Part shown: in pieces, positions 1-64,000 of the stretch | How positions within the stretch are numbered: the first letter of the stretch is position 1 | Layout of the letters: each line of letters opens with the position of its first letter | Assembly (NCBI GenBank): GCA_009841615.1 | Contig: VXLL01000011.1 | Coordinates: forward strand, 1-64,000 | Reading direction: 5' to 3' | Origin: Gammaproteobacteria bacterium | GTDB lineage: Bacteria; Pseudomonadota; Gammaproteobacteria; Pseudomonadales; Azotimanducaceae | DNA: 64,000 nt | Notes under the pieces: model-generated | What the model saw: the letters and a program-made list of their open reading frames with translations, nothing else | Told to the model about the DNA's origin: nothing | Database searches by the model: none | Program-made: the position numbers and the translations under genes

Positions 1-280
1 CGCTTTGACCATCTCGACACCCGCCTTCTGCTCCACATTCACCTTCATCGTCGCCGTCGTCGTCTTCGTCCTCGTCGTCGTCGTCGTCGCCGCATTGGCC
101 TTCGCCACACGAGGCTTCTTCTTCGTCTTCAGCGGCTAAAACATCGATATCGTCGAGAGACTCTGCTACGAATAGATTGTTAGCTTCTTCGTCAACAGAA
201 GCACTGAGGGCTACACCGAGAGAAGCCGCCATAAACGCACCGACGCCAACAATGGCAGGTTTGGATTCATTAATTTGCAT
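1..280 (-). CDS. HvfA-like RiPP metallophore precursor, C-terminus cut off by window edge
   Basis: The frame is open from an ATG at 280 to the left edge (93 codons seen). A GAGGAA ribosome binding site lies at 292-287, 6 nt before the ATG. The N-terminus is a signal-peptide-like segment (AIVGVGAFMAASLGVALSAS), followed by a short linker with NLF and AESLDD. Next come two Cys/Gly modules, CGEGQCG and EGECGAEGGC, separated by about 15 almost uninterrupted Asp/Glu residues. This layout matches HvfA-family exported precursors, in which EGxCG cysteines are modified by a DUF692 (MNIO) enzyme with a partner protein to give copper-binding peptides. The precursor call rests on motif layout. The modifying enzymes would be expected downstream, to the left of the window, and cannot be seen. 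The acidic spacer between EGxCG modules is unusual. Alternative: an unmodified acidic metal-binding periplasmic protein. Confidence 0.72.
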   Translation of the reverse strand, partial: MQINESKPAIVGVGAFMAASLGVALSASVDEEANNLFVAESLDDIDVLAAEDEEEASCGEGQCGDDDDDEDEDDDGDDEGECGAEGGCRDGQS

Positions 281-286
281 GGAAAA

Positions 287-292
287 TTCCTC
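287..292 (-). promoter_or_regulatory. ribosome binding site of the HvfA-like gene
   Basis: The minus strand reads GAGGAA 6 nt before the ATG at 280, a near-consensus Shine-Dalgarno that supports this start. The 281-480 interval up to hrpA should contain the promoter, but I see no convincing -35/-10 pair. Confidence 0.6.
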
Positions 293-480
293 ACAAGGGT
301 TAGGGGTTGTGTAACTGAAAACTGCTTTATGTCAGTTTCAAACTACTTTTCTATCTGTAGAAGTGACAATATTACTCACAAATAATTCCATTATTCCTCC
401 ATTTTTCCGTCTGAGTGATCAATTTCGCAAACTTTTCGTAGAAATCTAAAAACAGATACCTAATTCACCTAGATGGATGA

Positions 481-3400
481 CTATTTGTGGTGTTCCCATT
501 GTGCAAATGCTTGTTCCAAACGCTGAGGAGAGAGTTTTATCCTGGTCTTTAATTCCTGACAGAATAGGGATAGTCGATATTCCTGGAGTAAATGAAACAA
601 TCTATCAGCGTATGGGTGCTGACGCGGAATACTGATAGAAGCCAGTCGTTCTTGCCAGCGCACTATTTCCCGGGTAGCAAGCAAATCCTTACTCAGTTTA
701 CCGGAAAGTCTATCTAAACGAACCTTTATACCGTTTAGATACCGAGGCAAATCAGGTAATCGTTCCATCGAAAACGAATAAGGAAAATCAGAATCAAAGA
801 GGCTATTGAGTTGCTCTATGATGTCTTTCCGAGACTCTTGAAACACTGGCTTCTCGAAAATATCTACTCGAAGCATCAATTGATGTCGCATCGCCAACAC
901 ATTCGATATTGAATCCATGAGTTGCAAAGCATTGGGAATGAAGTTTGGCCGTTTACTCTCGATTGTTCGCTGGAACTGTTCTTCAGTATCCGGTAGTGGC
1001 GGGGAAGGAAAAAATGTATTGCGAGCCGAGGTTAAAAACAGAAGTTGTCGAAAGTTTTCTAGATTTCCAAGACTCGTAGAGTACAACTGTAGTGTTCGGT
1101 CATTCTTGAACTGGGACGATAAATACATTGTCGTCTCGCGCTCACGTAAGAGTGCTAGACGACACATCCCCCTTAATGAAGCCTGGTACTGTTCTTGTTC
1201 ATCGAATCCTACTTTGATGTCGACACTATCACCACGATCGACTAGTACAGGAAAAAGCACGATCGTTCCGGACGGACTCTCCACAGTCATGGTGTGAGGT
1301 AAACCGGATTGTGGAAAAGTTTTCAATCCTTGTTGCTCATACTGTGCTTTGAACGAATCATCAAAACGGTTTTCAAGGAGGTGTTGAACGCGTTGACGGA
1401 GTTCAGACAAGTTTCGACCTTGCGCGATAACGTTTTGCTTTTGATCAATAATCTGAACATTCATGATCAGATGTCTCGATACATCGTCCAGACGCCACAC
1501 AGACGTAGCAATTTCCACATGAAATAAGGCTTGTATTCTTTGCGATAACACTTCTGCTAGATGACCGACTCGATAATGACCTTCCTGCAATAGTAAAGGC
1601 ACGAGTTCATGAACCTTGTCTGGTATTGGAGCTAGTTGCTTTCGATACTGTTTTGGCAGTCCGCGCAATAATTCAATACATTTTTCTTCAAAGAACCCTG
1701 GAACAATCCATTCCAGACTCGATTGTTGGAGTTTTGGTAAGTTTGCGACAGGAACACGAATCGATACTCCATCGTCGTCTCGGTCGGGGCCAAATTTATA
1801 CTTCAGTGTAAAACAAACTGAGTTGATTTCTACTGCTGCAGGATATTCTTTCTCACGAACGGAATATTCCTGAAGATGCAGAAATTCTTCACGTTGAATA
1901 AGCAGATTGCTGCGTTGCTGCGCTTCAGCGGTTCGGTACCAACGTATGAACGAAATTCGATCACAAATCTCCTCTGGAACCCTACTTCGATATAGTTCGG
2001 CAACTCCTGCTTCGTCCAAGACAATGTCGGTGCGTCGCTCCTTCGACTGTGTTTCAAGCAGGGATTCTCGAAGTCTGAAATTTGTACTGACTTCCCTATT
2101 TTCAATGTTGGCTCGATTACGAACCAGCGCATGGGTCAAAAATAGTTCCCGGGCTGCACTATGATCGTAATCTTTGAGTTTGACGCTACGATTCTGAACA
2201 ATTGGTAAGCCGTACACCGAAATGTCTAAATAAGTGCGACTATCGTTCTTTGACGAATCCCAATAGTGATCGTGTACCCGAGTTTTCACAAAAGTACGAG
2301 CGAAAGGTTCTATCCAAGTTGGCTTGATTTCTGCTAGACCTCGCGCATAGACCCTCGAAGTTTCGACAATCGTAGCAGCAACCACCCATTTTGGTTTGCG
2401 TCTTGCAATAACAGAACCGGGAAACAACGAGAATTTGAGGTTTCGAGCACCCTGATAGGACGAATCTTCCAATCGAAGTCCTAGAAAACTCAATGACCCA
2501 CTCAATATGGATTTGTGGACTTTTTCAAAGCTTGCTGCCTTTTCATTGACGTTCATTCGCAAACGTTTGCACGTTAGAACAAGCTGTCTGTGAAGGGCAC
2601 GCCATTCCAAGTATCGTTGCGTGGAGATAAAGTGTCTCTCAAGAACACGTTTAAGCTGAGTCCATGAATGGTGTTGCCTCTGTCCTTCTATCCATTCCCA
2701 CAAATTGAGGTATGATAAAAAGTCCGATTTAGGATGAAGGAATTGTTTGTGTAATTTGTCCGCCGCCTGTTGTTGTTCTAATGGCCGGAGAAAAGGCTCT
2801 TGTGCGGCCAATGCAGAAACGATAATTTGTAGTTCCTTCAGTGCGTTCTGCTGGTTCGCCTCAATTAACATTCGTGCAAGTCTCGGATCGACCGGAATTT
2901 GCACCATTTGTCTACCAAGATCGGTAATCTGATCGTTCTGCAAGGCACCTAGTTCATGTAGTAATCTCTTTGCAGCGGTGACGGCGCGGTCGTCAGGTCG
3001 ATTAATGAAGGGGAACGTCGCTATCTCACCAAAGCCGAAAACCATCATTTGTAACACGACTGCAGCAAGATTAGTCCGCATGATTTCAGGATCGGTGAAT
3101 GCTTCTCTTGACAGATAATCCTCCTCCGAGTACAGACGAAAACACACACCAGGAGCTAAGCGACCACATCTCCCCGCTCGCTGATTTGCACTAGCTTGAG
3201 AAATTGCTTCGATGGGTAGTCGCTGAATTCGAGAGCGCATGCTAAAACGGCTTATCCTAGCCTTCCCAAAGTCAATTACGTAGCGAATATTTGGGACTGT
3301 GAGACTGGTTTCAGCGACATTGGTTGCAAGCAAGATTCGACGTTTTGACGATGTCAAAAATATCTTTCGTTGTTCTGATGCAGGTAATCTAGCATAAAGA

Positions 3401-4305
3401 GGCAGGACCTCAAACCGACTCGCAAATCGCTTTCTGAACCAATGAGCCCAATTAAATATTTCTCTTTCTCCGGGGAGAAACACCAAGACATCCTGTACTT
3501 TCCTAGCAGGTGCGGCTTCAATTTCTTCGAGGCAGTCAATCATTATTTGCTCGGCATCTTCTTCAATCGGTTTGTATCTCATCTCTATTGGAAAAGATCT
3601 ACCTTCTGCGATAAATACAGGTGCGTTGCCGAAGAACGAAGAGAATGCTTGGACATCAATTGTCGCGCTGGTCACAATCACGTGTAAGTCCGAACGTCTT
3701 CTTAAGAGATGTTTTAAATATCCAAGTAAGAAGTCAATGTTTAAGCTACGTTCGTGAGCCTCATCAACAATTACCGTATCGTAGTCATACAAAGACCGAT
3801 CGCGTCGGATTTCGGTTAACAGTAACCCATCTGTCATTACCTTGACGAGCGTGTTTGGGCTCACTTGATCTTCAAACCGAACGGCAAATCCAACTTTCTC
3901 ACCCACGGTAGTGTCGAGTTGTTGGGCGAGCCGGTCAGCAACACTACGAGCTGCTAATCGACGTGGTTGCGTGTGGCAAATCATGCCTCGTGTACCTAAA
4001 TCGGCTTGTAAACATGCTAAGGGAAGTTGCGTAGTCTTACCCGATCCAGTCTGGCCGGCTACAAGGATAACTTGATGCTTCTTTAGTGCGCTGACGACTT
4101 CCGGTAAGACTGAGCAAATTGGAAGATCTGATTGATAATGGATGTGTGGCACCAACGCCTTTCGACGAGTTAACTCACGAGAGCTATCTGACAATATAGT
4201 GAGAGTCTTCTGATTGGATTCAACACGTCGAAGCGCTCGGCGTAGGACTGGACCATGCCTAGCGAGTATTCGCTCAACCGCAAAATCTTTGATTTTAGGA
4301 TCCAT
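481..4305 (-). CDS. hrpA: ATP-dependent RNA helicase HrpA (DEAH box)
   Basis: This 1274-residue protein has the length of gammaproteobacterial HrpA (about 1300). Walker A GQTGSGKT is at residues 84-91, the DEAH motif at 181-184 and SAT (motif III) shortly after. Motif VI (QRAGRCGR) closes the helicase core, followed by the helicase-associated/OB region and the long HrpA-specific C-terminal half (DUF3418). HrpA is a cytoplasmic 3'-5' RNA helicase linked to mRNA processing and rescue of stalled or collided ribosomes. It is a single gene; the neighbours on both sides are co-directional but separated by about 70 and 200 bp. The start MDPKIKDF at 4305 gives the expected N-terminus. Confidence 0.95.
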   Translation of the reverse strand: MDPKIKDFAVERILARHGPVLRRALRRVESNQKTLTILSDSSRELTRRKALVPHIHYQSDLPICSVLPEVVSALKKHQVILVAGQTGSGKTTQLPLACLQADLGTRGMICHTQPRRLAARSVADRLAQQLDTTVGEKVGFAVRFEDQVSPNTLVKVMTDGLLLTEIRRDRSLYDYDTVIVDEAHERSLNIDFLLGYLKHLLRRRSDLHVIVTSATIDVQAFSSFFGNAPVFIAEGRSFPIEMRYKPIEEDAEQIMIDCLEEIEAAPARKVQDVLVFLPGEREIFNWAHWFRKRFASRFEVLPLYARLPASEQRKIFLTSSKRRILLATNVAETSLTVPNIRYVIDFGKARISRFSMRSRIQRLPIEAISQASANQRAGRCGRLAPGVCFRLYSEEDYLSREAFTDPEIMRTNLAAVVLQMMVFGFGEIATFPFINRPDDRAVTAAKRLLHELGALQNDQITDLGRQMVQIPVDPRLARMLIEANQQNALKELQIIVSALAAQEPFLRPLEQQQAADKLHKQFLHPKSDFLSYLNLWEWIEGQRQHHSWTQLKRVLERHFISTQRYLEWRALHRQLVLTCKRLRMNVNEKAASFEKVHKSILSGSLSFLGLRLEDSSYQGARNLKFSLFPGSVIARRKPKWVVAATIVETSRVYARGLAEIKPTWIEPFARTFVKTRVHDHYWDSSKNDSRTYLDISVYGLPIVQNRSVKLKDYDHSAARELFLTHALVRNRANIENREVSTNFRLRESLLETQSKERRTDIVLDEAGVAELYRSRVPEEICDRISFIRWYRTAEAQQRSNLLIQREEFLHLQEYSVREKEYPAAVEINSVCFTLKYKFGPDRDDDGVSIRVPVANLPKLQQSSLEWIVPGFFEEKCIELLRGLPKQYRKQLAPIPDKVHELVPLLLQEGHYRVGHLAEVLSQRIQALFHVEIATSVWRLDDVSRHLIMNVQIIDQKQNVIAQGRNLSELRQRVQHLLENRFDDSFKAQYEQQGLKTFPQSGLPHTMTVESPSGTIVLFPVLVDRGDSVDIKVGFDEQEQYQASLRGMCRLALLRERETTMYLSSQFKNDRTLQLYSTSLGNLENFRQLLFLTSARNTFFPSPPLPDTEEQFQRTIESKRPNFIPNALQLMDSISNVLAMRHQLMLRVDIFEKPVFQESRKDIIEQLNSLFDSDFPYSFSMERLPDLPRYLNGIKVRLDRLSGKLSKDLLATREIVRWQERLASISIPRQHPYADRLFHLLQEYRLSLFCQELKTRIKLSPQRLEQAFAQWEHHK

Positions 4306-4373
4306 GAAAAAATGAAAGATAGTTCATCCCAAGCAAATTAACTACAAATCTGAACCAGTCGAAAGTCTCTACA

Positions 4374-4700
4374 CTAAGCGGATTTCTTTTTCGAGCTCGC
4401 AGCCTTACGCAGTAATAAAATAGCTAAGAACACCAATCCAATACAGAAAGTTCCTATCACACCAAACGCAGTTGTACCAGCTGGGTCCTGATCTACTTCT
4501 AGAAAAGTTTGATAAAAAAATACTGCGAACAGAGGCGCGAAGAAGCCATCTTCAAATTCCCACGGCCACAACGCCCAAAAACTTCCTACAGAGATTACAA
4601 AGTAAGCTAGTAATTTAACTCGTTTCAACGCTAGATACACCAAACACGCTAAAACCCCAGTGGCTACCACTGCCACTAACCAAGCTAGGCTATACGACAT
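4374..4700 (-). CDS. small hydrophobic membrane protein, function unknown
   Basis: 108 residues with about four hydrophobic segments (near residues 5-24, 28-45, 52-66 and 79-97) and a Lys/Ser-rich tail (SSKKKSA). The Trp-rich motif FWALWPWEFEDGFFAPLF occupies the middle. The ATG lies 16 bp after the stop of the YcgN-family gene, so it is probably the last gene of the recR-rnd-ycgN operon. I do not recognise the family. It is most likely an inner-membrane protein with a cytoplasmic basic C-terminus. That it is expressed is inferred from operon position and coherent membrane topology. Confidence 0.65.
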   Translation of the reverse strand: MSYSLAWLVAVVATGVLACLVYLALKRVKLLAYFVISVGSFWALWPWEFEDGFFAPLFAVFFYQTFLEVDQDPAGTTAFGVIGTFCIGLVFLAILLLRKAASSKKKSA

Positions 4701-4716
4701 CGTCGTTTAAGTATGA

Positions 4717-5175
4717 CTACTCATCGGAATTTTCTACCCACTTTATGACCTGCGTTGCAAGATCATCAGGATGGATGTCTCTTTCGGATATGGTTCGATC
4801 TGCGACCGAAATGCCTAAGTCTCTCATCTTCTCAGAATTTCCAGCAATCAACGGATGCCAGTCATGCAAAGATTCCCCGTTAGCAATCAGCCGATAAGCA
4901 CATGTATCCGGCAACCAATAGAGTGAGGCCACGTTCTCTGGTGAGATTTCAACGCAATCAGGCACTAGGCGATGCCGATCATCATAAGAAAGACAGCGAC
5001 ATGTTTCAGTGTCGAGTAATTTACACACAACTGGTGTCATGATGTATTTCGAGCTGTCTGCTACTTTAAACTTCAACTGGCAGCACTGCGCACAACCATC
5101 GCACAGACTCTCCCACTCATCCTCACTCATTTCGGTTAACTTCTTGGTCTGCCAAAAAGGTTCAACTGTGGGCAT
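4717..5175 (-). CDS. YcgN/UPF0260 family cysteine-cluster protein
   Basis: 152 residues, the same size as E. coli YcgN (about 153). The family's CDGCAQCC cluster is at residues 25-32, followed by further cysteines in CKLLDTETCRC and PDC and by the WLPDTCAYRL segment. The cysteine pattern suggests a metal or Fe-S site (YkgJ-like), but no biochemical role is established. The first 48 codons are repeated perfectly upstream at 5371-5514 because of a 339-bp tandem duplication. This copy is intact. The start is the same ATG context as in the duplicate, 12 nt after the preceding stop codon. Confidence 0.88.
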   Translation of the reverse strand: MPTVEPFWQTKKLTEMSEDEWESLCDGCAQCCQLKFKVADSSKYIMTPVVCKLLDTETCRCLSYDDRHRLVPDCVEISPENVASLYWLPDTCAYRLIANGESLHDWHPLIAGNSEKMRDLGISVADRTISERDIHPDDLATQVIKWVENSDE

Positions 5176-5710
5176 ACTTTCTTCCAGCTAAGAGTTCAAA
5201 ATCTCTCGAAGTTCGGTACCCATGACTTCTTCTCGCCAAGCTCCGAAGGATGGTGGCAAGTCGTGATATTCGTAAAAATAAGAAATCCAACTACTAATCT
5301 GGTGACTACGACCTAAGGTCTCCGCTGCTAACTTTATTGAATCTGACTTTATTGCTACGAGCTGTTTAATGGGTGTCATGATGTATTTCGAGCTGTCTGC
5401 TACTTTAAACTTCAACTGGCAGCACTGCGCACAACCATCGCACAGACTCTCCCACTCATCCTCACTCATTTCGGTTAACTTCTTGGTCTGCCAAAAAGGT
5501 TCAACTGTGGGCATACTTTCTTCCAGCTAAGAGTTCAAAATCTCTCGAAGTTCGGTACCCATGACTTCTTCTCGCCAAGCTCCGAAGGATGGTGGCAAGT
5601 CGTGATATTCGTAAAAATAAGAAATCCAACTACTAATCTGGTGACTACGACCTAAGGTCTCCGCTGCTAACTTTATTGAATCTGACTTTATTGCTACGAG
5701 CTGTTTAATG
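5033..5710. repeat. perfect 339-bp tandem duplication (two units, 5033-5371 and 5372-5710)
   Basis: The segment from GGTGTCATGATG at 5033 to the GTTTAATG ending at 5371 is repeated from 5372 to 5710, and I found no mismatch by eye. Each unit contains the 3' end of rnd, the rnd/ycgN intergenic spacer and the 5' end of ycgN. Three shared bases (GGT) at the original end points suggest a microhomology-mediated event. The length is 113 codons exactly, so reading frame is preserved across the new junction. Perfect identity means a very recent event or an assembly duplication. Confidence 0.93.
5188..5514 (-). CDS. chimeric ORF: YcgN N-terminus fused in frame to RNase D C-terminus
   Basis: 108 residues created by the 339-bp duplication. 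The first 48 residues equal the start of the YcgN-family protein, including CDGCAQCC and ending at YIMTP. After the junction near 5371 the remaining 60 residues equal the C-terminus of RNase D, beginning [11 protein letters not shown] and ending REILNS. It keeps the ycgN start context, so it is probably translated between rnd and ycgN. Neither part is a complete domain: the YcgN half lacks the later cysteines and the RNase D half has only the end of the second HRDC region. A function is unlikely; it is best regarded as a duplication by-product. Confidence 0.6.
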
Positions 5711-6657
5711 GGTTCTTTAGTACGATGAAATAATTCCCTTTTATGGGCAGTTTGCTTGTGCTCTAGACTAAAGTGTAGATCGTAGCGGTTGGAGTTTCCT
5801 TTTTTAATTCGAGAAATCAACCGATATAGATTCTTACCAATCCTGTGGAAATGTTTTTGAAAAAACTCAACGTCTTGATGGTGTTGCTCTACAGCTACTT
5901 TTATCTCTTTGTGTGTTACAACGCGTTCTCGAGGAAGATTGTGCGAACGTGCAGTTCGTTCGCGCCACTCAAGCAAACCATAGTAAATCTTTAACTCCAA
6001 AGCATTCCAGTCACTCTGAGCAGCAATAGCAGTTAAGTCCGTGAGGGCAAATTTATAAACTGGTTTGAAATAGTGTTGCATTTCTTCTAGAAACCATGAA
6101 AACCGACCCATTTTCTTAAGAAGAGATCGAATTTGATCCCAAAGCGACAAAAGATAACGAACATCATCAAAGGCGTACTTGATTTGGGTCAGTGTAAGCG
6201 GTCTTTTTCGCCAATCACTCTGCGTCATTTTTTTGTTTTGTTCCAAAGGATGACCAAGGTAATGTTCTACGAGAGAGGAGTAGTTCAGTGCCGCGTCGGT
6301 GGAAACGAAAGCATGTGCGAGCTGAACATCGACAAGATTGGGCAACTCTAATCCGAAGATGAGATGAAGAAGTTCTAAATCTTCTCGTGGCGAGTGAGTT
6401 ACTTTTACCCGGTCTTCTGAAAACAGTGCGATTTCGAGCTCGGTTAGATCTAGAGGCGCAAGTAAATCCACAATGTAGACTCCAGAAGAGGAAGACAGTT
6501 GAAGGACACAAGGTTTTGGAAAAAATGTTCGTCGACGGTGAAACTCTGTATCCATCCCGATGACATCATCAAGTTCAGATACAACCCGATCTAACTCGCT
6601 CTGACGTTGAATAAACGATTCTTCAGTCTTCAATCGGGATTCGGCCACGTAATGCAT
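5527..6657 (-). CDS. rnd: ribonuclease D
   Basis: 376 residues, close to E. coli RNase D (375). The DEDD exonuclease domain is N-terminal: Exo I is MDTEFHRR (D36, E38), Exo II lies around THSPREDLELL and Exo III is YAFDDVRYLLSLW. HRDC helical domains follow, with GLLEWRERTAR opening the first. RNase D trims 3' ends of tRNA precursors and other structured RNAs in the cytoplasm. The start overlaps the end of recR by 35 bp, implying translational coupling. The last 60 codons are copied in the chimeric ORF downstream. Confidence 0.93.
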   Translation of the reverse strand: MHYVAESRLKTEESFIQRQSELDRVVSELDDVIGMDTEFHRRRTFFPKPCVLQLSSSSGVYIVDLLAPLDLTELEIALFSEDRVKVTHSPREDLELLHLIFGLELPNLVDVQLAHAFVSTDAALNYSSLVEHYLGHPLEQNKKMTQSDWRKRPLTLTQIKYAFDDVRYLLSLWDQIRSLLKKMGRFSWFLEEMQHYFKPVYKFALTDLTAIAAQSDWNALELKIYYGLLEWRERTARSHNLPRERVVTHKEIKVAVEQHHQDVEFFQKHFHRIGKNLYRLISRIKKGNSNRYDLHFSLEHKQTAHKRELFHRTKEPIKQLVAIKSDSIKLAAETLGRSHQISSWISYFYEYHDLPPSFGAWREEVMGTELREILNS

Positions 6658-7222
6658 GATTGATTGTGTTCACGTCGGTGTAGGACAGTTCACCGCCAGC
6701 TGGTACTCCATGCGCGATACGAGTGACTTTAAGGTTTTCCGAATGAAACATGCTGGCTATGTAGTGAGCTGTCGCCTCCCCTTCGGCCGAAGTACCAGTC
6801 GCGACGATCAGCTCATTCACCGATTCTGCTAGTACTCGTTCGTGCAGCATTGACAATCCAAGGTCCTTTGGTCCGACACCATCGATCGGTGATAGATGAC
6901 CATGAAGAACAAAGTACCGTCCAGAAAAACTACCAGAACTCTCAATCGCATATGCATCTCCGGGCGTCTCGACAACGCACATCAGCGATGTGTCTCTTTT
7001 CGGATTAGCACACAATGCACAAACCGGTTCTTCAGACACATTACGACAGCGTGTACATTCCCTGACGTTTGAGACTGCTTCATGAAGCGCATCAGCGAGT
7101 TCCTGTCCAGCTGTTCGGTCTTTGTGTACGAGGAAAAGTGCTATTCTGGTCGCCGTCTTCGGTCCTACTCCAGGTAATATCTGCAAGGCTTGAACGAGAC
7201 GTGCGATGAGGGAACTAAACAT
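6623..7222 (-). CDS. recR: recombination mediator RecR
   Basis: 199 residues, the usual length (about 200). The N-terminal helix-hairpin-helix contains LQILPGVGPKTATRIALFL. The zinc finger is CTRCRNVSEEPVCALC. The Toprim domain starts at CVVETPGDAYAIE, and GTSAEGEATAHYI is also typical. RecR acts with RecF/RecO in loading RecA at single-strand gaps. It lies 64 bp downstream of dnaX in the conserved dnaX-recR order, but the ybaB gene that usually separates them is absent. Confidence 0.96.
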   Translation of the reverse strand: MFSSLIARLVQALQILPGVGPKTATRIALFLVHKDRTAGQELADALHEAVSNVRECTRCRNVSEEPVCALCANPKRDTSLMCVVETPGDAYAIESSGSFSGRYFVLHGHLSPIDGVGPKDLGLSMLHERVLAESVNELIVATGTSAEGEATAHYIASMFHSENLKVTRIAHGVPAGGELSYTDVNTINHALRGRIPIED

Positions 7223-7286
7223 TTAGCTAATAGAGTGCCAATCTCTACTTAAAAAAGAAACTCCATACTTGAGATCAATCCTTTCG

Positions 7287-8681
7287 TTATGTGCGTTTGA
7301 TGTCAATTATTTGCGCGCCAAAATTTTCCATGAGTGAAGAGACGATTGGATCTCGTAATGCCGCCTCTCGATCTGCAGTTGTATCTTTAGACACCAGTGA
7401 ATGTTGTCGGGTGCTGTCATCGGACTTTGTAGTTTTGGTCGATTGCACCGAGTCCTTTTTTGAAGGAGTAGATTGTGAATCTAGGGCTTCGGTACTAGAG
7501 ATCTGCTTTGAACTCTTAGACTCCAGCTTGGGTTTTGCAGCATTACCATGTTCAGACACTACCTCTTTCGCTGCACGTTCATTCTTTGAGGATGACGATT
7601 CATTATTGGTACCTGTAACGGGTTCAAAGTCCAACATGCGAACAAGCGTCATTTCAAAACCGACCTTATGGTCTGGCGCGTACTTCAAATCGCGCAGGCC
7701 AACCACCAAGATTTGGTAAGCTACTTGGAGCCACTCGGCGGAAAATTTCCCAATGAAAGGTTGCAATTGTTCCGTGTCAGTCTGACCTGTAATCTGTGCT
7801 AAAGCAAGCTCGTGGATCGTACGTTGTAAGTTCTCTAGTAGGTCAGCGAAGCTTACTGCTTGTTTAGACAGCTGGTTTACAAAACACAAGATCGAACTGC
7901 GATCGCCCTTTACCAACATGTTCAACATTTCCGATACTTCGTCTGTGCGTACTGTTCCCAACATTTCAGCAACTTTGTCGATTGCGATGCTACCACCACC
8001 ATGAGAGATTGCTTGGTCCGTCAATGACAGTGCATCACGCATACTCCCTCGAGCTGACCGAGCTAGTAATTGCAACGACTCTTTATCAAACTGTAGGTCT
8101 TCTTGAGTAAGAATAGAAGCTAGTTGTTCTTTTATTACCGTAGGTTCGATATTGCGTAAATGAAACTGAAGACAGCGAGAGAGTACTGTTAGTGGAACTT
8201 TTTTGGGGTCGGTCGTCGCGAAGATGAACTTTACGTGGTTCGGCGGTTCTTCCAGAGTCTTTAGCAACGCATTGAAACTAGCGGTCGACAACATATGGAC
8301 TTCGTCAATGAGGTAAACTTTGAACCGTCCCACATTAGGTGAATAGTGGACGTTTTCTAGTAGTTTGCGCATGTCGTCAACACCAGTTCGGGAAGCAGCA
8401 TCGACTTCATACATGTCGGGGTAGTTCCCACTTTTAAACCCTTCGCAAGCAATACAATCACCGCAAGGTGTTGACGAAATTTTTGCCTCGCAGTTGAGAC
8501 AATTAGCAAATATTCTCGCTAGAGTCGTCTTTCCAACACCTCGAGTGCCCGAGAACAAGTAGGCATGATGCAATCGATCAAAATCTAACGCGTTGACGAG
8601 TGCTTTTACTGTATGATCTTGCCCGCGTACCTCGTGAAAATCTCGAGGACGATATTTCCTTGCTAGTACTACGTAAGCCAT
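7287..8681 (-). CDS. dnaX: DNA polymerase III subunit tau (DnaX)
   Basis: The clamp-loader ATPase starts MAYVVLARKYRPRDF. I chose the ATG at 8681 over an upstream TTG at 8687. The product is 464 residues. Walker A GTRGVGKT is near residue 45, and four zinc-binding cysteines lie in NCLNC and PCGDCIAC. Walker B is YLIDEVHM and the SRC sensor region is LSRCLQF. After the collar domain comes a Ser/Lys/Glu-rich linker, then a short C-terminal segment ending FGAQIIDIKRT. Tau is clearly shorter than E. coli tau (643). An in-frame A-AAA-AAG heptamer at 7461-7455 would allow a -1 shift to a gamma-like product of 421 residues. ugpQ is divergent, about 40 bp away. Confidence 0.94.
   Translation of the reverse strand: MAYVVLARKYRPRDFHEVRGQDHTVKALVNALDFDRLHHAYLFSGTRGVGKTTLARIFANCLNCEAKISSTPCGDCIACEGFKSGNYPDMYEVDAASRTGVDDMRKLLENVHYSPNVGRFKVYLIDEVHMLSTASFNALLKTLEEPPNHVKFIFATTDPKKVPLTVLSRCLQFHLRNIEPTVIKEQLASILTQEDLQFDKESLQLLARSARGSMRDALSLTDQAISHGGGSIAIDKVAEMLGTVRTDEVSEMLNMLVKGDRSSILCFVNQLSKQAVSFADLLENLQRTIHELALAQITGQTDTEQLQPFIGKFSAEWLQVAYQILVVGLRDLKYAPDHKVGFEMTLVRMLDFEPVTGTNNESSSSKNERAAKEVVSEHGNAAKPKLESKSSKQISSTEALDSQSTPSKKDSVQSTKTTKSDDSTRQHSLVSKDTTADREAALRDPIVSSLMENFGAQIIDIKRT
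7417..7461 (-). other. candidate programmed -1 frameshift site in dnaX
   Basis: Codons TCA AAA AAG occur in the linker (residues SKK). They contain the slippery heptamer A AAA AAG in the same phase as the E. coli dnaX signal. After a -1 slip the frame reads 12 more codons (GLGAIDQNYKVR) to a TGA at 7419-7417. A 5-bp GGACT/AGTCC pairing is possible just downstream, but it begins at the slip site itself. I see no clear internal Shine-Dalgarno, so efficiency is uncertain. Confidence 0.5.
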
Positions 8682-8723
8682 CCGCAAAATTTTATGTTAA
8701 TCAGAAGATTGTAAGATGAGTGA

Positions 8724-9419
8724 GTGATTAAGCAGTTCTACATATTCGGTCATCGCGGTGCACCAGCACTAGCACCAGAGAACACTATTCCATCGTTTGT
8801 GCGAGCGTTCGAGGAAAGGGTGAATGGAATCGAGTTAGATGTACACTCGGTCGACCGTCAGTTGGTCGTGATACACGATGAATCAGTTGATCGAACAAGT
8901 AATGGTAGTGGCGTGCTTCATGAACTTTCCTTTGAGACACTTCGGCAATTAGATTTTGGCGATGGTGCGACCATACCAACTCTTGTGGAAGTTATTCAGG
9001 CTACTCCAACGCGCGTCCTAATCAATGTTGAACTGAAGGGTCAACACACAGGTAAGCCTGTCGCACAGTTGATACCCAACTACCCGTCCCATAAATTTAT
9101 GGTTTCGTCATTCGATCGACACGAACTGAAGGAATTCAAAGAGGAATTTGGTACCGAGTTCAACGCCGAAATTGCATTGCTTGGTGTTCGATTAACTGCT
9201 AAACTGATGGAGGAAGCTCACCAAATGAACGTAAGAACTCTAAACGTCTCCAGCAAATTTCTCAAAAGAAAGCAGCTCATCCTTGCCCTTCAAAGTGGTT
9301 TTAGGATAAATGTTTTCACTGTAAACAGTGCGACGCGCGCTAGGCAATTACGAAAAGATGGCGTCGCCGGAGTCTTCACCGACGACCCAGCTAAGCTAAG
9401 GGTATTGCACGACGAGTAG
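8724..9419 (+). CDS. ugpQ: glycerophosphodiester phosphodiesterase
   Basis: 231 residues from a GTG start at 8724. The GDPD signature is FGHRGAPALAPENTIPSF, then GIELDVH supplies metal-binding Glu/Asp residues and VVIHDESVDRTSNG contains the second catalytic His. The enzyme hydrolyses glycerophosphodiesters to glycerol-3-phosphate and an alcohol. With no signal peptide it should be cytoplasmic, like UgpQ. It stands alone, divergent from dnaX and convergent with pspC. The in-frame codon before the conserved block and the lack of an ATG force a GTG start. Confidence 0.9.
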   Translation: MIKQFYIFGHRGAPALAPENTIPSFVRAFEERVNGIELDVHSVDRQLVVIHDESVDRTSNGSGVLHELSFETLRQLDFGDGATIPTLVEVIQATPTRVLINVELKGQHTGKPVAQLIPNYPSHKFMVSSFDRHELKEFKEEFGTEFNAEIALLGVRLTAKLMEEAHQMNVRTLNVSSKFLKRKQLILALQSGFRINVFTVNSATRARQLRKDGVAGVFTDDPAKLRVLHDE

Positions 9420-9638
9420 ACTAGTTACTTACGTACTCAGGGAGTGTGTTTTCGTTGGTCTTAACGAGTGTAGCGAATTGATTGTGATTAGCCGTATTGT
9501 TTTGAGAATCTCGAACCTTCCGCCAATTGGTTACATGGGAAAATTGTTGTCGTTATTGTGCCTTTGGGACACAACCAACTCCACAAACCAGCATTAAAGA
9601 TGTTATGGGTAATGTTCGCGTGGTGCTTACTAGAGACG

Positions 9639-10130
9639 TTATGAATCTAGCGCGCGAAACTCTTCATCAAGACGGTATCGGCCTGAAGTAATATAGTGTT
9701 CCATGCGAGACAGTTTTTTTTCCATTTGAGCGATTTCTCGTTTAACCAACCCCATTCGAAAAATCATACTGCTCTTAGCGGTGGAGTCGCTGAATTCGTC
9801 GACAGTGCGTCGATAGCCTTCGCGCGTTCGGGAATAACGTTGGCGTGATCGACGATAACGGCCGTGAACCGGAGTCATTTCTTCCTCATCGTAGGGTTTC
9901 TTATCCATCACAAAAATCGCAACAATATAGACAGGTATCACAATCCACGATATACACACCACACCAAGAACAGTTAGAACGCGAACAATCCACGGTTCAA
10001 TTCCAAGGTAGTCGGCGATACCGGTACAGACGCCAAACAACGGTCCATGTTCGGGATCGCGGTACAGCCTTCGTACAGGCCGTTCCTCAAATTCTTCTTT
10101 AGCTTGACTGTAGGTCTGTCTTTGGTTCAT
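9639..10130 (-). CDS. pspC: phage shock protein C (PspC domain)
   Basis: 163 residues. The PspC domain spans roughly residues 18-78 (RRLYRDPEHGPLFGVCTGIA, then DYLGIEPWIVRVL), with one long hydrophobic membrane segment (VLGVVCISWIVIPVYIVAIF). The C-terminal half is Arg/Tyr-rich with a coiled-coil-like MEKKLSRMEHYITS. PspC senses envelope stress with PspB and releases PspF from PspA. It is the third gene of pspABC. The C-terminal extension is longer than in E. coli PspC (119 residues). Confidence 0.9.
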   Translation of the reverse strand: MNQRQTYSQAKEEFEERPVRRLYRDPEHGPLFGVCTGIADYLGIEPWIVRVLTVLGVVCISWIVIPVYIVAIFVMDKKPYDEEEMTPVHGRYRRSRQRYSRTREGYRRTVDEFSDSTAKSSMIFRMGLVKREIAQMEKKLSRMEHYITSGRYRLDEEFRALDS

Positions 10131-10201
10131 GGGGAGCTAGCGTGAAAGTCTATTTGAAATAATAGACAATTTTGATAGCGACTTGCTCAATTGCTTGTGC
10201 A

Positions 10202-10468
10202 TCATTCTCGTTCCGAATGGGTTCGCCGCCATCTGGGAGCACTGTGATCCAAAATCTTTTCTAGAGTATCGACACGTTCAGCGAGCTCTTCTGCGTGGTC
10301 TTCCAAGCGTTGTAGCTCTTCGCGGTCTTCGCGAGCCAATATTCGATGTGCCCGTTTAGAACGAGAATAGTGTAGGACTAACCAAAGCGGTAAGCACACA
10401 ATTACGAAGAGAATCGCACATACGAGCCCAAAAATGAAAAGCACACCGAAGAAGTTATCTACGTACAT
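10202..10468 (-). CDS. pspB: phage shock protein B
   Basis: 88 residues. One N-terminal membrane helix (FGVLFIFGLVCAILFVIV, then CLPLWLVLHY) is followed by a heptad-type helix (LQRLEDHAEELAERVDTLEK). Both match PspB (74 residues in E. coli). It partners PspC in the inner membrane to antagonise PspA under membrane stress. It sits 32 bp after pspA and about 70 bp before pspC, probably one transcript from the sigma-54 promoter at 11214-11228. Confidence 0.9.
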   Translation of the reverse strand: MYVDNFFGVLFIFGLVCAILFVIVCLPLWLVLHYSRSKRAHRILAREDREELQRLEDHAEELAERVDTLEKILDHSAPRWRRTHSERE

Positions 10469-10500
10469 GAGGAGTCCTTATATTCGACGATTTATGTGCT

Positions 10501-11166
10501 CTAAGATGACTTATCAGTTATAGAGCGTTTGAGTCTCTCAAGCGCTTCGTCAATTTTCTCGTCCGCTTCAAGTTCTCGAATCTCATCTGAAAGATTGCGT
10601 TGTCCCATATCGTAAGATTCTACAGCACCCTCAAGATCATCAATCTTCCGTTCAAACTGCTCGAATCGAATCATCGCTTCATCCACGTTTCGTTCGGTCA
10701 ATTGCCTACGAACATTCAGTCGTGCCCTAGCAGTACTTCCTCGAACCAACAATGACGACTGTTTAATCTTTGCGTCCTTGAGTTTTATGGTGAGGGTAGT
10801 GATGTCATCGTTCATCTTCACCAGCATGGACTCTATCGTGTCGAGATCGTTGTCGATCGCGACTACCATTTCTTTGGCTTTTTCCGATTCAGCCAACGCT
10901 GCTCGAGCTAAGTCTTCGCGATCTTTGCGTATTGCTGTCTCCGCTTTGCGCGTCCACTCGTCGACCTCTTGTGCGAACACATCGCGTTTGCGCAACATTT
11001 CTTTTTTGTCTGCAATACCCCGAGCGGCTGTGGTTCTGACCTCGACTAAAGTTGCTTCCATCTCTTGGATGATCATCCGAACCATCTTCGAAGGGTCTTC
11101 AGCTTTGTCTAACATCGCATTAATGTTAGAGTTTACGATGTCACTAACACGGGAAAAAATACCCAT
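10501..11166 (-). CDS. pspA: phage shock protein A (ESCRT-III-like membrane-maintenance protein)
   Basis: 221 residues, equal to E. coli PspA (222). It starts MGIFSRVSDIVNSNINAML, has the family motif EDPSKMVRMIIQEMEATLVE, and is coiled-coil almost throughout. PspA polymerises on stressed inner membranes and in the resting state inhibits the AAA+ activator PspF. A good Shine-Dalgarno (AGGAGA) precedes the ATG. The perfect -24/-12 promoter lies about 50 bp upstream and pspF is divergent, the classic psp arrangement. Confidence 0.96.
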   Translation of the reverse strand: MGIFSRVSDIVNSNINAMLDKAEDPSKMVRMIIQEMEATLVEVRTTAARGIADKKEMLRKRDVFAQEVDEWTRKAETAIRKDREDLARAALAESEKAKEMVVAIDNDLDTIESMLVKMNDDITTLTIKLKDAKIKQSSLLVRGSTARARLNVRRQLTERNVDEAMIRFEQFERKIDDLEGAVESYDMGQRNLSDEIRELEADEKIDEALERLKRSITDKSS

Positions 11167-11213
11167 AATTTTCTGTCTCCTGTGTAATGAAGAGTTTTAT
11201 TGCCCTTTGTTAA

Positions 11214-11228
11214 GCAACTATCGTGCCA
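11214..11228 (-). promoter_or_regulatory. sigma-54 (-24/-12) promoter of pspABC
   Basis: The minus strand reads TGGCACGATAGTTGC, a perfect match to TGGCAC-N5-TTGC. Transcription should start near 11202, about 35 nt before the pspA ATG. It lies between divergent pspA and pspF, as expected for a PspF-dependent promoter. PspF enhancer sites should lie in 11230-11330 and would overlap pspF's own promoter. Confidence 0.93.
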
Positions 11229-11336
11229 CCCGTTTGATTATTGCATAGATTTCTGAATATGGGCGACAAACCACGCATTCTAGCGGCGTAGGTATGATAT
11301 GTTGGTGGAAATTCGCGAATATTGGGATTTTTTAAC

Positions 11337-12362
11337 ATGGTAGAACAAGCTCCGACACTCGTTGGTCAATCACCTGCATTCCTGAAAGCGTTAGAAGAAA
11401 TTTCTAACATTGCAGAATTGTCAAAACCAGCATTAATAGTAGGTGAACGGGGAACTGGAAAAGAGCTCTTTGCCGCACGACTTCATTACTTGTCCCCTCG
11501 TTGGGATTCCGTGTATTTACAACTGAATTGTGCCACGTTGACCGAAACACTTCTTGAAACGGAATTATTCGGACACGAAGCCGGCGCATTCACGGGCGCG
11601 ACCCGTCGGCACTTAGGACGATTTGAACGAGCTAGTTCGGGTACTTTGTTCCTGGATGAATTGGCGACAACATCACAACGCGTTCAAGAAAAGATTCTGA
11701 GAGTCATCGAGTATGGTGAATTTGAACGTGTTGGAGGAAGCAATACTATTCAGACTGATGTTCGGATTGTTGCAGCGACCAATGAAGATTTGCCTACTCT
11801 CGCGCAAGAAGGAAAATTTCGTATCGATCTTCTTGATCGGCTGGCGTTTGACGTGATCACTCTCCCACCTCTACGCGAACGTGCCGAAGACATACTATTG
11901 CTAGCTGAACACTTTGCCGTTAATATGGCAAACGAACTCAAGCGTGAACTGTTTCCAGGATTTTCCGATTCGGCAACAAATATCCTCATGGAACACCACT
12001 GGCCTGGAAACGTTCGGGAATTGAAAAATGTTGTGGAGAGGGCTGTATATCGAAATAACCCCAGCGACTTAGTAGAGGAAATTGTTCTCGACCCCTTCGA
12101 ATCTCCCTTCCGACTTCGAAACAACGAACTGCAGAAAAATACTGAGAATTCGAACACCCAAGAGATTGTGCTTCCCGTCAACATACGAGAACAGGTCGAA
12201 GAATTTGAAACTTCAATATTGCGAGCTGCTCTTGAAAAAGCCAAGTTTAATCAACGAAAGACTGCTGAACTGTTGGGATTGACTTACAACCAAGTTAGAA
12301 ACACATTACGCAAGTACAGTATCTCAACTAGCGAATCTGACGGTTCCAACACGAAGGGGTAA
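11337..12362 (+). CDS. pspF: psp operon transcriptional activator PspF
   Basis: A sigma-54-dependent AAA+ activator with no receiver domain, as in PspF. I chose ATG 11337 (MVEQAPTLVGQS) over an upstream in-frame TTG at 11322. It is 341 residues. Walker A GERGTGKE is at 36-43, the sigma-54 contact loop GAFTGA at 83-88, and Walker B GTLFLDEL follows. The C-terminal Fis-type helix-turn-helix is RKTAELLGLTYNQVRNTLRK. It opens the promoter at 11214-11228 and is inhibited by PspA. About 30 more residues separate the AAA+ domain from the HTH than in E. coli (325 residues). Confidence 0.95.
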   Translation: MVEQAPTLVGQSPAFLKALEEISNIAELSKPALIVGERGTGKELFAARLHYLSPRWDSVYLQLNCATLTETLLETELFGHEAGAFTGATRRHLGRFERASSGTLFLDELATTSQRVQEKILRVIEYGEFERVGGSNTIQTDVRIVAATNEDLPTLAQEGKFRIDLLDRLAFDVITLPPLRERAEDILLLAEHFAVNMANELKRELFPGFSDSATNILMEHHWPGNVRELKNVVERAVYRNNPSDLVEEIVLDPFESPFRLRNNELQKNTENSNTQEIVLPVNIREQVEEFETSILRAALEKAKFNQRKTAELLGLTYNQVRNTLRKYSISTSESDGSNTKG

Positions 12363-12471
12363 AGGTCTTCCACTCTTTTGCAGTTTCCGTATCGAAAGTT
12401 CGTGATATTGGAGATTCGACACATTTCTATAATTTTCTGTCAGACTAGACAACTTCGTTGTCTGATTGAAT

Positions 12472-12581
12472 GGCAATTAGCCGGTCCCTTCGCGGCGATA
12501 AATTGTGAACCCCGCCAGGCCCGGAAGGGAGCAACGGTAACAGTTGAATCGGGTGCCGAAGATTCGATTGGCTAATTCGCC
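12472..12581 (+). ncRNA. ffs: 4.5S signal recognition particle RNA
   Basis: The SRP signature is seen directly: CCAGGCCCGGAAGGGAGCAA with its GGAA tetraloop and asymmetric internal loop near 12515-12535. The ends pair: AATTAGCC at 12475-12482 with GGCTAATT at 12570-12577, extended by GGC/GCC with a one-base bulge. About 110 nt is the normal bacterial short-form size. The RNA binds Ffh for co-translational targeting of membrane proteins. The exact 5' and 3' ends are estimated from pairing. A tRNA-Ser gene starts 28 bp later and may be co-transcribed. Confidence 0.93.
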
Positions 12582-12609
12582 GCCCTTACGCTCACCCGAA
12601 GGTATTCAA

Positions 12610-12698
12610 GGAGAGGTGTCCGAGAGGCCGAAGGAGCGCGCTTGGAAAGCGCGTATGGGGATAACTCATCGAGGGTTCGAATCCCTCCCTCTCCGCCA
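12610..12698 (+). tRNA. tRNA-Ser (anticodon GGA)
   Basis: A complete class II tRNA with encoded CCA. The acceptor arm pairs GGAGAGG with CCTCTCC, with discriminator G at 12695. The anticodon arm is CGCGC-TTGGAAA-GCGCG, giving GGA. A long variable arm (TATGGGGATAACTCATC) is typical of tRNA-Ser, and the T arm is GAGGG-TTCGAAT-CCCTC. It reads UCC and UCU codons. Confidence 0.97.
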
Positions 12699-12776
12699 GC
12701 TTGCGACACTAGTAATGGGCACGCACCGGCACCGCACAAGCCAACAACGTACCTTGAGAATCTAGTGGTTTCGGTT

Positions 12777-12798
12777 TACTAACTAGTCGTAGTTAGTA
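12777..12798. terminator. stem-loop between tRNA-Ser and a convergent permease gene
   Basis: TACTAACTA and TAGTTAGTA form a perfect 9-bp stem around a GTCG loop, 17 bp from the permease stop codon. The converging genes make a bidirectional terminator plausible. No U-tract follows on either strand, so this may be only an mRNA 3'-end stabiliser. Confidence 0.35.
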
Positions 12799-12814
12799 GG
12801 CGAAAATGAATTAT

Positions 12815-14062
12815 TTACTCTGACTGTAACGCAGCTACAGGATCAAGCTTAGCCGCTGACACAGCTGGATATACGCCAAACGCTACAGCAATGGCCATGC
12901 AGACTACCACGGCAACGGAGATCCCGAAATAATTCCAAGCGACCGGCCACTTTGCAAAGAAAGCGATCAAAATCGCAAGCGCGACCCCTGCAACAATGCC
13001 AAATAACGCTCCGATGAACGCGATCACTGTGGTTTCAATTAAGAATTGACGCACAACATCAGCTCGCGTTGCTCCGACAGCTCGCAATAAACCGATTTCC
13101 GACTTTCTCTCCAACACACTCGCAAGCATGATGTTCATGATCCCTATCCCACCAACTAACAGCGAGATTATCGCAACAGAAGTCATAACAATCGTAAATA
13201 TTCGATTCGTCTGTCGTTGCTGCGCGAGAATTTCATTCGGTACGACCATACGAAAATCGTCTTGATTTCCATGGCGTCGTTTAACATTTTCATATATTGC
13301 CGCTTGTGCCGACACCAAGGACTCTCCGTTAATCTTGAACCTGGCAGAAGATAGTTCGGAAGACATCTCTTCTACCTTCAACCGATTCAAACCGGTATTT
13401 AACGGGATGTAGACTCGATCTGAGTAACCTCCAACCTTTTCGCCTTGAATTTCTTCTCCTGGCATCTTTTGGTCTTGTAATATCCCAATAACCTCAAACC
13501 AAGTGAAGTTCACCTTCACCTGCTTTCCAATAGCGTCCCCGTTGGGAAACAGACGACGTGCTGCGGTATCACCCAAAACCGCCTTCGTAGCGAATTCTTG
13601 ATTGTCCTCGTCGGTGAATACGTCACCAATTTCTGTCTCAAGACTTGATAGGTCAAAAAAGTCACTACTAACCGCCCAAACTTCAGAATTTCTGCTATCT
13701 CCCTCATGCGAAAAGAGCGTCCACACCCGAAGGTCCTTAATGCCGGCCCACTTCTCAACAAACACTAACGTCTCTTTTACTGCTCTTGCATCGTCTACTG
13801 AGAGACCTGGACTATGCTTACGCACCTCTAAAAGTTCGTCCACGCTAAAGTCTTTGCCCTCGACAATAATGTTCTCAACTCCCAAACGCTGGATCATTTG
13901 CATGGATTGTTTCAAGCCACCTTCACTCACGGCAAGCATGGATATGACCGCGCCTACACCAAAGATCATTCCAAGAAGTGTTAAAAAAGTTCTGAGTGGT
14001 CGATGTGCTAATTGGCCGACGGCTAACCGAAAATCGGGCCACAATGTCGAAAGTAGTTTCAC
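12815..14062 (-). CDS. MacB-like ABC transporter permease (FtsX domain)
   Basis: 415 residues. An N-terminal membrane helix (PLRTFLTLLGMIFGVGAVIS) is followed by a periplasmic MacB-PCD-type domain of about 230 residues. The C-terminal FtsX core has three helices, with the conserved ERKSEIGLLRAVGA coupling segment and the end AAKLDPVAALQSE. MacB-type permeases move substrates from the periplasm through an outer-membrane channel by mechanotransmission rather than transport them across the inner membrane. The ATPase is a separate protein at 17555-18265. It is the last gene of a five-gene cassette, with three adaptors in between. Confidence 0.9.
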   Translation of the reverse strand: MKLLSTLWPDFRLAVGQLAHRPLRTFLTLLGMIFGVGAVISMLAVSEGGLKQSMQMIQRLGVENIIVEGKDFSVDELLEVRKHSPGLSVDDARAVKETLVFVEKWAGIKDLRVWTLFSHEGDSRNSEVWAVSSDFFDLSSLETEIGDVFTDEDNQEFATKAVLGDTAARRLFPNGDAIGKQVKVNFTWFEVIGILQDQKMPGEEIQGEKVGGYSDRVYIPLNTGLNRLKVEEMSSELSSARFKINGESLVSAQAAIYENVKRRHGNQDDFRMVVPNEILAQQRQTNRIFTIVMTSVAIISLLVGGIGIMNIMLASVLERKSEIGLLRAVGATRADVVRQFLIETTVIAFIGALFGIVAGVALAILIAFFAKWPVAWNYFGISVAVVVCMAIAVAFGVYPAVSAAKLDPVAALQSE

Positions 14063-14117
14063 AAAGGTTTGATCACCCTTCTAATTTGTAACGTTTATTT
14101 AACTAACTTAGCTGGAA

Positions 14118-15332
14118 TTAGCTGGACGGAAGTTCATCTGGTGCTACCAAACTTACGGCATCTCCCTCTTCGAGTCCATCAACGATTTCAATCAACGTAG
14201 GACTACTGTGCCCAAGTGTCACGAAGTGTTTTTTAGGCTCTTGGTTTTTTTCTATGATATAAACGTATGCCTGATCTTTATCAATATAAACAGCCTGTTG
14301 CGGAATCAAATACGCATTTGTTAAGTTGCCTGTGATGATTTCCGCTTCAATTGTGCTACCGACGCGCATGAGGTCAGCATCGATGTTATCAATGTCCACG
14401 CTCAAAGTGAAATATTTCGTGGGATCTACCTGATCTCGTGGTGCGGCGATATGCGAGATGTCTACGATCTCACCCGTAATCTTTTGATCTAAGGCACTGT
14501 GCATCCACATGTTAACCTCTTGTCCGACTGCGACTCCAACGGCATCGACTTCTAAGACGTACATTCTCGCTTGGATCTTTCCCTTCACTGGAATTTCACC
14601 TACTCTTGAATTTCGCCAGACCGTTTGGCCGGGTGCGTATTTTGTTCCCCACCACGTAGAACCGTAAATAAATGTTCCATCCGCAGGACTCTTAATTTCC
14701 ATGTTTTTAAGCGTCTCTTGTTGTGTTTCGAACTGCTGTTCAGTGGATTGCAAATTCGCCTCAAGTCGAATGATTTCTGCATCGTGCCGTCGGTCGTGAG
14801 TCTCAATCTGCCATTGAACAAACTCACCCAACTGTCTTAAATACTCTAAGTTTCCTACCTGATCGATCAGTTCGTTACGACTGAACACTTCATCGTCAAG
14901 CAGGGTATAGATCGATGCAATGTCTATTTCGCCATCAACCCGAATATCTTCGTGTCCTAATTGAATTCTTTCCCCAAAGCTCGAATTGATAAAGTTATCA
15001 ATAGTTGTCTGCTGGCGCTCAAGTTGTAATAAGCTGCGGTCTACTACTTGCACCATATCTGCGTTATCGAACCGAACCACGATATCCCCTTCTTTAACTT
15101 CAGAGTATTCAGGAATCATCCATGCGATAGTGAATTCGGCACGAACGTTCCCCCCTACTTGCACAGGTGCAGATTCGGTTGAAATAATCTCGCCGTTAGC
15201 ACGTACCGTAAATTCATGGGTTCGTGGTTTGACAATTACTTTCGAGTACTCACGTTTGTCAAATGAACAACCAATGCCGCTCAGTAAAACAGCGAATGTT
15301 AGGATGCCGGAAAAAAACTTCAATGACTTCAT
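14118..15332 (-). CDS. HlyD/MacA-type periplasmic adaptor, third of three
   Basis: 404 residues. The N-terminal signal LTFAVLLSGIGC could be lipidated at C22, although the -3 residue is Gly, so the lipobox is weak. A first barrel/lipoyl half (MIPEYSEVKEGDIVVRFDNA) precedes a helical hairpin rich in Gln/Glu. The second lipoyl half (IKSPADGTFIYGS) and a beta-barrel and membrane-proximal region follow (AYLIPQQAVYIDKDQAYVYI, ending GLEEGDAV). Its ATG overlaps the stop codon of the preceding adaptor by 4 bp. It should link the MacB-like permease to an outer-membrane factor that is not encoded here. Confidence 0.86.
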   Translation of the reverse strand: MKSLKFFSGILTFAVLLSGIGCSFDKREYSKVIVKPRTHEFTVRANGEIISTESAPVQVGGNVRAEFTIAWMIPEYSEVKEGDIVVRFDNADMVQVVDRSLLQLERQQTTIDNFINSSFGERIQLGHEDIRVDGEIDIASIYTLLDDEVFSRNELIDQVGNLEYLRQLGEFVQWQIETHDRRHDAEIIRLEANLQSTEQQFETQQETLKNMEIKSPADGTFIYGSTWWGTKYAPGQTVWRNSRVGEIPVKGKIQARMYVLEVDAVGVAVGQEVNMWMHSALDQKITGEIVDISHIAAPRDQVDPTKYFTLSVDIDNIDADLMRVGSTIEAEIITGNLTNAYLIPQQAVYIDKDQAYVYIIEKNQEPKKHFVTLGHSSPTLIEIVDGLEEGDAVSLVAPDELPSS

Positions 15333-16543
15333 AGTCTGACTCTCTGTCCCTCTGCTAGTCCTTCTTTAACGATAAAGTAATCTTGACTACTCTTTCCTAA
15401 CGTAATACCACTCCACTTATCGGTTAATACAAATCCACCGATAGAGAATCCTGGGATAACGACCCCTGGCTTGCCCTTCTTGTAGACAAGTGCGGCTTTA
15501 GGAACTACTAGCACATCGTTAAATGTTTGAACTTCCACTTTGACTTCTACGGACACCCCGATACGTAGGATTTCTGAGTAATCTTCATCAAGTTTGACAG
15601 TAAAATCTCGGACCATTTCTAGGGACTTTGGAGACTTACGACGGACCGTGTTTCCCACAGAATGTACACGACCCGATAGTTCGGCAGTCCCTGTAGTTTC
15701 AGTAACAATGATGGCTCTCTGATCTACTTTGAGCACTGTGGCCAAATTCTCAGGTATCGTCGCCCGAATCAAAAGCTTCTCGTCGTTGACAATTTTTACT
15801 ATCTGTATCCCTCCGCTAGCACTCGACCCCGCTGTGAGTTTTTCGCCGTTCCAGCCAGTTCCAATGACCGCAATCCCGGCTTTTGGGGCACGGATAGTAA
15901 AGCTATCCAACGCTCGCTTTGCTTCTGTAAGCCGAAGTTCGGCTCGCGCGATTTGCCTTTTTTTGTTTTCTTCCGTCGCGACCTTGTCTCTATCACTTAG
16001 TGTTTTTCGAAATAGCGCGCGATCATATCGTGTTTCGGCTAAGCGACGTCGCTCTAAGAGTTTTCGGTACTCTATGCCGGGTACGATCCCCGCGGGGACT
16101 TCCGCCAGGCGTATGGCTTTCTCAACGTCAGCCTTGAGATTGGACATATTTAGAGCTTCCTGACGAACTTGTTGTTCCTTTTGTTCCTTGTCGACACCGA
16201 CATCGCCTGCGTGAACGTTAAGTTCACTCTCCAGTTCGCGAATCCGCTCATCAGTTCGTGAGCCCTCAATTTGGACCACTATCTCACCTTTACGTACGCG
16301 TTTTCCTTCCGGCACAATTGATTCGATTCTAGATCGCCAACGAGTTGTAGGAGGTGCGCCGATCGATACAAAGTCCTCCGAATCGACAACACCGGTTGCG
16401 CTCACGGTCACAACAAATTCTCTTTGCTTTTGTACGTCTCTCCACTCTGCCGCTTGCACACATACAACCACAAGTGTTGCCAGCACAGCTAGCAGAGCTG
16501 GTTTGCGAGTAGACTTAATCAACTTGATTAGAGACTTCTTCAT
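15329..16543 (-). CDS. HlyD/MacA-type periplasmic adaptor, second of three
   Basis: 404 residues with an N-terminal hydrophobic anchor or signal (PALLAVLATLVVVCVQAAEW). The lipoyl half is SIVPEGKRVRKGEIVVQIEG, followed by a long charged coiled-coil hairpin. The second lipoyl half is FTIRAPKAGIAVIGTGWNGE, with a barrel and membrane-proximal end (VLVVPKAALVYKKGKPGVVI). It overlaps the upstream adaptor by 29 bp and the downstream adaptor by 4 bp, so the three are translationally coupled. The sequences are divergent, which argues for distinct subunits rather than recent copies. Confidence 0.86.
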   Translation of the reverse strand: MKKSLIKLIKSTRKPALLAVLATLVVVCVQAAEWRDVQKQREFVVTVSATGVVDSEDFVSIGAPPTTRWRSRIESIVPEGKRVRKGEIVVQIEGSRTDERIRELESELNVHAGDVGVDKEQKEQQVRQEALNMSNLKADVEKAIRLAEVPAGIVPGIEYRKLLERRRLAETRYDRALFRKTLSDRDKVATEENKKRQIARAELRLTEAKRALDSFTIRAPKAGIAVIGTGWNGEKLTAGSSASGGIQIVKIVNDEKLLIRATIPENLATVLKVDQRAIIVTETTGTAELSGRVHSVGNTVRRKSPKSLEMVRDFTVKLDEDYSEILRIGVSVEVKVEVQTFNDVLVVPKAALVYKKGKPGVVIPGFSIGGFVLTDKWSGITLGKSSQDYFIVKEGLAEGQRVRL

Positions 16544-17519
16544 TTTTAATTACTCCCAAAATTGACATACCCGGTATATATACTTCGGGTATCGGATCTA
16601 ATGGTTCGGTTACGATTTCGTAATATCCAGCTGAACTCCAATCACTACGACTTGCTGCTTGATTGGACATCCAAGTCACTTTTGTTTTGACCTTCGCGTC
16701 TCCCGCGGCATCAGGGGATACTATAACTTCGTCACCGATAGATATTTTTCGGATATCTGCTTCGTGCACCCAAAATCTAAACTGTAAATCTTCCCGACTC
16801 GCAACAATTAGCAGCGTGGTTCCAGACCCGTAACTTTCGCCGGGAAAAATCTTCAAGCCCGTGAGTCTGTTCTCCGCGTAAATTATTATTCCTGATTGCT
16901 CTGCGAGGAAGTTTGTATGTTTCAATGCATTTTCGATGCGTGTTTTTTCGTTTTGTGCGTTCAGCAAGTCACGCTCTGCCATCGGTCGATCTCTATCTCG
17001 TGCGGCGTAGGCTTCTTCTAAATTTCGAATTGCTATTTCTAAATCGTGAATTGCATTTGCAAGCGCTAAACGATTTCTGTCATGTGTGAGTTCCGGGACT
17101 GTATCCTCCGGCACCATGGCGTCCAGGCGCGTATTTTCTAAAGAAGACTCAGAACTAATGAGACGTGTAATCGCATCGAAGATCGTTAACTCGTGCGCCG
17201 CTTCTTGAGACTCTGCCGCAGTAATTTGGGATTCAATATTCACTTCTGCTTGTTCAAGCTGGGATTCAAGGTCACCAGGATCAAGTCTAACGATTTCATC
17301 ACCGGGTTGTACCTCTTCTCCCTCAGGTGCCATCCACTCAATCGTACGTGAATAGGAACCTGGTAGACGAGGCATCTCTACCGATTGTGCGTTACCGTCT
17401 TCGATTTCACCTGTTATGAGAATTGTTTCAGCCCACAAAGTAGAGCTAACCGTGAGCAAACCAAGTGCTACTAAACTACAAAGACAAGCACTATATAGTC
17501 TTTTTAATGGTTTCAGCAT
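16515..17519 (-). CDS. HlyD/MacA-type periplasmic adaptor, first of three
   Basis: 334 residues with a cleavable-looking signal peptide ending SSTLWAE. The lipoyl half is WMAPEGEEVQPGDEIVRLDP, followed by an acidic alpha-hairpin. The return strand (EQSGIIIYAENRLTGLKIFP, then GESYGSGT) and a beta-barrel ending VYIPGMSILGVIKNEE complete it. It is shorter than its two neighbours and lacks a clear membrane-proximal domain. The gene follows the ATPase by 35 bp. It is probably a minor or specialised adaptor of the same exporter. Confidence 0.82.
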   Translation of the reverse strand: MLKPLKRLYSACLCSLVALGLLTVSSTLWAETILITGEIEDGNAQSVEMPRLPGSYSRTIEWMAPEGEEVQPGDEIVRLDPGDLESQLEQAEVNIESQITAAESQEAAHELTIFDAITRLISSESSLENTRLDAMVPEDTVPELTHDRNRLALANAIHDLEIAIRNLEEAYAARDRDRPMAERDLLNAQNEKTRIENALKHTNFLAEQSGIIIYAENRLTGLKIFPGESYGSGTTLLIVASREDLQFRFWVHEADIRKISIGDEVIVSPDAAGDAKVKTKVTWMSNQAASRSDWSSAGYYEIVTEPLDPIPEVYIPGMSILGVIKNEEVSNQVD

Positions 17520-17554
17520 ACGCTCTCTTCTATAACTCCAACGGTGTACACAAA

Positions 17555-18265
17555 CTATGCTATGCCATACTTGGTATTTTCGATTTCACCTTCAATTTTG
17601 CCATCACGCATCTGTATAACTCTAGTAGCATGCTTCGCCACTTCATCTTCATGCGTAACAATCAAAATTGTCTGCTTTTGCTCATTTAAGGCGTCGAAAA
17701 GCGACAAAATATTCGCGGAAGTTTTTGAATCTAAATTTCCTGTAGGTTCATCTGCTAACAAGAGCGATGGGTTCGTAACTAGAGCCCTCGCGATTGCGAC
17801 TCGCTGCCGCTGTCCCCCGGATAATTGGTTTGGATTGTGCTTCATTCTATCATCCATACCTAACTCTTTCACGACCCGATGGGCATGTTTGATCGTTTCA
17901 CTTGCATTCGTTCTCGATGAACGCGAGTATCGCATCGGCAGAAGCACGTTGTCCCAAGCTGTTAGGCGTGGTAGTAAATGAAAGCTCTGAAACACAAAGC
18001 CGAGATACTGGTTGCGAATATCTGACAACTGATTGTCGTCCATTTCCGATACTTTGTGTTCTAACAACTCGTAGCTGCCCGAAGTAGGAGTGTCTAGACA
18101 TCCCAAAATATTCATCAAGGTAGACTTGCCACTTCCGGATGGTCCCATCACAGCGATGAATTCACCTTCATGAATGTCTAGGTTAACGTGATCCAATGCA
18201 TGGACATCTATGTCGCCTACGTGGAATGTCCGACACAAATCTCGGACCGAAATGACTTTCTTCAT
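17555..18265 (-). CDS. MacB/LolD-type ABC transporter ATPase
   Basis: 236 residues. Walker A GPSGSGKS is at 41-48, the Q-loop FVFQSFHLLPRLTAWDNV follows, then signature LSGGQRQRVAIARAL and Walker B LLLADEPTGNLDS. The H-loop is IVTHEDEVA. This subfamily energises FtsX-type permeases (MacB, LolCDE, FtsEX). It is the first gene of the ATPase-adaptor-adaptor-adaptor-permease cassette and the likely promoter lies in the gap at 18266-18790. Confidence 0.93.
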   Translation of the reverse strand: MKKVISVRDLCRTFHVGDIDVHALDHVNLDIHEGEFIAVMGPSGSGKSTLMNILGCLDTPTSGSYELLEHKVSEMDDNQLSDIRNQYLGFVFQSFHLLPRLTAWDNVLLPMRYSRSSRTNASETIKHAHRVVKELGMDDRMKHNPNQLSGGQRQRVAIARALVTNPSLLLADEPTGNLDSKTSANILSLFDALNEQKQTILIVTHEDEVAKHATRVIQMRDGKIEGEIENTKYGIA

Positions 18266-18790
18266 GTAGTCCTTAAATGGAATCTCAACAAGAGTTGTCT
18301 GAGTATGAAATTTTAAGCAATTGGCTTGTTATTGCATTATACGATTGTGATTAGGTACTTCCTTCGTTGTGTACGCATACTCGGACGATTTTCTCATCGC
18401 TAGATTTTGACTATTTCGGTTAAATGTGCGCTTTGTCTGAAAAGTTATATCAGGAAGAGAATTCTGACGTTCACATCAAGCGCCGCGAGTCCGCGTGTCG
18501 TCCGTAGATTGATCCAACAATACTACAACATAAACGCAGGGGATTCGGTCGAATAAATTTATACGAAGATTGATCCGTCGAGCCGGAAATTTCATGCTAT
18601 CACTAGATCGTATACAAATCCGAAACGCGAGCATGAGCAACACTAAGTCCAAGACTAGCGATCTGCCGCCGGTATGATAAACTAGGTGAGCCGTATTGGA
18701 GTATAGGTACGCGTGAAACTACTCTGGGCGTTTCACTCAAAATTCCACCGCATGATTCTCTCAGGCTAACGCTAGAGAAAAACATTGAGT
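18266..18790. other. 525-bp gap between the ABC cassette and the TldD/TldE cluster
   Basis: I found no convincing gene. A 60-codon minus-strand frame at 18603-18785 and a 25-codon plus-strand frame at 18277 (MESQQELSEYEILSNWLVIA) have no supporting features. A perfect 7-bp inverted repeat GTGAAAC/GTTTCAC with a 10-nt spacer sits at 18713-18736. The interval should contain the promoter of the ABC cassette. Confidence 0.6.
18713..18736. repeat. inverted repeat GTGAAAC-N10-GTTTCAC
   Basis: A perfect 7-bp dyad with a 10-nt spacer in the noncoding gap upstream of the ABC cassette. The spacing would suit a dimeric regulator or a small hairpin. No U-tract follows, so a terminator is less likely. 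Confidence 0.5.
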
Positions 18791-18823
18791 AGCGCGCTGC
18801 TACATAGCAGTCAGCAGCGCGCT
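18791..18823 (-). terminator. rho-independent terminator of the TldD/TldE cluster
   Basis: An 11-bp GC-rich stem (AGCGCGCTGCT/AGCAGCGCGCT) with an 11-nt loop lies 27 bp after the last TldE-like stop codon. On the minus strand it is followed by a T-rich stretch (ACTCAATGTTTTTCTC). It separates the TldD/TldE genes from the ABC cassette as a distinct transcript. Confidence 0.75.
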
Positions 18824-18849
18824 GGTATTATGAAATTCGTTTAAACAGG

Positions 18850-20583
18850 CTACCTCTCAGAGTCTTCGATTGCCGGTGTTTCAGCATACGGATGTGGTAC
18901 CACAGGTGGTAGCGTCCCTGATCCTTGAACTTTTCGTACTCCAAGCTCTTCAATAATGAAAGAAGGAGCGATAATGGACACAGGAATTGCGTTGATTCCA
19001 GTCCCGTTGTAGTAAGTAGTGTCAAAGTGGCTCACATCCTCCGAAACCGCCACGATGTCGCGTAGAGTTCGATCGGTAATGTCAAGTATTTCAACAGGAG
19101 CTAATATTTCTTCCGTACCATCTGGATAGACTTTGTATGCCTCCATTACGGTAGCCAATCCCCGTGAGCTACCAGAGATTGCGCTTGGCGAAGAGATCTG
19201 ACGTACCACTACGCCAAAATCTACATTGAAGTCGACTAGTAATTGCCAAAATTCTTCCTTCAACTCTTCTGCGGACAGTCCGCCTTCTGGTTCAATCAAT
19301 ACATTACCAGGAATGCCTGTCGTTCCCCCACCAAACATCAATCGCGTCGAGCCATTACTCTTGCGAAAATCGTCCACTGGTGTTCGGGTTGTCAACATGG
19401 TCTGTAAGCGACCTTGTTCCACTAGGAGTGTCCTTTGTGGCGGGACTCCTTCCAAATCTACAGGATAGCTACCTATTAACCGACGACCTCGGTATTCTGT
19501 CAAAGTTGGGTCATTGACCACGTTGATTTGGCGCGAAGCGATGCGTGCCCCAATCCTATCCATGAACGAATTGCGATTGGGTCGAAACTGACTAGGATTA
19601 GCCGTTAGCGGAGGCCGATTCGCTGCAAGCTTGGTTACTAGATAGGTTTTCAAAAACTGGGCCGCAGCTTGACCTTCAAACATGATTGGGCCAAAGTAAA
19701 CCTCTTCAAGATCGCTCGCTAATCGCATCGCCTGCAAGCTTGAAATCATACCCTGAACATCGCTTTTCATGGTCTCCATGTTGGGTAACTCTGAACAATC
19801 GATCGCAATATGAGCACGAAAATCTCTTAATTCTTGTCCATTTTCGTTCTGCGTCATCGCAGTAGTCAGAACTACGCAACGTTGTTCCTCCAAATCCACG
19901 AAAGTTCCTTCCGAATTCAGAAAGAGGGTCCGGCGATTACCTGCGGTCGTAGTGACTCTCGATGAATAGATGTCTGCTGCGTCTAAAAAGAGTGCGGATA
20001 AGTCCTTACCAGTTGCGGTAAAGTTTGCCAACTGTTCATCTTCGAAATCGTGCTCGGATCGATATTCGAACGGCTCTTCTTTGGTGAAATCTGGGTCTCG
20101 TTCTTCGGTCGAACTTTGATTCGCTAATGCCGTCTGTTTCTGCGCGTAAGCGTTGATTCTACTCTTGAAAACTTCATCGGTTACGCGCCATGCAATGCGT
20201 CGTATTTCGTCGTAGTCATCTTCGAGTGGGAGACGGCCCTGACCAATAGAATTGCTAACTCCGCCACCCGAAAAATTGGATTGATCCACTTCGTATGAAC
20301 CAATACGAAGATCAACTTCCAAAAAGCGATCGCCTCCACGTCGCGAAGTTAAAGCGCCACCCAATTCATAATTCTTTGACACAAAGCGAGTGTCCACGAC
20401 ACGGTAAGAGACGAAGTAAATTTCGCCTGAATTCTCTTCTTCATCTTTTAGTTTAGAAAGGGTGCGCTGCATCTCATCCTGGAGCGCTTGAACTAGGATG
20501 TCGGATTTCTGTTCTTCTTGACCCCACGCAAATACAACCAAGAAAATAGTTGTTGCGATGGTTATTCGTTGAAAGATATTCAT
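18850..20583 (-). CDS. exported TldE/PmbA-like protein, second pair
   Basis: 577 residues with a signal peptide (RITIATTIFLVVFAWGQEEQ). It shares the order and local motifs of the other three genes: an N-terminal region, then the YFGPIMFEGQAAAQFLKTYL segment that aligns with the active-site helix of the TldD-like proteins. The HExxxH zinc motif and the later Cys ligand are both missing, as in TldE/PmbA subunits. It overlaps the TldD-like stop codon by one base (ATGA), implying a coupled heterodimer. TldE normally supports the catalytic TldD. A periplasmic location is inferred from the signal peptide. Confidence 0.8.
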   Translation of the reverse strand: MNIFQRITIATTIFLVVFAWGQEEQKSDILVQALQDEMQRTLSKLKDEEENSGEIYFVSYRVVDTRFVSKNYELGGALTSRRGGDRFLEVDLRIGSYEVDQSNFSGGGVSNSIGQGRLPLEDDYDEIRRIAWRVTDEVFKSRINAYAQKQTALANQSSTEERDPDFTKEEPFEYRSEHDFEDEQLANFTATGKDLSALFLDAADIYSSRVTTTAGNRRTLFLNSEGTFVDLEEQRCVVLTTAMTQNENGQELRDFRAHIAIDCSELPNMETMKSDVQGMISSLQAMRLASDLEEVYFGPIMFEGQAAAQFLKTYLVTKLAANRPPLTANPSQFRPNRNSFMDRIGARIASRQINVVNDPTLTEYRGRRLIGSYPVDLEGVPPQRTLLVEQGRLQTMLTTRTPVDDFRKSNGSTRLMFGGGTTGIPGNVLIEPEGGLSAEELKEEFWQLLVDFNVDFGVVVRQISSPSAISGSSRGLATVMEAYKVYPDGTEEILAPVEILDITDRTLRDIVAVSEDVSHFDTTYYNGTGINAIPVSIIAPSFIIEELGVRKVQGSGTLPPVVPHPYAETPAIEDSER

Positions 20584-22307
20584 CAGTGAGCGTGTCCATG
20601 GTCATGATGATGACGAATAGACACTTCATCGTCATCCCGATCCACCGGAGTTGGCAGTATCGGTGGTTTATCTCGTGACGTCATCGCTTTTTGAACTTCA
20701 ATTTGAGAAATCAAAATTGATGGAGACACCGCAGACACCGGTACCCAACCAGACTCAGCGCCACACATACCGTTGAAGGTATCGTAATCCGAAGCTCCGG
20801 CTTCGATTAAACTCATAACCGTTAACGGTGTTCCAATCAGGTTGACCCCGCGGACATACTCTTGACGACCGTCTGGATACAACCGATAGACAACCAAAGG
20901 CTGAACGTTAAACGCATTCGGCATAGATCTTCCTGTGAGTGCAAAGCCTCCTTGAATATCTTCAAAGTACAAGCCAAACTCTCGTCCTTGATCTCGAACG
21001 CGTTGAAGTAGCAATTCCTTCAACTCCTCGGCACTAACTGGGTTTTCGACTTCGACAAACAGATTTGATTGTCGAGACACTGACCCAAAACGACTCGTAC
21101 TTTGGCGTCTACCGTGTCCGTTGGATTCCAAGAATCCCTCCATCGGTTGACGCGACATGATAAAGCCAGTTAAAACGCCATTTTCAATCACATTAACTCG
21201 CCGAGCCTTAACTCCCTGATTGTCGTAGTCGTAAAAACCCCACAAAGTTAACCCTTTGTACTCACGAATCGTTGGGTCAAAGTACAAGGTGAAATTCTTC
21301 GGGAGAATCTGCTCACCAAGTTTAGCTTTAAACGTCTGACCATCAGTAACAGATTTGAGGCGGTGTCCTTCCAATCGATGCCCAAGAATTTCATGAAAGA
21401 AAACTCCTGCGGCCCGACCACCTAAAATCGCTGGTCCAGTGTATGGATCTACAAGCGGTGCGTTTCGCAATGCTTCCAGTTCTTCGATCATGGCGCGAAC
21501 ATCCGTCATCACTTTGTCGTCGTCGGGAAAGCCTTCAGGTGTCAACGCTTCATAGGACTTGTAGCGGCGTAACTCCATTCCATCCTCGGCTTTGGTCGTC
21601 GCGGAAATGTTGATTCGATAATAAGCTTCCGAAGTATAGATCTTTGTCCCTTCGGAGTTTACATACCAGCGGGTCTCGATCTCACCTCTTATTGATATGC
21701 TATTTGACCGAATATGATCTTCGTATTTAAAAGGAAGACCATATCGCTTTACCTTCTCTCGAAAACTCTCGCCAAGTTTAGCAAGTTGTAATGAACCACC
21801 TCGGTGGTCTTCTTTCGGCATGGCGGCAAAGTCTCCGGTTTTGTCTTCTTCCTCGACGGTGGCCTGAACTTCACTCTCCACGCGAGTAAGCTGTGAAAGA
21901 GCACTACGAAAACTTGAGTTCGTCGCGTTCCAAAGCGCAACCCTTAGTGGTTGCTCTGCGTCCACGGAAATTGACCCAAAGTTCACACGTTGTGGCGTCC
22001 TATCGACTCGGGTATTGTCGAGCTCAGGAGAGCCCACGCGCAAATCAATCGTAAGCACTCGATTTAAGAAATCTTCATCTCTCGAAATTTCTCCATAGGA
22101 TCCGCCCACCTGAACTACATCGTTCTCAACAATCTCGTAGCTGAGATAGAAAGGTGGTTTTTCCTCTTCTTGGAGAGTCTCAAAATTCCGCTCCAGCTCA
22201 TCGTGCATGTTTCCTAAAATGCGTTCTGAATCTTGCTCATCTGCATAACTTAGACCAGACCAAGCTAGCAAAAAAACAAGACAGATCATCAATTTTCTCA
22301 TATTCAA
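20583..22307 (-). CDS. exported TldD-like zinc metallopeptidase, second pair
   Basis: 574 residues with a signal peptide (MICLVFLLAWSGLSYADEQ). The catalytic motif HEILGH is at 305-310 within FFHEILGHRLEGHRL. The probable third zinc ligand is C515 in NGMCGAESGWVPVS, matching the MCG ligand of cytoplasmic TldD. A His-rich tail (RHHHDHGHAH) ends the protein. TldD/TldE heterodimers degrade unfolded or extended peptides threaded into a closed channel (microcin B17, CcdA). This one should act in the periplasm. It is about 90 residues longer than E. coli TldD (481), mostly at the N-terminus. Confidence 0.85.
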   Translation of the reverse strand: MNMRKLMICLVFLLAWSGLSYADEQDSERILGNMHDELERNFETLQEEEKPPFYLSYEIVENDVVQVGGSYGEISRDEDFLNRVLTIDLRVGSPELDNTRVDRTPQRVNFGSISVDAEQPLRVALWNATNSSFRSALSQLTRVESEVQATVEEEDKTGDFAAMPKEDHRGGSLQLAKLGESFREKVKRYGLPFKYEDHIRSNSISIRGEIETRWYVNSEGTKIYTSEAYYRINISATTKAEDGMELRRYKSYEALTPEGFPDDDKVMTDVRAMIEELEALRNAPLVDPYTGPAILGGRAAGVFFHEILGHRLEGHRLKSVTDGQTFKAKLGEQILPKNFTLYFDPTIREYKGLTLWGFYDYDNQGVKARRVNVIENGVLTGFIMSRQPMEGFLESNGHGRRQSTSRFGSVSRQSNLFVEVENPVSAEELKELLLQRVRDQGREFGLYFEDIQGGFALTGRSMPNAFNVQPLVVYRLYPDGRQEYVRGVNLIGTPLTVMSLIEAGASDYDTFNGMCGAESGWVPVSAVSPSILISQIEVQKAMTSRDKPPILPTPVDRDDDEVSIRHHHDHGHAH

Positions 22308-22363
22308 TCTCTCCTATTAATTCATTATTGAATTGATAATTAAATCTCTTCTTTGGTTATCAG

Positions 22364-24181
22364 TTACTCACTTGCCGGGTGCGCAACAATCGGTAATCGA
22401 GGATGACCCGTTCCACCACCTTGAAATGAAAGCTCTTCAAGTAATACATCAGGAGCGACGACACCAAGAAACCCAGGCGATCCGAACGCTCCGCCCAACC
22501 CCCCTAACGATCCGAACAACGCAGACATTAAAGTTGATGTAGAGAACGGGGTAGAAACGTTGTGAACGCGAACGGTGTCAGACACCGCTACTATGTCTTT
22601 CAACTGACTATCGGAAAACGAGGTCACAGTTAGCGGTCGAATCGCCACTTCGGTACCATCCTTCTCTACTTTGTATGCATGCAGTGTAGGTAATAATGGA
22701 ATTCCTCCGCCCATCATGGATTGCGAAACGGCAACAATACCGTCAAATCCAGCACCTAACGCTAAAGATCCTATATCACTAAATCTCTTGATCACGATAC
22801 CATAGTCATTACCACTATCTTCGACAAGCATGAGTAATTCTTGCTTGAGTTCTTCTTCGGTCATGCCCTCGCTAGACGAAATAAACAAATTTCCAGGTAG
22901 TGGGGTACCCGTTCGATTACTGCCAGTACTCTTGTTTAGTTCTTTGGTAGGTGCGCGTGTCGTGAGCAACGTAAGCAACTTACCATCCTTGATCAGTTCG
23001 GTACGGCGCGCAGGCATTCCTTCACTATCAACCACATAACTACCCATTAAGGAAACGCCGTCGTGTTCCCGAATAGTGGGATCATTGACAACGCTCAGGA
23101 ATCTCGGAAAAACTCTGGCTTCGATTTTGTCCATGAAAGGGTTTTGTAGCATGCCCATCATACCAAAACCGCTGGATTCTGAAACAGGGAGTGGTACGGC
23201 CCCCGCTCGTGAGCCAAGTACCTGCGAGAAGAAGTCGCCAGTTGCTTCATCGGTTATCAATACGGGGCCGGTGTAAGCTCTCACGTGCTCCGCGTTCTTG
23301 AATTCAAGGACTGATGCAATAAGTTGTTCGTGCCGTTGTTTGAGTTCCTCAATATCGTTATACAGTTCTTCACAGTTATTTGCATAGACGGTGAGATAGT
23401 CATTGACCATCGCACCGTCTTCCGCTTGGGCACTTGCTTGTGTACGGACAGTGCATAAGGATGACTCTAGCCGGTTAAAATTACCGTCCGAATCAATGTA
23501 GGTCCGCTTGTTAGTCACATAAGTAACGATCGTGGATGTTTGTTGAAGTTCTGGGTGCCCTTTCAGAACAGAAGACAACTCATTAGCGAACGCCGTCACT
23601 CGGTCAATGTCTATCGGAGTGAATTCACTTTCCGAGACGTATTCAAATGGTTCTTCTTCATTGAAATCGTTTGCGCGTTCTAAACTTGGCTGTTGCTCTA
23701 GTGCCGTCTTCTTCGCCGCTAAAGAACTGACAGCTTCTTTGTAAGCAGAGTCGGTATTCATCCAGATTACACGCCGCAATTCATCGTAAGAATCGGTCAA
23801 GGGGAAGGAACCTCCTCCGAACAGGCCACCCAACAGACCACCTAACCCAAACATACCACCGCCGCTTCCCTCAAAATTGGTGTTGTCGAGTTCTCGATCA
23901 CCCACCCGTACATTGACTGAAAAATTACGATTCGTAGAGTGGTTTGAATCTGCAGATCCTCCAAGAATGGATTGTATAACACTCATGGAAGTCTCATTCA
24001 CGGTATAGGACAGGAAGTACGGTGGTGGTTCGTCATCGATCTGCAACTCTGTTAACGAACGTTCCATTTCGTCCTGCAGAGCGCGAATTAACACATCGTC
24101 CGTGTCCTTGGTTGACTGTCCTGGTGTACCTACAGCTAAACTAAGTAGGACAAGCAGAAAGAGTTTTGGTACGTAATTCAT
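22364..24181 (-). CDS. exported TldE/PmbA-like protein, first pair
   Basis: 605 residues with a signal peptide (LFLLVLLSLAVGTPGQS). The degenerate active-site segment is DFFSQVLGSRAGAVPL: the two His and the Glu of HExxxH are replaced. There is no MCG cysteine near the C-terminus. Two Gly-rich stretches (near GLGGLLGGLFGGG and SLGGLGGAFGSPG) set it apart from its paralogue at 18850. It begins 18 bp after the first TldD-like gene. The most likely role is non-catalytic partner in a TldD/TldE-type heterodimer. Confidence 0.8.
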   Translation of the reverse strand: MNYVPKLFLLVLLSLAVGTPGQSTKDTDDVLIRALQDEMERSLTELQIDDEPPPYFLSYTVNETSMSVIQSILGGSADSNHSTNRNFSVNVRVGDRELDNTNFEGSGGGMFGLGGLLGGLFGGGSFPLTDSYDELRRVIWMNTDSAYKEAVSSLAAKKTALEQQPSLERANDFNEEEPFEYVSESEFTPIDIDRVTAFANELSSVLKGHPELQQTSTIVTYVTNKRTYIDSDGNFNRLESSLCTVRTQASAQAEDGAMVNDYLTVYANNCEELYNDIEELKQRHEQLIASVLEFKNAEHVRAYTGPVLITDEATGDFFSQVLGSRAGAVPLPVSESSGFGMMGMLQNPFMDKIEARVFPRFLSVVNDPTIREHDGVSLMGSYVVDSEGMPARRTELIKDGKLLTLLTTRAPTKELNKSTGSNRTGTPLPGNLFISSSEGMTEEELKQELLMLVEDSGNDYGIVIKRFSDIGSLALGAGFDGIVAVSQSMMGGGIPLLPTLHAYKVEKDGTEVAIRPLTVTSFSDSQLKDIVAVSDTVRVHNVSTPFSTSTLMSALFGSLGGLGGAFGSPGFLGVVAPDVLLEELSFQGGGTGHPRLPIVAHPASE

Positions 24182-24199
24182 TGATCTATTTGTCCGTTC

Positions 24200-25918
24200 T
24201 TAGTGAGTGTGAATGCTTCGATCTGCGGGCGGTCGCACCGGAGATGGCAGGATTGGAGGAATATCCCTTGAAGTACCAGACTTTTGTACTTCTATTTGGG
24301 ATACAAGAATCGATGGAGCAACAGTAGACACCGGTACCCAACCAGATTCAGCGCCACACATCCCGTTGAAAACTGCGTAATCGTCCGCTCCCTGTTCCAC
24401 TCTACTAAAGGTCGTCAAGGGAGTACCGATTAAATTCGCACCACGTATGACTTCTTTCTTCCCATCAGGGTATAACTTGTAGACCAATACAGGCGTAACC
24501 TGAAACGCATTCGGCATGACCACTCCAGTGTTTGTAAACCCGCCTTGAATGTCGTGGAAAATCAACCCATACGGTTTATCTTCTTGGACAACTCGTTCAA
24601 TGAGCATTGTCTCCAATGTTTCATAGGTTACTGGATTCTCTACTTCAACAAACATATTCGACTGTCGAGCAATCGCCAAATTTCCAACGTTCTTTCGTCC
24701 GTGCCCGTTAGAAGTTGGAAAGCCTTCAAGAGGTCGTCGAGACATTAGGAATCCTTTTAGCACACCGCGGTCGACGATCACTACACGACGCCCTTTAACC
24801 CCCTGATTGTCATACTTGTAGGTCCCAAGTAGAACGGTGTCGTCCCAATGATCAATTGTGGGATCGAAGACTACAGAAATGGACTCGGGCAAAATTTGAG
24901 TATTCACTGCCTTAAGGAACGTTTGACCATCATCATCGTCTTTTAGTCGGTGACCTTCCAATCGATGCCCAAGTACTTCATGAAAAAATACGCCGGTTGC
25001 CCGTCCGTACAAAATTGCGGGTCCCGTGTACGGTTCGGCTAAAGGAGCTTCACGTAAAGTTTTTAAGTCTGCTATCAGTTGTTGTACATCAGTAACAATT
25101 TTTGTGTCTTGGAGAAGCGATTCCTGCGAAGATCCTTCAAACGTTAGTGATTTGTTAAGTACCATTCCATCATCAGCTTTTGTAGCGGCAGAAATGACTA
25201 AACGAAAGTATGGATGTGAAACCTTAATCCTAGTTCCTTCCGAATTTACAAACCAGCGAGTTTCAATATCAGCAGAAATAGTCGCACTATTGCTGCGAAT
25301 GTGTTCCGCCTCGGAAAAGAATTGGGTATAGAGTCTAATTTTTCGTTTCAGTAAATCTTCATCCACTACAAGCTCTTTCGTTTCCTCCTCGTATGTCTCA
25401 GTAGGAGTTTGTGAAAAGTCTCCCGATTGGTCGTCTTTTTCGACCTGTGCTTGTAATATCGACTGCACGTTGGTAATTTGGGTGACGGCTTGCTTGTACT
25501 TTTTGTCAGTATACAACCAAAGGACAGTACGTAATGCGTCTGGATCGTCGACGGGAATGACCGATGGAAGCCCCAAGTCGAATAGATCTCCCATTCCAAA
25601 GGGTGTGTTCACAGGATGGGTGTTGTCAACAAAATAGTCCCCGACTCGCAAATCTATGTCAAGGATACGATTGACAGATTTTTCCGATCCAGTAATTTGG
25701 CCGAACGCACCACTGATGGAAACGACATCATCTTGAGTTATCTCGTAACTCAAAAAATATGGTGGTGTATCTTGTTCTTGAAGTGCTTGAAAAGATCGAT
25801 CAAGTTCCGTAGTCATAGTGTCTAGCACCGAATCTTTAGCTTGTAGGACGACACTAGCCAGAAGCATTAAGGAACAAGTAGCAAAAATTAGTTTTCGTTG
25901 GTACAAATTCATCACCAA
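24200..25918 (-). CDS. exported TldD-like zinc metallopeptidase, first pair
   Basis: 572 residues with a signal peptide (FATCSLMLLASVVLQAKDS). The zinc motif HEVLGH is at 313-318 in FFHEVLGHRLEGHRLK, and the Cys ligand lies in NGMCGAESGWVPVS. The C-terminus is short and His-containing (RSIHTH). It is closely similar to the protein at 20583, including the RQSNMFVEVENPV and VVMPNAFQVTP blocks, so the two pairs arose by duplication of a TldD-TldE unit. First gene of the four-gene run; the promoter lies in the 225-bp gap facing the divergent acetoacetyl-CoA ligase. Confidence 0.85.
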   Translation of the reverse strand: MVMNLYQRKLIFATCSLMLLASVVLQAKDSVLDTMTTELDRSFQALQEQDTPPYFLSYEITQDDVVSISGAFGQITGSEKSVNRILDIDLRVGDYFVDNTHPVNTPFGMGDLFDLGLPSVIPVDDPDALRTVLWLYTDKKYKQAVTQITNVQSILQAQVEKDDQSGDFSQTPTETYEEETKELVVDEDLLKRKIRLYTQFFSEAEHIRSNSATISADIETRWFVNSEGTRIKVSHPYFRLVISAATKADDGMVLNKSLTFEGSSQESLLQDTKIVTDVQQLIADLKTLREAPLAEPYTGPAILYGRATGVFFHEVLGHRLEGHRLKDDDDGQTFLKAVNTQILPESISVVFDPTIDHWDDTVLLGTYKYDNQGVKGRRVVIVDRGVLKGFLMSRRPLEGFPTSNGHGRKNVGNLAIARQSNMFVEVENPVTYETLETMLIERVVQEDKPYGLIFHDIQGGFTNTGVVMPNAFQVTPVLVYKLYPDGKKEVIRGANLIGTPLTTFSRVEQGADDYAVFNGMCGAESGWVPVSTVAPSILVSQIEVQKSGTSRDIPPILPSPVRPPADRSIHTH

Positions 25919-26143
25919 GTAAGTTATTTCCTAAGTTGAAATGAGCTTAGCAATTGTACGAAAAACGAGTTACAAGACAAATAAGCAATTCCCAGTCACT
26001 GCGAGAGAATTTTGTGCGCGGGTAACTGACACTAGTCTAAAGAGTACCCAAGTATTACAATTCGAGAGTGCCAACCTCAGACAATTGATCGTCGTTGAGC
26101 TGCACTTTTTAACGTATTACAAAGCTAACTGCAATCAGATCCA

Positions 26144-28063
26144 ATGTCCTCGAACCAACTCTGGCTCCCCGCAGACGAATTGATTGACTCTTGCAATCTA
26201 ACTAGATTTGCCATTTCAGTAGGGTTCGAACCTCCAAACTATTTTCAGCTCCATGATTGGTCAATCAACAACAAAGTGGAGTTTTGGAGGAATGTGTGGG
26301 ATTTTTCCGGAGTCTCTGGAGACCGTGGGAATTTAGTCTTAGAAAACAAAGACGACTTTTTGAAGAGTACTTGGTTTCCCAGTGCTCGATTGAACTTTGC
26401 AGAAAATTTACTTCGCGGTAATGACGATGACATAGCGATCGTGTCGATTACCGAGATGGGATTGAGAACGGAGTTAACCTTCTCCGAACTAGGTCGGAAA
26501 GTCGCGCAATTTTCTAGTGCGCTGACGGAGGTCGGTATTGAGTCAGGAGATCGCGTCGCTGCATATCTTCCAAATGTCGCAGAAACCGTCATTGCGATGC
26601 TTGGAACTGCGAGCATCGGTGCGGCTTGGTCTTCTTGTTCACCCGATTTTGGATTTCACGGAGCACTTGACCGATTCAGCCAAATCTCGCCGAAAGTACT
26701 GATCGCTTGTGACGGATATACATACAACGGTAAACAGTTTGATGTCAGTCAAAATGTTCGATCATTGGAACGGCATATTGACAGTATAAAACACGTCATC
26801 AATCTCAATTTCTTGTCCACCCAAACGGACGATTTCGATTCCATCTTTCAACGGGACGAGGAAAATCGGGACTATCAATGGTTCCCTTTTAATCACCCTC
26901 TGTACGTGGTGTACTCTTCTGGTACCACAGGTAAACCGAAGTGCATCGTTCATAGTGCTGGAGGAACGCTGATACAACACCTCAAGGAACATCAGCTACA
27001 CGTCAATCTGAGCGGTCATTCAAGAATGTTCTTCTTCACTACTTGTGGCTGGATGATGTGGAATTGGCTGGTTTCAGCATTGGCGAGTGGAAGCACAATC
27101 GTGTTATATGAAGGCTCGGCGTTTTGGCCAAATCCAAATACGCTATTCGAAATGATCGAAAATGAAAGTATCAACGTGTTTGGTGCGAGTGCGAAATATT
27201 TCTCTGCGTTGGAAAAAGCAAACGTTAAACCCAAGACAGAGCAAGATTTAACCAGCCTTGTATCGATGCAATCCACTGGATCACCGCTTGCACCCGAGTC
27301 GTTTGACTACGTCTATCGGGACATTAAGGATGATGTACAAATGGCTTCAATTTCCGGTGGTACCGACCTACTGTCTTGTTTCGCACTGGGTGTTCCATGG
27401 CTACCCGTGCACCGCGGCGAACTCCAAGGACCAGGACTAGGAATGGCTGTGGACGTGTTTGACGATTCGGGAAACCCTGTCCGCTCGGCGCGGGGCGAAC
27501 TCGTCTGTACGCAAACATTTCCAAGCAAGCCAATTAGTTTTTGGAACGACCCAGAAGACAATAAATACCGCGCAGCGTATTTCGACAAATTTCCCAACGT
27601 CTGGGCACACGGTGATTTCGCCGAAATTGACTCGGCCACCGGTGGTCTGATTATTCACGGTAGAAGCGACGCGGTCTTAAATCCTGGAGGCGTCCGCATC
27701 GGTACGGCTGAAATCTATCGTCAGGTTGAGGCAATGCCGGAGATTTCTGAAGCACTGTGTATAGGTCAGAACTGGAACGACGATGTACGCGTGATCCTCT
27801 TTATCGTATTAGCGCCTAAGATCAAATTCGCTGAAGAATTGTGTGTACAAATTAAACAGCGACTGCGTGCGAACGCGTCACCACGTCATGTACCTGCGAA
27901 GATTATCGCGGTACCTGAAATACCACGTACTAGATCGGGAAAAATTGCTGAACTCGCGGTTCGCGATCTGATTCACGGGCACGATGTCGTCAATACGTCG
28001 GCACTAGCGAATCCAGAGTGCTTGTCCAATTTCCAAAATATGCCTGAACTATTGATCGATTAA
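26144..28063 (+). CDS. aacS: acetoacetate-CoA ligase (acetoacetyl-CoA synthetase)
   Basis: 639 residues, an ANL-superfamily enzyme. The N-terminal block FWRNVWDFSGV and WFPSARLNFAENLL is characteristic of the acetoacetyl-CoA synthetase subgroup. The AMP-binding P-loop is VVYSSGTTGKPKCIVHSAGG, the hinge/A8 region is GGLIIHGRSDAVLNPGGVRI, and the catalytic Lys motif is PRTRSGKIAELAV. It activates acetoacetate with ATP and CoA, allowing use of ketone bodies or salvage from polyhydroxybutyrate turnover. No PHB genes are adjacent. It is a single gene, convergent with the threonine deaminase gene. Confidence 0.92.
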   Translation: MSSNQLWLPADELIDSCNLTRFAISVGFEPPNYFQLHDWSINNKVEFWRNVWDFSGVSGDRGNLVLENKDDFLKSTWFPSARLNFAENLLRGNDDDIAIVSITEMGLRTELTFSELGRKVAQFSSALTEVGIESGDRVAAYLPNVAETVIAMLGTASIGAAWSSCSPDFGFHGALDRFSQISPKVLIACDGYTYNGKQFDVSQNVRSLERHIDSIKHVINLNFLSTQTDDFDSIFQRDEENRDYQWFPFNHPLYVVYSSGTTGKPKCIVHSAGGTLIQHLKEHQLHVNLSGHSRMFFFTTCGWMMWNWLVSALASGSTIVLYEGSAFWPNPNTLFEMIENESINVFGASAKYFSALEKANVKPKTEQDLTSLVSMQSTGSPLAPESFDYVYRDIKDDVQMASISGGTDLLSCFALGVPWLPVHRGELQGPGLGMAVDVFDDSGNPVRSARGELVCTQTFPSKPISFWNDPEDNKYRAAYFDKFPNVWAHGDFAEIDSATGGLIIHGRSDAVLNPGGVRIGTAEIYRQVEAMPEISEALCIGQNWNDDVRVILFIVLAPKIKFAEELCVQIKQRLRANASPRHVPAKIIAVPEIPRTRSGKIAELAVRDLIHGHDVVNTSALANPECLSNFQNMPELLID

Positions 28064-28092
28064 ATGCGCAGCGACGTCTAGCGAAAAACACG

Positions 28093-29307
28093 TCAATTCA
28101 CTAACACGTCTACTTCATAACCCTCGGCGCGTAGTTGTTCAACGACGTGATCAGCTTGTTCCTCACCGCACAAGTGAATCAGCACATCGATCGGTTGTGC
28201 ACCGAGAGTACTAGTATGAAGTTTCCGTTGATGTGTTATATCAACTATGTTGCTATCAAGTTTTCCTAGGTGTTGCGTAAGTTTAGCAAGAGATCCTGGA
28301 ACGTCCGCAACCAGTGCGCGCAAGCGAATCAAACGTTTGGATCTTACTAGTCCTCGCTCAATGACGTTTGCGAGCACCATCATCTCGATATTGCCTCCAG
28401 TGACCAAGAGCGCGGTCCTTCCTTTTGTTAGATGAGCGTGTCGGAACAAAGCTGCTAATGGCGCAGCACCTGCACCTTCAACAACCGTTTTTTTCACTTC
28501 AAGCAGTGTAAAGATCGCACGTTCGATTTCTTCTTCGGACACTTCGACGATGTCATCTAGAAGTTCCTTCATCATCGGTCCAGTAATCTCGCCTGGTCGT
28601 TTCACAGCCATTCCTTCAGCAATCGTCATCGCGGTGCGCTTTTCGGTTGGTGGAAAGTCGTAGAACATCGCGTACGCGGTATTGAAAGTATCCACCTGTA
28701 CTCCTAAAACACACACATCGGGTTTGATCTGTTTCACGGCAGAGACGACACCGCAAATCAGTCCTCCGCCTCCGATCGGCACAATGACTGTTTCGATACT
28801 TGGGTCTTGTTCTAGTATCTCAATGCCTAACGTACCCTGACCTGCGATCACGTCTAAGTCGTCAAATGGATGAACTAGAGTACGTCCCGAAGAGGCCGCA
28901 AGTTCTCGTGCAAATTGCATCGATTCATCGAATCGGTCTCCGACTAAGTCAACTTCCGCCCCGAGCGCTTTGGTGTTTTCTACTTTGTTGTTCGGCGTGT
29001 ATTTGGGCATCACAATTCGTATCGGTATTTGCAGTAAACCTGCGTGTCGAGCGATGCCTTGAGCGTGATTTCCTGCTGACGCAGCAACCACCCCGCGGAT
29101 TCTTTCGTCGTGTGACAAAAGAAGCAATTTGTTTACTGCACCGCGTTCTTTAAACGCCGCGGTAAACTGTTGATTTTCGTATTTAAGAGTAAGGTCTACG
29201 CCAGTAAGTCTGGAAAGCGTCTCCGATCGTCTTAGCGGCGTGTATAGGACGTGATCCCTTATTCGCTCATGCGCTTCTTGAATTTGTTGTAACGGGATCG
29301 CAGGCAT
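28093..29307 (-). CDS. ilvA: threonine ammonia-lyase with C-terminal ACT domain
   Basis: 404 residues, the roughly 400-residue form. The PLP lysine lies in QFTAAFKERGAVNKL, the AGNHAQGIA loop follows, and the glycine-rich phosphate-binding loop is VPIGGGGLICGVV. The C-terminal ACT domain (about residues 330-400) begins RLRALVADVPGSLAKL. It converts threonine to 2-oxobutyrate, for isoleucine synthesis or threonine catabolism. The start codon is only 15 bp after the stop of the ABC permease, so it may be read from the exporter operon, a link with no obvious functional reason. Confidence 0.9.
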   Translation of the reverse strand: MPAIPLQQIQEAHERIRDHVLYTPLRRSETLSRLTGVDLTLKYENQQFTAAFKERGAVNKLLLLSHDERIRGVVAASAGNHAQGIARHAGLLQIPIRIVMPKYTPNNKVENTKALGAEVDLVGDRFDESMQFARELAASSGRTLVHPFDDLDVIAGQGTLGIEILEQDPSIETVIVPIGGGGLICGVVSAVKQIKPDVCVLGVQVDTFNTAYAMFYDFPPTEKRTAMTIAEGMAVKRPGEITGPMMKELLDDIVEVSEEEIERAIFTLLEVKKTVVEGAGAAPLAALFRHAHLTKGRTALLVTGGNIEMMVLANVIERGLVRSKRLIRLRALVADVPGSLAKLTQHLGKLDSNIVDITHQRKLHTSTLGAQPIDVLIHLCGEEQADHVVEQLRAEGYEVDVLVN

Positions 29308-29322
29308 GGATAGTTTTGGCTC

Positions 29323-30486
29323 TCATTCGCCTCGTAAAGCAACGGTTACCGGCAATGTCGCGGCCCGAATTGCTGGAAAAAAGCCACCAATCATACCAAG
29401 CCCTACACTCACGACTAAACCAAGCGAAATCAGAATTGGGGATACGTTGAAGTCAAACACTATCTGAGAAAAAGCTGTCGAGTCTAGTGTAGAAACAGTA
29501 AAGCCATTGAACGCTAAATAGGCGATCAGAGCTCCTAAGCAACCGCCGAAAATAGCCAAGAATAGCGATTCGACAAGGACCGAAATAACGACTGGACCTC
29601 CACCAAAACCTACCGCGCGAAGCGTCGCAATCTCATAAGTGCGTGATGCCACGGCCGTATACATCGTATTCAATGCAGCAAAAACCGCACCAATGCTCAT
29701 GATGATCCCAACAATCAGAGCGAAAAGTTTAATGAGTTGCGTGTTGTCCTGCGTACTCTTTTCGTACCAATCTTGTTCAGAGTATAAATTTACCTGGAGA
29801 CGAGGATCATCTTCTATGCTCTCAGACAGACGCTCGAGCACATCCGGACTAGATAGGCGTAATCGAACAGAAGTAATCCCACCTTCATATCTGAATGCAG
29901 ACTGTACGTTTGATAGATCACCCCAAATCTCGGATTCAACTGAACTGCCATCTGCCTCAAACGTACCGACGACCGTCCACGAAAACTCCCTCAACTCCAC
30001 TGTGTCACCTAAATTTAGTCCGATGAATTCCTCTTGAGCTTTAATTCCCACGATGATCTCATTCTTCCCCGGTTCAATGTGCCGCCCGTCAATCAGTCTT
30101 AGTTCTGGTCGAATGGCGAATGAGTCCATTGACACTCCTCTTACGACTACATTCGCCGCAATGTTAGTTGCTCTTTTCGGAATATCCGCAATAACAAACA
30201 GTTCCGCCGCGGAGAGTTCGACTCCGGCTAGTGTAGAAATAATGTTTGCTTCATCTAAGCTCAGATTACTAGAAAGCTCCGCTGTCGCACCACCTCGAAC
30301 TACGACCCCGCGATCTGGTTCAACTGAGCTAGTAAATACGGAAGTCAGCCCAGTCGCCATCGATAGCAACGCAACTAAAACCGCAACAACTCCCCCGATT
30401 CCAATCACCACGACAAGAGATGAACTCCATCTTGAAGGGATGGTCAAGATGTTCATACGAGTCACCGCAAAAATTTGACGTAACAC
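29323..30486 (-). CDS. MacB-type ABC permease (FtsX domain), second of pair
   Basis: 387 residues if read from GTG 30486; an in-frame ATG (MNILTIPSRW) lies ten codons later. An N-terminal membrane helix and a periplasmic domain are followed by the FtsX core with the YEIATLRAVGFGG coupling motif. Two more helices lead to the end AATLPVTVALRGE. It forms a probable heterodimer with the permease at 30520-31668. The operon is adaptor, ATPase, permease, permease, as in DevBCA-like and other MacAB-related exporters. Substrate unknown. Confidence 0.87.
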   Translation of the reverse strand: MLRQIFAVTRMNILTIPSRWSSSLVVVIGIGGVVAVLVALLSMATGLTSVFTSSVEPDRGVVVRGGATAELSSNLSLDEANIISTLAGVELSAAELFVIADIPKRATNIAANVVVRGVSMDSFAIRPELRLIDGRHIEPGKNEIIVGIKAQEEFIGLNLGDTVELREFSWTVVGTFEADGSSVESEIWGDLSNVQSAFRYEGGITSVRLRLSSPDVLERLSESIEDDPRLQVNLYSEQDWYEKSTQDNTQLIKLFALIVGIIMSIGAVFAALNTMYTAVASRTYEIATLRAVGFGGGPVVISVLVESLFLAIFGGCLGALIAYLAFNGFTVSTLDSTAFSQIVFDFNVSPILISLGLVVSVGLGMIGGFFPAIRAATLPVTVALRGE

Positions 30487-30519
30487 TATAGTCGGAATTC
30501 CTTTTCTATTAGTAAGTTG

Positions 30520-31668
30520 TTACTTTGTGTGCAAGGCGTTGACGATTACCAATCGATTTGCACTTATCGCAGGTACAAGACCGATTACTAGACCCAAGCC
30601 AAGAGCAATACTTGCTCCCCAAATCAACGTTGGTCCTGTAACAGCCAGCACAAATCCTACAGGGAGAAAGGGGCCGATACCATTGAGTGCAAGAGTTGCG
30701 ACCCCAATACCAACCGCGGCACTTGTCGTACAAAATAATAAACTCTCAAAGAGCATGATTCCAGCTACTTTGTTGTTAGAAAATCCCAAAGTTTTTAAAA
30801 CTGCTAAATCGGGAATCCGTTGTCGATAACTGTGAATCATCGTATTAGCGGTTAACAATAGCATCGTGAAAAATACCGCACCAATAATTCCATTCATCAT
30901 CAGACCAATGTCACCGATCTGAGACATCCAATTCTTCATCGCCTCCGATTCCGTCATTGTCTTGGTTGCATCAGCTGTGTTTTCAAATTTCGAGTCGATA
31001 ATCTGCGCAATTTCACTAGCCTTTTCTGGATCCTCTATGGTAAACGTATACCATCCAACATCAGATACTCCAGTCGCTTCTTTGAGATATTCATAGTGAA
31101 ACAAGAACGGTAAATAGTCTGCTTCGACCTCGTTTTTTGAGCTATAAGTTCCAACCAGATCGAACGTCCATGGTTCGCCGTTAGCGGTTGGGAAAATTGA
31201 ACTAGTCACAGGTACCTTTTGACCTACCTCTAAGTCATATCTATCCATGATAGCTTCAGGTGCTACAGCAGCCGTCCTTAACTCTAGAAATGCGTCCAGA
31301 TGTTCCGATGAGATCTGGTAGTTTTCGTGCACTTCAAAGTAAGTGGATGGGTCCACGGCAAACGTCATCGCACTATCATCTCCTTCTTTAAATACACCAC
31401 CAAACCAAGACGCAAACGTGATATCCCTTACCCCTTCTACTGCTGCAATTTCTTCACCGTAGCTGTGCGGTAGAAGAAGAATGATGGCATATTTTGAGGC
31501 TGTCTGCATGCGCACATCACTTACACTAGCGAAGTCTCCACTAAACAGCACCGCTACGGACCTGAGGAGAATAAAGAGCAAAAACGCTGTTGTTAGTGAT
31601 AACATGCTCAATGACACCAACAGTTTTCGACGAAACATGCTCTTTATCAAAAAACCGAATGTAGTCAT
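30520..31668 (-). CDS. MacB-type ABC permease (FtsX domain), first of pair
   Basis: 382 residues. The N-terminal helix (LLVSLSMLSLTTAFLLFILL) and a periplasmic domain of about 220 residues are followed by three C-terminal helices. The coupling motif is IPDLAVLKTLGFSNNKV. It overlaps the ATPase gene by 4 bp (ATGA), indicating translational coupling. It is distinct in sequence from the second permease, which suggests an asymmetric heterodimer. Confidence 0.87.
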   Translation of the reverse strand: MTTFGFLIKSMFRRKLLVSLSMLSLTTAFLLFILLRSVAVLFSGDFASVSDVRMQTASKYAIILLLPHSYGEEIAAVEGVRDITFASWFGGVFKEGDDSAMTFAVDPSTYFEVHENYQISSEHLDAFLELRTAAVAPEAIMDRYDLEVGQKVPVTSSIFPTANGEPWTFDLVGTYSSKNEVEADYLPFLFHYEYLKEATGVSDVGWYTFTIEDPEKASEIAQIIDSKFENTADATKTMTESEAMKNWMSQIGDIGLMMNGIIGAVFFTMLLLTANTMIHSYRQRIPDLAVLKTLGFSNNKVAGIMLFESLLFCTTSAAVGIGVATLALNGIGPFLPVGFVLAVTGPTLIWGASIALGLGLVIGLVPAISANRLVIVNALHTK

Positions 31669-32375
31669 GCTTCAGCTTCAGCCCCGACCTTAGGTTGCAA
31701 TAAACTACTAACCAACTTGCCCTTGTCCAACAGCATTGTTCGTTTCGCGTATTCGGCCGCTTTAGGATCATGAGTCACCATGATGATGGTTTTGTCGTGT
31801 TCTTGATTTAATACTTGCAGCAACCGCAGTATTTCTATGGCGGTCGATCGATCCAAATCACCTGTTGGTTCATCACATACGAGTATCTTCGGATCTGCTA
31901 CAATCGCTCGAGCGATGGCTACACGCTGTTGTTGCCCTCCAGACAAGCGAGCAGGTGTGTGTCTCGCACGATCACTCAAACCTACGATGTCTAGTGCAAG
32001 TGCAGCGTTCTTCTTCCTTTGCTTGCGACCGAGTTTCGTCAACAGTAGAGGAAGTTCTACGTTCTGTCTTGCACTAAATACGGGAAGTAGGTTGTAAAAC
32101 TGAAATACAAACCCGATACTCTCCGATCGCCAACGCGCAAGTTTGCCTGAAGAAAGATTATTCAAGACTAAATCATTAACGGTGACTACTCCGCTGGTAG
32201 GACGATCCAAGCCTCCAATGAGATTGAGCATGGTTGTCTTGCCGCTACCAGAAGGTCCCATTAATGCAACGAAATCTCGGGAATTAGCTCTGAACGAAAT
32301 GTCATTAAGTACTTCGACGTGATCTCGACCCTTCTTGTAAGACTTCCACACTCTCTCTAAATTGACCAACGCCAT
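31665..32375 (-). CDS. MacB/LolD-type ABC transporter ATPase
   Basis: 236 residues. Walker A GPSGSGKT is at 40-47, signature LSGGQQQRVAIARAI and Walker B ILVCDEPTGDLDRS follow, and the H-loop is MVTHDPKAAEY. It powers the two FtsX permeases immediately downstream. The gene starts 16 bp after the adaptor gene. A second, separate MacB-type ATPase is present at 17555-18265; the two systems differ in adaptor and permease number. Confidence 0.92.
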   Translation of the reverse strand: MALVNLERVWKSYKKGRDHVEVLNDISFRANSRDFVALMGPSGSGKTTMLNLIGGLDRPTSGVVTVNDLVLNNLSSGKLARWRSESIGFVFQFYNLLPVFSARQNVELPLLLTKLGRKQRKKNAALALDIVGLSDRARHTPARLSGGQQQRVAIARAIVADPKILVCDEPTGDLDRSTAIEILRLLQVLNQEHDKTIIMVTHDPKAAEYAKRTMLLDKGKLVSSLLQPKVGAEAEA

Positions 32376-32391
32376 TTAACTTTGCTCCAAA

Positions 32392-33654
32392 CTAATTTGC
32401 GACCTTTACTTGCATGCCATTTTCAAACTTTGAAAAATCGAGTTCAGATAGGTTGCGCACCACTCTCGCGCCTCGTTCAAAGTCGTTGACCAACCGAGTT
32501 AAGCCTGTAGGAGTTCTAGTCAAGACTTCTACACTCTTACGTTGGATGGTGTCTTGCTCGATCAACCAGACATAGTGTTGTCCATCTTCAACCACGACCG
32601 CAGTTGGAGGAACGTCCGCTCCCAAGGGTGTATCTTTGTTTGATACAAGAGTTGTTCCCTCTTCAAAAAAAGATACTTTGACTGCCATATCCGGTAATAC
32701 TCGGGAATCGCGTTCTAGAAAGGCAATTCGGACTCGAACCGTTGATCTCGCGCGGTCTGCCGTTGGTATGATGGCGATCACCTGTGCTGGAAGCTGAGTT
32801 TCCGGATAAGAAACTAAGGTAACTGTTGCTGGTTGTCCTGGAGACACTCTGTTGATGTATTTTTCGTTAACGTCTACTTGAACTTCGATCGAATCCATAT
32901 CGACGATGGTACAAATACCTGTTCGGGTAAACCCACCTCCTGCGGATACCGGCGAAATCATTTCTCCTGGTTGTGCAGCTTTTGCAATCACGACGCCTTT
33001 AAACGGGGCGCGAATGTTGGTGTCTTCTAGTTCTTGCTCTCGTAGAGTCACGTTTTTTTGAGCGACATCAACACTTTTCTCAAGTCGCTGTTTCTGTGCC
33101 AAGAAACCGTCAAGTTGTAATTGAGCTTGATCGACTTCGTCTTGGCTTACCATAGCTTCGACAACGAGTTGTTTAACCCTTTCAAGGTCTAGTTGAGACT
33201 GTTTGATTCTGACATCAATTTCGTCAATCGAGGCACGGATTTCTTCCACTTGGGCTAGCGCGAGTTCGAACGTGGTTTGCTGACGACTGTCATCTAGAGT
33301 CGCCAATAGTTGATTGTTTTCAACCAACATACCTTCTTCAACATAGACCTCAGCGACCCTCCCGGTAGTTTTTGAACTGACGGTTGTTTGTCGGCGTGCC
33401 ACAACGTATCCCGTCCCTTCCAGTACGGTACTCTCTAATGTCTGAGGAGTTGCAATTCGAACGACCGCGGCTTCAACTTCCAAAACACCACGACCAGAAA
33501 GAAAGAACCAATAGCCAGCGAATAGCAAAGGTCCAGCGATCACCGCGATGATTAGAAACGCAAGCCAAGGACGTGAAAACTTTCCTTTCGACTGTGATCT
33601 GTCGATACGGAGTCCTTCAATTTTCTGTTCGAGTTCGTTACTCGTGTCAGTCAT
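32392..33654 (-). CDS. HlyD/RND-type membrane fusion protein of ABC exporter
   Basis: 420 residues. It is an inner-membrane anchored adaptor (FLIIAVIAGPLLFAGYWFFL at about 33-52). The lipoyl halves are VYVEEGMLVENNQLLATLDD and IRAPFKGVVIAKAAQPGEMI, flanking a long coiled-coil hairpin. A beta-barrel and a membrane-proximal region follow (PPTAVVVEDGQHYVWLIEQD). It is the first gene of the four-gene exporter, with its promoter in the 270-bp gap to the fumarase gene. Confidence 0.88.
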   Translation of the reverse strand: MTDTSNELEQKIEGLRIDRSQSKGKFSRPWLAFLIIAVIAGPLLFAGYWFFLSGRGVLEVEAAVVRIATPQTLESTVLEGTGYVVARRQTTVSSKTTGRVAEVYVEEGMLVENNQLLATLDDSRQQTTFELALAQVEEIRASIDEIDVRIKQSQLDLERVKQLVVEAMVSQDEVDQAQLQLDGFLAQKQRLEKSVDVAQKNVTLREQELEDTNIRAPFKGVVIAKAAQPGEMISPVSAGGGFTRTGICTIVDMDSIEVQVDVNEKYINRVSPGQPATVTLVSYPETQLPAQVIAIIPTADRARSTVRVRIAFLERDSRVLPDMAVKVSFFEEGTTLVSNKDTPLGADVPPTAVVVEDGQHYVWLIEQDTIQRKSVEVLTRTPTGLTRLVNDFERGARVVRNLSELDFSKFENGMQVKVAN

Positions 33655-33924
33655 TCTTTATCAAAGTGAAGAGTGATTCGTCTTGATCAAAACGGAACAC
33701 CAAACTGGAATACTAAGAGTCACTCAAGATTGAATGGGTTGCGAGAATTTGGTGAGCAAATTTATGACAGCTTGCTTACAAGTTGGTTGGGCGTTGAATT
33801 TCGTGAGGAAATTATAGAGACTGACAACTAAGAACTGTACATGAAATCAGAAATATAGCCTCTCGTTGGACAAAAATTTTGACTAACCAATCTGAGTTGT
33901 TTCGTAGCATTCGACGACACCAAT

Positions 33925-35442
33925 TCAAAGATTGGTTACTGGAATATCGGAAGTCAATTCGACTTGCCAGCTCTTTGGCCCTTGTTCATGTACAGAATTT
34001 CCGCGAGCATCCACTGCAACCATTACGGGCATGTCGCGCACGTCGAACTCATGAATCGCTTCCATTCCAAGTTCCGCAAAAGCAATTCGACGTGAATTTA
34101 CGATAGACTTCGAAATGAGGTACGCTGCTCCTCCAACCGCGATGAGATATACGGCTCGATGTTTTGCAATGTCCTCACATGTTTGAGCACTTCTCTCTGC
34201 TTTACCAATCATTCCCAAAAGTCCAGTACCCAATATTTGATCCGTGAACTTATCCATTCTGGTCGCGGTTGTCGGTCCCGCCGGACCGATGACTTCATCT
34301 CGAACTCGATCGACCGGACCCACGTAATACAAAAATCGACCATTGAGATCCACTGGTAACGATAGCCCTCGATCTAACAAGTCACACAAACGTTTGTGTG
34401 CTGCATCGCGTCCAGTAAGGATCTTACCCGACAACAGTACAACTTCTCCTACGCGCCAACCTTGAATAGATTCTTTCGACAGAGTGTTTAAATTTACTCG
34501 ACGCGCGTTAGCCTCTGCCTCGTAATCTAAATCGGGCCATAGCGAAAAGTCCGGGGGCGTGAATTGTGCAACACCAGAACCATCGAGTTCAAATTGCACA
34601 TGTCTCGTCGCAATGCAATTCGGAATCACTGCGACCGGCTTATTTGCAGCGTGGGTTGGGTAATCCCAAACTTTTACATCGAGTACAGTCGTCAAGCCTC
34701 CTAATCCTTGAGCTCCAATACCGAGAGCATTTACTCTTTGAAACAATTCAAGTCGAAGCTGTTCCGCTCGATTCGAAGGTCCTCGTTCAATCAAGTCTTG
34801 GATATCGATCGGTTCCATCAGACTCTCTTTCGCAAGCAGCATAGCCTTCTCGGGACTACCTCCTATTCCAACTCCGAGCATCCCTGGAGGACACCACCCG
34901 GAACCCATTTCTGGTACCACTTTGAGAATCCAATCTACTACAGAGGATGAAGATTCAAGAACGGTAAACTTTGCTTTGTGTTCACTGCCGCCACCCTTCG
35001 CAGAAACTTCAACAACCACAGTGTCTCCTGGCACGATTTTGGTGTGGATTACAGCTGGTGTATTGTCCTTCGTGTTCTTTCTTTCACCATCGGGATCTGC
35101 GAGTACCGATCCACGCAAAGGGTTATCCGAGTTTAAATACGCTTGACGAACACCATCATTCACCATATCGTCGATGCTACGGTCCGTATCCCATCGGACA
35201 TGCATACCCACCTCTAGGAACACGATGACGATTCCTGTATCTTGACAAATAGGTCGCTTGCCCAGATAACACATTCGAGAGTTAACTAGCACTTGTCTGA
35301 TGGCATCTTTTGCCGCTGGTGCTTCTTCGCGTTCCCACGCGGATACCATCGCCCGAATAAAGTCAGGAGGATGATAGTAAGAAACGTATTGCAATGCGTC
35401 TGCGACGCTCTGAACGAGATGTTCTTCTTTAATCAGAGCCAT
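33925..35442 (-). CDS. fumarate hydratase, class I (4Fe-4S)
   Basis: 505 residues, the single-chain class I fumarase type. The N-terminal alpha domain has the cluster ligand in PICQDTGIVIVF (C66). A second Cys lies in GSGWCPPGMLGVGIGG and a third in IPNCIATRHVQFE. The C-terminal beta domain includes GPAGPTTATRMDKF and LLGMIGKAERS. It interconverts fumarate and malate in the TCA cycle using an oxygen-sensitive Fe-S cluster. It stands alone between the second exporter and a gap with a decayed gene. Confidence 0.93.
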   Translation of the reverse strand: MALIKEEHLVQSVADALQYVSYYHPPDFIRAMVSAWEREEAPAAKDAIRQVLVNSRMCYLGKRPICQDTGIVIVFLEVGMHVRWDTDRSIDDMVNDGVRQAYLNSDNPLRGSVLADPDGERKNTKDNTPAVIHTKIVPGDTVVVEVSAKGGGSEHKAKFTVLESSSSVVDWILKVVPEMGSGWCPPGMLGVGIGGSPEKAMLLAKESLMEPIDIQDLIERGPSNRAEQLRLELFQRVNALGIGAQGLGGLTTVLDVKVWDYPTHAANKPVAVIPNCIATRHVQFELDGSGVAQFTPPDFSLWPDLDYEAEANARRVNLNTLSKESIQGWRVGEVVLLSGKILTGRDAAHKRLCDLLDRGLSLPVDLNGRFLYYVGPVDRVRDEVIGPAGPTTATRMDKFTDQILGTGLLGMIGKAERSAQTCEDIAKHRAVYLIAVGGAAYLISKSIVNSRRIAFAELGMEAIHEFDVRDMPVMVAVDARGNSVHEQGPKSWQVELTSDIPVTNL

Positions 35443-35669
35443 ATTAAATTTGACTTCGCGGTTTTGACATATAGAGGAATATTAACTTTGTCTTGGATTG
35501 ATGGAGTAGTTTCATATTAATGTAACACATCGTACTCACCTATCAGCCTGCAAAAAACTCTTCGCTAAACAGTGAATTCCGCCACCAACGTTGATCGATT
35601 TTTAACGGTACAATTCAATCGGCGTACCCTAAGAAATCAGAATCAAAATTTGAGGTATAAACTTTGAGA
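35443..35669. other. intergenic region upstream of fumarase and the decayed lipoprotein gene
   Basis: AT-rich sequence that should hold the fumarase promoter on the minus strand. I see no gene and no strong promoter match. Confidence 0.5.
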
Positions 35670-36164
35670 GTGTTATTAACGCGTTAGTACCCTTCCGTCT
35701 TAGTTGTGTTCATCTTGGTAGGTATGAGCGGTTGCGCTAGTTTTCATGAATTTAGATTAATTCAGCGAAATTTCATCATTGAAGCACCAAATGACTTGGT
35801 TTGGGCCGGCGCGATTACCTATTTCTCATCTCAGAAAATTCCTTTCTCCAGTTTGGAGAAAAAGAGCGGCATCTAAGCGCAAAGATCATTTCGATCTTCA
35901 ATTAAAGATGACGAATACGCCGATTGTCCGAAGGGGTATACGCTTCGAAACCGACGTACGAAGATGAACACTATTATTTCTGGGCCTCGGGAAGGAGTAT
36001 CGAAACTGAGAATAGAGCTACAGTTTCAGCGTGAATACACTGCCACGACGAATTTTAGCGAGAACGTCGGGACCAGATTCTATGATTGCGGACGCCAGGA
36101 GTCGGTGAAAGAGAAAATTACGAAAAGATCTATAAATACGTCTCGCGTCGGAAGAATCTAACGA
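35670..36164 (+). pseudogene. decayed lipoprotein gene with two in-frame stop codons
   Basis: One continuous frame reads MLLTR-stop-YPSVLVVFILVGMSGCAS, then FIIEAPNDLVWAGAITYFSS and IPFSSLEKKSGI-stop-AQRS. It continues to a Cys-containing region with KLRIELQFQREY, RFYDCGRQESVKEKI and a final stop at 36162-36164. Start: GTG 35670 behind a GAGAG; stops: TAG at 35685 and TAA at 35874. The signal sequence, a lipobox-like GMSGC and the pattern EAP-x-D-x-VW…SSLEKKSGI fit a common family of exported lipoproteins. The conceptual full product is about 164 residues. I infer nonsense-mutation decay; a shorter lipoprotein fragment starting at ATG 35724 is possible but would lack a proper signal. Frame coherence across two stops is the evidence. 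Confidence 0.6.
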
Positions 36165-36371
36165 CAGTGACTAACATTTGAAACGAGCAACTCAATACCA
36201 ACCGTGTCGAATTTTTAAACGGATCAAGTACACGATGGTGTGCCGTAGTCAATGTGTGTTGACAGAGCTCAAAGTCTGTTTGGGACGTCTTTGGGACACC
36301 AGGCTTTCCAGTTTTTTTTGCTTCTCACAAAAGTAATATTCATTGAGATCATGCGAGATTAACAGTAACCA

Positions 36372-36953
36372 TTGAACAACGCACTCCCGCGGGAATTCTA
36401 TGAAGTGCCCGCATTAGAACTAGCAAGGAAATTGATTGGACGCTTGTTGGTTAGTTGTATCGATAACGAGTTTACAGCAGGTTTGATCGTCGAAACTGAA
36501 GCGTACCTCTCGGCTAACGATCCTGCGTCTCACGCCGCGCGAGGTAAAACACCGCGTACTGCTGTTCAGTGGGGACCGCCAGGCTTTACTTATGTATATC
36601 TAATTTATGGTCTGTATCACTGTATGAACATCGTATCGGATCCCGAGGGTACAGCAGGGTGTGTTCTACTACGCGCCATCGAACCCATTCACGGGCTCGA
36701 GAACATGCAACTACGCCGACCTCGTGCGAAAACAAAAATTCAACTCGGTAACGGACCAGGTAAGCTGACTGCCGCGCTCGGAGTAAAACGACATCATAAC
36801 GCGATTGACCTCACTCAGAAACTGCTCTTTGTTTGTGACGACGATGAGAATCGAAATTTCGACATAGCTCAATCGTCTCGAATTGGTCTCACCGAGGGTC
36901 TTGAGCTACCTTATCGCTTCTACATACAAGGCAATTCCTTCGTAAGCAAATAA
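36372..36953 (+). CDS. 3-methyladenine/alkyladenine DNA glycosylase (AAG/MPG family)
   Basis: 193 residues from a TTG start at 36372 (no suitable ATG precedes the conserved N-terminus). The family motifs are all present: LARKLIGRLLV, then IVETEAYL with the catalytic Glu. DPASHAARGKTPRT, FTYVYLIYGLYHCMNIV, VLLRAIEPIHG and GNGPGKLTAALGV follow. It removes alkylated and deaminated purines by base flipping. It is a single gene, followed after about 100 bp by an aminotransferase gene with its own promoter. Confidence 0.93.
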   Translation: MNNALPREFYEVPALELARKLIGRLLVSCIDNEFTAGLIVETEAYLSANDPASHAARGKTPRTAVQWGPPGFTYVYLIYGLYHCMNIVSDPEGTAGCVLLRAIEPIHGLENMQLRRPRAKTKIQLGNGPGKLTAALGVKRHHNAIDLTQKLLFVCDDDENRNFDIAQSSRIGLTEGLELPYRFYIQGNSFVSK

Positions 36954-37013
36954 GTTAAACTTGCGACGTACCGTCGATTAATTTGACCCATTCAGTCACT
37001 AAGATTGAAACAC

Positions 37014-37019
37014 TATAAT
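37014..37019 (+). promoter_or_regulatory. candidate -10 box for the aminotransferase gene
   Basis: A perfect TATAAT lies 40 bp before the ATG at 37059. The -35 region at 17-bp spacing (TTCAGT) is weak. GAGGGG at 37045-37050 is the Shine-Dalgarno, 8 nt before the ATG. Confidence 0.45.
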
Positions 37020-37058
37020 GAAAAGTTAACCGCCATCGTAATTTGAGGGGTATTTGTA

Positions 37059-38282
37059 ATGTCATTGATGACTGAAAAGACCGCTACCGCCCGCATTCCA
37101 GTTCACTCTAGAGATGCGCTATCAACTAGCGACACGGTTAAGCGATTGGATGCAATCGACACTTCGGCTTGGAGTGTTCATATCGAAGCGATGAAACGCA
37201 AACAAGCTGGTGAAGCCATCATTCCACTTTCAATTGGCGATCCTGATTTTCCCACACCAAATTACATTATTGACGGTGTCATCGACGCACTAAAGAAAGA
37301 ACGGACGCATTATTCCGATTCTGCAGGTGAGATGTCCTTACGCAGTGCGTTAGCACAACTTGAAAGTGGCGTAACTGGTAAAGAAATTAAACCTAAGCAA
37401 TTTTCGATTTTTAATGGTGCAACATCTGCGATTCACGCCACACTGAGCGCGATAGCAAACTCAGGAGACAACATAGTTACCTGTCAACCAACTTATTTAG
37501 GATACGAATCAACGTTCGTGTGCTTGGGAGTTGAACTGCGCGCGGCCGTAACAGCACCGCCCTACTTTCGTTACACGGTCGACGGAGTACTGGATTTAAT
37601 CGATGAAAGAACGGTTGGTGTTCTTGTCAATACTCCAACCAATCCAATGGGCAACATAGTGCCTGCGGACTCCCTCTTTCGTCTATACGAAGAATGCCGG
37701 CGGAGAAATCTTTGGTTGATTTCAGACGAAGTGTACTCAGTGATGTATTACGAGAAAAAACACACTTCGCTAGCTAACCTTGTCCCAAATTTTGACAATG
37801 TAGTCGTAATTGACAGTTTATCCAAGTCGCACGCGATGAGTGGTTGGCGCGTTGGTTGGACTCTGAGCTCGGAAAAATTTGCTAGACCGTTAAGGGAAAT
37901 CGCGCTAAGTACATTTTTCAGTGGTTGTCCTTTTATCCAAGATGCTGCAACGTTAGCGTTACTTCACGACGAACATGCAGTGGAACGCATGCGAAATGAG
38001 TACCGTGCTCGCAGAGACTACACAATGAGCCGGATCGCGCAGATTCCGCAATTTTCGGCGGTGTCTCCCGAAGCGGGTATGTTCGTGATGATTGATGTGC
38101 ACGAACCAAGTGACCAATTTGCGCGCCGATTACTCGATGGAACCGGAGTTTCGGTTGTTCCCGGCACGCCTTCCGGTACGGTTACTCGTAGATACGTGAG
38201 AATGAGTCTAACCCAACCGATTGCAGTACTGACTGAAGCATGGGATCGTATCCAAGCGTGGCTAGACCGCGAATCTGCTTAA
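37059..38282 (+). CDS. class I/II PLP-dependent aminotransferase, AruH (arginine-pyruvate transaminase)-like
   Basis: 407 residues, fold type I aminotransferase. Recognised motifs: PLSIGDPDFPTP, the NTPTNPMG loop, ISDEVYSVMYYE, and the PLP lysine K256 in DSLSKSHAMSGWRVGW. The C-terminal half has GMFVMIDVHEPS. AWSVHIEAM near the N-terminus, SLSKSHAMSGWRVGW, FIQDAATLALL and GMFVMIDV resemble arginine-pyruvate transaminase AruH of Pseudomonas more than aspartate transaminase. The substrate is inferred only from motif resemblance. No other arginine-catabolic gene is adjacent. Confidence 0.85.
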   Translation: MSLMTEKTATARIPVHSRDALSTSDTVKRLDAIDTSAWSVHIEAMKRKQAGEAIIPLSIGDPDFPTPNYIIDGVIDALKKERTHYSDSAGEMSLRSALAQLESGVTGKEIKPKQFSIFNGATSAIHATLSAIANSGDNIVTCQPTYLGYESTFVCLGVELRAAVTAPPYFRYTVDGVLDLIDERTVGVLVNTPTNPMGNIVPADSLFRLYEECRRRNLWLISDEVYSVMYYEKKHTSLANLVPNFDNVVVIDSLSKSHAMSGWRVGWTLSSEKFARPLREIALSTFFSGCPFIQDAATLALLHDEHAVERMRNEYRARRDYTMSRIAQIPQFSAVSPEAGMFVMIDVHEPSDQFARRLLDGTGVSVVPGTPSGTVTRRYVRMSLTQPIAVLTEAWDRIQAWLDRESA

Positions 38283-38346
38283 CACACTAGCCTCGATCTA
38301 GCTTTTAGTGTTAGTGCTTGCCCGAATGTGACAAGGACAAGCTAGC

Positions 38347-39477
38347 ATGACGGATATGATGGATGTGTGGGAGTGTCTAGGTGAGGGCAACCCCGATCAA
38401 CTCCGCGGAGATGTCGAACAGCGTAGGTTGCACGTTCTACACAAAAAAGCTCCAAAAATATGTAGACAAATCACTAAATTTGTAGAAAGCATCTATTTTG
38501 CCCAATTGGGATTCATAACAGGGGACAAACAACTCTCCCTTGACCAGATATTGGTTCAGGAAGCAGAAGCACTCATCCCAACCATAATCAAAGAGTGTTC
38601 TCAAGGTATGGTGGTGGACGATCGGCCTATCTACTGGGGAAGATTATTTACTCAATATTTCTTCAATTGGTTACATCGCGGGTCGGTGCCTCGAGCAGCG
38701 AGGACAGATTTGTGCTCAATACACGAGATTACTTCGCGACACTATGCGAACAATGCTGCTCGCATAGCTCCTTTAGACGAACCTCGGGTGATACTCACGG
38801 CGTTTGATCCATTTCTTCTGAACACCAACATTAAACAGAGTAATCCGTCTGCCAGTATCGCATTGACTCTAGCAGAAATTTACCAAAACTCTATTCCCAT
38901 CGATGTCTTTATTTTTCCGGTGAGATACAAAGATTTCAACAAAGGTATTGTGGAGCAATTCCTCAAGCCTCGTTTTGAAAGAAATCCTCTATTTGTGCTC
39001 ACTCTAAGTATGGGTCGCGATGATTTTGAACTTGAACGCTTCGTTGGTCTACGAAGATCATCTAAGGCACTGGATAATCTTGATTATTCTCCAGTGAGAG
39101 ACGGACGAAATCCGCCATGTCATACGAAGAGTCCAGAATTCCTCGAGTTTACTCTACCTACTGAGATTTTTAAAGATGTACAGGGACGTTGGAACACAAA
39201 AGACAATCGAACGGTTGCGACTAAGGCACGAGGTGAATTTGAAGCTCAGTCGTTGAATGAACTTGAAGGGGAAGTTTGTATTCGGGGATCTGGTGGAGGC
39301 TTCCTATCCAATGAAATCGCCTACCGTACTCGATTATTGCAATTACAGATGAATCAGTCTTTTCCAATCGGGCACTTACATGTACCCAAACTTTCTCAAT
39401 TTTGGCCTAGTGAAGTATGGAAAATGGTTCGTCAGACATCTCAAATTTTGAAACGTCTTCTTGAATACTGTAGCTAA
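38347..39477 (+). CDS. divergent pyroglutamyl-peptidase (C15)-like protein with Ser in place of the catalytic Cys
   Basis: 376 residues. Residues 1-140 are unrecognised. From about 146 the order matches pyroglutamyl peptidase I: VILTAFDPFLLNTNIKQSNP, then FVLTLSMGRDDFELERFVGL with E230. GSGGGFLSNEIAYRTRLLQL and GHLHVPKL with H345 follow. In C15 enzymes the triad is Glu-Cys-His, with the Cys in a xxCNxxxY context. Here that position is S321 (FLSNEIAY). The extension and the substitution suggest either an altered catalytic mechanism or a non-enzymatic role. The gene follows the aminotransferase by 65 bp, possibly in one operon, and converges with livK. Confidence 0.6.
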   Translation: MTDMMDVWECLGEGNPDQLRGDVEQRRLHVLHKKAPKICRQITKFVESIYFAQLGFITGDKQLSLDQILVQEAEALIPTIIKECSQGMVVDDRPIYWGRLFTQYFFNWLHRGSVPRAARTDLCSIHEITSRHYANNAARIAPLDEPRVILTAFDPFLLNTNIKQSNPSASIALTLAEIYQNSIPIDVFIFPVRYKDFNKGIVEQFLKPRFERNPLFVLTLSMGRDDFELERFVGLRRSSKALDNLDYSPVRDGRNPPCHTKSPEFLEFTLPTEIFKDVQGRWNTKDNRTVATKARGEFEAQSLNELEGEVCIRGSGGGFLSNEIAYRTRLLQLQMNQSFPIGHLHVPKLSQFWPSEVWKMVRQTSQILKRLLEYCS

Positions 39478-39493
39478 TGGCGTCTCGGAAGAA

Positions 39494-40726
39494 CTACCGT
39501 TCCAATGCGATTGTTTGGTCTAGCTTGATCCAACGACCATTCTGGACTTGTGACAGACCCGTTACCTTGAGCCCATTGTGATTGTCAGGGCTAAAACTCA
39601 GTTTGTACCCCCAAGGATCGGTGTAGTCGTTTATTGACTCTAAGGCTTCAATGAACTTAAGCCGCGTCAGATCGCGACCAGCGATTTCTAAAGCTTTGAT
39701 AACGAGATCGGCTCCTCGATACCCTTCCATCGCACCGACGTCTGGTATTCTGTTAAAACGTTCTTGGTACTGTTCAAACCATTGCACAGCCTCTTCATTT
39801 TCTTCTGTGTCGGGATAGATTCTGGTCATGTGACTGAGTGTGTACATCCCTTCTCCTGCTCCACTTGGATGTTCCGCTACCACGTTACCGCCTGCCGCAT
39901 TACTACCAACCCAATCAACGTCTTCCCATTCAATTTTTCTTGCTGCGCCCAGAATTCCTAGAGTGTCGACCACCACGGTACCTAATAGAACAAAGTCACA
40001 ACCTGCTTCTTTAAAGCGCAAAACCGTCGCTGTAAACTCGGTCTCGGTTCGTTCGTGGGCAGCATATGCGACAATCTCGATTTCCATTTCCTTGGTTTGA
40101 TCGACTACCGCGTTGTAAATCTCCTGTCCATAATCGTTGTCTATGTATGCTACGCAGGGTGCGGTACGACCTTTCTCTTCAACAAAGTATTTCACAGCTG
40201 TGCGTATCTCATCGTAATAAATGCCCCGCGCAGTAAACATGAGCCTTCTGAAGGGTTCAGCCATATGGATTGATCCCGTGAGTGGAAACAGATTTGGTAT
40301 CCCAGCGTCGAACTGTTCTTCCATCACGTTGAGATTATTCGGTGTGCCCAAAGCTAACAGCATTGCAAAAATTTTGTCTCTATGAATGAGTTTATTGGCT
40401 GCGCGAATTGACTCTTGTGGACTGTATTGGCTATCTTCGACGATGAACTTTAACATACGTCCGTGCACACCGCCCTCTTCGTTGGCTTCATCGAACCTCA
40501 TACGAATTCCGTTAACCGATTCCGTACCGTAAATTGAGATGGGACCGGACAGATCTGTATGAGTGCCGAACACTATCTCATCATCAGAGACTCCAGTCGT
40601 TTTCAAGACGACTTCTGTGTCTGAATCAGTATCTGAACCTGAATCTCGGGAGCAACCCGATACAAGTAATATAAGACTGACACCACCTACACAAAGAAAT
40701 TTGAACGAAGTTTTCATAGCCATCAC
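39494..40726 (-). CDS. livK: branched-chain amino acid-type ABC transporter substrate-binding lipoprotein
   Basis: 410 residues with a clear lipoprotein signal (VGGVSLILLVSGCSRDS, lipobox VSGC). The type 1 periplasmic binding fold is seen in IVFGTHTDLSGPISIYGTES, SPQESIRAANKLIHRDKIFA and GYRGADLVIKALE. It belongs to the Leu/Ile/Val-binding family, whose members also bind amides, aromatic acids and short-chain carboxylates. It is the last gene of the six-gene liv cluster, directly after the acyl-CoA ligase. Association with a ligase suggests an organic acid rather than an amino acid as ligand. Confidence 0.88.
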   Translation of the reverse strand: MMAMKTSFKFLCVGGVSLILLVSGCSRDSGSDTDSDTEVVLKTTGVSDDEIVFGTHTDLSGPISIYGTESVNGIRMRFDEANEEGGVHGRMLKFIVEDSQYSPQESIRAANKLIHRDKIFAMLLALGTPNNLNVMEEQFDAGIPNLFPLTGSIHMAEPFRRLMFTARGIYYDEIRTAVKYFVEEKGRTAPCVAYIDNDYGQEIYNAVVDQTKEMEIEIVAYAAHERTETEFTATVLRFKEAGCDFVLLGTVVVDTLGILGAARKIEWEDVDWVGSNAAGGNVVAEHPSGAGEGMYTLSHMTRIYPDTEENEEAVQWFEQYQERFNRIPDVGAMEGYRGADLVIKALEIAGRDLTRLKFIEALESINDYTDPWGYKLSFSPDNHNGLKVTGLSQVQNGRWIKLDQTIALER

Positions 40727-40730
40727 CCAG

Positions 40731-42557
40731 TCAGGAATACATTTCTTGAATCAATGCCGAATATTTTTTATTAACGACCTTTCGTTTGAGTTTTTGAGTC
40801 GGAGTTAGCTCTTCGTCTTCGGGATCCAAAAGCTGATCAATAAGACGGAACTGTTTAATGGTTTCGACCTGTGCAAATTTGGTATTTACTCGCTCGACCT
40901 CCGCGCCGATTAGTTCAATAACTTCAGACGTATGACACAAACTAGTATAGTTAGTAAATGGGATGGCGTGCTCTTGGGCGTAAAGCATCACGTTTTCCTG
41001 ATCGATCATTATTAAACAAGTTAAATATGGCCTTCGATCACCAACTACAACAGCATCAGTTATATATGGTGAAAACTTTAGTTGATTTTCAATTTCACTT
41101 GGTGTGATGTTTTTACCACCCGCAGTGATAATGATGTCAGTAATCCTATCGACCACGTACACAAATCCATCCAAATCTACTCTACCAATGTCTCCGGAAT
41201 ACAACCAATTTTGTCGGATGGTTTCCGCCGTTTTTTCCGGTCGATTCCAGTAGCCTTTAATGACTCCTGGACTTTGGATCAAAATCTCATTGTCTTCAGA
41301 TAGTGCAATTTGCACACCATTAGCTGCTTTACCGACACTACCGATCCGATAGTCATTCTCAAGATTGCATGTTGCAATGCCCGTACACTCTGTTTGTCCG
41401 TAGAGTTCATACATCGGTTTCCCAAGAGACCAATACCATTCAATCAACTCGGGCGCGATCGGAGCCGCCGAAGTAGCCAACCATCGACTCTTGTTTATTC
41501 CTAACAGGCGTTTGACGTTTCCCAATACCACCAGATTAAAAAGTTGAAACAGCATTTCAAGATAAACTGGTACCCTTTGAGCATGCTTTAGAAAACCAGC
41601 CCGTTTCTTCCCTATGTGCAATGCAACACGATAAGCCCAGCGACCCAACTGAGTCGCTTCCTTAATCATGATTGAAACCGTGGAGTACTGCTTCTCCCAC
41701 ACTCTTGGTACGGCAAAGTGTATTGTGGGTTCAATCTCCGCAGTGTCCTGTGCGACGGTTTCTGAGCTCTCAACTAGATGTACGATTGCCCTCGACTCAA
41801 TCACCAAGAACGTATACAACATCCGACCAGCCACATGCGCGAGAGGAAGAAATCCCAAAATACGATCTTTGTGATCCACTCGAAAACAATCTTGTGTACA
41901 GGACATCATGAAGAGTACGTTTCGATGCGTTATCATCGCACCTTTCGGGGGACCGGTCGTACCCGAAGTGTAAGTTAGAATCATTGTGTCTTCCATCTGC
42001 GCTCGACCGAGCTCCTCAACCCAAAGTTTCGGGTGCTCTTCGCGATGAGCTCTACCCAGTACGTACAGTTCGTCGACAGATAGACACATCGCATCATGAA
42101 GTTCTTCAAGTCCTTCCATGTCAAAGATGATGACTTTCTGCAGAGAGGGTGTCCGATCTCGAACCGCCAAGACTTTGTCTAGTTGCTCGTCATTCTCGGC
42201 GAAATAGAACTTTGTGCCACTGTCATTGATTAAATATTCGACCTGACTCGAGGCATCTGTAGGATACACTCCATTACAAATACCCCCCACACAGATTGTG
42301 GCCAGATCGGCAAATAACCATTCTTTGTTGATTTCTGAAGCAATTGAAACAATGTCCCCGCGTTCCAAACCCAGAGCTTTTAAACCATATCCAATTAGTT
42401 GGGCAAACTCCCCCCAGTCCGCCCAAGTGTATTCGTTCCAAATTCCTAAATCTTTCTCTCGAATACAGACTCTCTCTGAATTTATATCAACCCGATGTTG
42501 AAAAACCGCACCCACCGAATTGAAAGAATCAAATGTGCGTTCGGTACTCATCGCCAA
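40731..42557 (-). CDS. long-chain-type acyl-CoA ligase within liv cluster
   Basis: 608 residues, ANL superfamily, FadD15/ACSL-type. The P-loop is TMILTYTSGTTGPPKGAMIT, followed by the FLPLAHVAGRM block, YELYGQTECTGIATC and the YSGDIGRVDLDGFVYVVDR hinge. The C-terminal ITAGGKNITPSEIEN is also present. It activates a carboxylic acid to its CoA thioester with ATP. Its start overlaps the end of livF by 10 bp and livK follows by 4 bp, so uptake and activation are co-expressed. This layout (liv genes plus AMP ligase) recurs in proteobacteria that take up aromatic or fatty acids. The specific substrate is unknown. Confidence 0.88.
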   Translation of the reverse strand: MAMSTERTFDSFNSVGAVFQHRVDINSERVCIREKDLGIWNEYTWADWGEFAQLIGYGLKALGLERGDIVSIASEINKEWLFADLATICVGGICNGVYPTDASSQVEYLINDSGTKFYFAENDEQLDKVLAVRDRTPSLQKVIIFDMEGLEELHDAMCLSVDELYVLGRAHREEHPKLWVEELGRAQMEDTMILTYTSGTTGPPKGAMITHRNVLFMMSCTQDCFRVDHKDRILGFLPLAHVAGRMLYTFLVIESRAIVHLVESSETVAQDTAEIEPTIHFAVPRVWEKQYSTVSIMIKEATQLGRWAYRVALHIGKKRAGFLKHAQRVPVYLEMLFQLFNLVVLGNVKRLLGINKSRWLATSAAPIAPELIEWYWSLGKPMYELYGQTECTGIATCNLENDYRIGSVGKAANGVQIALSEDNEILIQSPGVIKGYWNRPEKTAETIRQNWLYSGDIGRVDLDGFVYVVDRITDIIITAGGKNITPSEIENQLKFSPYITDAVVVGDRRPYLTCLIMIDQENVMLYAQEHAIPFTNYTSLCHTSEVIELIGAEVERVNTKFAQVETIKQFRLIDQLLDPEDEELTPTQKLKRKVVNKKYSALIQEMYS

Positions 42558-43324
42558 GTTTTACGTTGCTTCCAACGACGCTTACCGCGAACGCTACTTG
42601 CTTTTTTGCCCAAATAAAACTCCTGCACATCGGTGGCCTTAGACAATCGAGAAGTGGAATCTTCCAATACCACCCGACCATTCTCCAAAATATAGCCGAA
42701 GTGCGCAATTTCGAGTGCCATTTGAGCGTTTTGTTCGACCAGTAAGACGGTAACCCCTTGATCTTGGTTGATGGACTTGATGATCTCTGCTGTCGCATGC
42801 ACCAATTTCGGAGAAAGACCAAGCGACGGTTCATCAAGAAGCATCAGCTGTGGACGAAGCATGAGAGCCCTTCCGATCGCTAGCATTTGTTGTTGTCCGC
42901 CAGACAGAAAACCTGCTGGGAGCTTCCTTTGTTCTCGCAACAACGGAAAATATTCGAATATTCGATCAAGTTCTAAATTGACTGTAGAATTCTTACGGGT
43001 GAATGCACCCATTTTCAAATTTTCTTCAGTGGAAAGAAACGGAAAAACTTCACGTCCTTCAGGCACATGTGCAATGCCTAATCGCGTAATACGATCAGGA
43101 TCACGTCCAGTTATGTCTTTCCCTGCATAACATACACTACCCTTCTCAGGAGTCATTGCTCCGGAGATCGTCTTTAACACGGTGGTCTTTCCTGCCCCAT
43201 TTGCGCCCAAGATGGTGACGATTGAACCGCCTCGGACTTCGAGGGAAACTCCTCGTATACCAGCAATTAGCCCGTAGTAAGTCTCAATATTTTTTACCTC
43301 CAATAGAGGCTCTGCTACTTTCAT
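42548..43324 (-). CDS. livF: branched-chain amino acid-type ABC transporter ATPase LivF
   Basis: 258 residues. Walker A is GANGAGKTTVLK, signature LSGGQQQMLAIGRALM, Walker B LMLLDEPSLGLSP and the H-loop LLVEQNAQMALEIA, the last typical of LivF. A C-terminal Lys/Arg-rich tail (SVRGKRRWKQRKTWR) of about 15 residues extends it. Start overlaps livG stop by 4 bp. Energises LivHM with LivG. Confidence 0.93.
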   Translation of the reverse strand: MKVAEPLLEVKNIETYYGLIAGIRGVSLEVRGGSIVTILGANGAGKTTVLKTISGAMTPEKGSVCYAGKDITGRDPDRITRLGIAHVPEGREVFPFLSTEENLKMGAFTRKNSTVNLELDRIFEYFPLLREQRKLPAGFLSGGQQQMLAIGRALMLRPQLMLLDEPSLGLSPKLVHATAEIIKSINQDQGVTVLLVEQNAQMALEIAHFGYILENGRVVLEDSTSRLSKATDVQEFYLGKKASSVRGKRRWKQRKTWR

Positions 43325-44076
43325 GTTCCTAGATAGGCTCTTATAACATCAGGATGATCTTTGACTTCGATCGGAGTTCCCAATGCTATAGACCGACCAC
43401 TCGAAAGCGCTAAAACTCGGTTGGACAAGTGACCGATTAAATTCATGTCGTGTTCGACCATGAGAATGGTGATGCCCAGGTCTTTATTGATGTCTTCGAT
43501 CCAAAATGAGAGATCTTCCGTTTCCTCGGGATTTAAGCCCGATGAAGGTTCATCTAGTAGTAATAACTTCGGTTTGAGACACAGTGCTCTAGCTAGCTCC
43601 ACTAGCTTACGAACTCCAAAGGGCAACGCATGGATGCGTTGCTCTCGATAGCGTTGTAGGTGGAGTAAATCGATAATGTCTTCAGCCTCTTTTCTAAACT
43701 TCACTTCCTGCCGCCGGACATGTGGTAAGAACAGGAAGTCAGAGAGTACATTGGTCTGGCGGTGAATGTAGTGAGCAATGAGTAAGTTTTGTAGAACTGT
43801 TTCGCGTTCGAATAGTTCAATGTTCTGAAAAGTACGTGCGATCCCAATGCTTGCAATCTCATGTGGAGACACGCGGGTGATGTCTTGACCAGCAAATCGT
43901 ATTGTCCCTACATCGACATCATAAAACCGGCTAATTAAATTCAGTACTGTAGTCTTGCCGGCACCGTTTGGACCCATAATGCTAAAAATCTCGCCTTTAT
44001 CAACCGAAAAAGACACATTGTCAACTGCGGCGACCCCACCAAAATGCTTTGATAACTCGGAAACTTCAAACATCAC
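43321..44076 (-). CDS. livG: branched-chain amino acid-type ABC transporter ATPase LivG
   Basis: 251 residues. Walker A is GPNGAGKTTVLN, the LivG-specific ARTFQNIELFERETVLQNLL follows, and the signature region is LPFGVRKLVELARALC (a non-canonical LSGGQ, as in some LivG). Walker B is LLLLDEPSSGLNPEE and the H-loop MVEHDMNLI. It lies directly after livM with no gap and overlaps livF. Confidence 0.93.
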   Translation of the reverse strand: MMFEVSELSKHFGGVAAVDNVSFSVDKGEIFSIMGPNGAGKTTVLNLISRFYDVDVGTIRFAGQDITRVSPHEIASIGIARTFQNIELFERETVLQNLLIAHYIHRQTNVLSDFLFLPHVRRQEVKFRKEAEDIIDLLHLQRYREQRIHALPFGVRKLVELARALCLKPKLLLLDEPSSGLNPEETEDLSFWIEDINKDLGITILMVEHDMNLIGHLSNRVLALSSGRSIALGTPIEVKDHPDVIRAYLGT

Positions 44077-45150
44077 TCAGTGCACACGTTCCGTTCGCAA
44101 AAACGACTTTTGTCGACGAAAGGTTCTCTTCCGATATAGCGGAAACTGACCAATAAACAGTCTGATTTTTTGCCATCGTCCACTAATTCCTTGCGGCTCA
44201 AAGATCAAGAACAAGATGAGTATCAAACCAAACGTGAACGGTTCCAGACCAGGTAAGTTGCCAATAAAGTCCGGTAACCATTCTCGTAACGTTGCGATCA
44301 AATCGGGTAGGAGGGTCATGAAAATTGCCCCGAATATAACCCCCCACATGGATCCAAGCCCGCCGATGATCACCAGCATGAGCAGTTTAATTGAGGTGAA
44401 CAAGTTGAACGAGTCAGGGAATAAGTAATGCATTTGGTGAGCGAGTAGCGCACCCGCAAGACCTGTGAGTGCCGCAGATACCGCGAACGCGAGTGTTTTG
44501 GTCTTGATGAGATTGATTCCCGTTGCTTGGGCAGAGATTTCCGAATCACGAACTGCGAGGAATGTGCGACCGGTCGGTGCTCGAAGCAAATTCGTGACGC
44601 AGAGCATGACCACCATGAGAACAAGCAAACACACATAGTAATATAAGGTTGAATTAAGTTCCCATCCAAAGAGTTCCGGTGACGCAACTTTGAACCCCGT
44701 ATTTCCTCCAGTTACTGAGCTCCAATTTTTTAAGATTTTTTCAACGATCATTGCAAACGCCAGCGTCGCGATAGCAAGGTAGATTCCTGTCATACGCAAC
44801 GCTGCAATGCTGACGATTACCCCTAACGCGCTACATAAAAGCATAGCGAGCGGAATAGACGTAAAGGGGGGTACGCCTAAATCTAGAAATATTGCGTGGG
44901 TATATGCACCTACGCTCAAGAATGCAGCGTGTCCCAGACTAATCAGACCAGTGTACCCCACAAGAATCATCAAACCGGCACCGGCGATGCTCCATAGAAA
45001 CACGAGAGTGAGTTGGGACTCTAAATACGTACCCCAAAATATCGGTAAGCTAAGAACAAAAATTATCAGTGCCGCGTACCAGCCTAATTGAACTCTATCG
45101 CGGAAGATATCCACGTCGTGGTGGTAGTCGGTTTTGAGGACGAAACGCAT
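44077..45150 (-). CDS. livM: branched-chain amino acid-type ABC permease LivM
   Basis: 357 residues, polytopic. Family motifs: YTGLISLGHAAFLSVGAYTH, RTFLAVRDSEISAQATGINL and the EAA-like loop, and MHYLFPDSFNLFTSIKLLML followed by VIIGGLGSMWGVIFGA. It pairs with LivH as the inner-membrane channel. Start overlaps the end of livH by one base. Confidence 0.93.
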   Translation of the reverse strand: MRFVLKTDYHHDVDIFRDRVQLGWYAALIIFVLSLPIFWGTYLESQLTLVFLWSIAGAGLMILVGYTGLISLGHAAFLSVGAYTHAIFLDLGVPPFTSIPLAMLLCSALGVIVSIAALRMTGIYLAIATLAFAMIVEKILKNWSSVTGGNTGFKVASPELFGWELNSTLYYYVCLLVLMVVMLCVTNLLRAPTGRTFLAVRDSEISAQATGINLIKTKTLAFAVSAALTGLAGALLAHQMHYLFPDSFNLFTSIKLLMLVIIGGLGSMWGVIFGAIFMTLLPDLIATLREWLPDFIGNLPGLEPFTFGLILILFLIFEPQGISGRWQKIRLFIGQFPLYRKRTFRRQKSFLRTERVH

Positions 45151-46037
45151 CAGACTTTCTTCCTCTGAGTCGAAGTAAAGATGCCACTAGGGCGCACTAT
45201 CAACATCACTAGTATCAACACGTACACGCTCGTGTCGCTGACACTAAATCCTACTCTACCATCGATCCCGTACTTCGTGAAAATTTCGACGAGGCCAATC
45301 ACTAGACCGCCAATCATCGCTCCTGGAAGACTACCGAATCCGCCGACAATAGCGGCAGCGAAAGCCTTAATCCCTAATACTAGACCCACTTCGGGGTAAG
45401 CCGATTTGAGGGGAATGAGTAAGATACCGGCGATTGCCGCTATCGCCGCTGCAAGTGCCCAACTCGCAGCTACGACACGTTTGACCGGGATACCTGCGTA
45501 GTAAGCGGCGAGCTGATTCTGAGAAGTTGCTTGCATCGCGACGCCGAAACGCGTGTATCTGAAGAACAAATAAGTTAAAGCGCACAATACAACCGTTGCC
45601 GCGACAACGACGACATCCGCGGCCGGTAGTACAACTGTGCCGAAGTGAAGGCGTATATCCGTATACGGCGTCTCGATGCTGAGAGGATTGTGTCCCCAAA
45701 TCATGCCCGCAACAGATCTCAAAACATAACCCAATCCAATGGTCACCATGAGAACAGCAAACGGAGATTCGCCAATCATGCGACGGAACAGAACTCGTTC
45801 TAGAAAGAGTCCTACAACCCCCATCGCCAAGATGGCCGCTATGATCGCTGGGAAATATTCCCAGTTCAAATCGTTGATGAGAGTGATCGTAAAGAACGCG
45901 CCCAACATCATCATGTCGCCCTGTGCGAAGTTCACCATTTCCGTAGCTTTGTAAATCAATACAAAACCGAGGGCAACGAGTCCGTAAACGCATCCTTGCG
46001 CGATACCGCTTATCAGTAACTGAAAAAAAGTTTCCAC
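45150..46037 (-). CDS. livH: branched-chain amino acid-type ABC permease LivH
   Basis: 295 residues. It opens with LLISGIAQGCVYGLVALGFV, then EMVNFAQGDMMMLGAF, and has the MQATSQNQLAAYYAGI coupling segment and AFAAAIVGGFGSLPGAMIGG. It is the first gene of the transporter order livH-livM-livG-livF-ligase-livK. The promoter should lie in the 135 bp before it, upstream of which the serine hydrolase gene ends. Confidence 0.93.
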   Translation of the reverse strand: METFFQLLISGIAQGCVYGLVALGFVLIYKATEMVNFAQGDMMMLGAFFTITLINDLNWEYFPAIIAAILAMGVVGLFLERVLFRRMIGESPFAVLMVTIGLGYVLRSVAGMIWGHNPLSIETPYTDIRLHFGTVVLPAADVVVVAATVVLCALTYLFFRYTRFGVAMQATSQNQLAAYYAGIPVKRVVAASWALAAAIAAIAGILLIPLKSAYPEVGLVLGIKAFAAAIVGGFGSLPGAMIGGLVIGLVEIFTKYGIDGRVGFSVSDTSVYVLILVMLIVRPSGIFTSTQRKKV

Positions 46038-46172
46038 GTTTTCGATCGAAGATTAATGGTTGGTCTTGTTCAGTCCCTCAACTGTCGAGATGGTCCTGTC
46101 TTCAAGAACGTCACTTGCATTGTAAAGACTATAAACGTTGTACTGTACAGATTGAAACTCCGTCCTTTAAAT

Positions 46173-47375
46173 TTAGCGAGTACTTGTTCGAATCATCCCA
46201 TAGATTGCCCGCTTGTGCTCGTGAAAGAACGGTAGCCAATAACCCGGAAGTCTCTGAGTAAACAAAAGCACACCGACATTCGCACGAGGCGCAATCCACG
46301 AATGCGTGCCGGCAATCCCTCCCCAATAGTACTCGTCAATTGCTTCAGGTGGTTCTCTTACAGCCGGTTTTTGTTTGAGTGCGAACCCTAGACCAAACAC
46401 GGTATTTGGCATCTCCCATTGTCGAAATTCCACCACATTACCCGGTGGTAACTGATTCGTTCGCATGAGCGCGAGGGATTTACCTTGCAACAATTGGACT
46501 CCATCGTAGGTGCCCCCAGCGATCAGCAATTGCCAAAACTTACTGTAGTCAGATATCGTTCCGAGCAACCCGCCGCCACCAGATTCCAATGCACGAGGAC
46601 GAAAGTAATCTCCTGCTAGTTCCGAAGCTATAGATAGTCCAGGTAGGTAGGGATTCTCTGGATCTGCACCGTCATATAGAACACAAAGTCGTTCTCGTTG
46701 GTGTTCGGACAAATAAAAGCTGGTGTTGGTCATCCCAAGTGGATTAAAAATTCGAGACGCTAGGAATTCACCGAACGACTGTCCAGACCAAATTTCAATC
46801 AATCTCCCAAGTACATCTGTCGCTATGCTGTAGTGAAATTTTTGGCCGGGTTGATATAACAACGGGATTGTCGCTAATGCTTCAACGAGTCCCTCCAAAT
46901 CGTTCCCCGGGTGCAGAACACGCTTAGAACGAAAAAGTGGGTCAATTGGCGTGTCCATGAAGATACCATATGAGAATCCCGCGGTATGCGACATGAGTTG
47001 CCGCACAGTGATTTGAGACTCTAATGGTTCTGTGTCATGGACGTCCGTCGCATCTTCTTTGAGTACGCGGAGATCAGCGAGTTTGGGGATGTATCTCGCA
47101 GCCTCGTCATCTAGTTTGAACGCTCCTTCTTCATGGAGAATCATCGCAGCGACCGATGTGATTAGCTTGGTATTGGAGAATAACCGGAAAATCGAGTCTC
47201 TATCGACTGGTTTCTCCCTCTCACGATCTTGATGACCAGTGAAATACTCACTGACAACTGTCGGTCCATCGAAAACCACCGATGCGGCCGAAGGAATTAG
47301 ATCCTGGTGTACCCATCGGTCTAACGAGGAATGTATTGATTCAGTATCAAGAGACTTGTCTAGTCTTGCATTCAT
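46173..47375 (-). CDS. class C beta-lactamase-like serine hydrolase (family VIII esterase type)
   Basis: 400 residues. The SxxK motif is SNTK (67-70) within IFRLFSNTKLITSVAAMILH. The second-motif Tyr is probably in KFHYSIATDVLGRLIE, and the third region includes GGIAGTHSWIAPRANVGVLL. No signal peptide is evident, which favours a cytoplasmic esterase or peptidase over a periplasmic beta-lactamase. Members hydrolyse short-chain esters, amides or D-peptides; the substrate cannot be read here. It lies upstream of livH on the same strand (135-bp gap), so co-regulation is possible but not shown. Confidence 0.85.
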   Translation of the reverse strand: MNARLDKSLDTESIHSSLDRWVHQDLIPSAASVVFDGPTVVSEYFTGHQDREREKPVDRDSIFRLFSNTKLITSVAAMILHEEGAFKLDDEAARYIPKLADLRVLKEDATDVHDTEPLESQITVRQLMSHTAGFSYGIFMDTPIDPLFRSKRVLHPGNDLEGLVEALATIPLLYQPGQKFHYSIATDVLGRLIEIWSGQSFGEFLASRIFNPLGMTNTSFYLSEHQRERLCVLYDGADPENPYLPGLSIASELAGDYFRPRALESGGGGLLGTISDYSKFWQLLIAGGTYDGVQLLQGKSLALMRTNQLPPGNVVEFRQWEMPNTVFGLGFALKQKPAVREPPEAIDEYYWGGIAGTHSWIAPRANVGVLLFTQRLPGYWLPFFHEHKRAIYGMIRTSTR

Positions 47376-48241
47376 GCGTGGATTGGAGGTAGCGGTGTCT
47401 TCTGAATATTTGCTCCCTCTCCGATTGATCAGTGTCTACAGCTTTAATTCTAGATGAATGTAGAGTGGAACGAGATTGAAAGCAGGTTAGCAAATTCGAT
47501 TTATTCTATTACCTACCATGCAATAACACTGTAAATCTAAAGTCATCTTTTAAATTTACGGGCTATTGTTGAGATTCTGCTGATCAAAGCTGTGCTCAAA
47601 CTCTGTAATGGTGTCAGATCGAGCGCCGACTCCAACATTTATCCAGACGGTCATTTAGGGATTGTTCTAAGGAAAACGTCGCTTTCGGTAAGACACAGAA
47701 AAATGCATCTTTTCTCGATTTGATACCCTCGTTTACACTGTCAATCTATACCTTGAGAAATCGATCCAATGCGAACCATTGGAACAAAAAAAACTCCGTG
47801 ATTTGATTTATCGAAGACTTGGTCAATTTCGTCTAAATTTACCACATTCTTGAGACAGTGTCCTCCGTTCGGTAATTCAGATTGACAATTTCAAAGTTGT
47901 GCTAGCCAATGCAAAGCCGCTCCAATAACTGCTCGTTATAACCCTCGGTCTATAATGTTTACAGGGCTTGAGTCTGATTTAGTTGCCAGGGTGATTGTGG
48001 GAGGACGATCAATAGCAGATCACTCGTTGCTCTACATGTTCTTCCAGATGTCAAAGGAAGATTTGAAAGATTTTTAGAGCGTGATGTGCAGTAGTAGGAT
48101 TTAACTATTCTGCGAAATCGCGACTTGAGTGGTACATCCACTACAAATGCCTACATCGTTCCACACCAAAATGAAGGTTAAATACTCCAGAAAACGAAGG
48201 CCTCCGCAAATAAACTTAACCAAATCACAGGAGATGCATCG
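47376..48241. other. 866-bp intergenic region
   Basis: No convincing gene. A TATAAT at 47951 (plus strand) is followed by a 40-codon frame from ATG 47956 (MFTGLESDLVARVIVGGRSI) ending at TAG. It has no ribosome binding site and the -35 is poor. A 60-codon minus-strand frame opposite it also lacks support. AGGAG at 48229-48233 serves the gene at 48242. An unannotated small RNA cannot be excluded. Confidence 0.5.
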
Positions 48242-50194
48242 ATGAGCACAAGTGCAAACTCAAATCGATCTGTTCGAGATATCATCGTATTTCTACTCGG
48301 CGCAGGTCTTGCTGCAGTCGTACTGGTAATACTCTACTACACGTTACCGTTAGAGGACGAGGATTCAACAGTTGTAACTAACGACGACACTTCGACGATC
48401 GCCGAGAATGTCGAGGATAGTACGCCATTAACTAGTCAAGGAAGTCAACCGACACTTTCATACGACGGAGATTCATTGGAAGACATTTTCACCAACTATT
48501 CGACAACCTTCGATGTATTCGCTGCTCTCTATTCCTTGGTTTCTCGATCCAACGAAGATGAGTTAGTCGATCTTTTTAATGAGTCGTTGACCTACGAATA
48601 TAGCGAGTCGAATGATCCATGGTTGCCAGATGGTATCCGCAGAACTATATTGTCTCGGCTGGTTCATGTAAATGACGAATTAGCTGGCTCTCTATTTCTT
48701 GATCTTGAATCTGAGCAACAAACTTCCCTTTCTTACACTCTCGCGCGTGAGTGGGCGAGTGTTGATCTCGACGGTGCAGTAGATTTTGTCGCGAGTTTGC
48801 CTGACTCTATCTATGTTCCTGCGGCTACACGAGCTATTCTGAGTTTGAATCAAAATCTTCCCATTGATGAGTTGAAAACTTTAGCAAATCGTCTTGGGGA
48901 CACAGATTACGTACACAACCTCATAGAACAGGACTTGCTTCAAGAAGAAGCTGAAAACCCTGCGGAGGCGTGGGCAAATCTCCTCTCGGCAGGACCTAAC
49001 ACGCTAACCTCAGAAAACAGATCGCGAATAAACAATATAGTTAAGGCATGGATAAAAGAAGAAGGTGTCGCAGTTTTAGACACGATGACCGAGGCCATTG
49101 AAGACGAAGAATTCAAAGAGAGCATTACGCGATATGGTTTGAGATTAGTTGCCGAAGACAATCCTGAAGCCGCGTTTGACTATGCAATACAGTTCGATTC
49201 CGGCGGCGGCTTGTTCGGCATGAGTTATAACCCATATATGTATTCGATATTGAACGAATGGGTTGAAGAAAGCCCCACGGATGCGTTGAACAAAGTACTA
49301 TCCGTCGAATCAACTTCACAAAGAAACCAGTATGTCGATAACGTGTTTAGCTCTTGGGCTCGAAACGATATAAACGACATGGTAGATTCAATACCAAGTC
49401 TTCCTTCTGAGGTTCAAGACGCGGCTCGAGTGAGTGGTATTTCTCACCTGTCGCGAGACTCTATAGACGATGCATTGTCACTTTTTGACGACCTTGAAAA
49501 CGATGCGAAAAAGAATCAAGCAGCCATGAGCATTGCGTTCTCTTGGGCTGAAAAAGATCCAGAGGCTGCACTGAATTGGGCACAGACTAACCCAAATACA
49601 GAATCTATCAGGTCCCAAGTAACTGGTACGATGTTAACCGCCTTAGCGAGTAAAGATCCCGAGAAAGCGTTTAATATAGCACTCGAGCTTCCTCTCAATG
49701 AAGATGGCGTAGGGCTTGAAGCGAGCGTCCTCGGAACTTTGGCGTACACAAATGTCGACAAAGCTTTAGAGTTGCTTCCTAAAGTCCGTGCAGGGGCTTC
49801 TCAAAAGACTGCTTATATGGGCGTTGGAGGTGGCTTAGCGATGAACGGTAGGATCACTGAAGCAATCGAACTGGGAAAAGAATTGACCGAGGAAGAACAA
49901 CTAAATTACTATACCACTGTTGGTGCAATGTCGTTATCCGGGTCTATGATGTCGGGTCTTACTGGTAGTGAACCCGAAATGGACGTATTTGCAACGCTTG
50001 ATGCCATTCCCCTCGAAGAAGCTCGTTCCCTGGTTGCGGTACAAGCTATTGTCATGGATCAATTGAGTAATTCCTATAGCGATGACGAAATCGAGTCATT
50101 AAAAGAGTACATCTCCGAAGACGACATGGAAGATTTAGAGAAAGGACTGGAACAAATGGAAGCGATGCCTTCTATTCCATTCTTAGGACTCTAG
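48242..50194 (+). CDS. membrane-anchored acidic helical-repeat protein, function unknown
   Basis: 650 residues with a good Shine-Dalgarno (AGGAG, 8 nt). One N-terminal membrane anchor (IIVFLLGAGLAAVVLVILYY) precedes a Ser/Thr/Asp-rich linker to about residue 85. The rest is an array of degenerate helical repeats of about 30-40 residues. Each has a signature like EWASVDLDGAVDFVASLPDS, SWAEKDPEAALNWAQTNPN and ASKDPEKAFNIALELPL. This suggests a HEAT- or TPR-like solenoid in the periplasm, used for protein interaction. The protein is strongly acidic. I do not recognise a named family. Flanked by two gene-poor gaps and not in an operon. Confidence 0.75.
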   Translation: MSTSANSNRSVRDIIVFLLGAGLAAVVLVILYYTLPLEDEDSTVVTNDDTSTIAENVEDSTPLTSQGSQPTLSYDGDSLEDIFTNYSTTFDVFAALYSLVSRSNEDELVDLFNESLTYEYSESNDPWLPDGIRRTILSRLVHVNDELAGSLFLDLESEQQTSLSYTLAREWASVDLDGAVDFVASLPDSIYVPAATRAILSLNQNLPIDELKTLANRLGDTDYVHNLIEQDLLQEEAENPAEAWANLLSAGPNTLTSENRSRINNIVKAWIKEEGVAVLDTMTEAIEDEEFKESITRYGLRLVAEDNPEAAFDYAIQFDSGGGLFGMSYNPYMYSILNEWVEESPTDALNKVLSVESTSQRNQYVDNVFSSWARNDINDMVDSIPSLPSEVQDAARVSGISHLSRDSIDDALSLFDDLENDAKKNQAAMSIAFSWAEKDPEAALNWAQTNPNTESIRSQVTGTMLTALASKDPEKAFNIALELPLNEDGVGLEASVLGTLAYTNVDKALELLPKVRAGASQKTAYMGVGGGLAMNGRITEAIELGKELTEEEQLNYYTTVGAMSLSGSMMSGLTGSEPEMDVFATLDAIPLEEARSLVAVQAIVMDQLSNSYSDDEIESLKEYISEDDMEDLEKGLEQMEAMPSIPFLGL

Positions 50195-50542
50195 CACATA
50201 TTGAGAAATATGAATCGCGTTAGGACAAAACGTATGACGCTTGATTGATTTCGAGCGTGAGTTGGTTTGCTGGCTAATTGTGGGGGAGAGTAATTCTTAA
50301 TTAATTTACTAAGACTCCATCTTGCAGTAAGCGATGCGAATAAGAGAGTCGTCTGGACTGTAGCGACGTAAATAGTCTCGAACGAATATTCGTGCGCTCT
50401 CTTTGTATCTATGATCGCAACCGTCTCTGAATGGAGAATTACGGGTCTAGACCGTTGTCAAGCTCAAACTCTGATTTGATGAACACCGATTGAACATTTT
50501 CAGAGCGTGGAGGAATCCAGTGATTTCTTAGACTCGATCGTA
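50195..50542. other. 348-bp intergenic region between convergent genes
   Basis: No gene, no clear terminator and no repeat seen. Confidence 0.5.
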
Positions 50543-51868
50543 TTACACACCTAACCACAACGAAGCTAATGGTAATGCGTAGAGGTTCTCTCCAAATGAT
50601 CGAGCCCGCTCGCCATCGTACAGAACGACACCAGCGATGAAATTTTCCGATTTCTGTTGTAATTTACGGATACCGCGGAAATCAGTCTCCTTCACTGTTG
50701 CGCGTGTTTTTACCTCGATTGCGACGATTCCGCTTCCGCTTTTTTCAATCACAAAGTCTACTTCGTGTCTATCTCGGTCACGATAGTGAAAAATCGTCAA
50801 ATTGTTTTCATACCAAGATGCAAGCTTTGTCAATTCTTGAAACACAAACGTTTCGGTCATTTGTCCTAGTCGTTTACGATCTTTCCAGAGACTATCCTCA
50901 TCAAGATTGAGCAGCGCGCAGGCAAACCCAGTGTCTAAAAAGTGTAATTTCGGTGCTTTGACCGATCGTTTCAACTCATTGCTGGACCACGAGGGCACGT
51001 ACTGAAACAAAAATAGGTTCTGTAGAATCGAAACATACTCGCTAACAGTATTTCGACTTAAATCAAGGCTAGCGGCCAAGTCAGCGAGGTTAAACAGTTG
51101 TGCCGTGTGAGCCGCAGCTATTCCCGCAAGTCTCGGTACGATTTCGAGGCGGCGTGCTGAGGTCAATTCGTACGCGTCTCGGGAGGTGATTGTTCTAAGA
51201 TAGTTTTGATACCATTTCTGGCGATCAAGAATAGGTAATAGCCTCGGTTCTGGATACCCACCTTCAACGATTCGCCTCGAGAGTTCGTGTACTAATCTCG
51301 GTTGTGGTGTGGTTTCACGAACAATCAATCGGTTATCAAAAATTTGATTGAGTATTGAAGTTACTCTCAAATTTTCACTTTCACCAACCGTATGTCGTTT
51401 GTATTGCTCGGATGAATTGTGATGAATTTCACTCTGCGAGAAAGGATACAGTTCGACCAGTTGCATACGTCCAGCGAGTGAATCGGAGAGTTCACTCATT
51501 AGAGAGAGGCGTGCAGACCCAGTAAGCAAAAATCGACCCGATACTCGATGTGAATCTACTGCTACCTTGAGTTGCCGATAAATTTCAGGCACAAGTTGCA
51601 CTTCATCAAGTATCACATAGGACGGTAGTTGCTCAACAAAACCGACCGGATCGTCATGAGCAAAGTCTCGATTGGCTTGGTCGTCAAATGAAATGTACTC
51701 ATATTTGTGAGGAAGGCTATCGCTAGCTTGAATTGCTTTACAAAGTGTAGTTTTTCCACTCTGTCTTGGACCAGTTAACAGCACGACCGGAGCCCAAGAT
51801 AGAGTACTTAGGAGACTCGAAAGAAGAAATCGAGGAACATAACCTTTTCCTAACAGTTCGGTTACCAC
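50543..51868 (-). CDS. AAA ATPase with DUF4143 domain
   Basis: 441 residues from a GTG start. Walker A GPRQSGKT is at 33-40, Walker B-like YVILDEVQLVPEIYRQLK follows, then sensor segment GRFLLTGSARLSLM and LAGRMQLVELYPFSQSEI. The C-terminal DUF4143 half ends in a PD-(D/E)XK-like core: DRHEVDFVIEKSGSGIVAIE, then VKTRATVKE. This large bacterial and archaeal family is poorly characterised; many members are genomic orphans near mobile or toxin genes. Stand-alone here, with an AT-rich upstream region bounded by direct repeats. Confidence 0.88.
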   Translation of the reverse strand: MVTELLGKGYVPRFLLSSLLSTLSWAPVVLLTGPRQSGKTTLCKAIQASDSLPHKYEYISFDDQANRDFAHDDPVGFVEQLPSYVILDEVQLVPEIYRQLKVAVDSHRVSGRFLLTGSARLSLMSELSDSLAGRMQLVELYPFSQSEIHHNSSEQYKRHTVGESENLRVTSILNQIFDNRLIVRETTPQPRLVHELSRRIVEGGYPEPRLLPILDRQKWYQNYLRTITSRDAYELTSARRLEIVPRLAGIAAAHTAQLFNLADLAASLDLSRNTVSEYVSILQNLFLFQYVPSWSSNELKRSVKAPKLHFLDTGFACALLNLDEDSLWKDRKRLGQMTETFVFQELTKLASWYENNLTIFHYRDRDRHEVDFVIEKSGSGIVAIEVKTRATVKETDFRGIRKLQQKSENFIAGVVLYDGERARSFGENLYALPLASLWLGV

Positions 51869-52575
51869 GGGTGCTTCCTAATTCACCAAATCGCACTCAT
51901 TCCGGCTAAATGTCATTTATGGTATAGCTATATATCAATATATTGTTCGCTATATTATATATACTGTATTCGCTGAATGTCATTTTACCTAGTTGCTCGA
52001 AGGTGCATCTGCATTGAAATCAGTACACAGCGTTTTATCAAAAGACAGTTCTCAGTATGCTGGAACATAGTAAGGCTAGATCTCGATTACATTGGGAGTA
52101 CAAGTAATTAGGAACTTCGAGCATTTCCTATCTCTGTGAACTCCTTATACATCCGACAGTTGACGCGATGAAATAGACTCAAGAAATCAAGGTTTTCTCG
52201 GCTCTATAGGGGATCATACACCTTAGAGTCATACTACGATGCATACACAGAGTCCCTGAGTTTAACTCCAACCAATAGCTCAATAATCCAATCTTCAATG
52301 ACAAAAAATAGAGACTGCGATACCTCGACGAGCAAGCTAACAGGCGCAACATTACGTTGTCGAAGTTGCGATTTACAAAAATGCTGTTCGTGGATTTGAA
52401 AATTTCCCTTAAGTCCGTTTGCTTAAAATGACTGACGGAATACATTGAGTTCATCTTTGTGTCTGAGCTCCGTTTATGGGCTCTCATTTTGCGAATCCGC
52501 GTACTCTGACCACAAAGTGTTTCAAGCGCGTTCTAAACCACAATCAAACTATCGGTTAACACCTGCAGGAAGTCT
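51869..52575. other. 707-bp gap with AT-rich core, direct repeats and a possible gene remnant
   Basis: Bases 51920-51970 are almost pure A/T and probably contain the DUF4143 gene promoter. Near-identical 15-bp direct repeats flank it. At 52172-52399 a stop-free plus-strand frame with CRSCDLQKCC resembles a zinc-ribbon fragment, but it has no start. The minus-strand 102-codon frame opposite it (52179-52487) looks like its shadow. Nothing here is a secure gene. Confidence 0.45.
51905..51987. repeat. direct repeats flanking an AT-rich block
   Basis: GCTAAATGTCATTTA at 51905-51919 and GCTGAATGTCATTTTA at 51972-51987 differ by one substitution plus one T. They lie 67 bp apart, around a segment rich in TATA/ATAT steps. 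They could be paired operators of the minus-strand DUF4143 gene or the footprint of a short insertion. Confidence 0.55.
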
Positions 52576-53811
52576 ATGCAAAAACGAATCGCTATCTTTC
52601 TTTTGATCTGCGCTCTTGGATGGGTAATCGCTGTTGGCGCAGAAGCTCCTAGTGAGGGCCTTAGTGCCGAGCTCAGACTTCGGTACGAAACAGCAGAAGA
52701 TTCTGTGAATGACGATGCCAATGCCTACACGGGACGTCTCGCATTGAAATGGGTCGTTGGCGATGGCATGATTCGACCAGTGGTAGAGGTAGAACACATA
52801 TCTGCGTTCTTGGGCGAGGAATACAACGATGGTGGAGCAAATAGAAAGTCACAATATGCCGTGATCGCAGACCCAGTCGGGACAGAAATCAATCAACTCT
52901 ATATTCACATCGGTGCTGATGAACCGTGGGAGCTATTGCTTGGCCGTCAGGAGCTAGCGCACCGTCCCTATCCATGGCAACGATATGCAGGTACCGTTTC
53001 GTGGCGACAAAATGAACAGACGATGGATGCGATTTCGTTGCGCTATCCATTTAACGAAAAATTCGAGTTCCATGGTGCTTACATCATGAACGTCAATCGT
53101 ATCTTCGGCGAGGACAATCCAAATCCAACCCGAGCCAATTTTGAATTGGACGGCTTAATGCTTACCAGCAACGTTAAAGTTCAGGAGAACATTGCTCTAG
53201 ATCTGTTTATGTTTGATCTTGCTTTTGATGAAGCCACTACGCTTTCTAGCCAGACGATTGGCTTTCGAGTCGACGGTACTTGGACAACGAATACAGACTT
53301 CGATTTTCTCTACTCTGGTGAGTTTGCTTGGCAACAACCGGACACAGAAATGTTCGACGATACCAGCTATCGCATGCTCTCCGCGGGAATAACGACGAAC
53401 GGTCATACCCTCAAGTTTAAAAACGAGCTTCTCGGTTCCGGTAACGGTAATGCGTTCCAGACTCCGTTAGCAACCCTACACATTCATCAAGGTTGGGCAG
53501 ATCGGTTTCTAAGCACACCTGCCGAGGGTGTTTCAAATACTTCGATAAACGCAAGCGGTAAGTTGTCGGAAGTGAAATATACGTTGGAGTTCAATACCTA
53601 TTCTTCCGATGAAGGTGGATATGATTTCGGTACCGAATTTGGCGCGATGCTTTCTTATAGTTGGCCAAATGAGAGCAGATTTTTGGCGGGCTGGAGTATG
53701 GGTGGAAAGTTCACGGCGTTCAGTGCCGACACTGGTAATGTAGACGGCACATCATTCAACGACGTGACCAAGTTTTGGTTTTGGTTCCAAAGGAAGTTCA
53801 CCCTCGACTAG
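52576..53811 (+). CDS. outer-membrane beta-barrel protein (alginate-export/porin-like)
   Basis: 411 residues with a signal peptide (IFLLICALGWVIAVGAEA). After it come alternating amphipathic strands from LSAELRLRYETAEDS onward. Motifs such as INQLYIHIGADEPWELLLGR, QELAHRP and RWRQNEQTMDAISLRYPF-like repeats (seen as WRQNEQTMDAISLRYPF) fit the alginate-export/porin group. The end KFWFWFQRKFTLD has the aromatic pattern of a final strand, although the very last residue is Asp. It should form a substrate channel in the outer membrane. Single gene; substrate unknown. Confidence 0.78.
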   Translation: MQKRIAIFLLICALGWVIAVGAEAPSEGLSAELRLRYETAEDSVNDDANAYTGRLALKWVVGDGMIRPVVEVEHISAFLGEEYNDGGANRKSQYAVIADPVGTEINQLYIHIGADEPWELLLGRQELAHRPYPWQRYAGTVSWRQNEQTMDAISLRYPFNEKFEFHGAYIMNVNRIFGEDNPNPTRANFELDGLMLTSNVKVQENIALDLFMFDLAFDEATTLSSQTIGFRVDGTWTTNTDFDFLYSGEFAWQQPDTEMFDDTSYRMLSAGITTNGHTLKFKNELLGSGNGNAFQTPLATLHIHQGWADRFLSTPAEGVSNTSINASGKLSEVKYTLEFNTYSSDEGGYDFGTEFGAMLSYSWPNESRFLAGWSMGGKFTAFSADTGNVDGTSFNDVTKFWFWFQRKFTLD

Positions 53812-53843
53812 CGGTCTAAAGCTTGCCGGTGGCCAGAGACTGC

Positions 53844-54434
53844 TTAATGTGGTACTTCTGGCGGCCGTTCAATAATCACAAAAGCGGATTCGACCTCTGC
53901 TCTTTTCTCTACTGCCTTGATGAACATCGCCGGGTGCTTTTCAGTTGGTAATTCCAGCACCGCGTAACCGAGTGTGGGATACGCTTTACCACTCTCAGCA
54001 TCGGTTTCCTCGATCAAAGACTCCAACTGGGAATAGTCCACAAGGACGACTCGGACTTTATTCGTTAAGCGTTGAAATTTCTTTTGTTTGGTATCAAATA
54101 CCAAATGCACCGGCTCGTCAGACTCGACCTCCCAGTGAACTATTGGGTCATCGATGGTTCCTTTTTCGCGCGCTTCATATTTCACTTTGTCGTCTTCACT
54201 TTCAATCTCAATTTCAAATTCGTCAAGTTCATACGTGGATTTCGACCCTTCTTCAGGAGCAGGAATCGCTACAAGATCGTGTTCTTCCTCCGGATCAAGT
54301 CTTACGGACTCCAATTTCTCTGTCTGAGTCCAGCCGGTGCTAGCAAAAAATACTAGCAAAGCACCCCAGAATCCTCGTCGTAGAAACGAGGGATCGATCG
54401 TTCTAATCGATTGCTTTGGGACGCGTCCTGTCAT
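53844..54434 (-). CDS. exported acidic protein, function unknown
   Basis: 196 residues. The basic N-terminus and hydrophobic stretch (FWGALLVFFASTGWTQTE) suggest a signal peptide or single anchor. A strongly acidic middle follows (YELDEFEIEIESEDDKVKYE), then a compact C-terminal half with VRVVLVDYSQLESLIEETD and FIKAVEKRAEVESAFVIIER. I do not recognise a family. It follows nfuA by 14 bp on the same strand, so it is probably co-transcribed with it, but an Fe-S role is not implied by the sequence. It converges with the porin gene. Confidence 0.7.
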   Translation of the reverse strand: MTGRVPKQSIRTIDPSFLRRGFWGALLVFFASTGWTQTEKLESVRLDPEEEHDLVAIPAPEEGSKSTYELDEFEIEIESEDDKVKYEAREKGTIDDPIVHWEVESDEPVHLVFDTKQKKFQRLTNKVRVVLVDYSQLESLIEETDAESGKAYPTLGYAVLELPTEKHPAMFIKAVEKRAEVESAFVIIERPPEVPH

Positions 54435-54448
54435 TTTTCCTTTATCAA

Positions 54449-55036
54449 TTAGTAGTACGCGTTAGTTGTGATCGAATGGTCTGTTGCGTCTTTAATACCC
54501 GTCAAATCTGGGACTCTTGCTAACAATGTTGATTCCACACCTTGTTTCAACGTTATGTCGACAGCAGCACAGCCTTGACATCCCCCGCCAAACAGTAAGA
54601 CGGCAACGGTATCGTCAACGACTTCAACAAGCGATACAATTCCACCGTGCGCTGCCAAATTTGGATTGATTTCACTATACAGCACATAATTGATTCGATC
54701 TTCAATCGGTGCGTCAGGTCCGACTTGAGGGACTCTAGAATTGGGGGCGCGAACAGTAATTTGACCACCCATTCGATCTTCTCGAAAATCAACTTCCGCA
54801 TTTTCCAAAAAAGGAATACTTCGTTCGTCGTACCACACGGTAAAGCCGTCATAATGAAACGGTTGGTCGCCCTTATGTTGCTCGCCTTCGCGACAATACG
54901 CAATACAGGTTTCCGCGTTTGGTGTGCCAGGTTCAGCGACAAAAATTCGTACACCGCAGCCAGGCTCTTCCTTCTCAAGAAGTTTGACTAGATAGTCCTG
55001 AGCCGACTGAGAAATACTTACAACTGATTGTTCCAT
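54449..55036 (-). CDS. nfuA: Fe-S cluster carrier protein NfuA
   Basis: 195 residues from ATG 55036 (MEQSVVSISQSAQDYLVKLL), which matches the NfuA N-terminus better than the upstream ATG at 55078. The A-type-like N-terminal domain has FVAEPGTPNAETCIAYC. The C-terminal NifU domain has the CxxC in GGGCQGCAAVDITLKQGVE, and the end is the typical NAYY. NfuA transfers 4Fe-4S clusters to apo-proteins under iron or oxidative stress. Its upstream region holds a perfect inverted repeat overlapping a TATAAT, suggesting repression. Confidence 0.92.
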   Translation of the reverse strand: MEQSVVSISQSAQDYLVKLLEKEEPGCGVRIFVAEPGTPNAETCIAYCREGEQHKGDQPFHYDGFTVWYDERSIPFLENAEVDFREDRMGGQITVRAPNSRVPQVGPDAPIEDRINYVLYSEINPNLAAHGGIVSLVEVVDDTVAVLLFGGGCQGCAAVDITLKQGVESTLLARVPDLTGIKDATDHSITTNAYY

Positions 55037-55142
55037 ATTTGTAATTATGGGATTTATATACTTAGGTTGAACATCCAAAATATATTGATTGACAGGTCGT
55101 CGAAGTCACAAAAGTGAACGCTTCTCGCTGTCCAGATGCCCC

Positions 55143-55166
55143 AATACCAGAGGCCATACTGGTATT
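55143..55166. promoter_or_regulatory. inverted repeat overlapping a -10 box between nfuA and metH
   Basis: AATACCAG and CTGGTATT form a perfect 8-bp dyad with an 8-nt spacer. A TATAAT on the minus strand (55169-55164) overlaps the right arm, about 125 bp before nfuA. The spacing of CC and GG resembles IscR type 2 sites but is one base shorter than the consensus. It is more likely an operator than a terminator because the genes diverge. Confidence 0.5.
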
Positions 55167-55332
55167 ATACACATGTATTCAACCCAAATATGTAATTCCC
55201 GTAATTATCTATGTGAGCGCTAATTTGCACTAACAAGATTTATCGAATTAAATCCTGAAAAATTAAACTAACGTCGAACACGTTACTAATCTTGAATTTC
55301 TATGACTCAAATTTGGCCTGCCTTATAGTCTT

Positions 55333-58300
55333 ATGACAACTATCCTCGAACACTGTCTCAGAGAGCGGATTTTGGTACTGGACGGTGCAACCGGTACCAT
55401 GCAGCAACGATTGAATCTAAGCGAGAATGACTTTCGCGGTTCTCGATTTGCGGATCATCCAGTCGCGTTGAAGGGAAACGGTGATGTGTTATCCCTTACC
55501 TGCCCAGAGGTGGTTTTAGACACCCATTTCGCTTTCTTAGATGCAGGAGCAGACATCATTGAAACCAATACGTTTTCTGGAAATCGAATTTCGCAAGGTG
55601 ATTACAACCTCGAGTCCTACGTCTATGAGTTGAACTATGAGAGTGCTAAGTTAGCCAGAAAAGCAGCTGATGATCGCTCGACTCCAGAAAAACCTCGATT
55701 TGTAGGCGGAGTTTTAGGTCCGACCACGCGATCAGCTAGTCTCTCCCCAGACGTGAACGATCCCGCAGCGCGCAACGTGCGTTTTACCGAATTAGTAGAA
55801 GTCTACGCAGAAGCTACCATAGCTTTGATCAAGGGAGGTGTGGACTTCGTCATGATCGAAACGGTTTTTGACACATTGAACGCCAAAGCAGCGATTTATG
55901 CGGTTCAGGACGTATTTGCAGAGTTTAATTCCACCCTACCGTTAATGATTTCCGGCACCATCACTGATGCGAGTGGTCGCACTCTGTCAGGACAGACAAG
56001 TACAGCGTTCTGGTATTCGATCGAACACGCTCAACCGTTGCTAATGGGATTCAACTGTGCCCTTGGAGCCGAAGCACTCCGACCCTATGTCGAAGAAGTT
56101 TCTCAAGTAGCTTCGACGTTCACCACGGTACACCCCAACGCGGGGTTGCCGAATGAATTTGGTGAATACGACGATACACCAGAAGAAATGGCTGAAATTC
56201 TCGGAGAAATGGTCGAGGCAGGGTTTTTGAACGTCGTGGGAGGCTGTTGCGGCACTACACCAGAACACACGAAAGCTATGTACGATCGGGTTCAACGATG
56301 TGCTCCTCGTAATTTTGATAGTGCAAAAAAGACTCTGCGCTTATCGGGGCTAGATCCAGTAGTGATTGATGAGGATTCTCTCTTTGTCAACGTCGGCGAA
56401 CGTACCAATGTAGCCGGCTCACGTAAATTCAAAGATCTCATTATGCGAGGCGCATTCGCAGATGCTTTAGAAATCGCCAGTGAACAGGTAGAAAACGGAG
56501 CACAGCTTATCGACGTAAATATGGATGAAGGGCTACTCGATGGCGAGAGAGCAATGCAGACCTTTCTTGATATGGTTGCCGGCGAACCCAACATTTCGCG
56601 AGTGCCATTGATGATTGATTCAAGCGATTGGGAAATCATTCTTACTGGACTGCAAAGCACTCAAGGCAAAGCCATTGTGAATTCCATTTCACTGAAGGAC
56701 GGTGAGCAGGAATTTCTCAACCGCGCCCGTACGTGCAAGCGATTTGGTACGGCAGTAATAGTCATGGCTTTCGACGAAAAGGGTCAAGCCGATAGTTACG
56801 AACGGAAAGTTGAAATCATTCAGAGAGCTTACGACTTACTCGTACGCGAAGCAGAGTTTGATCCATGCAACATTATTTTTGATCCCAATGTGTTTGCCAT
56901 CGCGACGGGTTTAGATGAACACCGCACGTACGGGATTGACTTCATCAGAGCCTGTCACTGGGTAGCTGACAACCTACCACATTGCCATACCTCTGGCGGT
57001 ATCAGCAACGTCTCGTTTTCTTTTCGTGGTAACGAAAGAGTTAGGGAAGCGATACACACTGTATTTCTCTTCCACGCGATAAAAGCGGGTCTTACCATGG
57101 GCATCGTCAATCCTGGTCAGCTCGGCAACTATGACGACATTCCAACTGAACTGAGAAATGTAGTTGAAGCTGCGGTACTCAACACAGACCAGCAAGCAGG
57201 CGAACGGCTGTTGGAAGTCGCTCAAAAATACTCCGGTAAAGCTACTCAACGTGAGACGGACACGTTAGCTTGGCGCGAGAATTCGGTCAATGCCCGCCTG
57301 GAATACTCGTTAGTGCAAGGAATCTCCAAATTCATCATCGAGGACACTGAAGAAGCTCGTCAATCAGTCTCCCGCGCAATTGAAGTGATCGAAGGTCCAC
57401 TAATGGCAGGGATGGATGTCGTCGGAGATTTGTTTGCGGCTGGAAAAATGTTTCTACCTCAGGTTGTCAAGAGCGCGCGGGTTATGAAACAAGCAGTGGG
57501 ACACTTGGTTCCTTTCATCGAAGAAGAAAAATCGTCATCGGGCGAAGTACAAACAAAAGGCACGATAGTAACAGCGACGGTCAAAGGAGATGTACACGAT
57601 ATCGGCAAAAACATTGTGGGAGTCGTATTACAGTGCAACAACTATAGAGTTATTGATCTTGGCGTCATGGTACCCGCCGAAAAAATTCTTGAAACAGCTC
57701 GTACAGAAAACGCCGACATCATAGGACTGTCCGGGCTCATCACACCATCGCTCAACGAGATGGTGCATGTAGCAAGTGAGATGGAACGCCTCGGATTCAC
57801 AGTCCCTTTACTAATTGGTGGTGCCACGACTTCGAAGACACACACAGCTGTGAAAATCGATCCTGCGTACTCGGGTCCTGTGATTTACGTTCCCGATGCG
57901 TCCAAGAGCGTCGGAGTTATGGCTTCGTTACTGTCTGCTCAAGACTACGCGACGTATGTTGATAGTATCAGCTCTGAATATCAAACTATCCGAGATCGTC
58001 GTAGCCAAGCAAAAAAACGGGACTATCGCACGATTGCAGAAGCTAGGGCTAATGGATTCCAATGGGATTGGAGCAACTACGCACCTCCGAAACCCCAATT
58101 TCTTGGTGTGCAACAAGTGGACCTTCCCACGATCGAAACGTTATTACCTACGATTGATTGGGAACCGTTCTTCATGACGTGGTCCCTGGCAGGCAAATTT
58201 CCTCAAATACTCGAGGATGAAGTGGTCGGTAAAACGGCCCGAGAACTGTTTAACGATGCACAAGCATTCCTACTGAAGATTGTCGACCAAGATTTGATTG

Positions 58301-58980
58301 TTATCAAAGGAGTGATTGGATTTTGGCCGGCTAATCGAATCGGCGATGACATTGTGCTGTGGGGAGACGAAACAAGAACTGAAGAACTACAAACAATCTT
58401 CCACTTAAGACAACAGCACCTACAAGAAGGTTGCAACTATTGTCTTAGCGACTTCATAGCTGATGCGCCAACCAAAGACTATCTAGGTGGGTTTCTCGTT
58501 ACCGCTGATCAACAGCAAGATGCGCTTCCTTTCGACGATGACTACGACCAAATCATGTTTAAGGCTTTAATGGACCGGTTGGTGGAATCTTTTGCCGAGT
58601 ACCTACATCGCCAAATCCGTGTGCAGGACTGGGGCTACGATCCCGATGAGTCATTAACGAATGAAGAATTAATCAAAGAGAAGTATCGAGGTATCCGACC
58701 GGCACCCGGTTATCCTGCGTGTCCAAATCATCAAGAGAAAGAGCCGTTGTTTGAATTGCTTCGCGCAACGCAATATACCAATGCGTACTTGACGGAGAAC
58801 TATGCGATGCATCCAGCCGCTACTATCGCTGGCTGGTATTTTTCGCATCCCGCATCAAAGTACTTCAATGTGAAGGAAATCCAGTCCGATCAACTTAAGG
58901 ATTACAGCAACCGGCGAGGCGTACAAGTTGATGAGGTGACAAAATGGTTAAGTTTCGCAACTTCAAATTTGGTTGGTTAA
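55333..58980 (+). CDS. metH: methionine synthase, cobalamin-dependent
   Basis: 1215 residues (E. coli MetH 1227). All four modules are present in order. The homocysteine-binding barrel has zinc Cys in [13 protein letters not shown], and the methyltetrahydrofolate barrel has [16 protein letters not shown]. The cobalamin module has the His-on motif [14 protein letters not shown]. The SAM-dependent reactivation domain includes [15 protein letters not shown]. It transfers a methyl group from 5-methyl-THF to homocysteine. No cobalamin riboswitch is recognisable in the 254 bp upstream. Confidence 0.97.
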
Positions 58981-59119
58981 AGTTTCCCACAATTTTCGAA
59001 AATAGAAGACTAGAAATAGGTTACTAACTGACAACGCTAAGGAGAGGTTCCAGAGCGATTTAAACGGTAGAACCAAGAGTTCTTAAGTTTGTAGCAGTCT
59101 AACCAAAAATTTCTGAAAG

Positions 59120-59572
59120 TTAGTCGAGGGGAGTAGCGATCACTAAAACTGCTACCTCTGCGTGATTTGCAATGTCTTCGGCTGCAGGGCGACGTTGATG
59201 GTCAAGTCTAACGTCCTTGTAGACGGCATCTCCAGGAAACTCATTCAAATGTTTCGTAAGTTCCGAAACCAATAGCTCTGTATCGTCCACGACAACTTGA
59301 GTGCTCACCTTCACCACCGAGCCGCGTACGACGAGTGAAACGTCCGAATTGTCTCGAAGATTCGGCCACCAAGTTGCCGTTTTGTCCGTAAAGCACTTAA
59401 TGACTCCGTCACGCTCAGCGTATCGAACTGGGATTTCGTAGTGCTTGCCTGTCTTACGACCAACGTAACGGATTAACATGATGTTGTGACTGACGAACAC
59501 ATGAAAAGGCGAACGCAAAGAAAATCGCATCATGGGATTGATGACGCAAAACATGAACTCAGGTACTTTCAT
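59120..59572 (-). CDS. DUF385/nitroreductase-like flavin-binding protein
   Basis: 150 residues. The pattern IRYVGRKTGKHYEIPVRYAE, then TDKTATWWPNLRDNSDVSLV and VRGSVVKVSTQVV, is that of the split-barrel deazaflavin-dependent nitroreductase (DUF385) family. Characterised members bind F420 or FMN, but proteobacterial homologues are of unknown activity and no F420 genes are seen here. Isolated gene, tail-to-tail with metH. Confidence 0.65.
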   Translation of the reverse strand: MKVPEFMFCVINPMMRFSLRSPFHVFVSHNIMLIRYVGRKTGKHYEIPVRYAERDGVIKCFTDKTATWWPNLRDNSDVSLVVRGSVVKVSTQVVVDDTELLVSELTKHLNEFPGDAVYKDVRLDHQRRPAAEDIANHAEVAVLVIATPLD

Positions 59573-59859
59573 TGCTCTTTCTCGCAGAGTTGTATAGAGG
59601 ATTAAACGTTAATGAGTAGTCAACTTTGAATATCGATTATTTCTAGTATATTCGCTATGATTAATCCACCAAACTCACGCGCGATAGTTTCTTCTACTTC
59701 AACCTACAGAGATTCAAATCAGTCATAGATGAAAGAGAGAGTGTGAGTAGGCAATCATACCAATGAACCGAATGCAGATATTACTCCATCGCGGAGTGTA
59801 CGCTCACTCGGAACTAGGAAATTAGACCCTCTGATAAGCAAGCTACGAAACTAGATATT

Positions 59860-60552
59860 GTGATGACGAGCAATATTGGCATCCTTAACGAGAGCGCTCT
59901 ACATAAGAGCTTAAAAGAACTCCAAGTAGATACTGGAGACGAGATTGAGTGCGACGTTGAGGGTTACATCGTAGATGTCAAGAAAGCAGACAGAATAGTC
60001 GAGATTCAAACTAGCAATTTGCATCGAGTCGCAAGAAAAATCCAGGATCTAGTGCGGAATCACTTCCTGCATTTAGTCTATCCCATTGCTGAACAAACCA
60101 CGATAACGAAAAGTCTAGCTGATGGTAGTGTCACGAGAAGGAAGTCTCCGAAACGAGGAACAATCTATGACATATTTGGCGCACTAGTATCAGCACCAAC
60201 GATTATCTCACACCCAAAATTCAGTTTAGAAGTGCCTATGATTCACGAGGAACAGATCCGTGTTTTCGACAATAGCAAAGCATGGCGGAGACGTCACTGG
60301 GTGATCGTCGAACGTCGCCTTATTGAACCGATTAATACTCACATATTCAATGATGAAAAAGATCTATGGTCATTGTTTTCAGATCTCCTCCCAGAAACTT
60401 TTACTTCTAAGGAGGTTGCTCACTGCGTTGGAATTGGACGTAGATTAGCACAACAATCACTCTATTGTCTACGTCGGTGCGGTGTAGTCGAAATGGTTGG
60501 AAAGAAAGGAAATGAGCTTATCTACCAAACAACATGTCAAGCCAAGAGATAG
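59860..60552 (+). CDS. DUF8091-like protein with putative PD-(D/E)XK core and C-terminal winged helix
   Basis: 230 residues; GTG 59860 or ATG 59863 may start it. N-terminal LNESALHKSLKELQVDTGDE is followed by EGYIVDVKKADRIVEIQTSN, a D-x(n)-ExQ pattern reminiscent of the PD-(D/E)XK nuclease core. The middle has RRKSPKRGTIYDIFGALVSA and AWRRRHWVIVERRLIE. The end FTSKEVAHCVGIGRRLAQQS is a helix-turn-helix-like fold. I recall such proteins as a widespread uncharacterised family. Nuclease or DNA-binding function is inference from the motif order. Stand-alone gene upstream of the antiporter, same strand. Confidence 0.6.
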   Translation: MMTSNIGILNESALHKSLKELQVDTGDEIECDVEGYIVDVKKADRIVEIQTSNLHRVARKIQDLVRNHFLHLVYPIAEQTTITKSLADGSVTRRKSPKRGTIYDIFGALVSAPTIISHPKFSLEVPMIHEEQIRVFDNSKAWRRRHWVIVERRLIEPINTHIFNDEKDLWSLFSDLLPETFTSKEVAHCVGIGRRLAQQSLYCLRRCGVVEMVGKKGNELIYQTTCQAKR

Positions 60553-60631
60553 AGTTCAGTAAGAAGAAAAATTTTAAGGTTAAATATAGATTTACAAGAG
60601 TGTTAATACTTGTAATTAAAGTAATTTGCTA

Positions 60632-61786
60632 ATGGATCAACTACTCCATACTATGACGTTGATGTTCGCGCTGACCGCCGTGGCTGCAACAGTTGGTATG
60701 TTCGCGCGTCAACCTCTCATCATTGTGTACATCGTACTGGGGTGTGTGCTTGGACCATACGCACTAGGTTGGATAGGTGAATCACACGCAATCGAACAAT
60801 TGGGTCATATAGGGATCATTTTCCTGCTCTTTATTGTTGGACTCGACCTTCCTACTAATCGCATAAAGAACGTGTTTCGCCAATCGATCCTTACTGTACT
60901 TGTAAGTTCGGTTGTGTTCTTTGGTACTGGATTTGGGCTCGGTTTCTTGCTGGGATTCGACTCTCGTGAAGCGATGATCACCGCATTAGCATTTTTATTC
61001 TCCAGTACGATCGTCGGTGTCAAATTAATTCCGCGAACAGCACTGCACCATCGACGAGTCGGTGAGTTAGTCATTGGACTACTCATCCTGCAAGACATTT
61101 TGGCTGTGCTAGCCCTTATTTACGTAGCTAGTTCAGAGGAACCGATCTCACTCTTAGCTTGGTTGAAAGTCTTTGGTGTACCGCCATTAATCGTTATCGG
61201 TGCAGTAATCGGGGCGAAGTTTGTTTTCTGGCCCTTAATGAAAAAGTTTGATGTCGTCACAGAGTACACGTTTCTAATGTTCTTGGGATGGTGCATGGGT
61301 GTAGCCTTTTGTGCCGAAGCTCTTGGCGTAACCTTTGAAATTGGTGCGTTTATCGCGGGAGTTTCCCTCGCCAACTCTACTACCGCGCAAGCAGTAGCGT
61401 CAACGCTCGAGCCACTACAAGACTTTTTTCTAGTATTGTTTTTCTTCTATGTTGGAACAACTGTTGATCCAGTGCTTCTATGGAGTGTCGCATGGCAAGC
61501 TGGATTACTAGCCTTAGTATGTGTCTTAATAAAACCGCTGGTCTTTCGATATCTCATAGGTTGGTGTGGAGAAGACCGACAAACCAGCTGGGAGGTCGGA
61601 TATCGACTAGGTCAGAATAGCGAGTTTTCGCTATTAATACTCTATGTTGCAGCTGCTCAAATGAGTGAACAGGCTTCACTGGCGGTCTTAGGCGCAACGG
61701 TGTTAACCATTTTGATTTCTTCGTATATCGTAGTGTTTAACTTCAAAAATCCTATTGCATTAACAGATCGCCTAAGAGTCAGCTGA
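60632..61786 (+). CDS. CPA2-family cation:proton antiporter (Kef/YbaL type, no TrkA-N domain)
   Basis: 384 residues from ATG 60632 (MDQLLHTMTLMFALTAVA; an upstream in-frame TTG at 60626 is less likely). It has 10-13 hydrophobic helices and family motifs GHIGIIFLLFIVGLDLPTN, LAFLFSSTIVGVKLI, FEIGAFIAGVSLA and VGYRLGQNSEFSLLIL. It lacks the cytoplasmic RCK/TrkA-N domain of KefB/KefC, so it is a membrane-only member. It likely exchanges K+ or Na+ for H+. Convergent with acuI, only 7 bp apart. Confidence 0.88.
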   Translation: MDQLLHTMTLMFALTAVAATVGMFARQPLIIVYIVLGCVLGPYALGWIGESHAIEQLGHIGIIFLLFIVGLDLPTNRIKNVFRQSILTVLVSSVVFFGTGFGLGFLLGFDSREAMITALAFLFSSTIVGVKLIPRTALHHRRVGELVIGLLILQDILAVLALIYVASSEEPISLLAWLKVFGVPPLIVIGAVIGAKFVFWPLMKKFDVVTEYTFLMFLGWCMGVAFCAEALGVTFEIGAFIAGVSLANSTTAQAVASTLEPLQDFFLVLFFFYVGTTVDPVLLWSVAWQAGLLALVCVLIKPLVFRYLIGWCGEDRQTSWEVGYRLGQNSEFSLLILYVAAAQMSEQASLAVLGATVLTILISSYIVVFNFKNPIALTDRLRVS

Positions 61787-61793
61787 AGCTGGT

Positions 61794-62810
61794 TCATAAG
61801 GCGAGTTCAACTACACCGCGCCCAACCATCTCCCCTTTCAATAGTTTGTCTACGCCCGACATTACAGTTTCGAGGTTATATGAGCTTAGTAGTTGATCTA
61901 ATTGGGGAAATTTCCATTCGCTAGCTAGTCTTTCCCACATTCGCTCTCTCTCAGCTGTCGGAGTCTCGGCGGAGTCGACACCTAGCAAATTTACGTTGCG
62001 AAGTATGAATGGGAACACAGAACCTGGAAACTTAGGGGAGCCTACTAAGCCACACGCTGCAGCACTACAACCATAACGTAGTCCTTTGATCGCGTGCATG
62101 AGCATCTCGCCACCCACCGTATCAATTATCCCTCCCCAAGTTTCACGTAGTAATGCACGTTGTGAACCATCCATGAATTCTTCTCGGTTATAAATCGATT
62201 GTGCCCCTAATGATCGTAGAAATTCGTACTGCGTTATCTTGCCAGTAACCGCATGAACGTCATACCCCAGGTGAGATAACAGACCAACAGCGCAACTTCC
62301 TACTCCTCCCGTAGAGCCGGTGACCACTACTGGACCACCTTCGGGTGACATGCCCAACGCAGTTAGTTTTTCGACACATAGGGCTGCGGTCAAACCAGCC
62401 GTACCGATGATCATACTCTCGTTCAAAGACAGTCCCTTAGGTTTTCGAACAGCCCAATGAGCTGGTACTCGAATTCGTTGACCGAAACCACCGTCTCTAT
62501 CCATACCGAGCCTGAAGCCAGTAACGATGACGATGTCTCCTCTTTTGTATTCGTCAGTATTTGATTCGAGTACTGATCCTACCGCATCGATCCCAGGTGT
62601 ATGAGGATAGTCGCGAGTTACACCCGGAGCACCCGTTGCGGACAACGCATCTTTGTAATTAAGGGATGAGTAATGTACTTCGATCAGAAGGTCGTCCGGA
62701 GGGAGCTCTTCCACTGATCTTGTAACTATCTCGTGTCGGCAGTTACCGTCCGATTCTCGGAAAACTCGTAGCGCTCGAAACTCGCTCAAGGTAGTTTTCG
62801 CCGTAGCCAT
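61794..62810 (-). CDS. acuI: acrylyl-CoA reductase / YhdH-type zinc-free MDR oxidoreductase
   Basis: 338 residues from ATG 62810 (MATAKTTLSEFRALRVF). The upstream in-frame codon at 62882 would force a 97-bp overlap with sohB and an unusual leader, so I preferred the shorter form. Medium-chain reductase motifs include SSLNYKDALSATGAPGVTRD, TPGIDAVGSVLE, and the nucleotide loop VVVTGSTGGVGSCAVGLLS. These are typical of YhdH/AcuI. It reduces acrylyl-CoA to propionyl-CoA with NADPH, as in DMSP or 3-hydroxypropionate metabolism. No DMSP lyase gene is visible. It overlaps sohB by 25 bp. Confidence 0.85.
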   Translation of the reverse strand: MATAKTTLSEFRALRVFRESDGNCRHEIVTRSVEELPPDDLLIEVHYSSLNYKDALSATGAPGVTRDYPHTPGIDAVGSVLESNTDEYKRGDIVIVTGFRLGMDRDGGFGQRIRVPAHWAVRKPKGLSLNESMIIGTAGLTAALCVEKLTALGMSPEGGPVVVTGSTGGVGSCAVGLLSHLGYDVHAVTGKITQYEFLRSLGAQSIYNREEFMDGSQRALLRETWGGIIDTVGGEMLMHAIKGLRYGCSAAACGLVGSPKFPGSVFPFILRNVNLLGVDSAETPTAERERMWERLASEWKFPQLDQLLSSYNLETVMSGVDKLLKGEMVGRGVVELAL

Positions 62811-63922
62811 CTCGCAATAGAGAGCATCGACGTTGCTGTTTGAGTCAGTATGTCGGACAATTGCTTCTTCGGCGGATGCCAAGTCAATTCAAACACTCTC
62901 GAGTCGTCGCATGCGTTCATGATGTATTCGTCGCTTGTCATGATGTCGTCAATCAAATTACGAGCCAAAGCGCGTTCGCCATACCAAGATTCACCAGTCG
63001 CAACGACAGACAAGTCAACGTCCGGTCGATGGTTTGACACAAATTCCTTGAAGAGCTCGTGTACGTCCTCTATTTCTTCCAAGAACTTCTTTCGTGCCGC
63101 ATCAGTGTTTTCGCCGAATACCGATAGTGTCCGTTTGAATTCTCCGGCAGTAATGATTTCATAGTCGATGTCGTATTTTTTTAATAATCGATTGACGTTC
63201 GGTATCTCAGCTGCAACGCCAATCGAGCCTACAAGCGCGAAGGGAGCTGCCAAAATTTGATCTGCGACGACGGCGATCATATAGCCTCCACTCGCGGCTA
63301 CTTCGTCTACCGCCACAGTAAGTTTGACTCCTGCTTTACGAACGCGCATTAGTTGGGATGCGGCGTAGCCATATGAGTGCACGACACCACCTGGACTCTC
63401 TACCTTGACCACGACTTCATCGTTTTTCGTGGCCTGAGTCAACACAGCAGAAATCTCATGTTTGAGCCGCTCTACTTTACTGGCTTCCAAATCCCCTTCA
63501 AATCCAAGCACATAAACACTCTTTTGCTTTTCTTCTGAATCCTCTGTCTCCTCTTTGTCGCCCTTGCCGTTTTCTCCCGTGTCGTCCTCCTCATCCTTGG
63601 CACTTGACTCTTGTTCCGTGGCCGATGCACTCTTCTCCGAGGAAGACTTAGCCTCAGTTTTCTCTTTTTGTTTCTTTTCCTTCTGCTCTGCTTTTCGGTG
63701 TTTCTTCACTTGACCCGGGCTAAGTGAAGCTTGCTCAATCGTCGAACGCATTGCATCGTAAAAGTCGTTTAAATAACGAACTGTTAGGTGTCCCACTTGA
63801 GTACGATCTGTAGTACGACGCATTGCGACTGAACTGATGACCGCGATTACCACTACGATGGCAATGACTACGGTAATGGTTTGCAACAAAAAAGTGAGGT
63901 AATCCCACAGTATTTCCATCAT
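62786..63922 (-). CDS. sohB: inner-membrane serine protease SohB
   Basis: 378 residues (E. coli SohB 349). An N-terminal membrane helix (LLQTITVVIAIVVVIAVIS) is followed by the SohB N-terminal segment RTTDRTQVGHLTVRYLNDFY. The S49 domain has the nucleophile Ser in DEVAASGGYMIAVVADQILA and the catalytic Lys in TAGEFKRTLSVFGENTDAAR. Between them and the N-terminus lies a Lys/Glu/Ser low-complexity linker of about 60 residues (roughly 72-135), longer than usual. The active site faces the periplasm. The gene ends inside the acuI start. The 78 bp right of the start hold the promoter. Confidence 0.92.
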   Translation of the reverse strand: MMEILWDYLTFLLQTITVVIAIVVVIAVISSVAMRRTTDRTQVGHLTVRYLNDFYDAMRSTIEQASLSPGQVKKHRKAEQKEKKQKEKTEAKSSSEKSASATEQESSAKDEEDDTGENGKGDKEETEDSEEKQKSVYVLGFEGDLEASKVERLKHEISAVLTQATKNDEVVVKVESPGGVVHSYGYAASQLMRVRKAGVKLTVAVDEVAASGGYMIAVVADQILAAPFALVGSIGVAAEIPNVNRLLKKYDIDYEIITAGEFKRTLSVFGENTDAARKKFLEEIEDVHELFKEFVSNHRPDVDLSVVATGESWYGERALARNLIDDIMTSDEYIMNACDDSRVFELTWHPPKKQLSDILTQTATSMLSIARWLRRKLP

Positions 63923-64000
63923 TGAATTAGCCCTAATTTAGCGTTGATAGTGGTGGAGGTTCCACCGAATTGAGTTCGTGTTCTACCTGGTACTAGACAT

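Follow-up and report, generated by a model that had tools for sequence, protein, structure and literature searches.

A Predicted Acid-Rich HvfA-Type RiPP Precursor Carried by a Genus of Azotimanducaceae

The stretch of DNA analyzed here (64,000 nucleotides, hereafter the window) begins at the first base of contig C7 and very probably opens with the start of hvfA, the first gene of an hvfA-hvfB-hvfC operon located behind hrpA. Judged by its cluster and its motif, the predicted precursor is a member of the known HvfA/EGKCG family; what is unusual is the acid-rich version of the putative precursor that the genus carries. The peculiarity is one of charge overall and not of a single insert, in that the spacer and the C-terminal tail are both Asp/Glu blocks. 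From sequence comparison we infer that this polyanionic spacer and tail are a trait of the genus and of a few neighboring lineages.

The window encodes the 5' part of an HvfA-type precursor

The minus-strand frame running from position 280 to position 2 starts with ATG and leaves the window after 93 codons without a stop, so that the gene (2..280, minus) is truncated at the contig end. Residues 1 to 27 (200..280, minus) read by eye as a Sec-signal-like N terminus, of which residues 8 to 27 are hydrophobic and export-signal-like on the same reading, and they can be aligned to the N termini of 25 other precursors. A conserved stretch at residues 29 to 56 (113..196, minus), which contains NLFVAESLDDIDVLAAED, aligns with N(P/L)F..L..GY..LA of relatives and is likely the leader region read by HvfB/HvfC. 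It is followed by a CGEGQCG module (residues 58 to 64; 89..109, minus), the acidic spacer DDDDDEDEDDDGDD (residues 65 to 78; 47..88, minus), and an EGECGAEGGC module (residues 79 to 88; 17..46, minus) in which Ala84 is contested by contig C30. The spacer holds 13 Asp/Glu and 1 Gly in 14 positions, or 14 acidic residues in 15 if Glu79 is counted. The contig-end sequence RDGQS (2..16, minus) conflicts with C30 and with the closest congeners and is probably poor sequence, because four of the five closest congeners (L035 to L038) read GGCGEGQC in the same place and the fifth (L039) reads GECGEGEC.

An earlier note, made from the letters of the window, had described an HvfA-like partial precursor with CGEGQCG and EGECGAEGGC modules, and this description holds on the minus strand from 280 to 2. 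The note also spoke of an acidic insert between the modules. The 14-residue block is there, but beyond the last Cys module the C30 precursor end and the intact congeners have an acidic tail as well, and "insert" is too weak a word because the entire post-leader region is polyanionic across the genus.

With a test profile derived from 18 precursors that lie outside the genus, the window protein scored 54.0 bits, compared with maxima of 10.8 bits in 2,000 full shuffles and 28.9 bits in 2,000 block-wise shuffles that kept the acidic composition in place. The leader alone reached 22.8 bits and the protein with its acidic runs masked reached 32.5 bits; therefore, leader and Cys modules both carry signal, and the acidic composition also adds to the profile score. 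The second best of 712 window reading frames, a protease-like ORF with an acidic linker, reached 16.2 bits. By eye, a SohB-like protein at 62789-63937 of the window (minus) has an internal acidic linker, which contains Lys.

The NCBIfam HvfA models matched the 93 visible residues below their cutoffs (NF050188, the HvfA model, E value of 8.5e-6 and 26.3 bits with a cutoff of 95; NF050137, the HvfA-family model, 14 bits with a cutoff of 19.5). The intact orthologue L035 scored 22.5 bits with NF050137, above the cutoff, and 19.1 bits with NF050188, under it; at E values up to 0.1, NF050188 matched 25 and NF050137 matched 24 of 26 aligned precursors. Repeated EGKCG-type pentamers (EGQCG, EGECG, and variants) are present in the window and on C30. 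The bufferin family, which the earlier note had proposed to search alongside HvfA, gave nothing: at E values up to 1, DUF2282 (Buf1 bufferin) had no Pfam match among 11 sequences comprising the window fragment, the end of C30, and nine congener precursors. A chance or artefactual origin of the precursor is rejected on the profile scores relative to shuffles together with the intact orthologues. The leader and module score, the intact orthologue, and the MNIO cluster described below all lead us to judge the earlier call of an HvfA-type RiPP precursor to be right.

Contig C30 very probably carries the remainder of the cluster

At its right end, contig C30 (5351 bp) matches the first 141 bases of the window with 88% identity, and no third contig matching the first 600 window bases was found in the same assembly. 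The 17 mismatches fall within window bases 1-30 (5) and at window positions 65-136 (12), with none at positions 31-64, so that they cluster toward each contig's own terminus, and the two reading frames agree gap-free across the overlap. At the C30 end the frame is interrupted by a stop codon at a place where it stays open in the window; both contig ends are thus of doubtful quality, and the two sequences were left unmerged. We infer from the overlap and from synteny that C30 adjoins C7. That they are separate loci and the window fragment an orphan precursor, as the identity of only 88% in the 141-nt overlap, the in-frame stop, and the unlinked precursors of 6 of 18 genus genomes might suggest, is very improbable given the placement of the mismatches, the agreement of the frames, the lack of a third matching contig for the first 600 bases, and the occurrence of exactly this gene order in the five closest congeners.

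On C30 the precursor ends in ...DEGECGEEGGCGEGQCGEEDDSDDDEDADEEDEEETTEE and a stop, on the same strand as the window precursor. An MNIO gene of the HvfB family (C30 5043-4180) and a DUF2063 gene of the HvfC family (C30 4187-3423) lie on that strand and overlap each other by 8 nt; on its other side, hvfC faces a convergent TerB-like gene. The MNIO scored 419 bits with NF003818 (HvfB family; cutoff, 360) and its partner 213 bits with NF050145 (HvfC; cutoff, 142), whereas the MNIO stayed below the cutoff for the bufferin maturase BufB (248.5 versus 310 bits). Pfam matches were to MbnB_TglH_ChrH (5.6e-99), DUF2063 (1.4e-21), and NGO1945_C (7e-15), and the relatives in PDB were 3BWW (8.3e-78) and 3DEE (8.7e-13), which are named as the MNIO and PME1 of such clusters (PMC13097082, in part). 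The earlier note had proposed a search for MNIO, HvfC, and DoxX genes in the sequence to the left of the window, in the orientation of the precursor, and had named the lack of an MNIO gene and of further EGxCG modules as grounds against its reading. The MNIO gene, the HvfC gene, and further modules are on C30, so that neither ground applies. No DoxX gene was seen on that contig, and the sole DoxX-family match of the genome is on contig C11.

Across 21 MNIOs, Arg15, Arg16, Asp253, Asn180, Asp222, and His224 are invariant and Phe254 is nearly so. Equated by motif, Arg15, Arg16, Asp253, and Phe254 would correspond to FonB Arg15/Arg16/Asp249/Phe250 (PMC13097082, in part), and counting on 3BWW, in which Asp242 and His244 are one number off, would place Asn180/Asp222/His224 at HvfB site-3 Asn175/Asp242/His244 (PMC13419390, in part). 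The predicted HvfB-family MNIO retains residues reported to be essential or to contact substrate, including the substrate-contact residues of FonB.

The acidic trait is concentrated in the genus

Post-leader net charge per residue was calculated for 103 precursors, or 98 after five between-collection duplicates were removed. The named sample consisted of the best 80 matches to the MNIO of the window's own genome and therefore leans toward close relatives; a precursor was found upstream of the MNIO in 66 of the 80 loci (the other 14 include some at a contig end), and removal of L114 (wrong frame) left 65. Of 38 motif-bearing frames from family and genus loci, five were dropped (L004/L005 [contig end]; L007 and L043 [masked bases]; L049 [incomplete]). 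Six unlinked precursors brought the total to 104, and the masked L082 was skipped to give 103. An alternative start rule for L081 and L125, the start of which otherwise falls inside the leader, left the counts unchanged. The window's own genome was excluded from the full charge values, as its gene is split.

Among the 15 scorable congeners the net charge per residue runs from -0.61 to -0.45, and the five lowest of the 98 values (-0.61 to -0.57) belong to the five congeners closest to the window. Values at or below -0.35, a threshold chosen after the values were seen, occur in 20 of the 98, five of which are from other genera (L006, L008, L077, L078, and L087); the remaining 78 have a median of -0.03 and range from -0.34 to +0.22. 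Acidic precursors have fewer cysteines (mean, 3.8; range, 2 to 6) than the rest (mean, 7.2; range, 2 to 15), with five in each of the five closest congeners and 3 to 6 across the 15. They also differ in the motif: Lys precedes Cys-Gly in 485 of 573 motifs of nonacidic precursors, while the same position in the motifs of the acidic set (n = 89) is Glu in 34, Lys in 28, Gln in 17, Gly in 7, and Ser in 3, both counts including the five duplicates.

On a tree of MNIOs (125 rows, 104 of them labeled and 24 acidic, duplicates included), the acidic label requires 5 changes compared with 22.3 in shuffles, a difference to which near-copies contribute; two ways of counting gave 3 and 5 changes, and 5 was used. 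For the window's own genome (L005), with its split precursor, the acidic label was assigned manually. Such clustering is as expected for a trait that would have been inherited in a few lineages. HvfB is not more acidic in these organisms (-0.067 per residue in the acidic group against -0.069), and the products of hrpA, rnd, recR, and dnaX are near neutral, so that, to the extent that these proteins can tell, the acidity does not extend to the whole proteome; an acidic-proteome explanation is unsupported by them.

When the order was searched with the acidic genus profile, 126 of 390 genomes gave a match. The 27 loci that this added to the analysis, two of them in genomes that the family sample had included (G019 and G037), yielded 26 precursors (none from L168), and none of the 26 was at or below -0.35; among the other order-wide matches, G006 had a charge of -0.42. 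We did not find a hyperacidic branch of HvfA/EGKCG precursors described in the literature searched, although individual acidic sequences may well be listed in supplements. The main text of PMC12452194 does not use the word "acidic"; PMC13097082 uses it once, for motif position 1, and PMC12538549 twice.

Gene order, unlinked precursors, and candidate regulatory elements

Among the best 80 MNIO matches, the close named relatives are MAGs of uncultured Gammaproteobacteria, and some of their sample names are what we take to be those of sponge surveys. An MNIO match was found in 38 of 61 genomes of the family sample, remote matches included. Within the genus, all 18 genomes have an MNIO and all 18 have a precursor match (weakest best match, 6.9e-7). 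The gene upstream of hvfA in the window is hrpA (481..4305, minus), encoding a DEAD/DEAH helicase with DUF3418, and the order hrpA-hvfA-hvfB-hvfC recurs in congeners: the HrpA C terminus precedes hvfA or hvfB in 17 of 17 other genus loci tested, and HvfC was found in 16 of 17 genus loci, all but L049.

In 12 of the 18 genus genomes the precursor is flanked by hrpA and hvfB, namely, in the ten congeners L035 to L044, the window's own genome, and G070; this count takes in the own genome split over two contigs, L043 partly masked, L044 with one stop in its MNIO, and G070 with an interrupted precursor frame. In G070, the region ahead of hvfB (L071 1465-2001) shows DGMDGEAGGD-like acidic repeats in a broken frame. 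In the other six genomes (G007, G040, G069, G071, G074, and G075) the precursor is located away from hvfBC, and hvfB directly follows hrpA, as established by full reading for G007 and G040 and by an HrpA match ending 34 to 48 nt ahead of the MNIO match for G069, G071, G074, and G075. The precursor of G075 is on the same contig as hvfB at a distance of ~215 kb. At the one unlinked locus tested (L068), the adjoining gene has a FAN1 HTH domain; by eye, the other five (L066, L069, L070, L072, and L073) resemble it. The unlinked precursors of these six congeners would be easily overlooked in cluster-based mining.

Two loci elsewhere in the family deserve mention. G019 (L161) has an EGKCG precursor on contig C144 and its MNIO on C169; thus, unlinked precursors may also occur outside the genus. 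In another family member (L028 1159-1413), CSGDGD repeats, a motif that differs from EGxCG, are found upstream of the MNIO.

A candidate promoter, GGAAT-N17-GTC (365..389, minus), was picked as a pattern after the alignment had been seen; it presumably resembles an extracytoplasmic-function (ECF) sigma promoter. The form GGAA(C/T)-N17-GTC precedes the start codon by 109 to 120 nt at 9 of the 11 linked genus loci tested (absent from L041 and L044), six of the nine being close congeners, and it was found in 0 of 6 unlinked genus loci and in 5 of 16 other family loci, once with N18. Its chance occurrence per locus ranged from 0.003 to 0.063 in 300 shuffles. The genome has three Sigma70_r4_2 matches above cutoff, none of them linked to the hvf operon here.

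The gap between hvfA and hvfB can form a stable hairpin (L004 5059-5095, and likewise the gaps of L039 to L043). All six regions folded had z scores of -3.7 to -7.3, with none of 200 shuffles as stable in each case, and the hairpin is also present at loci with sequences that are unlike by eye. A 17-pair helix is 88.2% paired in six congeners, compared with 17.6 to 48.0% for slid controls. Covariation was rejected as support: both partners change in 3 pairs, where shuffles average 2.1 such pairs, and 159 of 500 shuffles reach the same count, which adds little beyond the fold itself. As a conjecture, the hairpin might set the precursor-to-enzyme ratio.

Relation to known systems and a proposed mechanism

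EGKCG precursors are a large family accompanied by MNIO, DUF2063, and often DoxX genes (PMC12452194, in part). The predicted product resembles HvfA/oxazolin of the Haemophilus influenzae hvf operon in its export-signal-like leader, its repeated EGxCG, its HvfB MNIO, and its HvfC RRE partner (PMC13419390, in part), and it differs in that the motif Lys is often replaced by Glu, Gln, Gly, or Ser, in its Asp/Glu spacer and tail, and in that no DoxX-like gene was seen on C30, such a gene being frequent but not universal in the EGKCG family; here, hvfC is followed by the convergent TerB-like gene. Fontiphorin, a captophorin of Fontimonas thermophila (FonABC), has a similarly minimal cluster of precursor, MNIO, and PME1 (PMC13097082, in part), but FonA has seven Lys-Cys modification sites, whereas the five closest congeners have five Cys within a polyanion. 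MmrA (bulbicupramide) shares EGKCG repeats, the copper chelation predicted here, and a marine bacterial host, Microbulbifer (PMC12538549, in part); five Microbulbifer precursors compared are, in contrast, net basic (+0.08 to +0.12), and a sixth locus (L131) yielded none.

The chemistry of these relatives and the retained MNIO residues are the reasons to expect modification, export, and copper binding here. FonBC and HvfBC install 5-thiooxazoles, and the resulting peptides bind copper (PMC13097082, in part). By analogy, HvfC would help HvfB to read the leader, HvfB would oxidize the module cysteines to 5-thiooxazoles, and the peptide would be exported and bind copper. There is a tension in this scheme, in that Glu is the commonest residue at motif position 3 in the acidic set and yet is poorly processed there by FonBC (PMC13097082, in part); some cysteines may therefore stay unmodified.

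What the polyanion might do

We tentatively favor, at somewhat less than even confidence, a copper-binding thiooxazole peptide held soluble by its polyanionic parts. The analogy turns on one observation, that fontiphorin precipitates or forms large particles on copper loading (PMC13097082, in part); a polyanionic spacer and tail would keep the copper-loaded peptide extended and soluble. Block length appears to change within Asp/Glu codon runs while charge is retained. Five columns show Asp/Glu swaps and three show acid loss (P = 0.027 against an assumed 1 in 4), which, for eight author-selected columns, we grade as a weak sign of selection on charge. The roles considered here (solubility, a cation site, recognition, and drift) are partly compatible and do not all exclude one another.

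A speculative and rather unlikely alternative to the solubilizing role starts from the second metal site that the earlier note had suggested for the acidic block: hard cations (Ca2+, Mg2+, Fe, or Cu2+) would bind with low affinity to the spacer and tail, which would make the peptide a two-metal buffer. Runs of Asp/Glu are generally able to bind cations, which counts in its favor. There are also precedents for combining EGKCG-type repeats with acidic sequence that may bind cations: EGKC precursors that carry a fused pair of EF-hand_5 domains (PMC12452194, in part) and EfhP, with four EGKCG repeats and a hypothesized dual role in Ca and Fe (PMC11559002, in part). The acidic runs here differ from those fusions in being of low complexity and free of an EF-hand domain, since EF-hand, EF-hand_5, and other metal-site families of Pfam had no match at E values up to 1 among the 11 sequences examined for DUF2282 (window fragment, end of C30, and nine congener precursors). 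The length and order of the runs also differ between close congeners, unlike a defined site.

To a similar degree unlikely, in our estimation, is a reading in which the acidic, Lys-poor motif serves enzyme recognition, the HvfBC of this clade having moved from Lys-Cys to Glu/Gln-Cys and requiring the surrounding charge. The scarcity of Lys before Cys-Gly in the acidic group is in keeping with it, as is the contact between FonB Arg15/Arg16 and the motif Glu in the published model (PMC13097082, in part). The enzymes themselves argue the other way: the Arg-Arg pair is kept in 23 of 24 acidic-group MNIOs (one unparsed) and Asp-Phe in 24 of 24, and the correlation between precursor and MNIO charge is weak and nonsignificant (Spearman, -0.18; P = 0.07; n = 103).

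We consider it slightly less likely again that the blocks are a neutral by-product of Asp/Glu codon-run expansion that is merely tolerated. Consistent with expansion, 10 of the 18 acidic codons in the post-leader part of the window gene are GAC, compared with 22 of 154 in hrpA, and block length varies among close congeners. Against neutrality, a strongly negative charge is found in 15 of 15 scorable congeners and at two different gene locations, the codons are mixed (GAA, GAC, GAG, and GAT), and, with 13 gapped columns excluded, 27 of 33 ungapped acid-holding columns are acidic in all five close orthologues.

The broadest proposal, and rather an improbable one taken as a whole, is that this captophorin branch is a two-part buffer in which thiooxazoles hold soft Cu(I) and a genus-specific polyanion holds hard cations, that its HvfBC accepts Glu-Cys and Gln-Cys motifs where FonBC handles Glu poorly, and that its precursor gene is able to leave the operon of its enzymes.

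Whichever of these roles applies, the precursors constitute a natural charge series of about +0.2 to -0.6 per residue under one enzyme type. Captophorins are widespread, and fontiphorin aggregates with copper in vitro (PMC13097082, in part). With the series one could test directly whether copper-induced aggregation is controlled by charge and how far HvfB tolerates non-Lys residues before the modified Cys.

A duplication elsewhere in the window

Two 300-nt copies at 5033-5332 and 5372-5671 of the window are 100% identical and are placed 339 nt apart. They cover the last part of an RNase D-like gene and the first part of a gene with a CxxCxxCC domain, and the duplication gives rise to a chimeric ORF (5188-5514) between the copies. 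It is either a recent tandem duplication or an assembly error.
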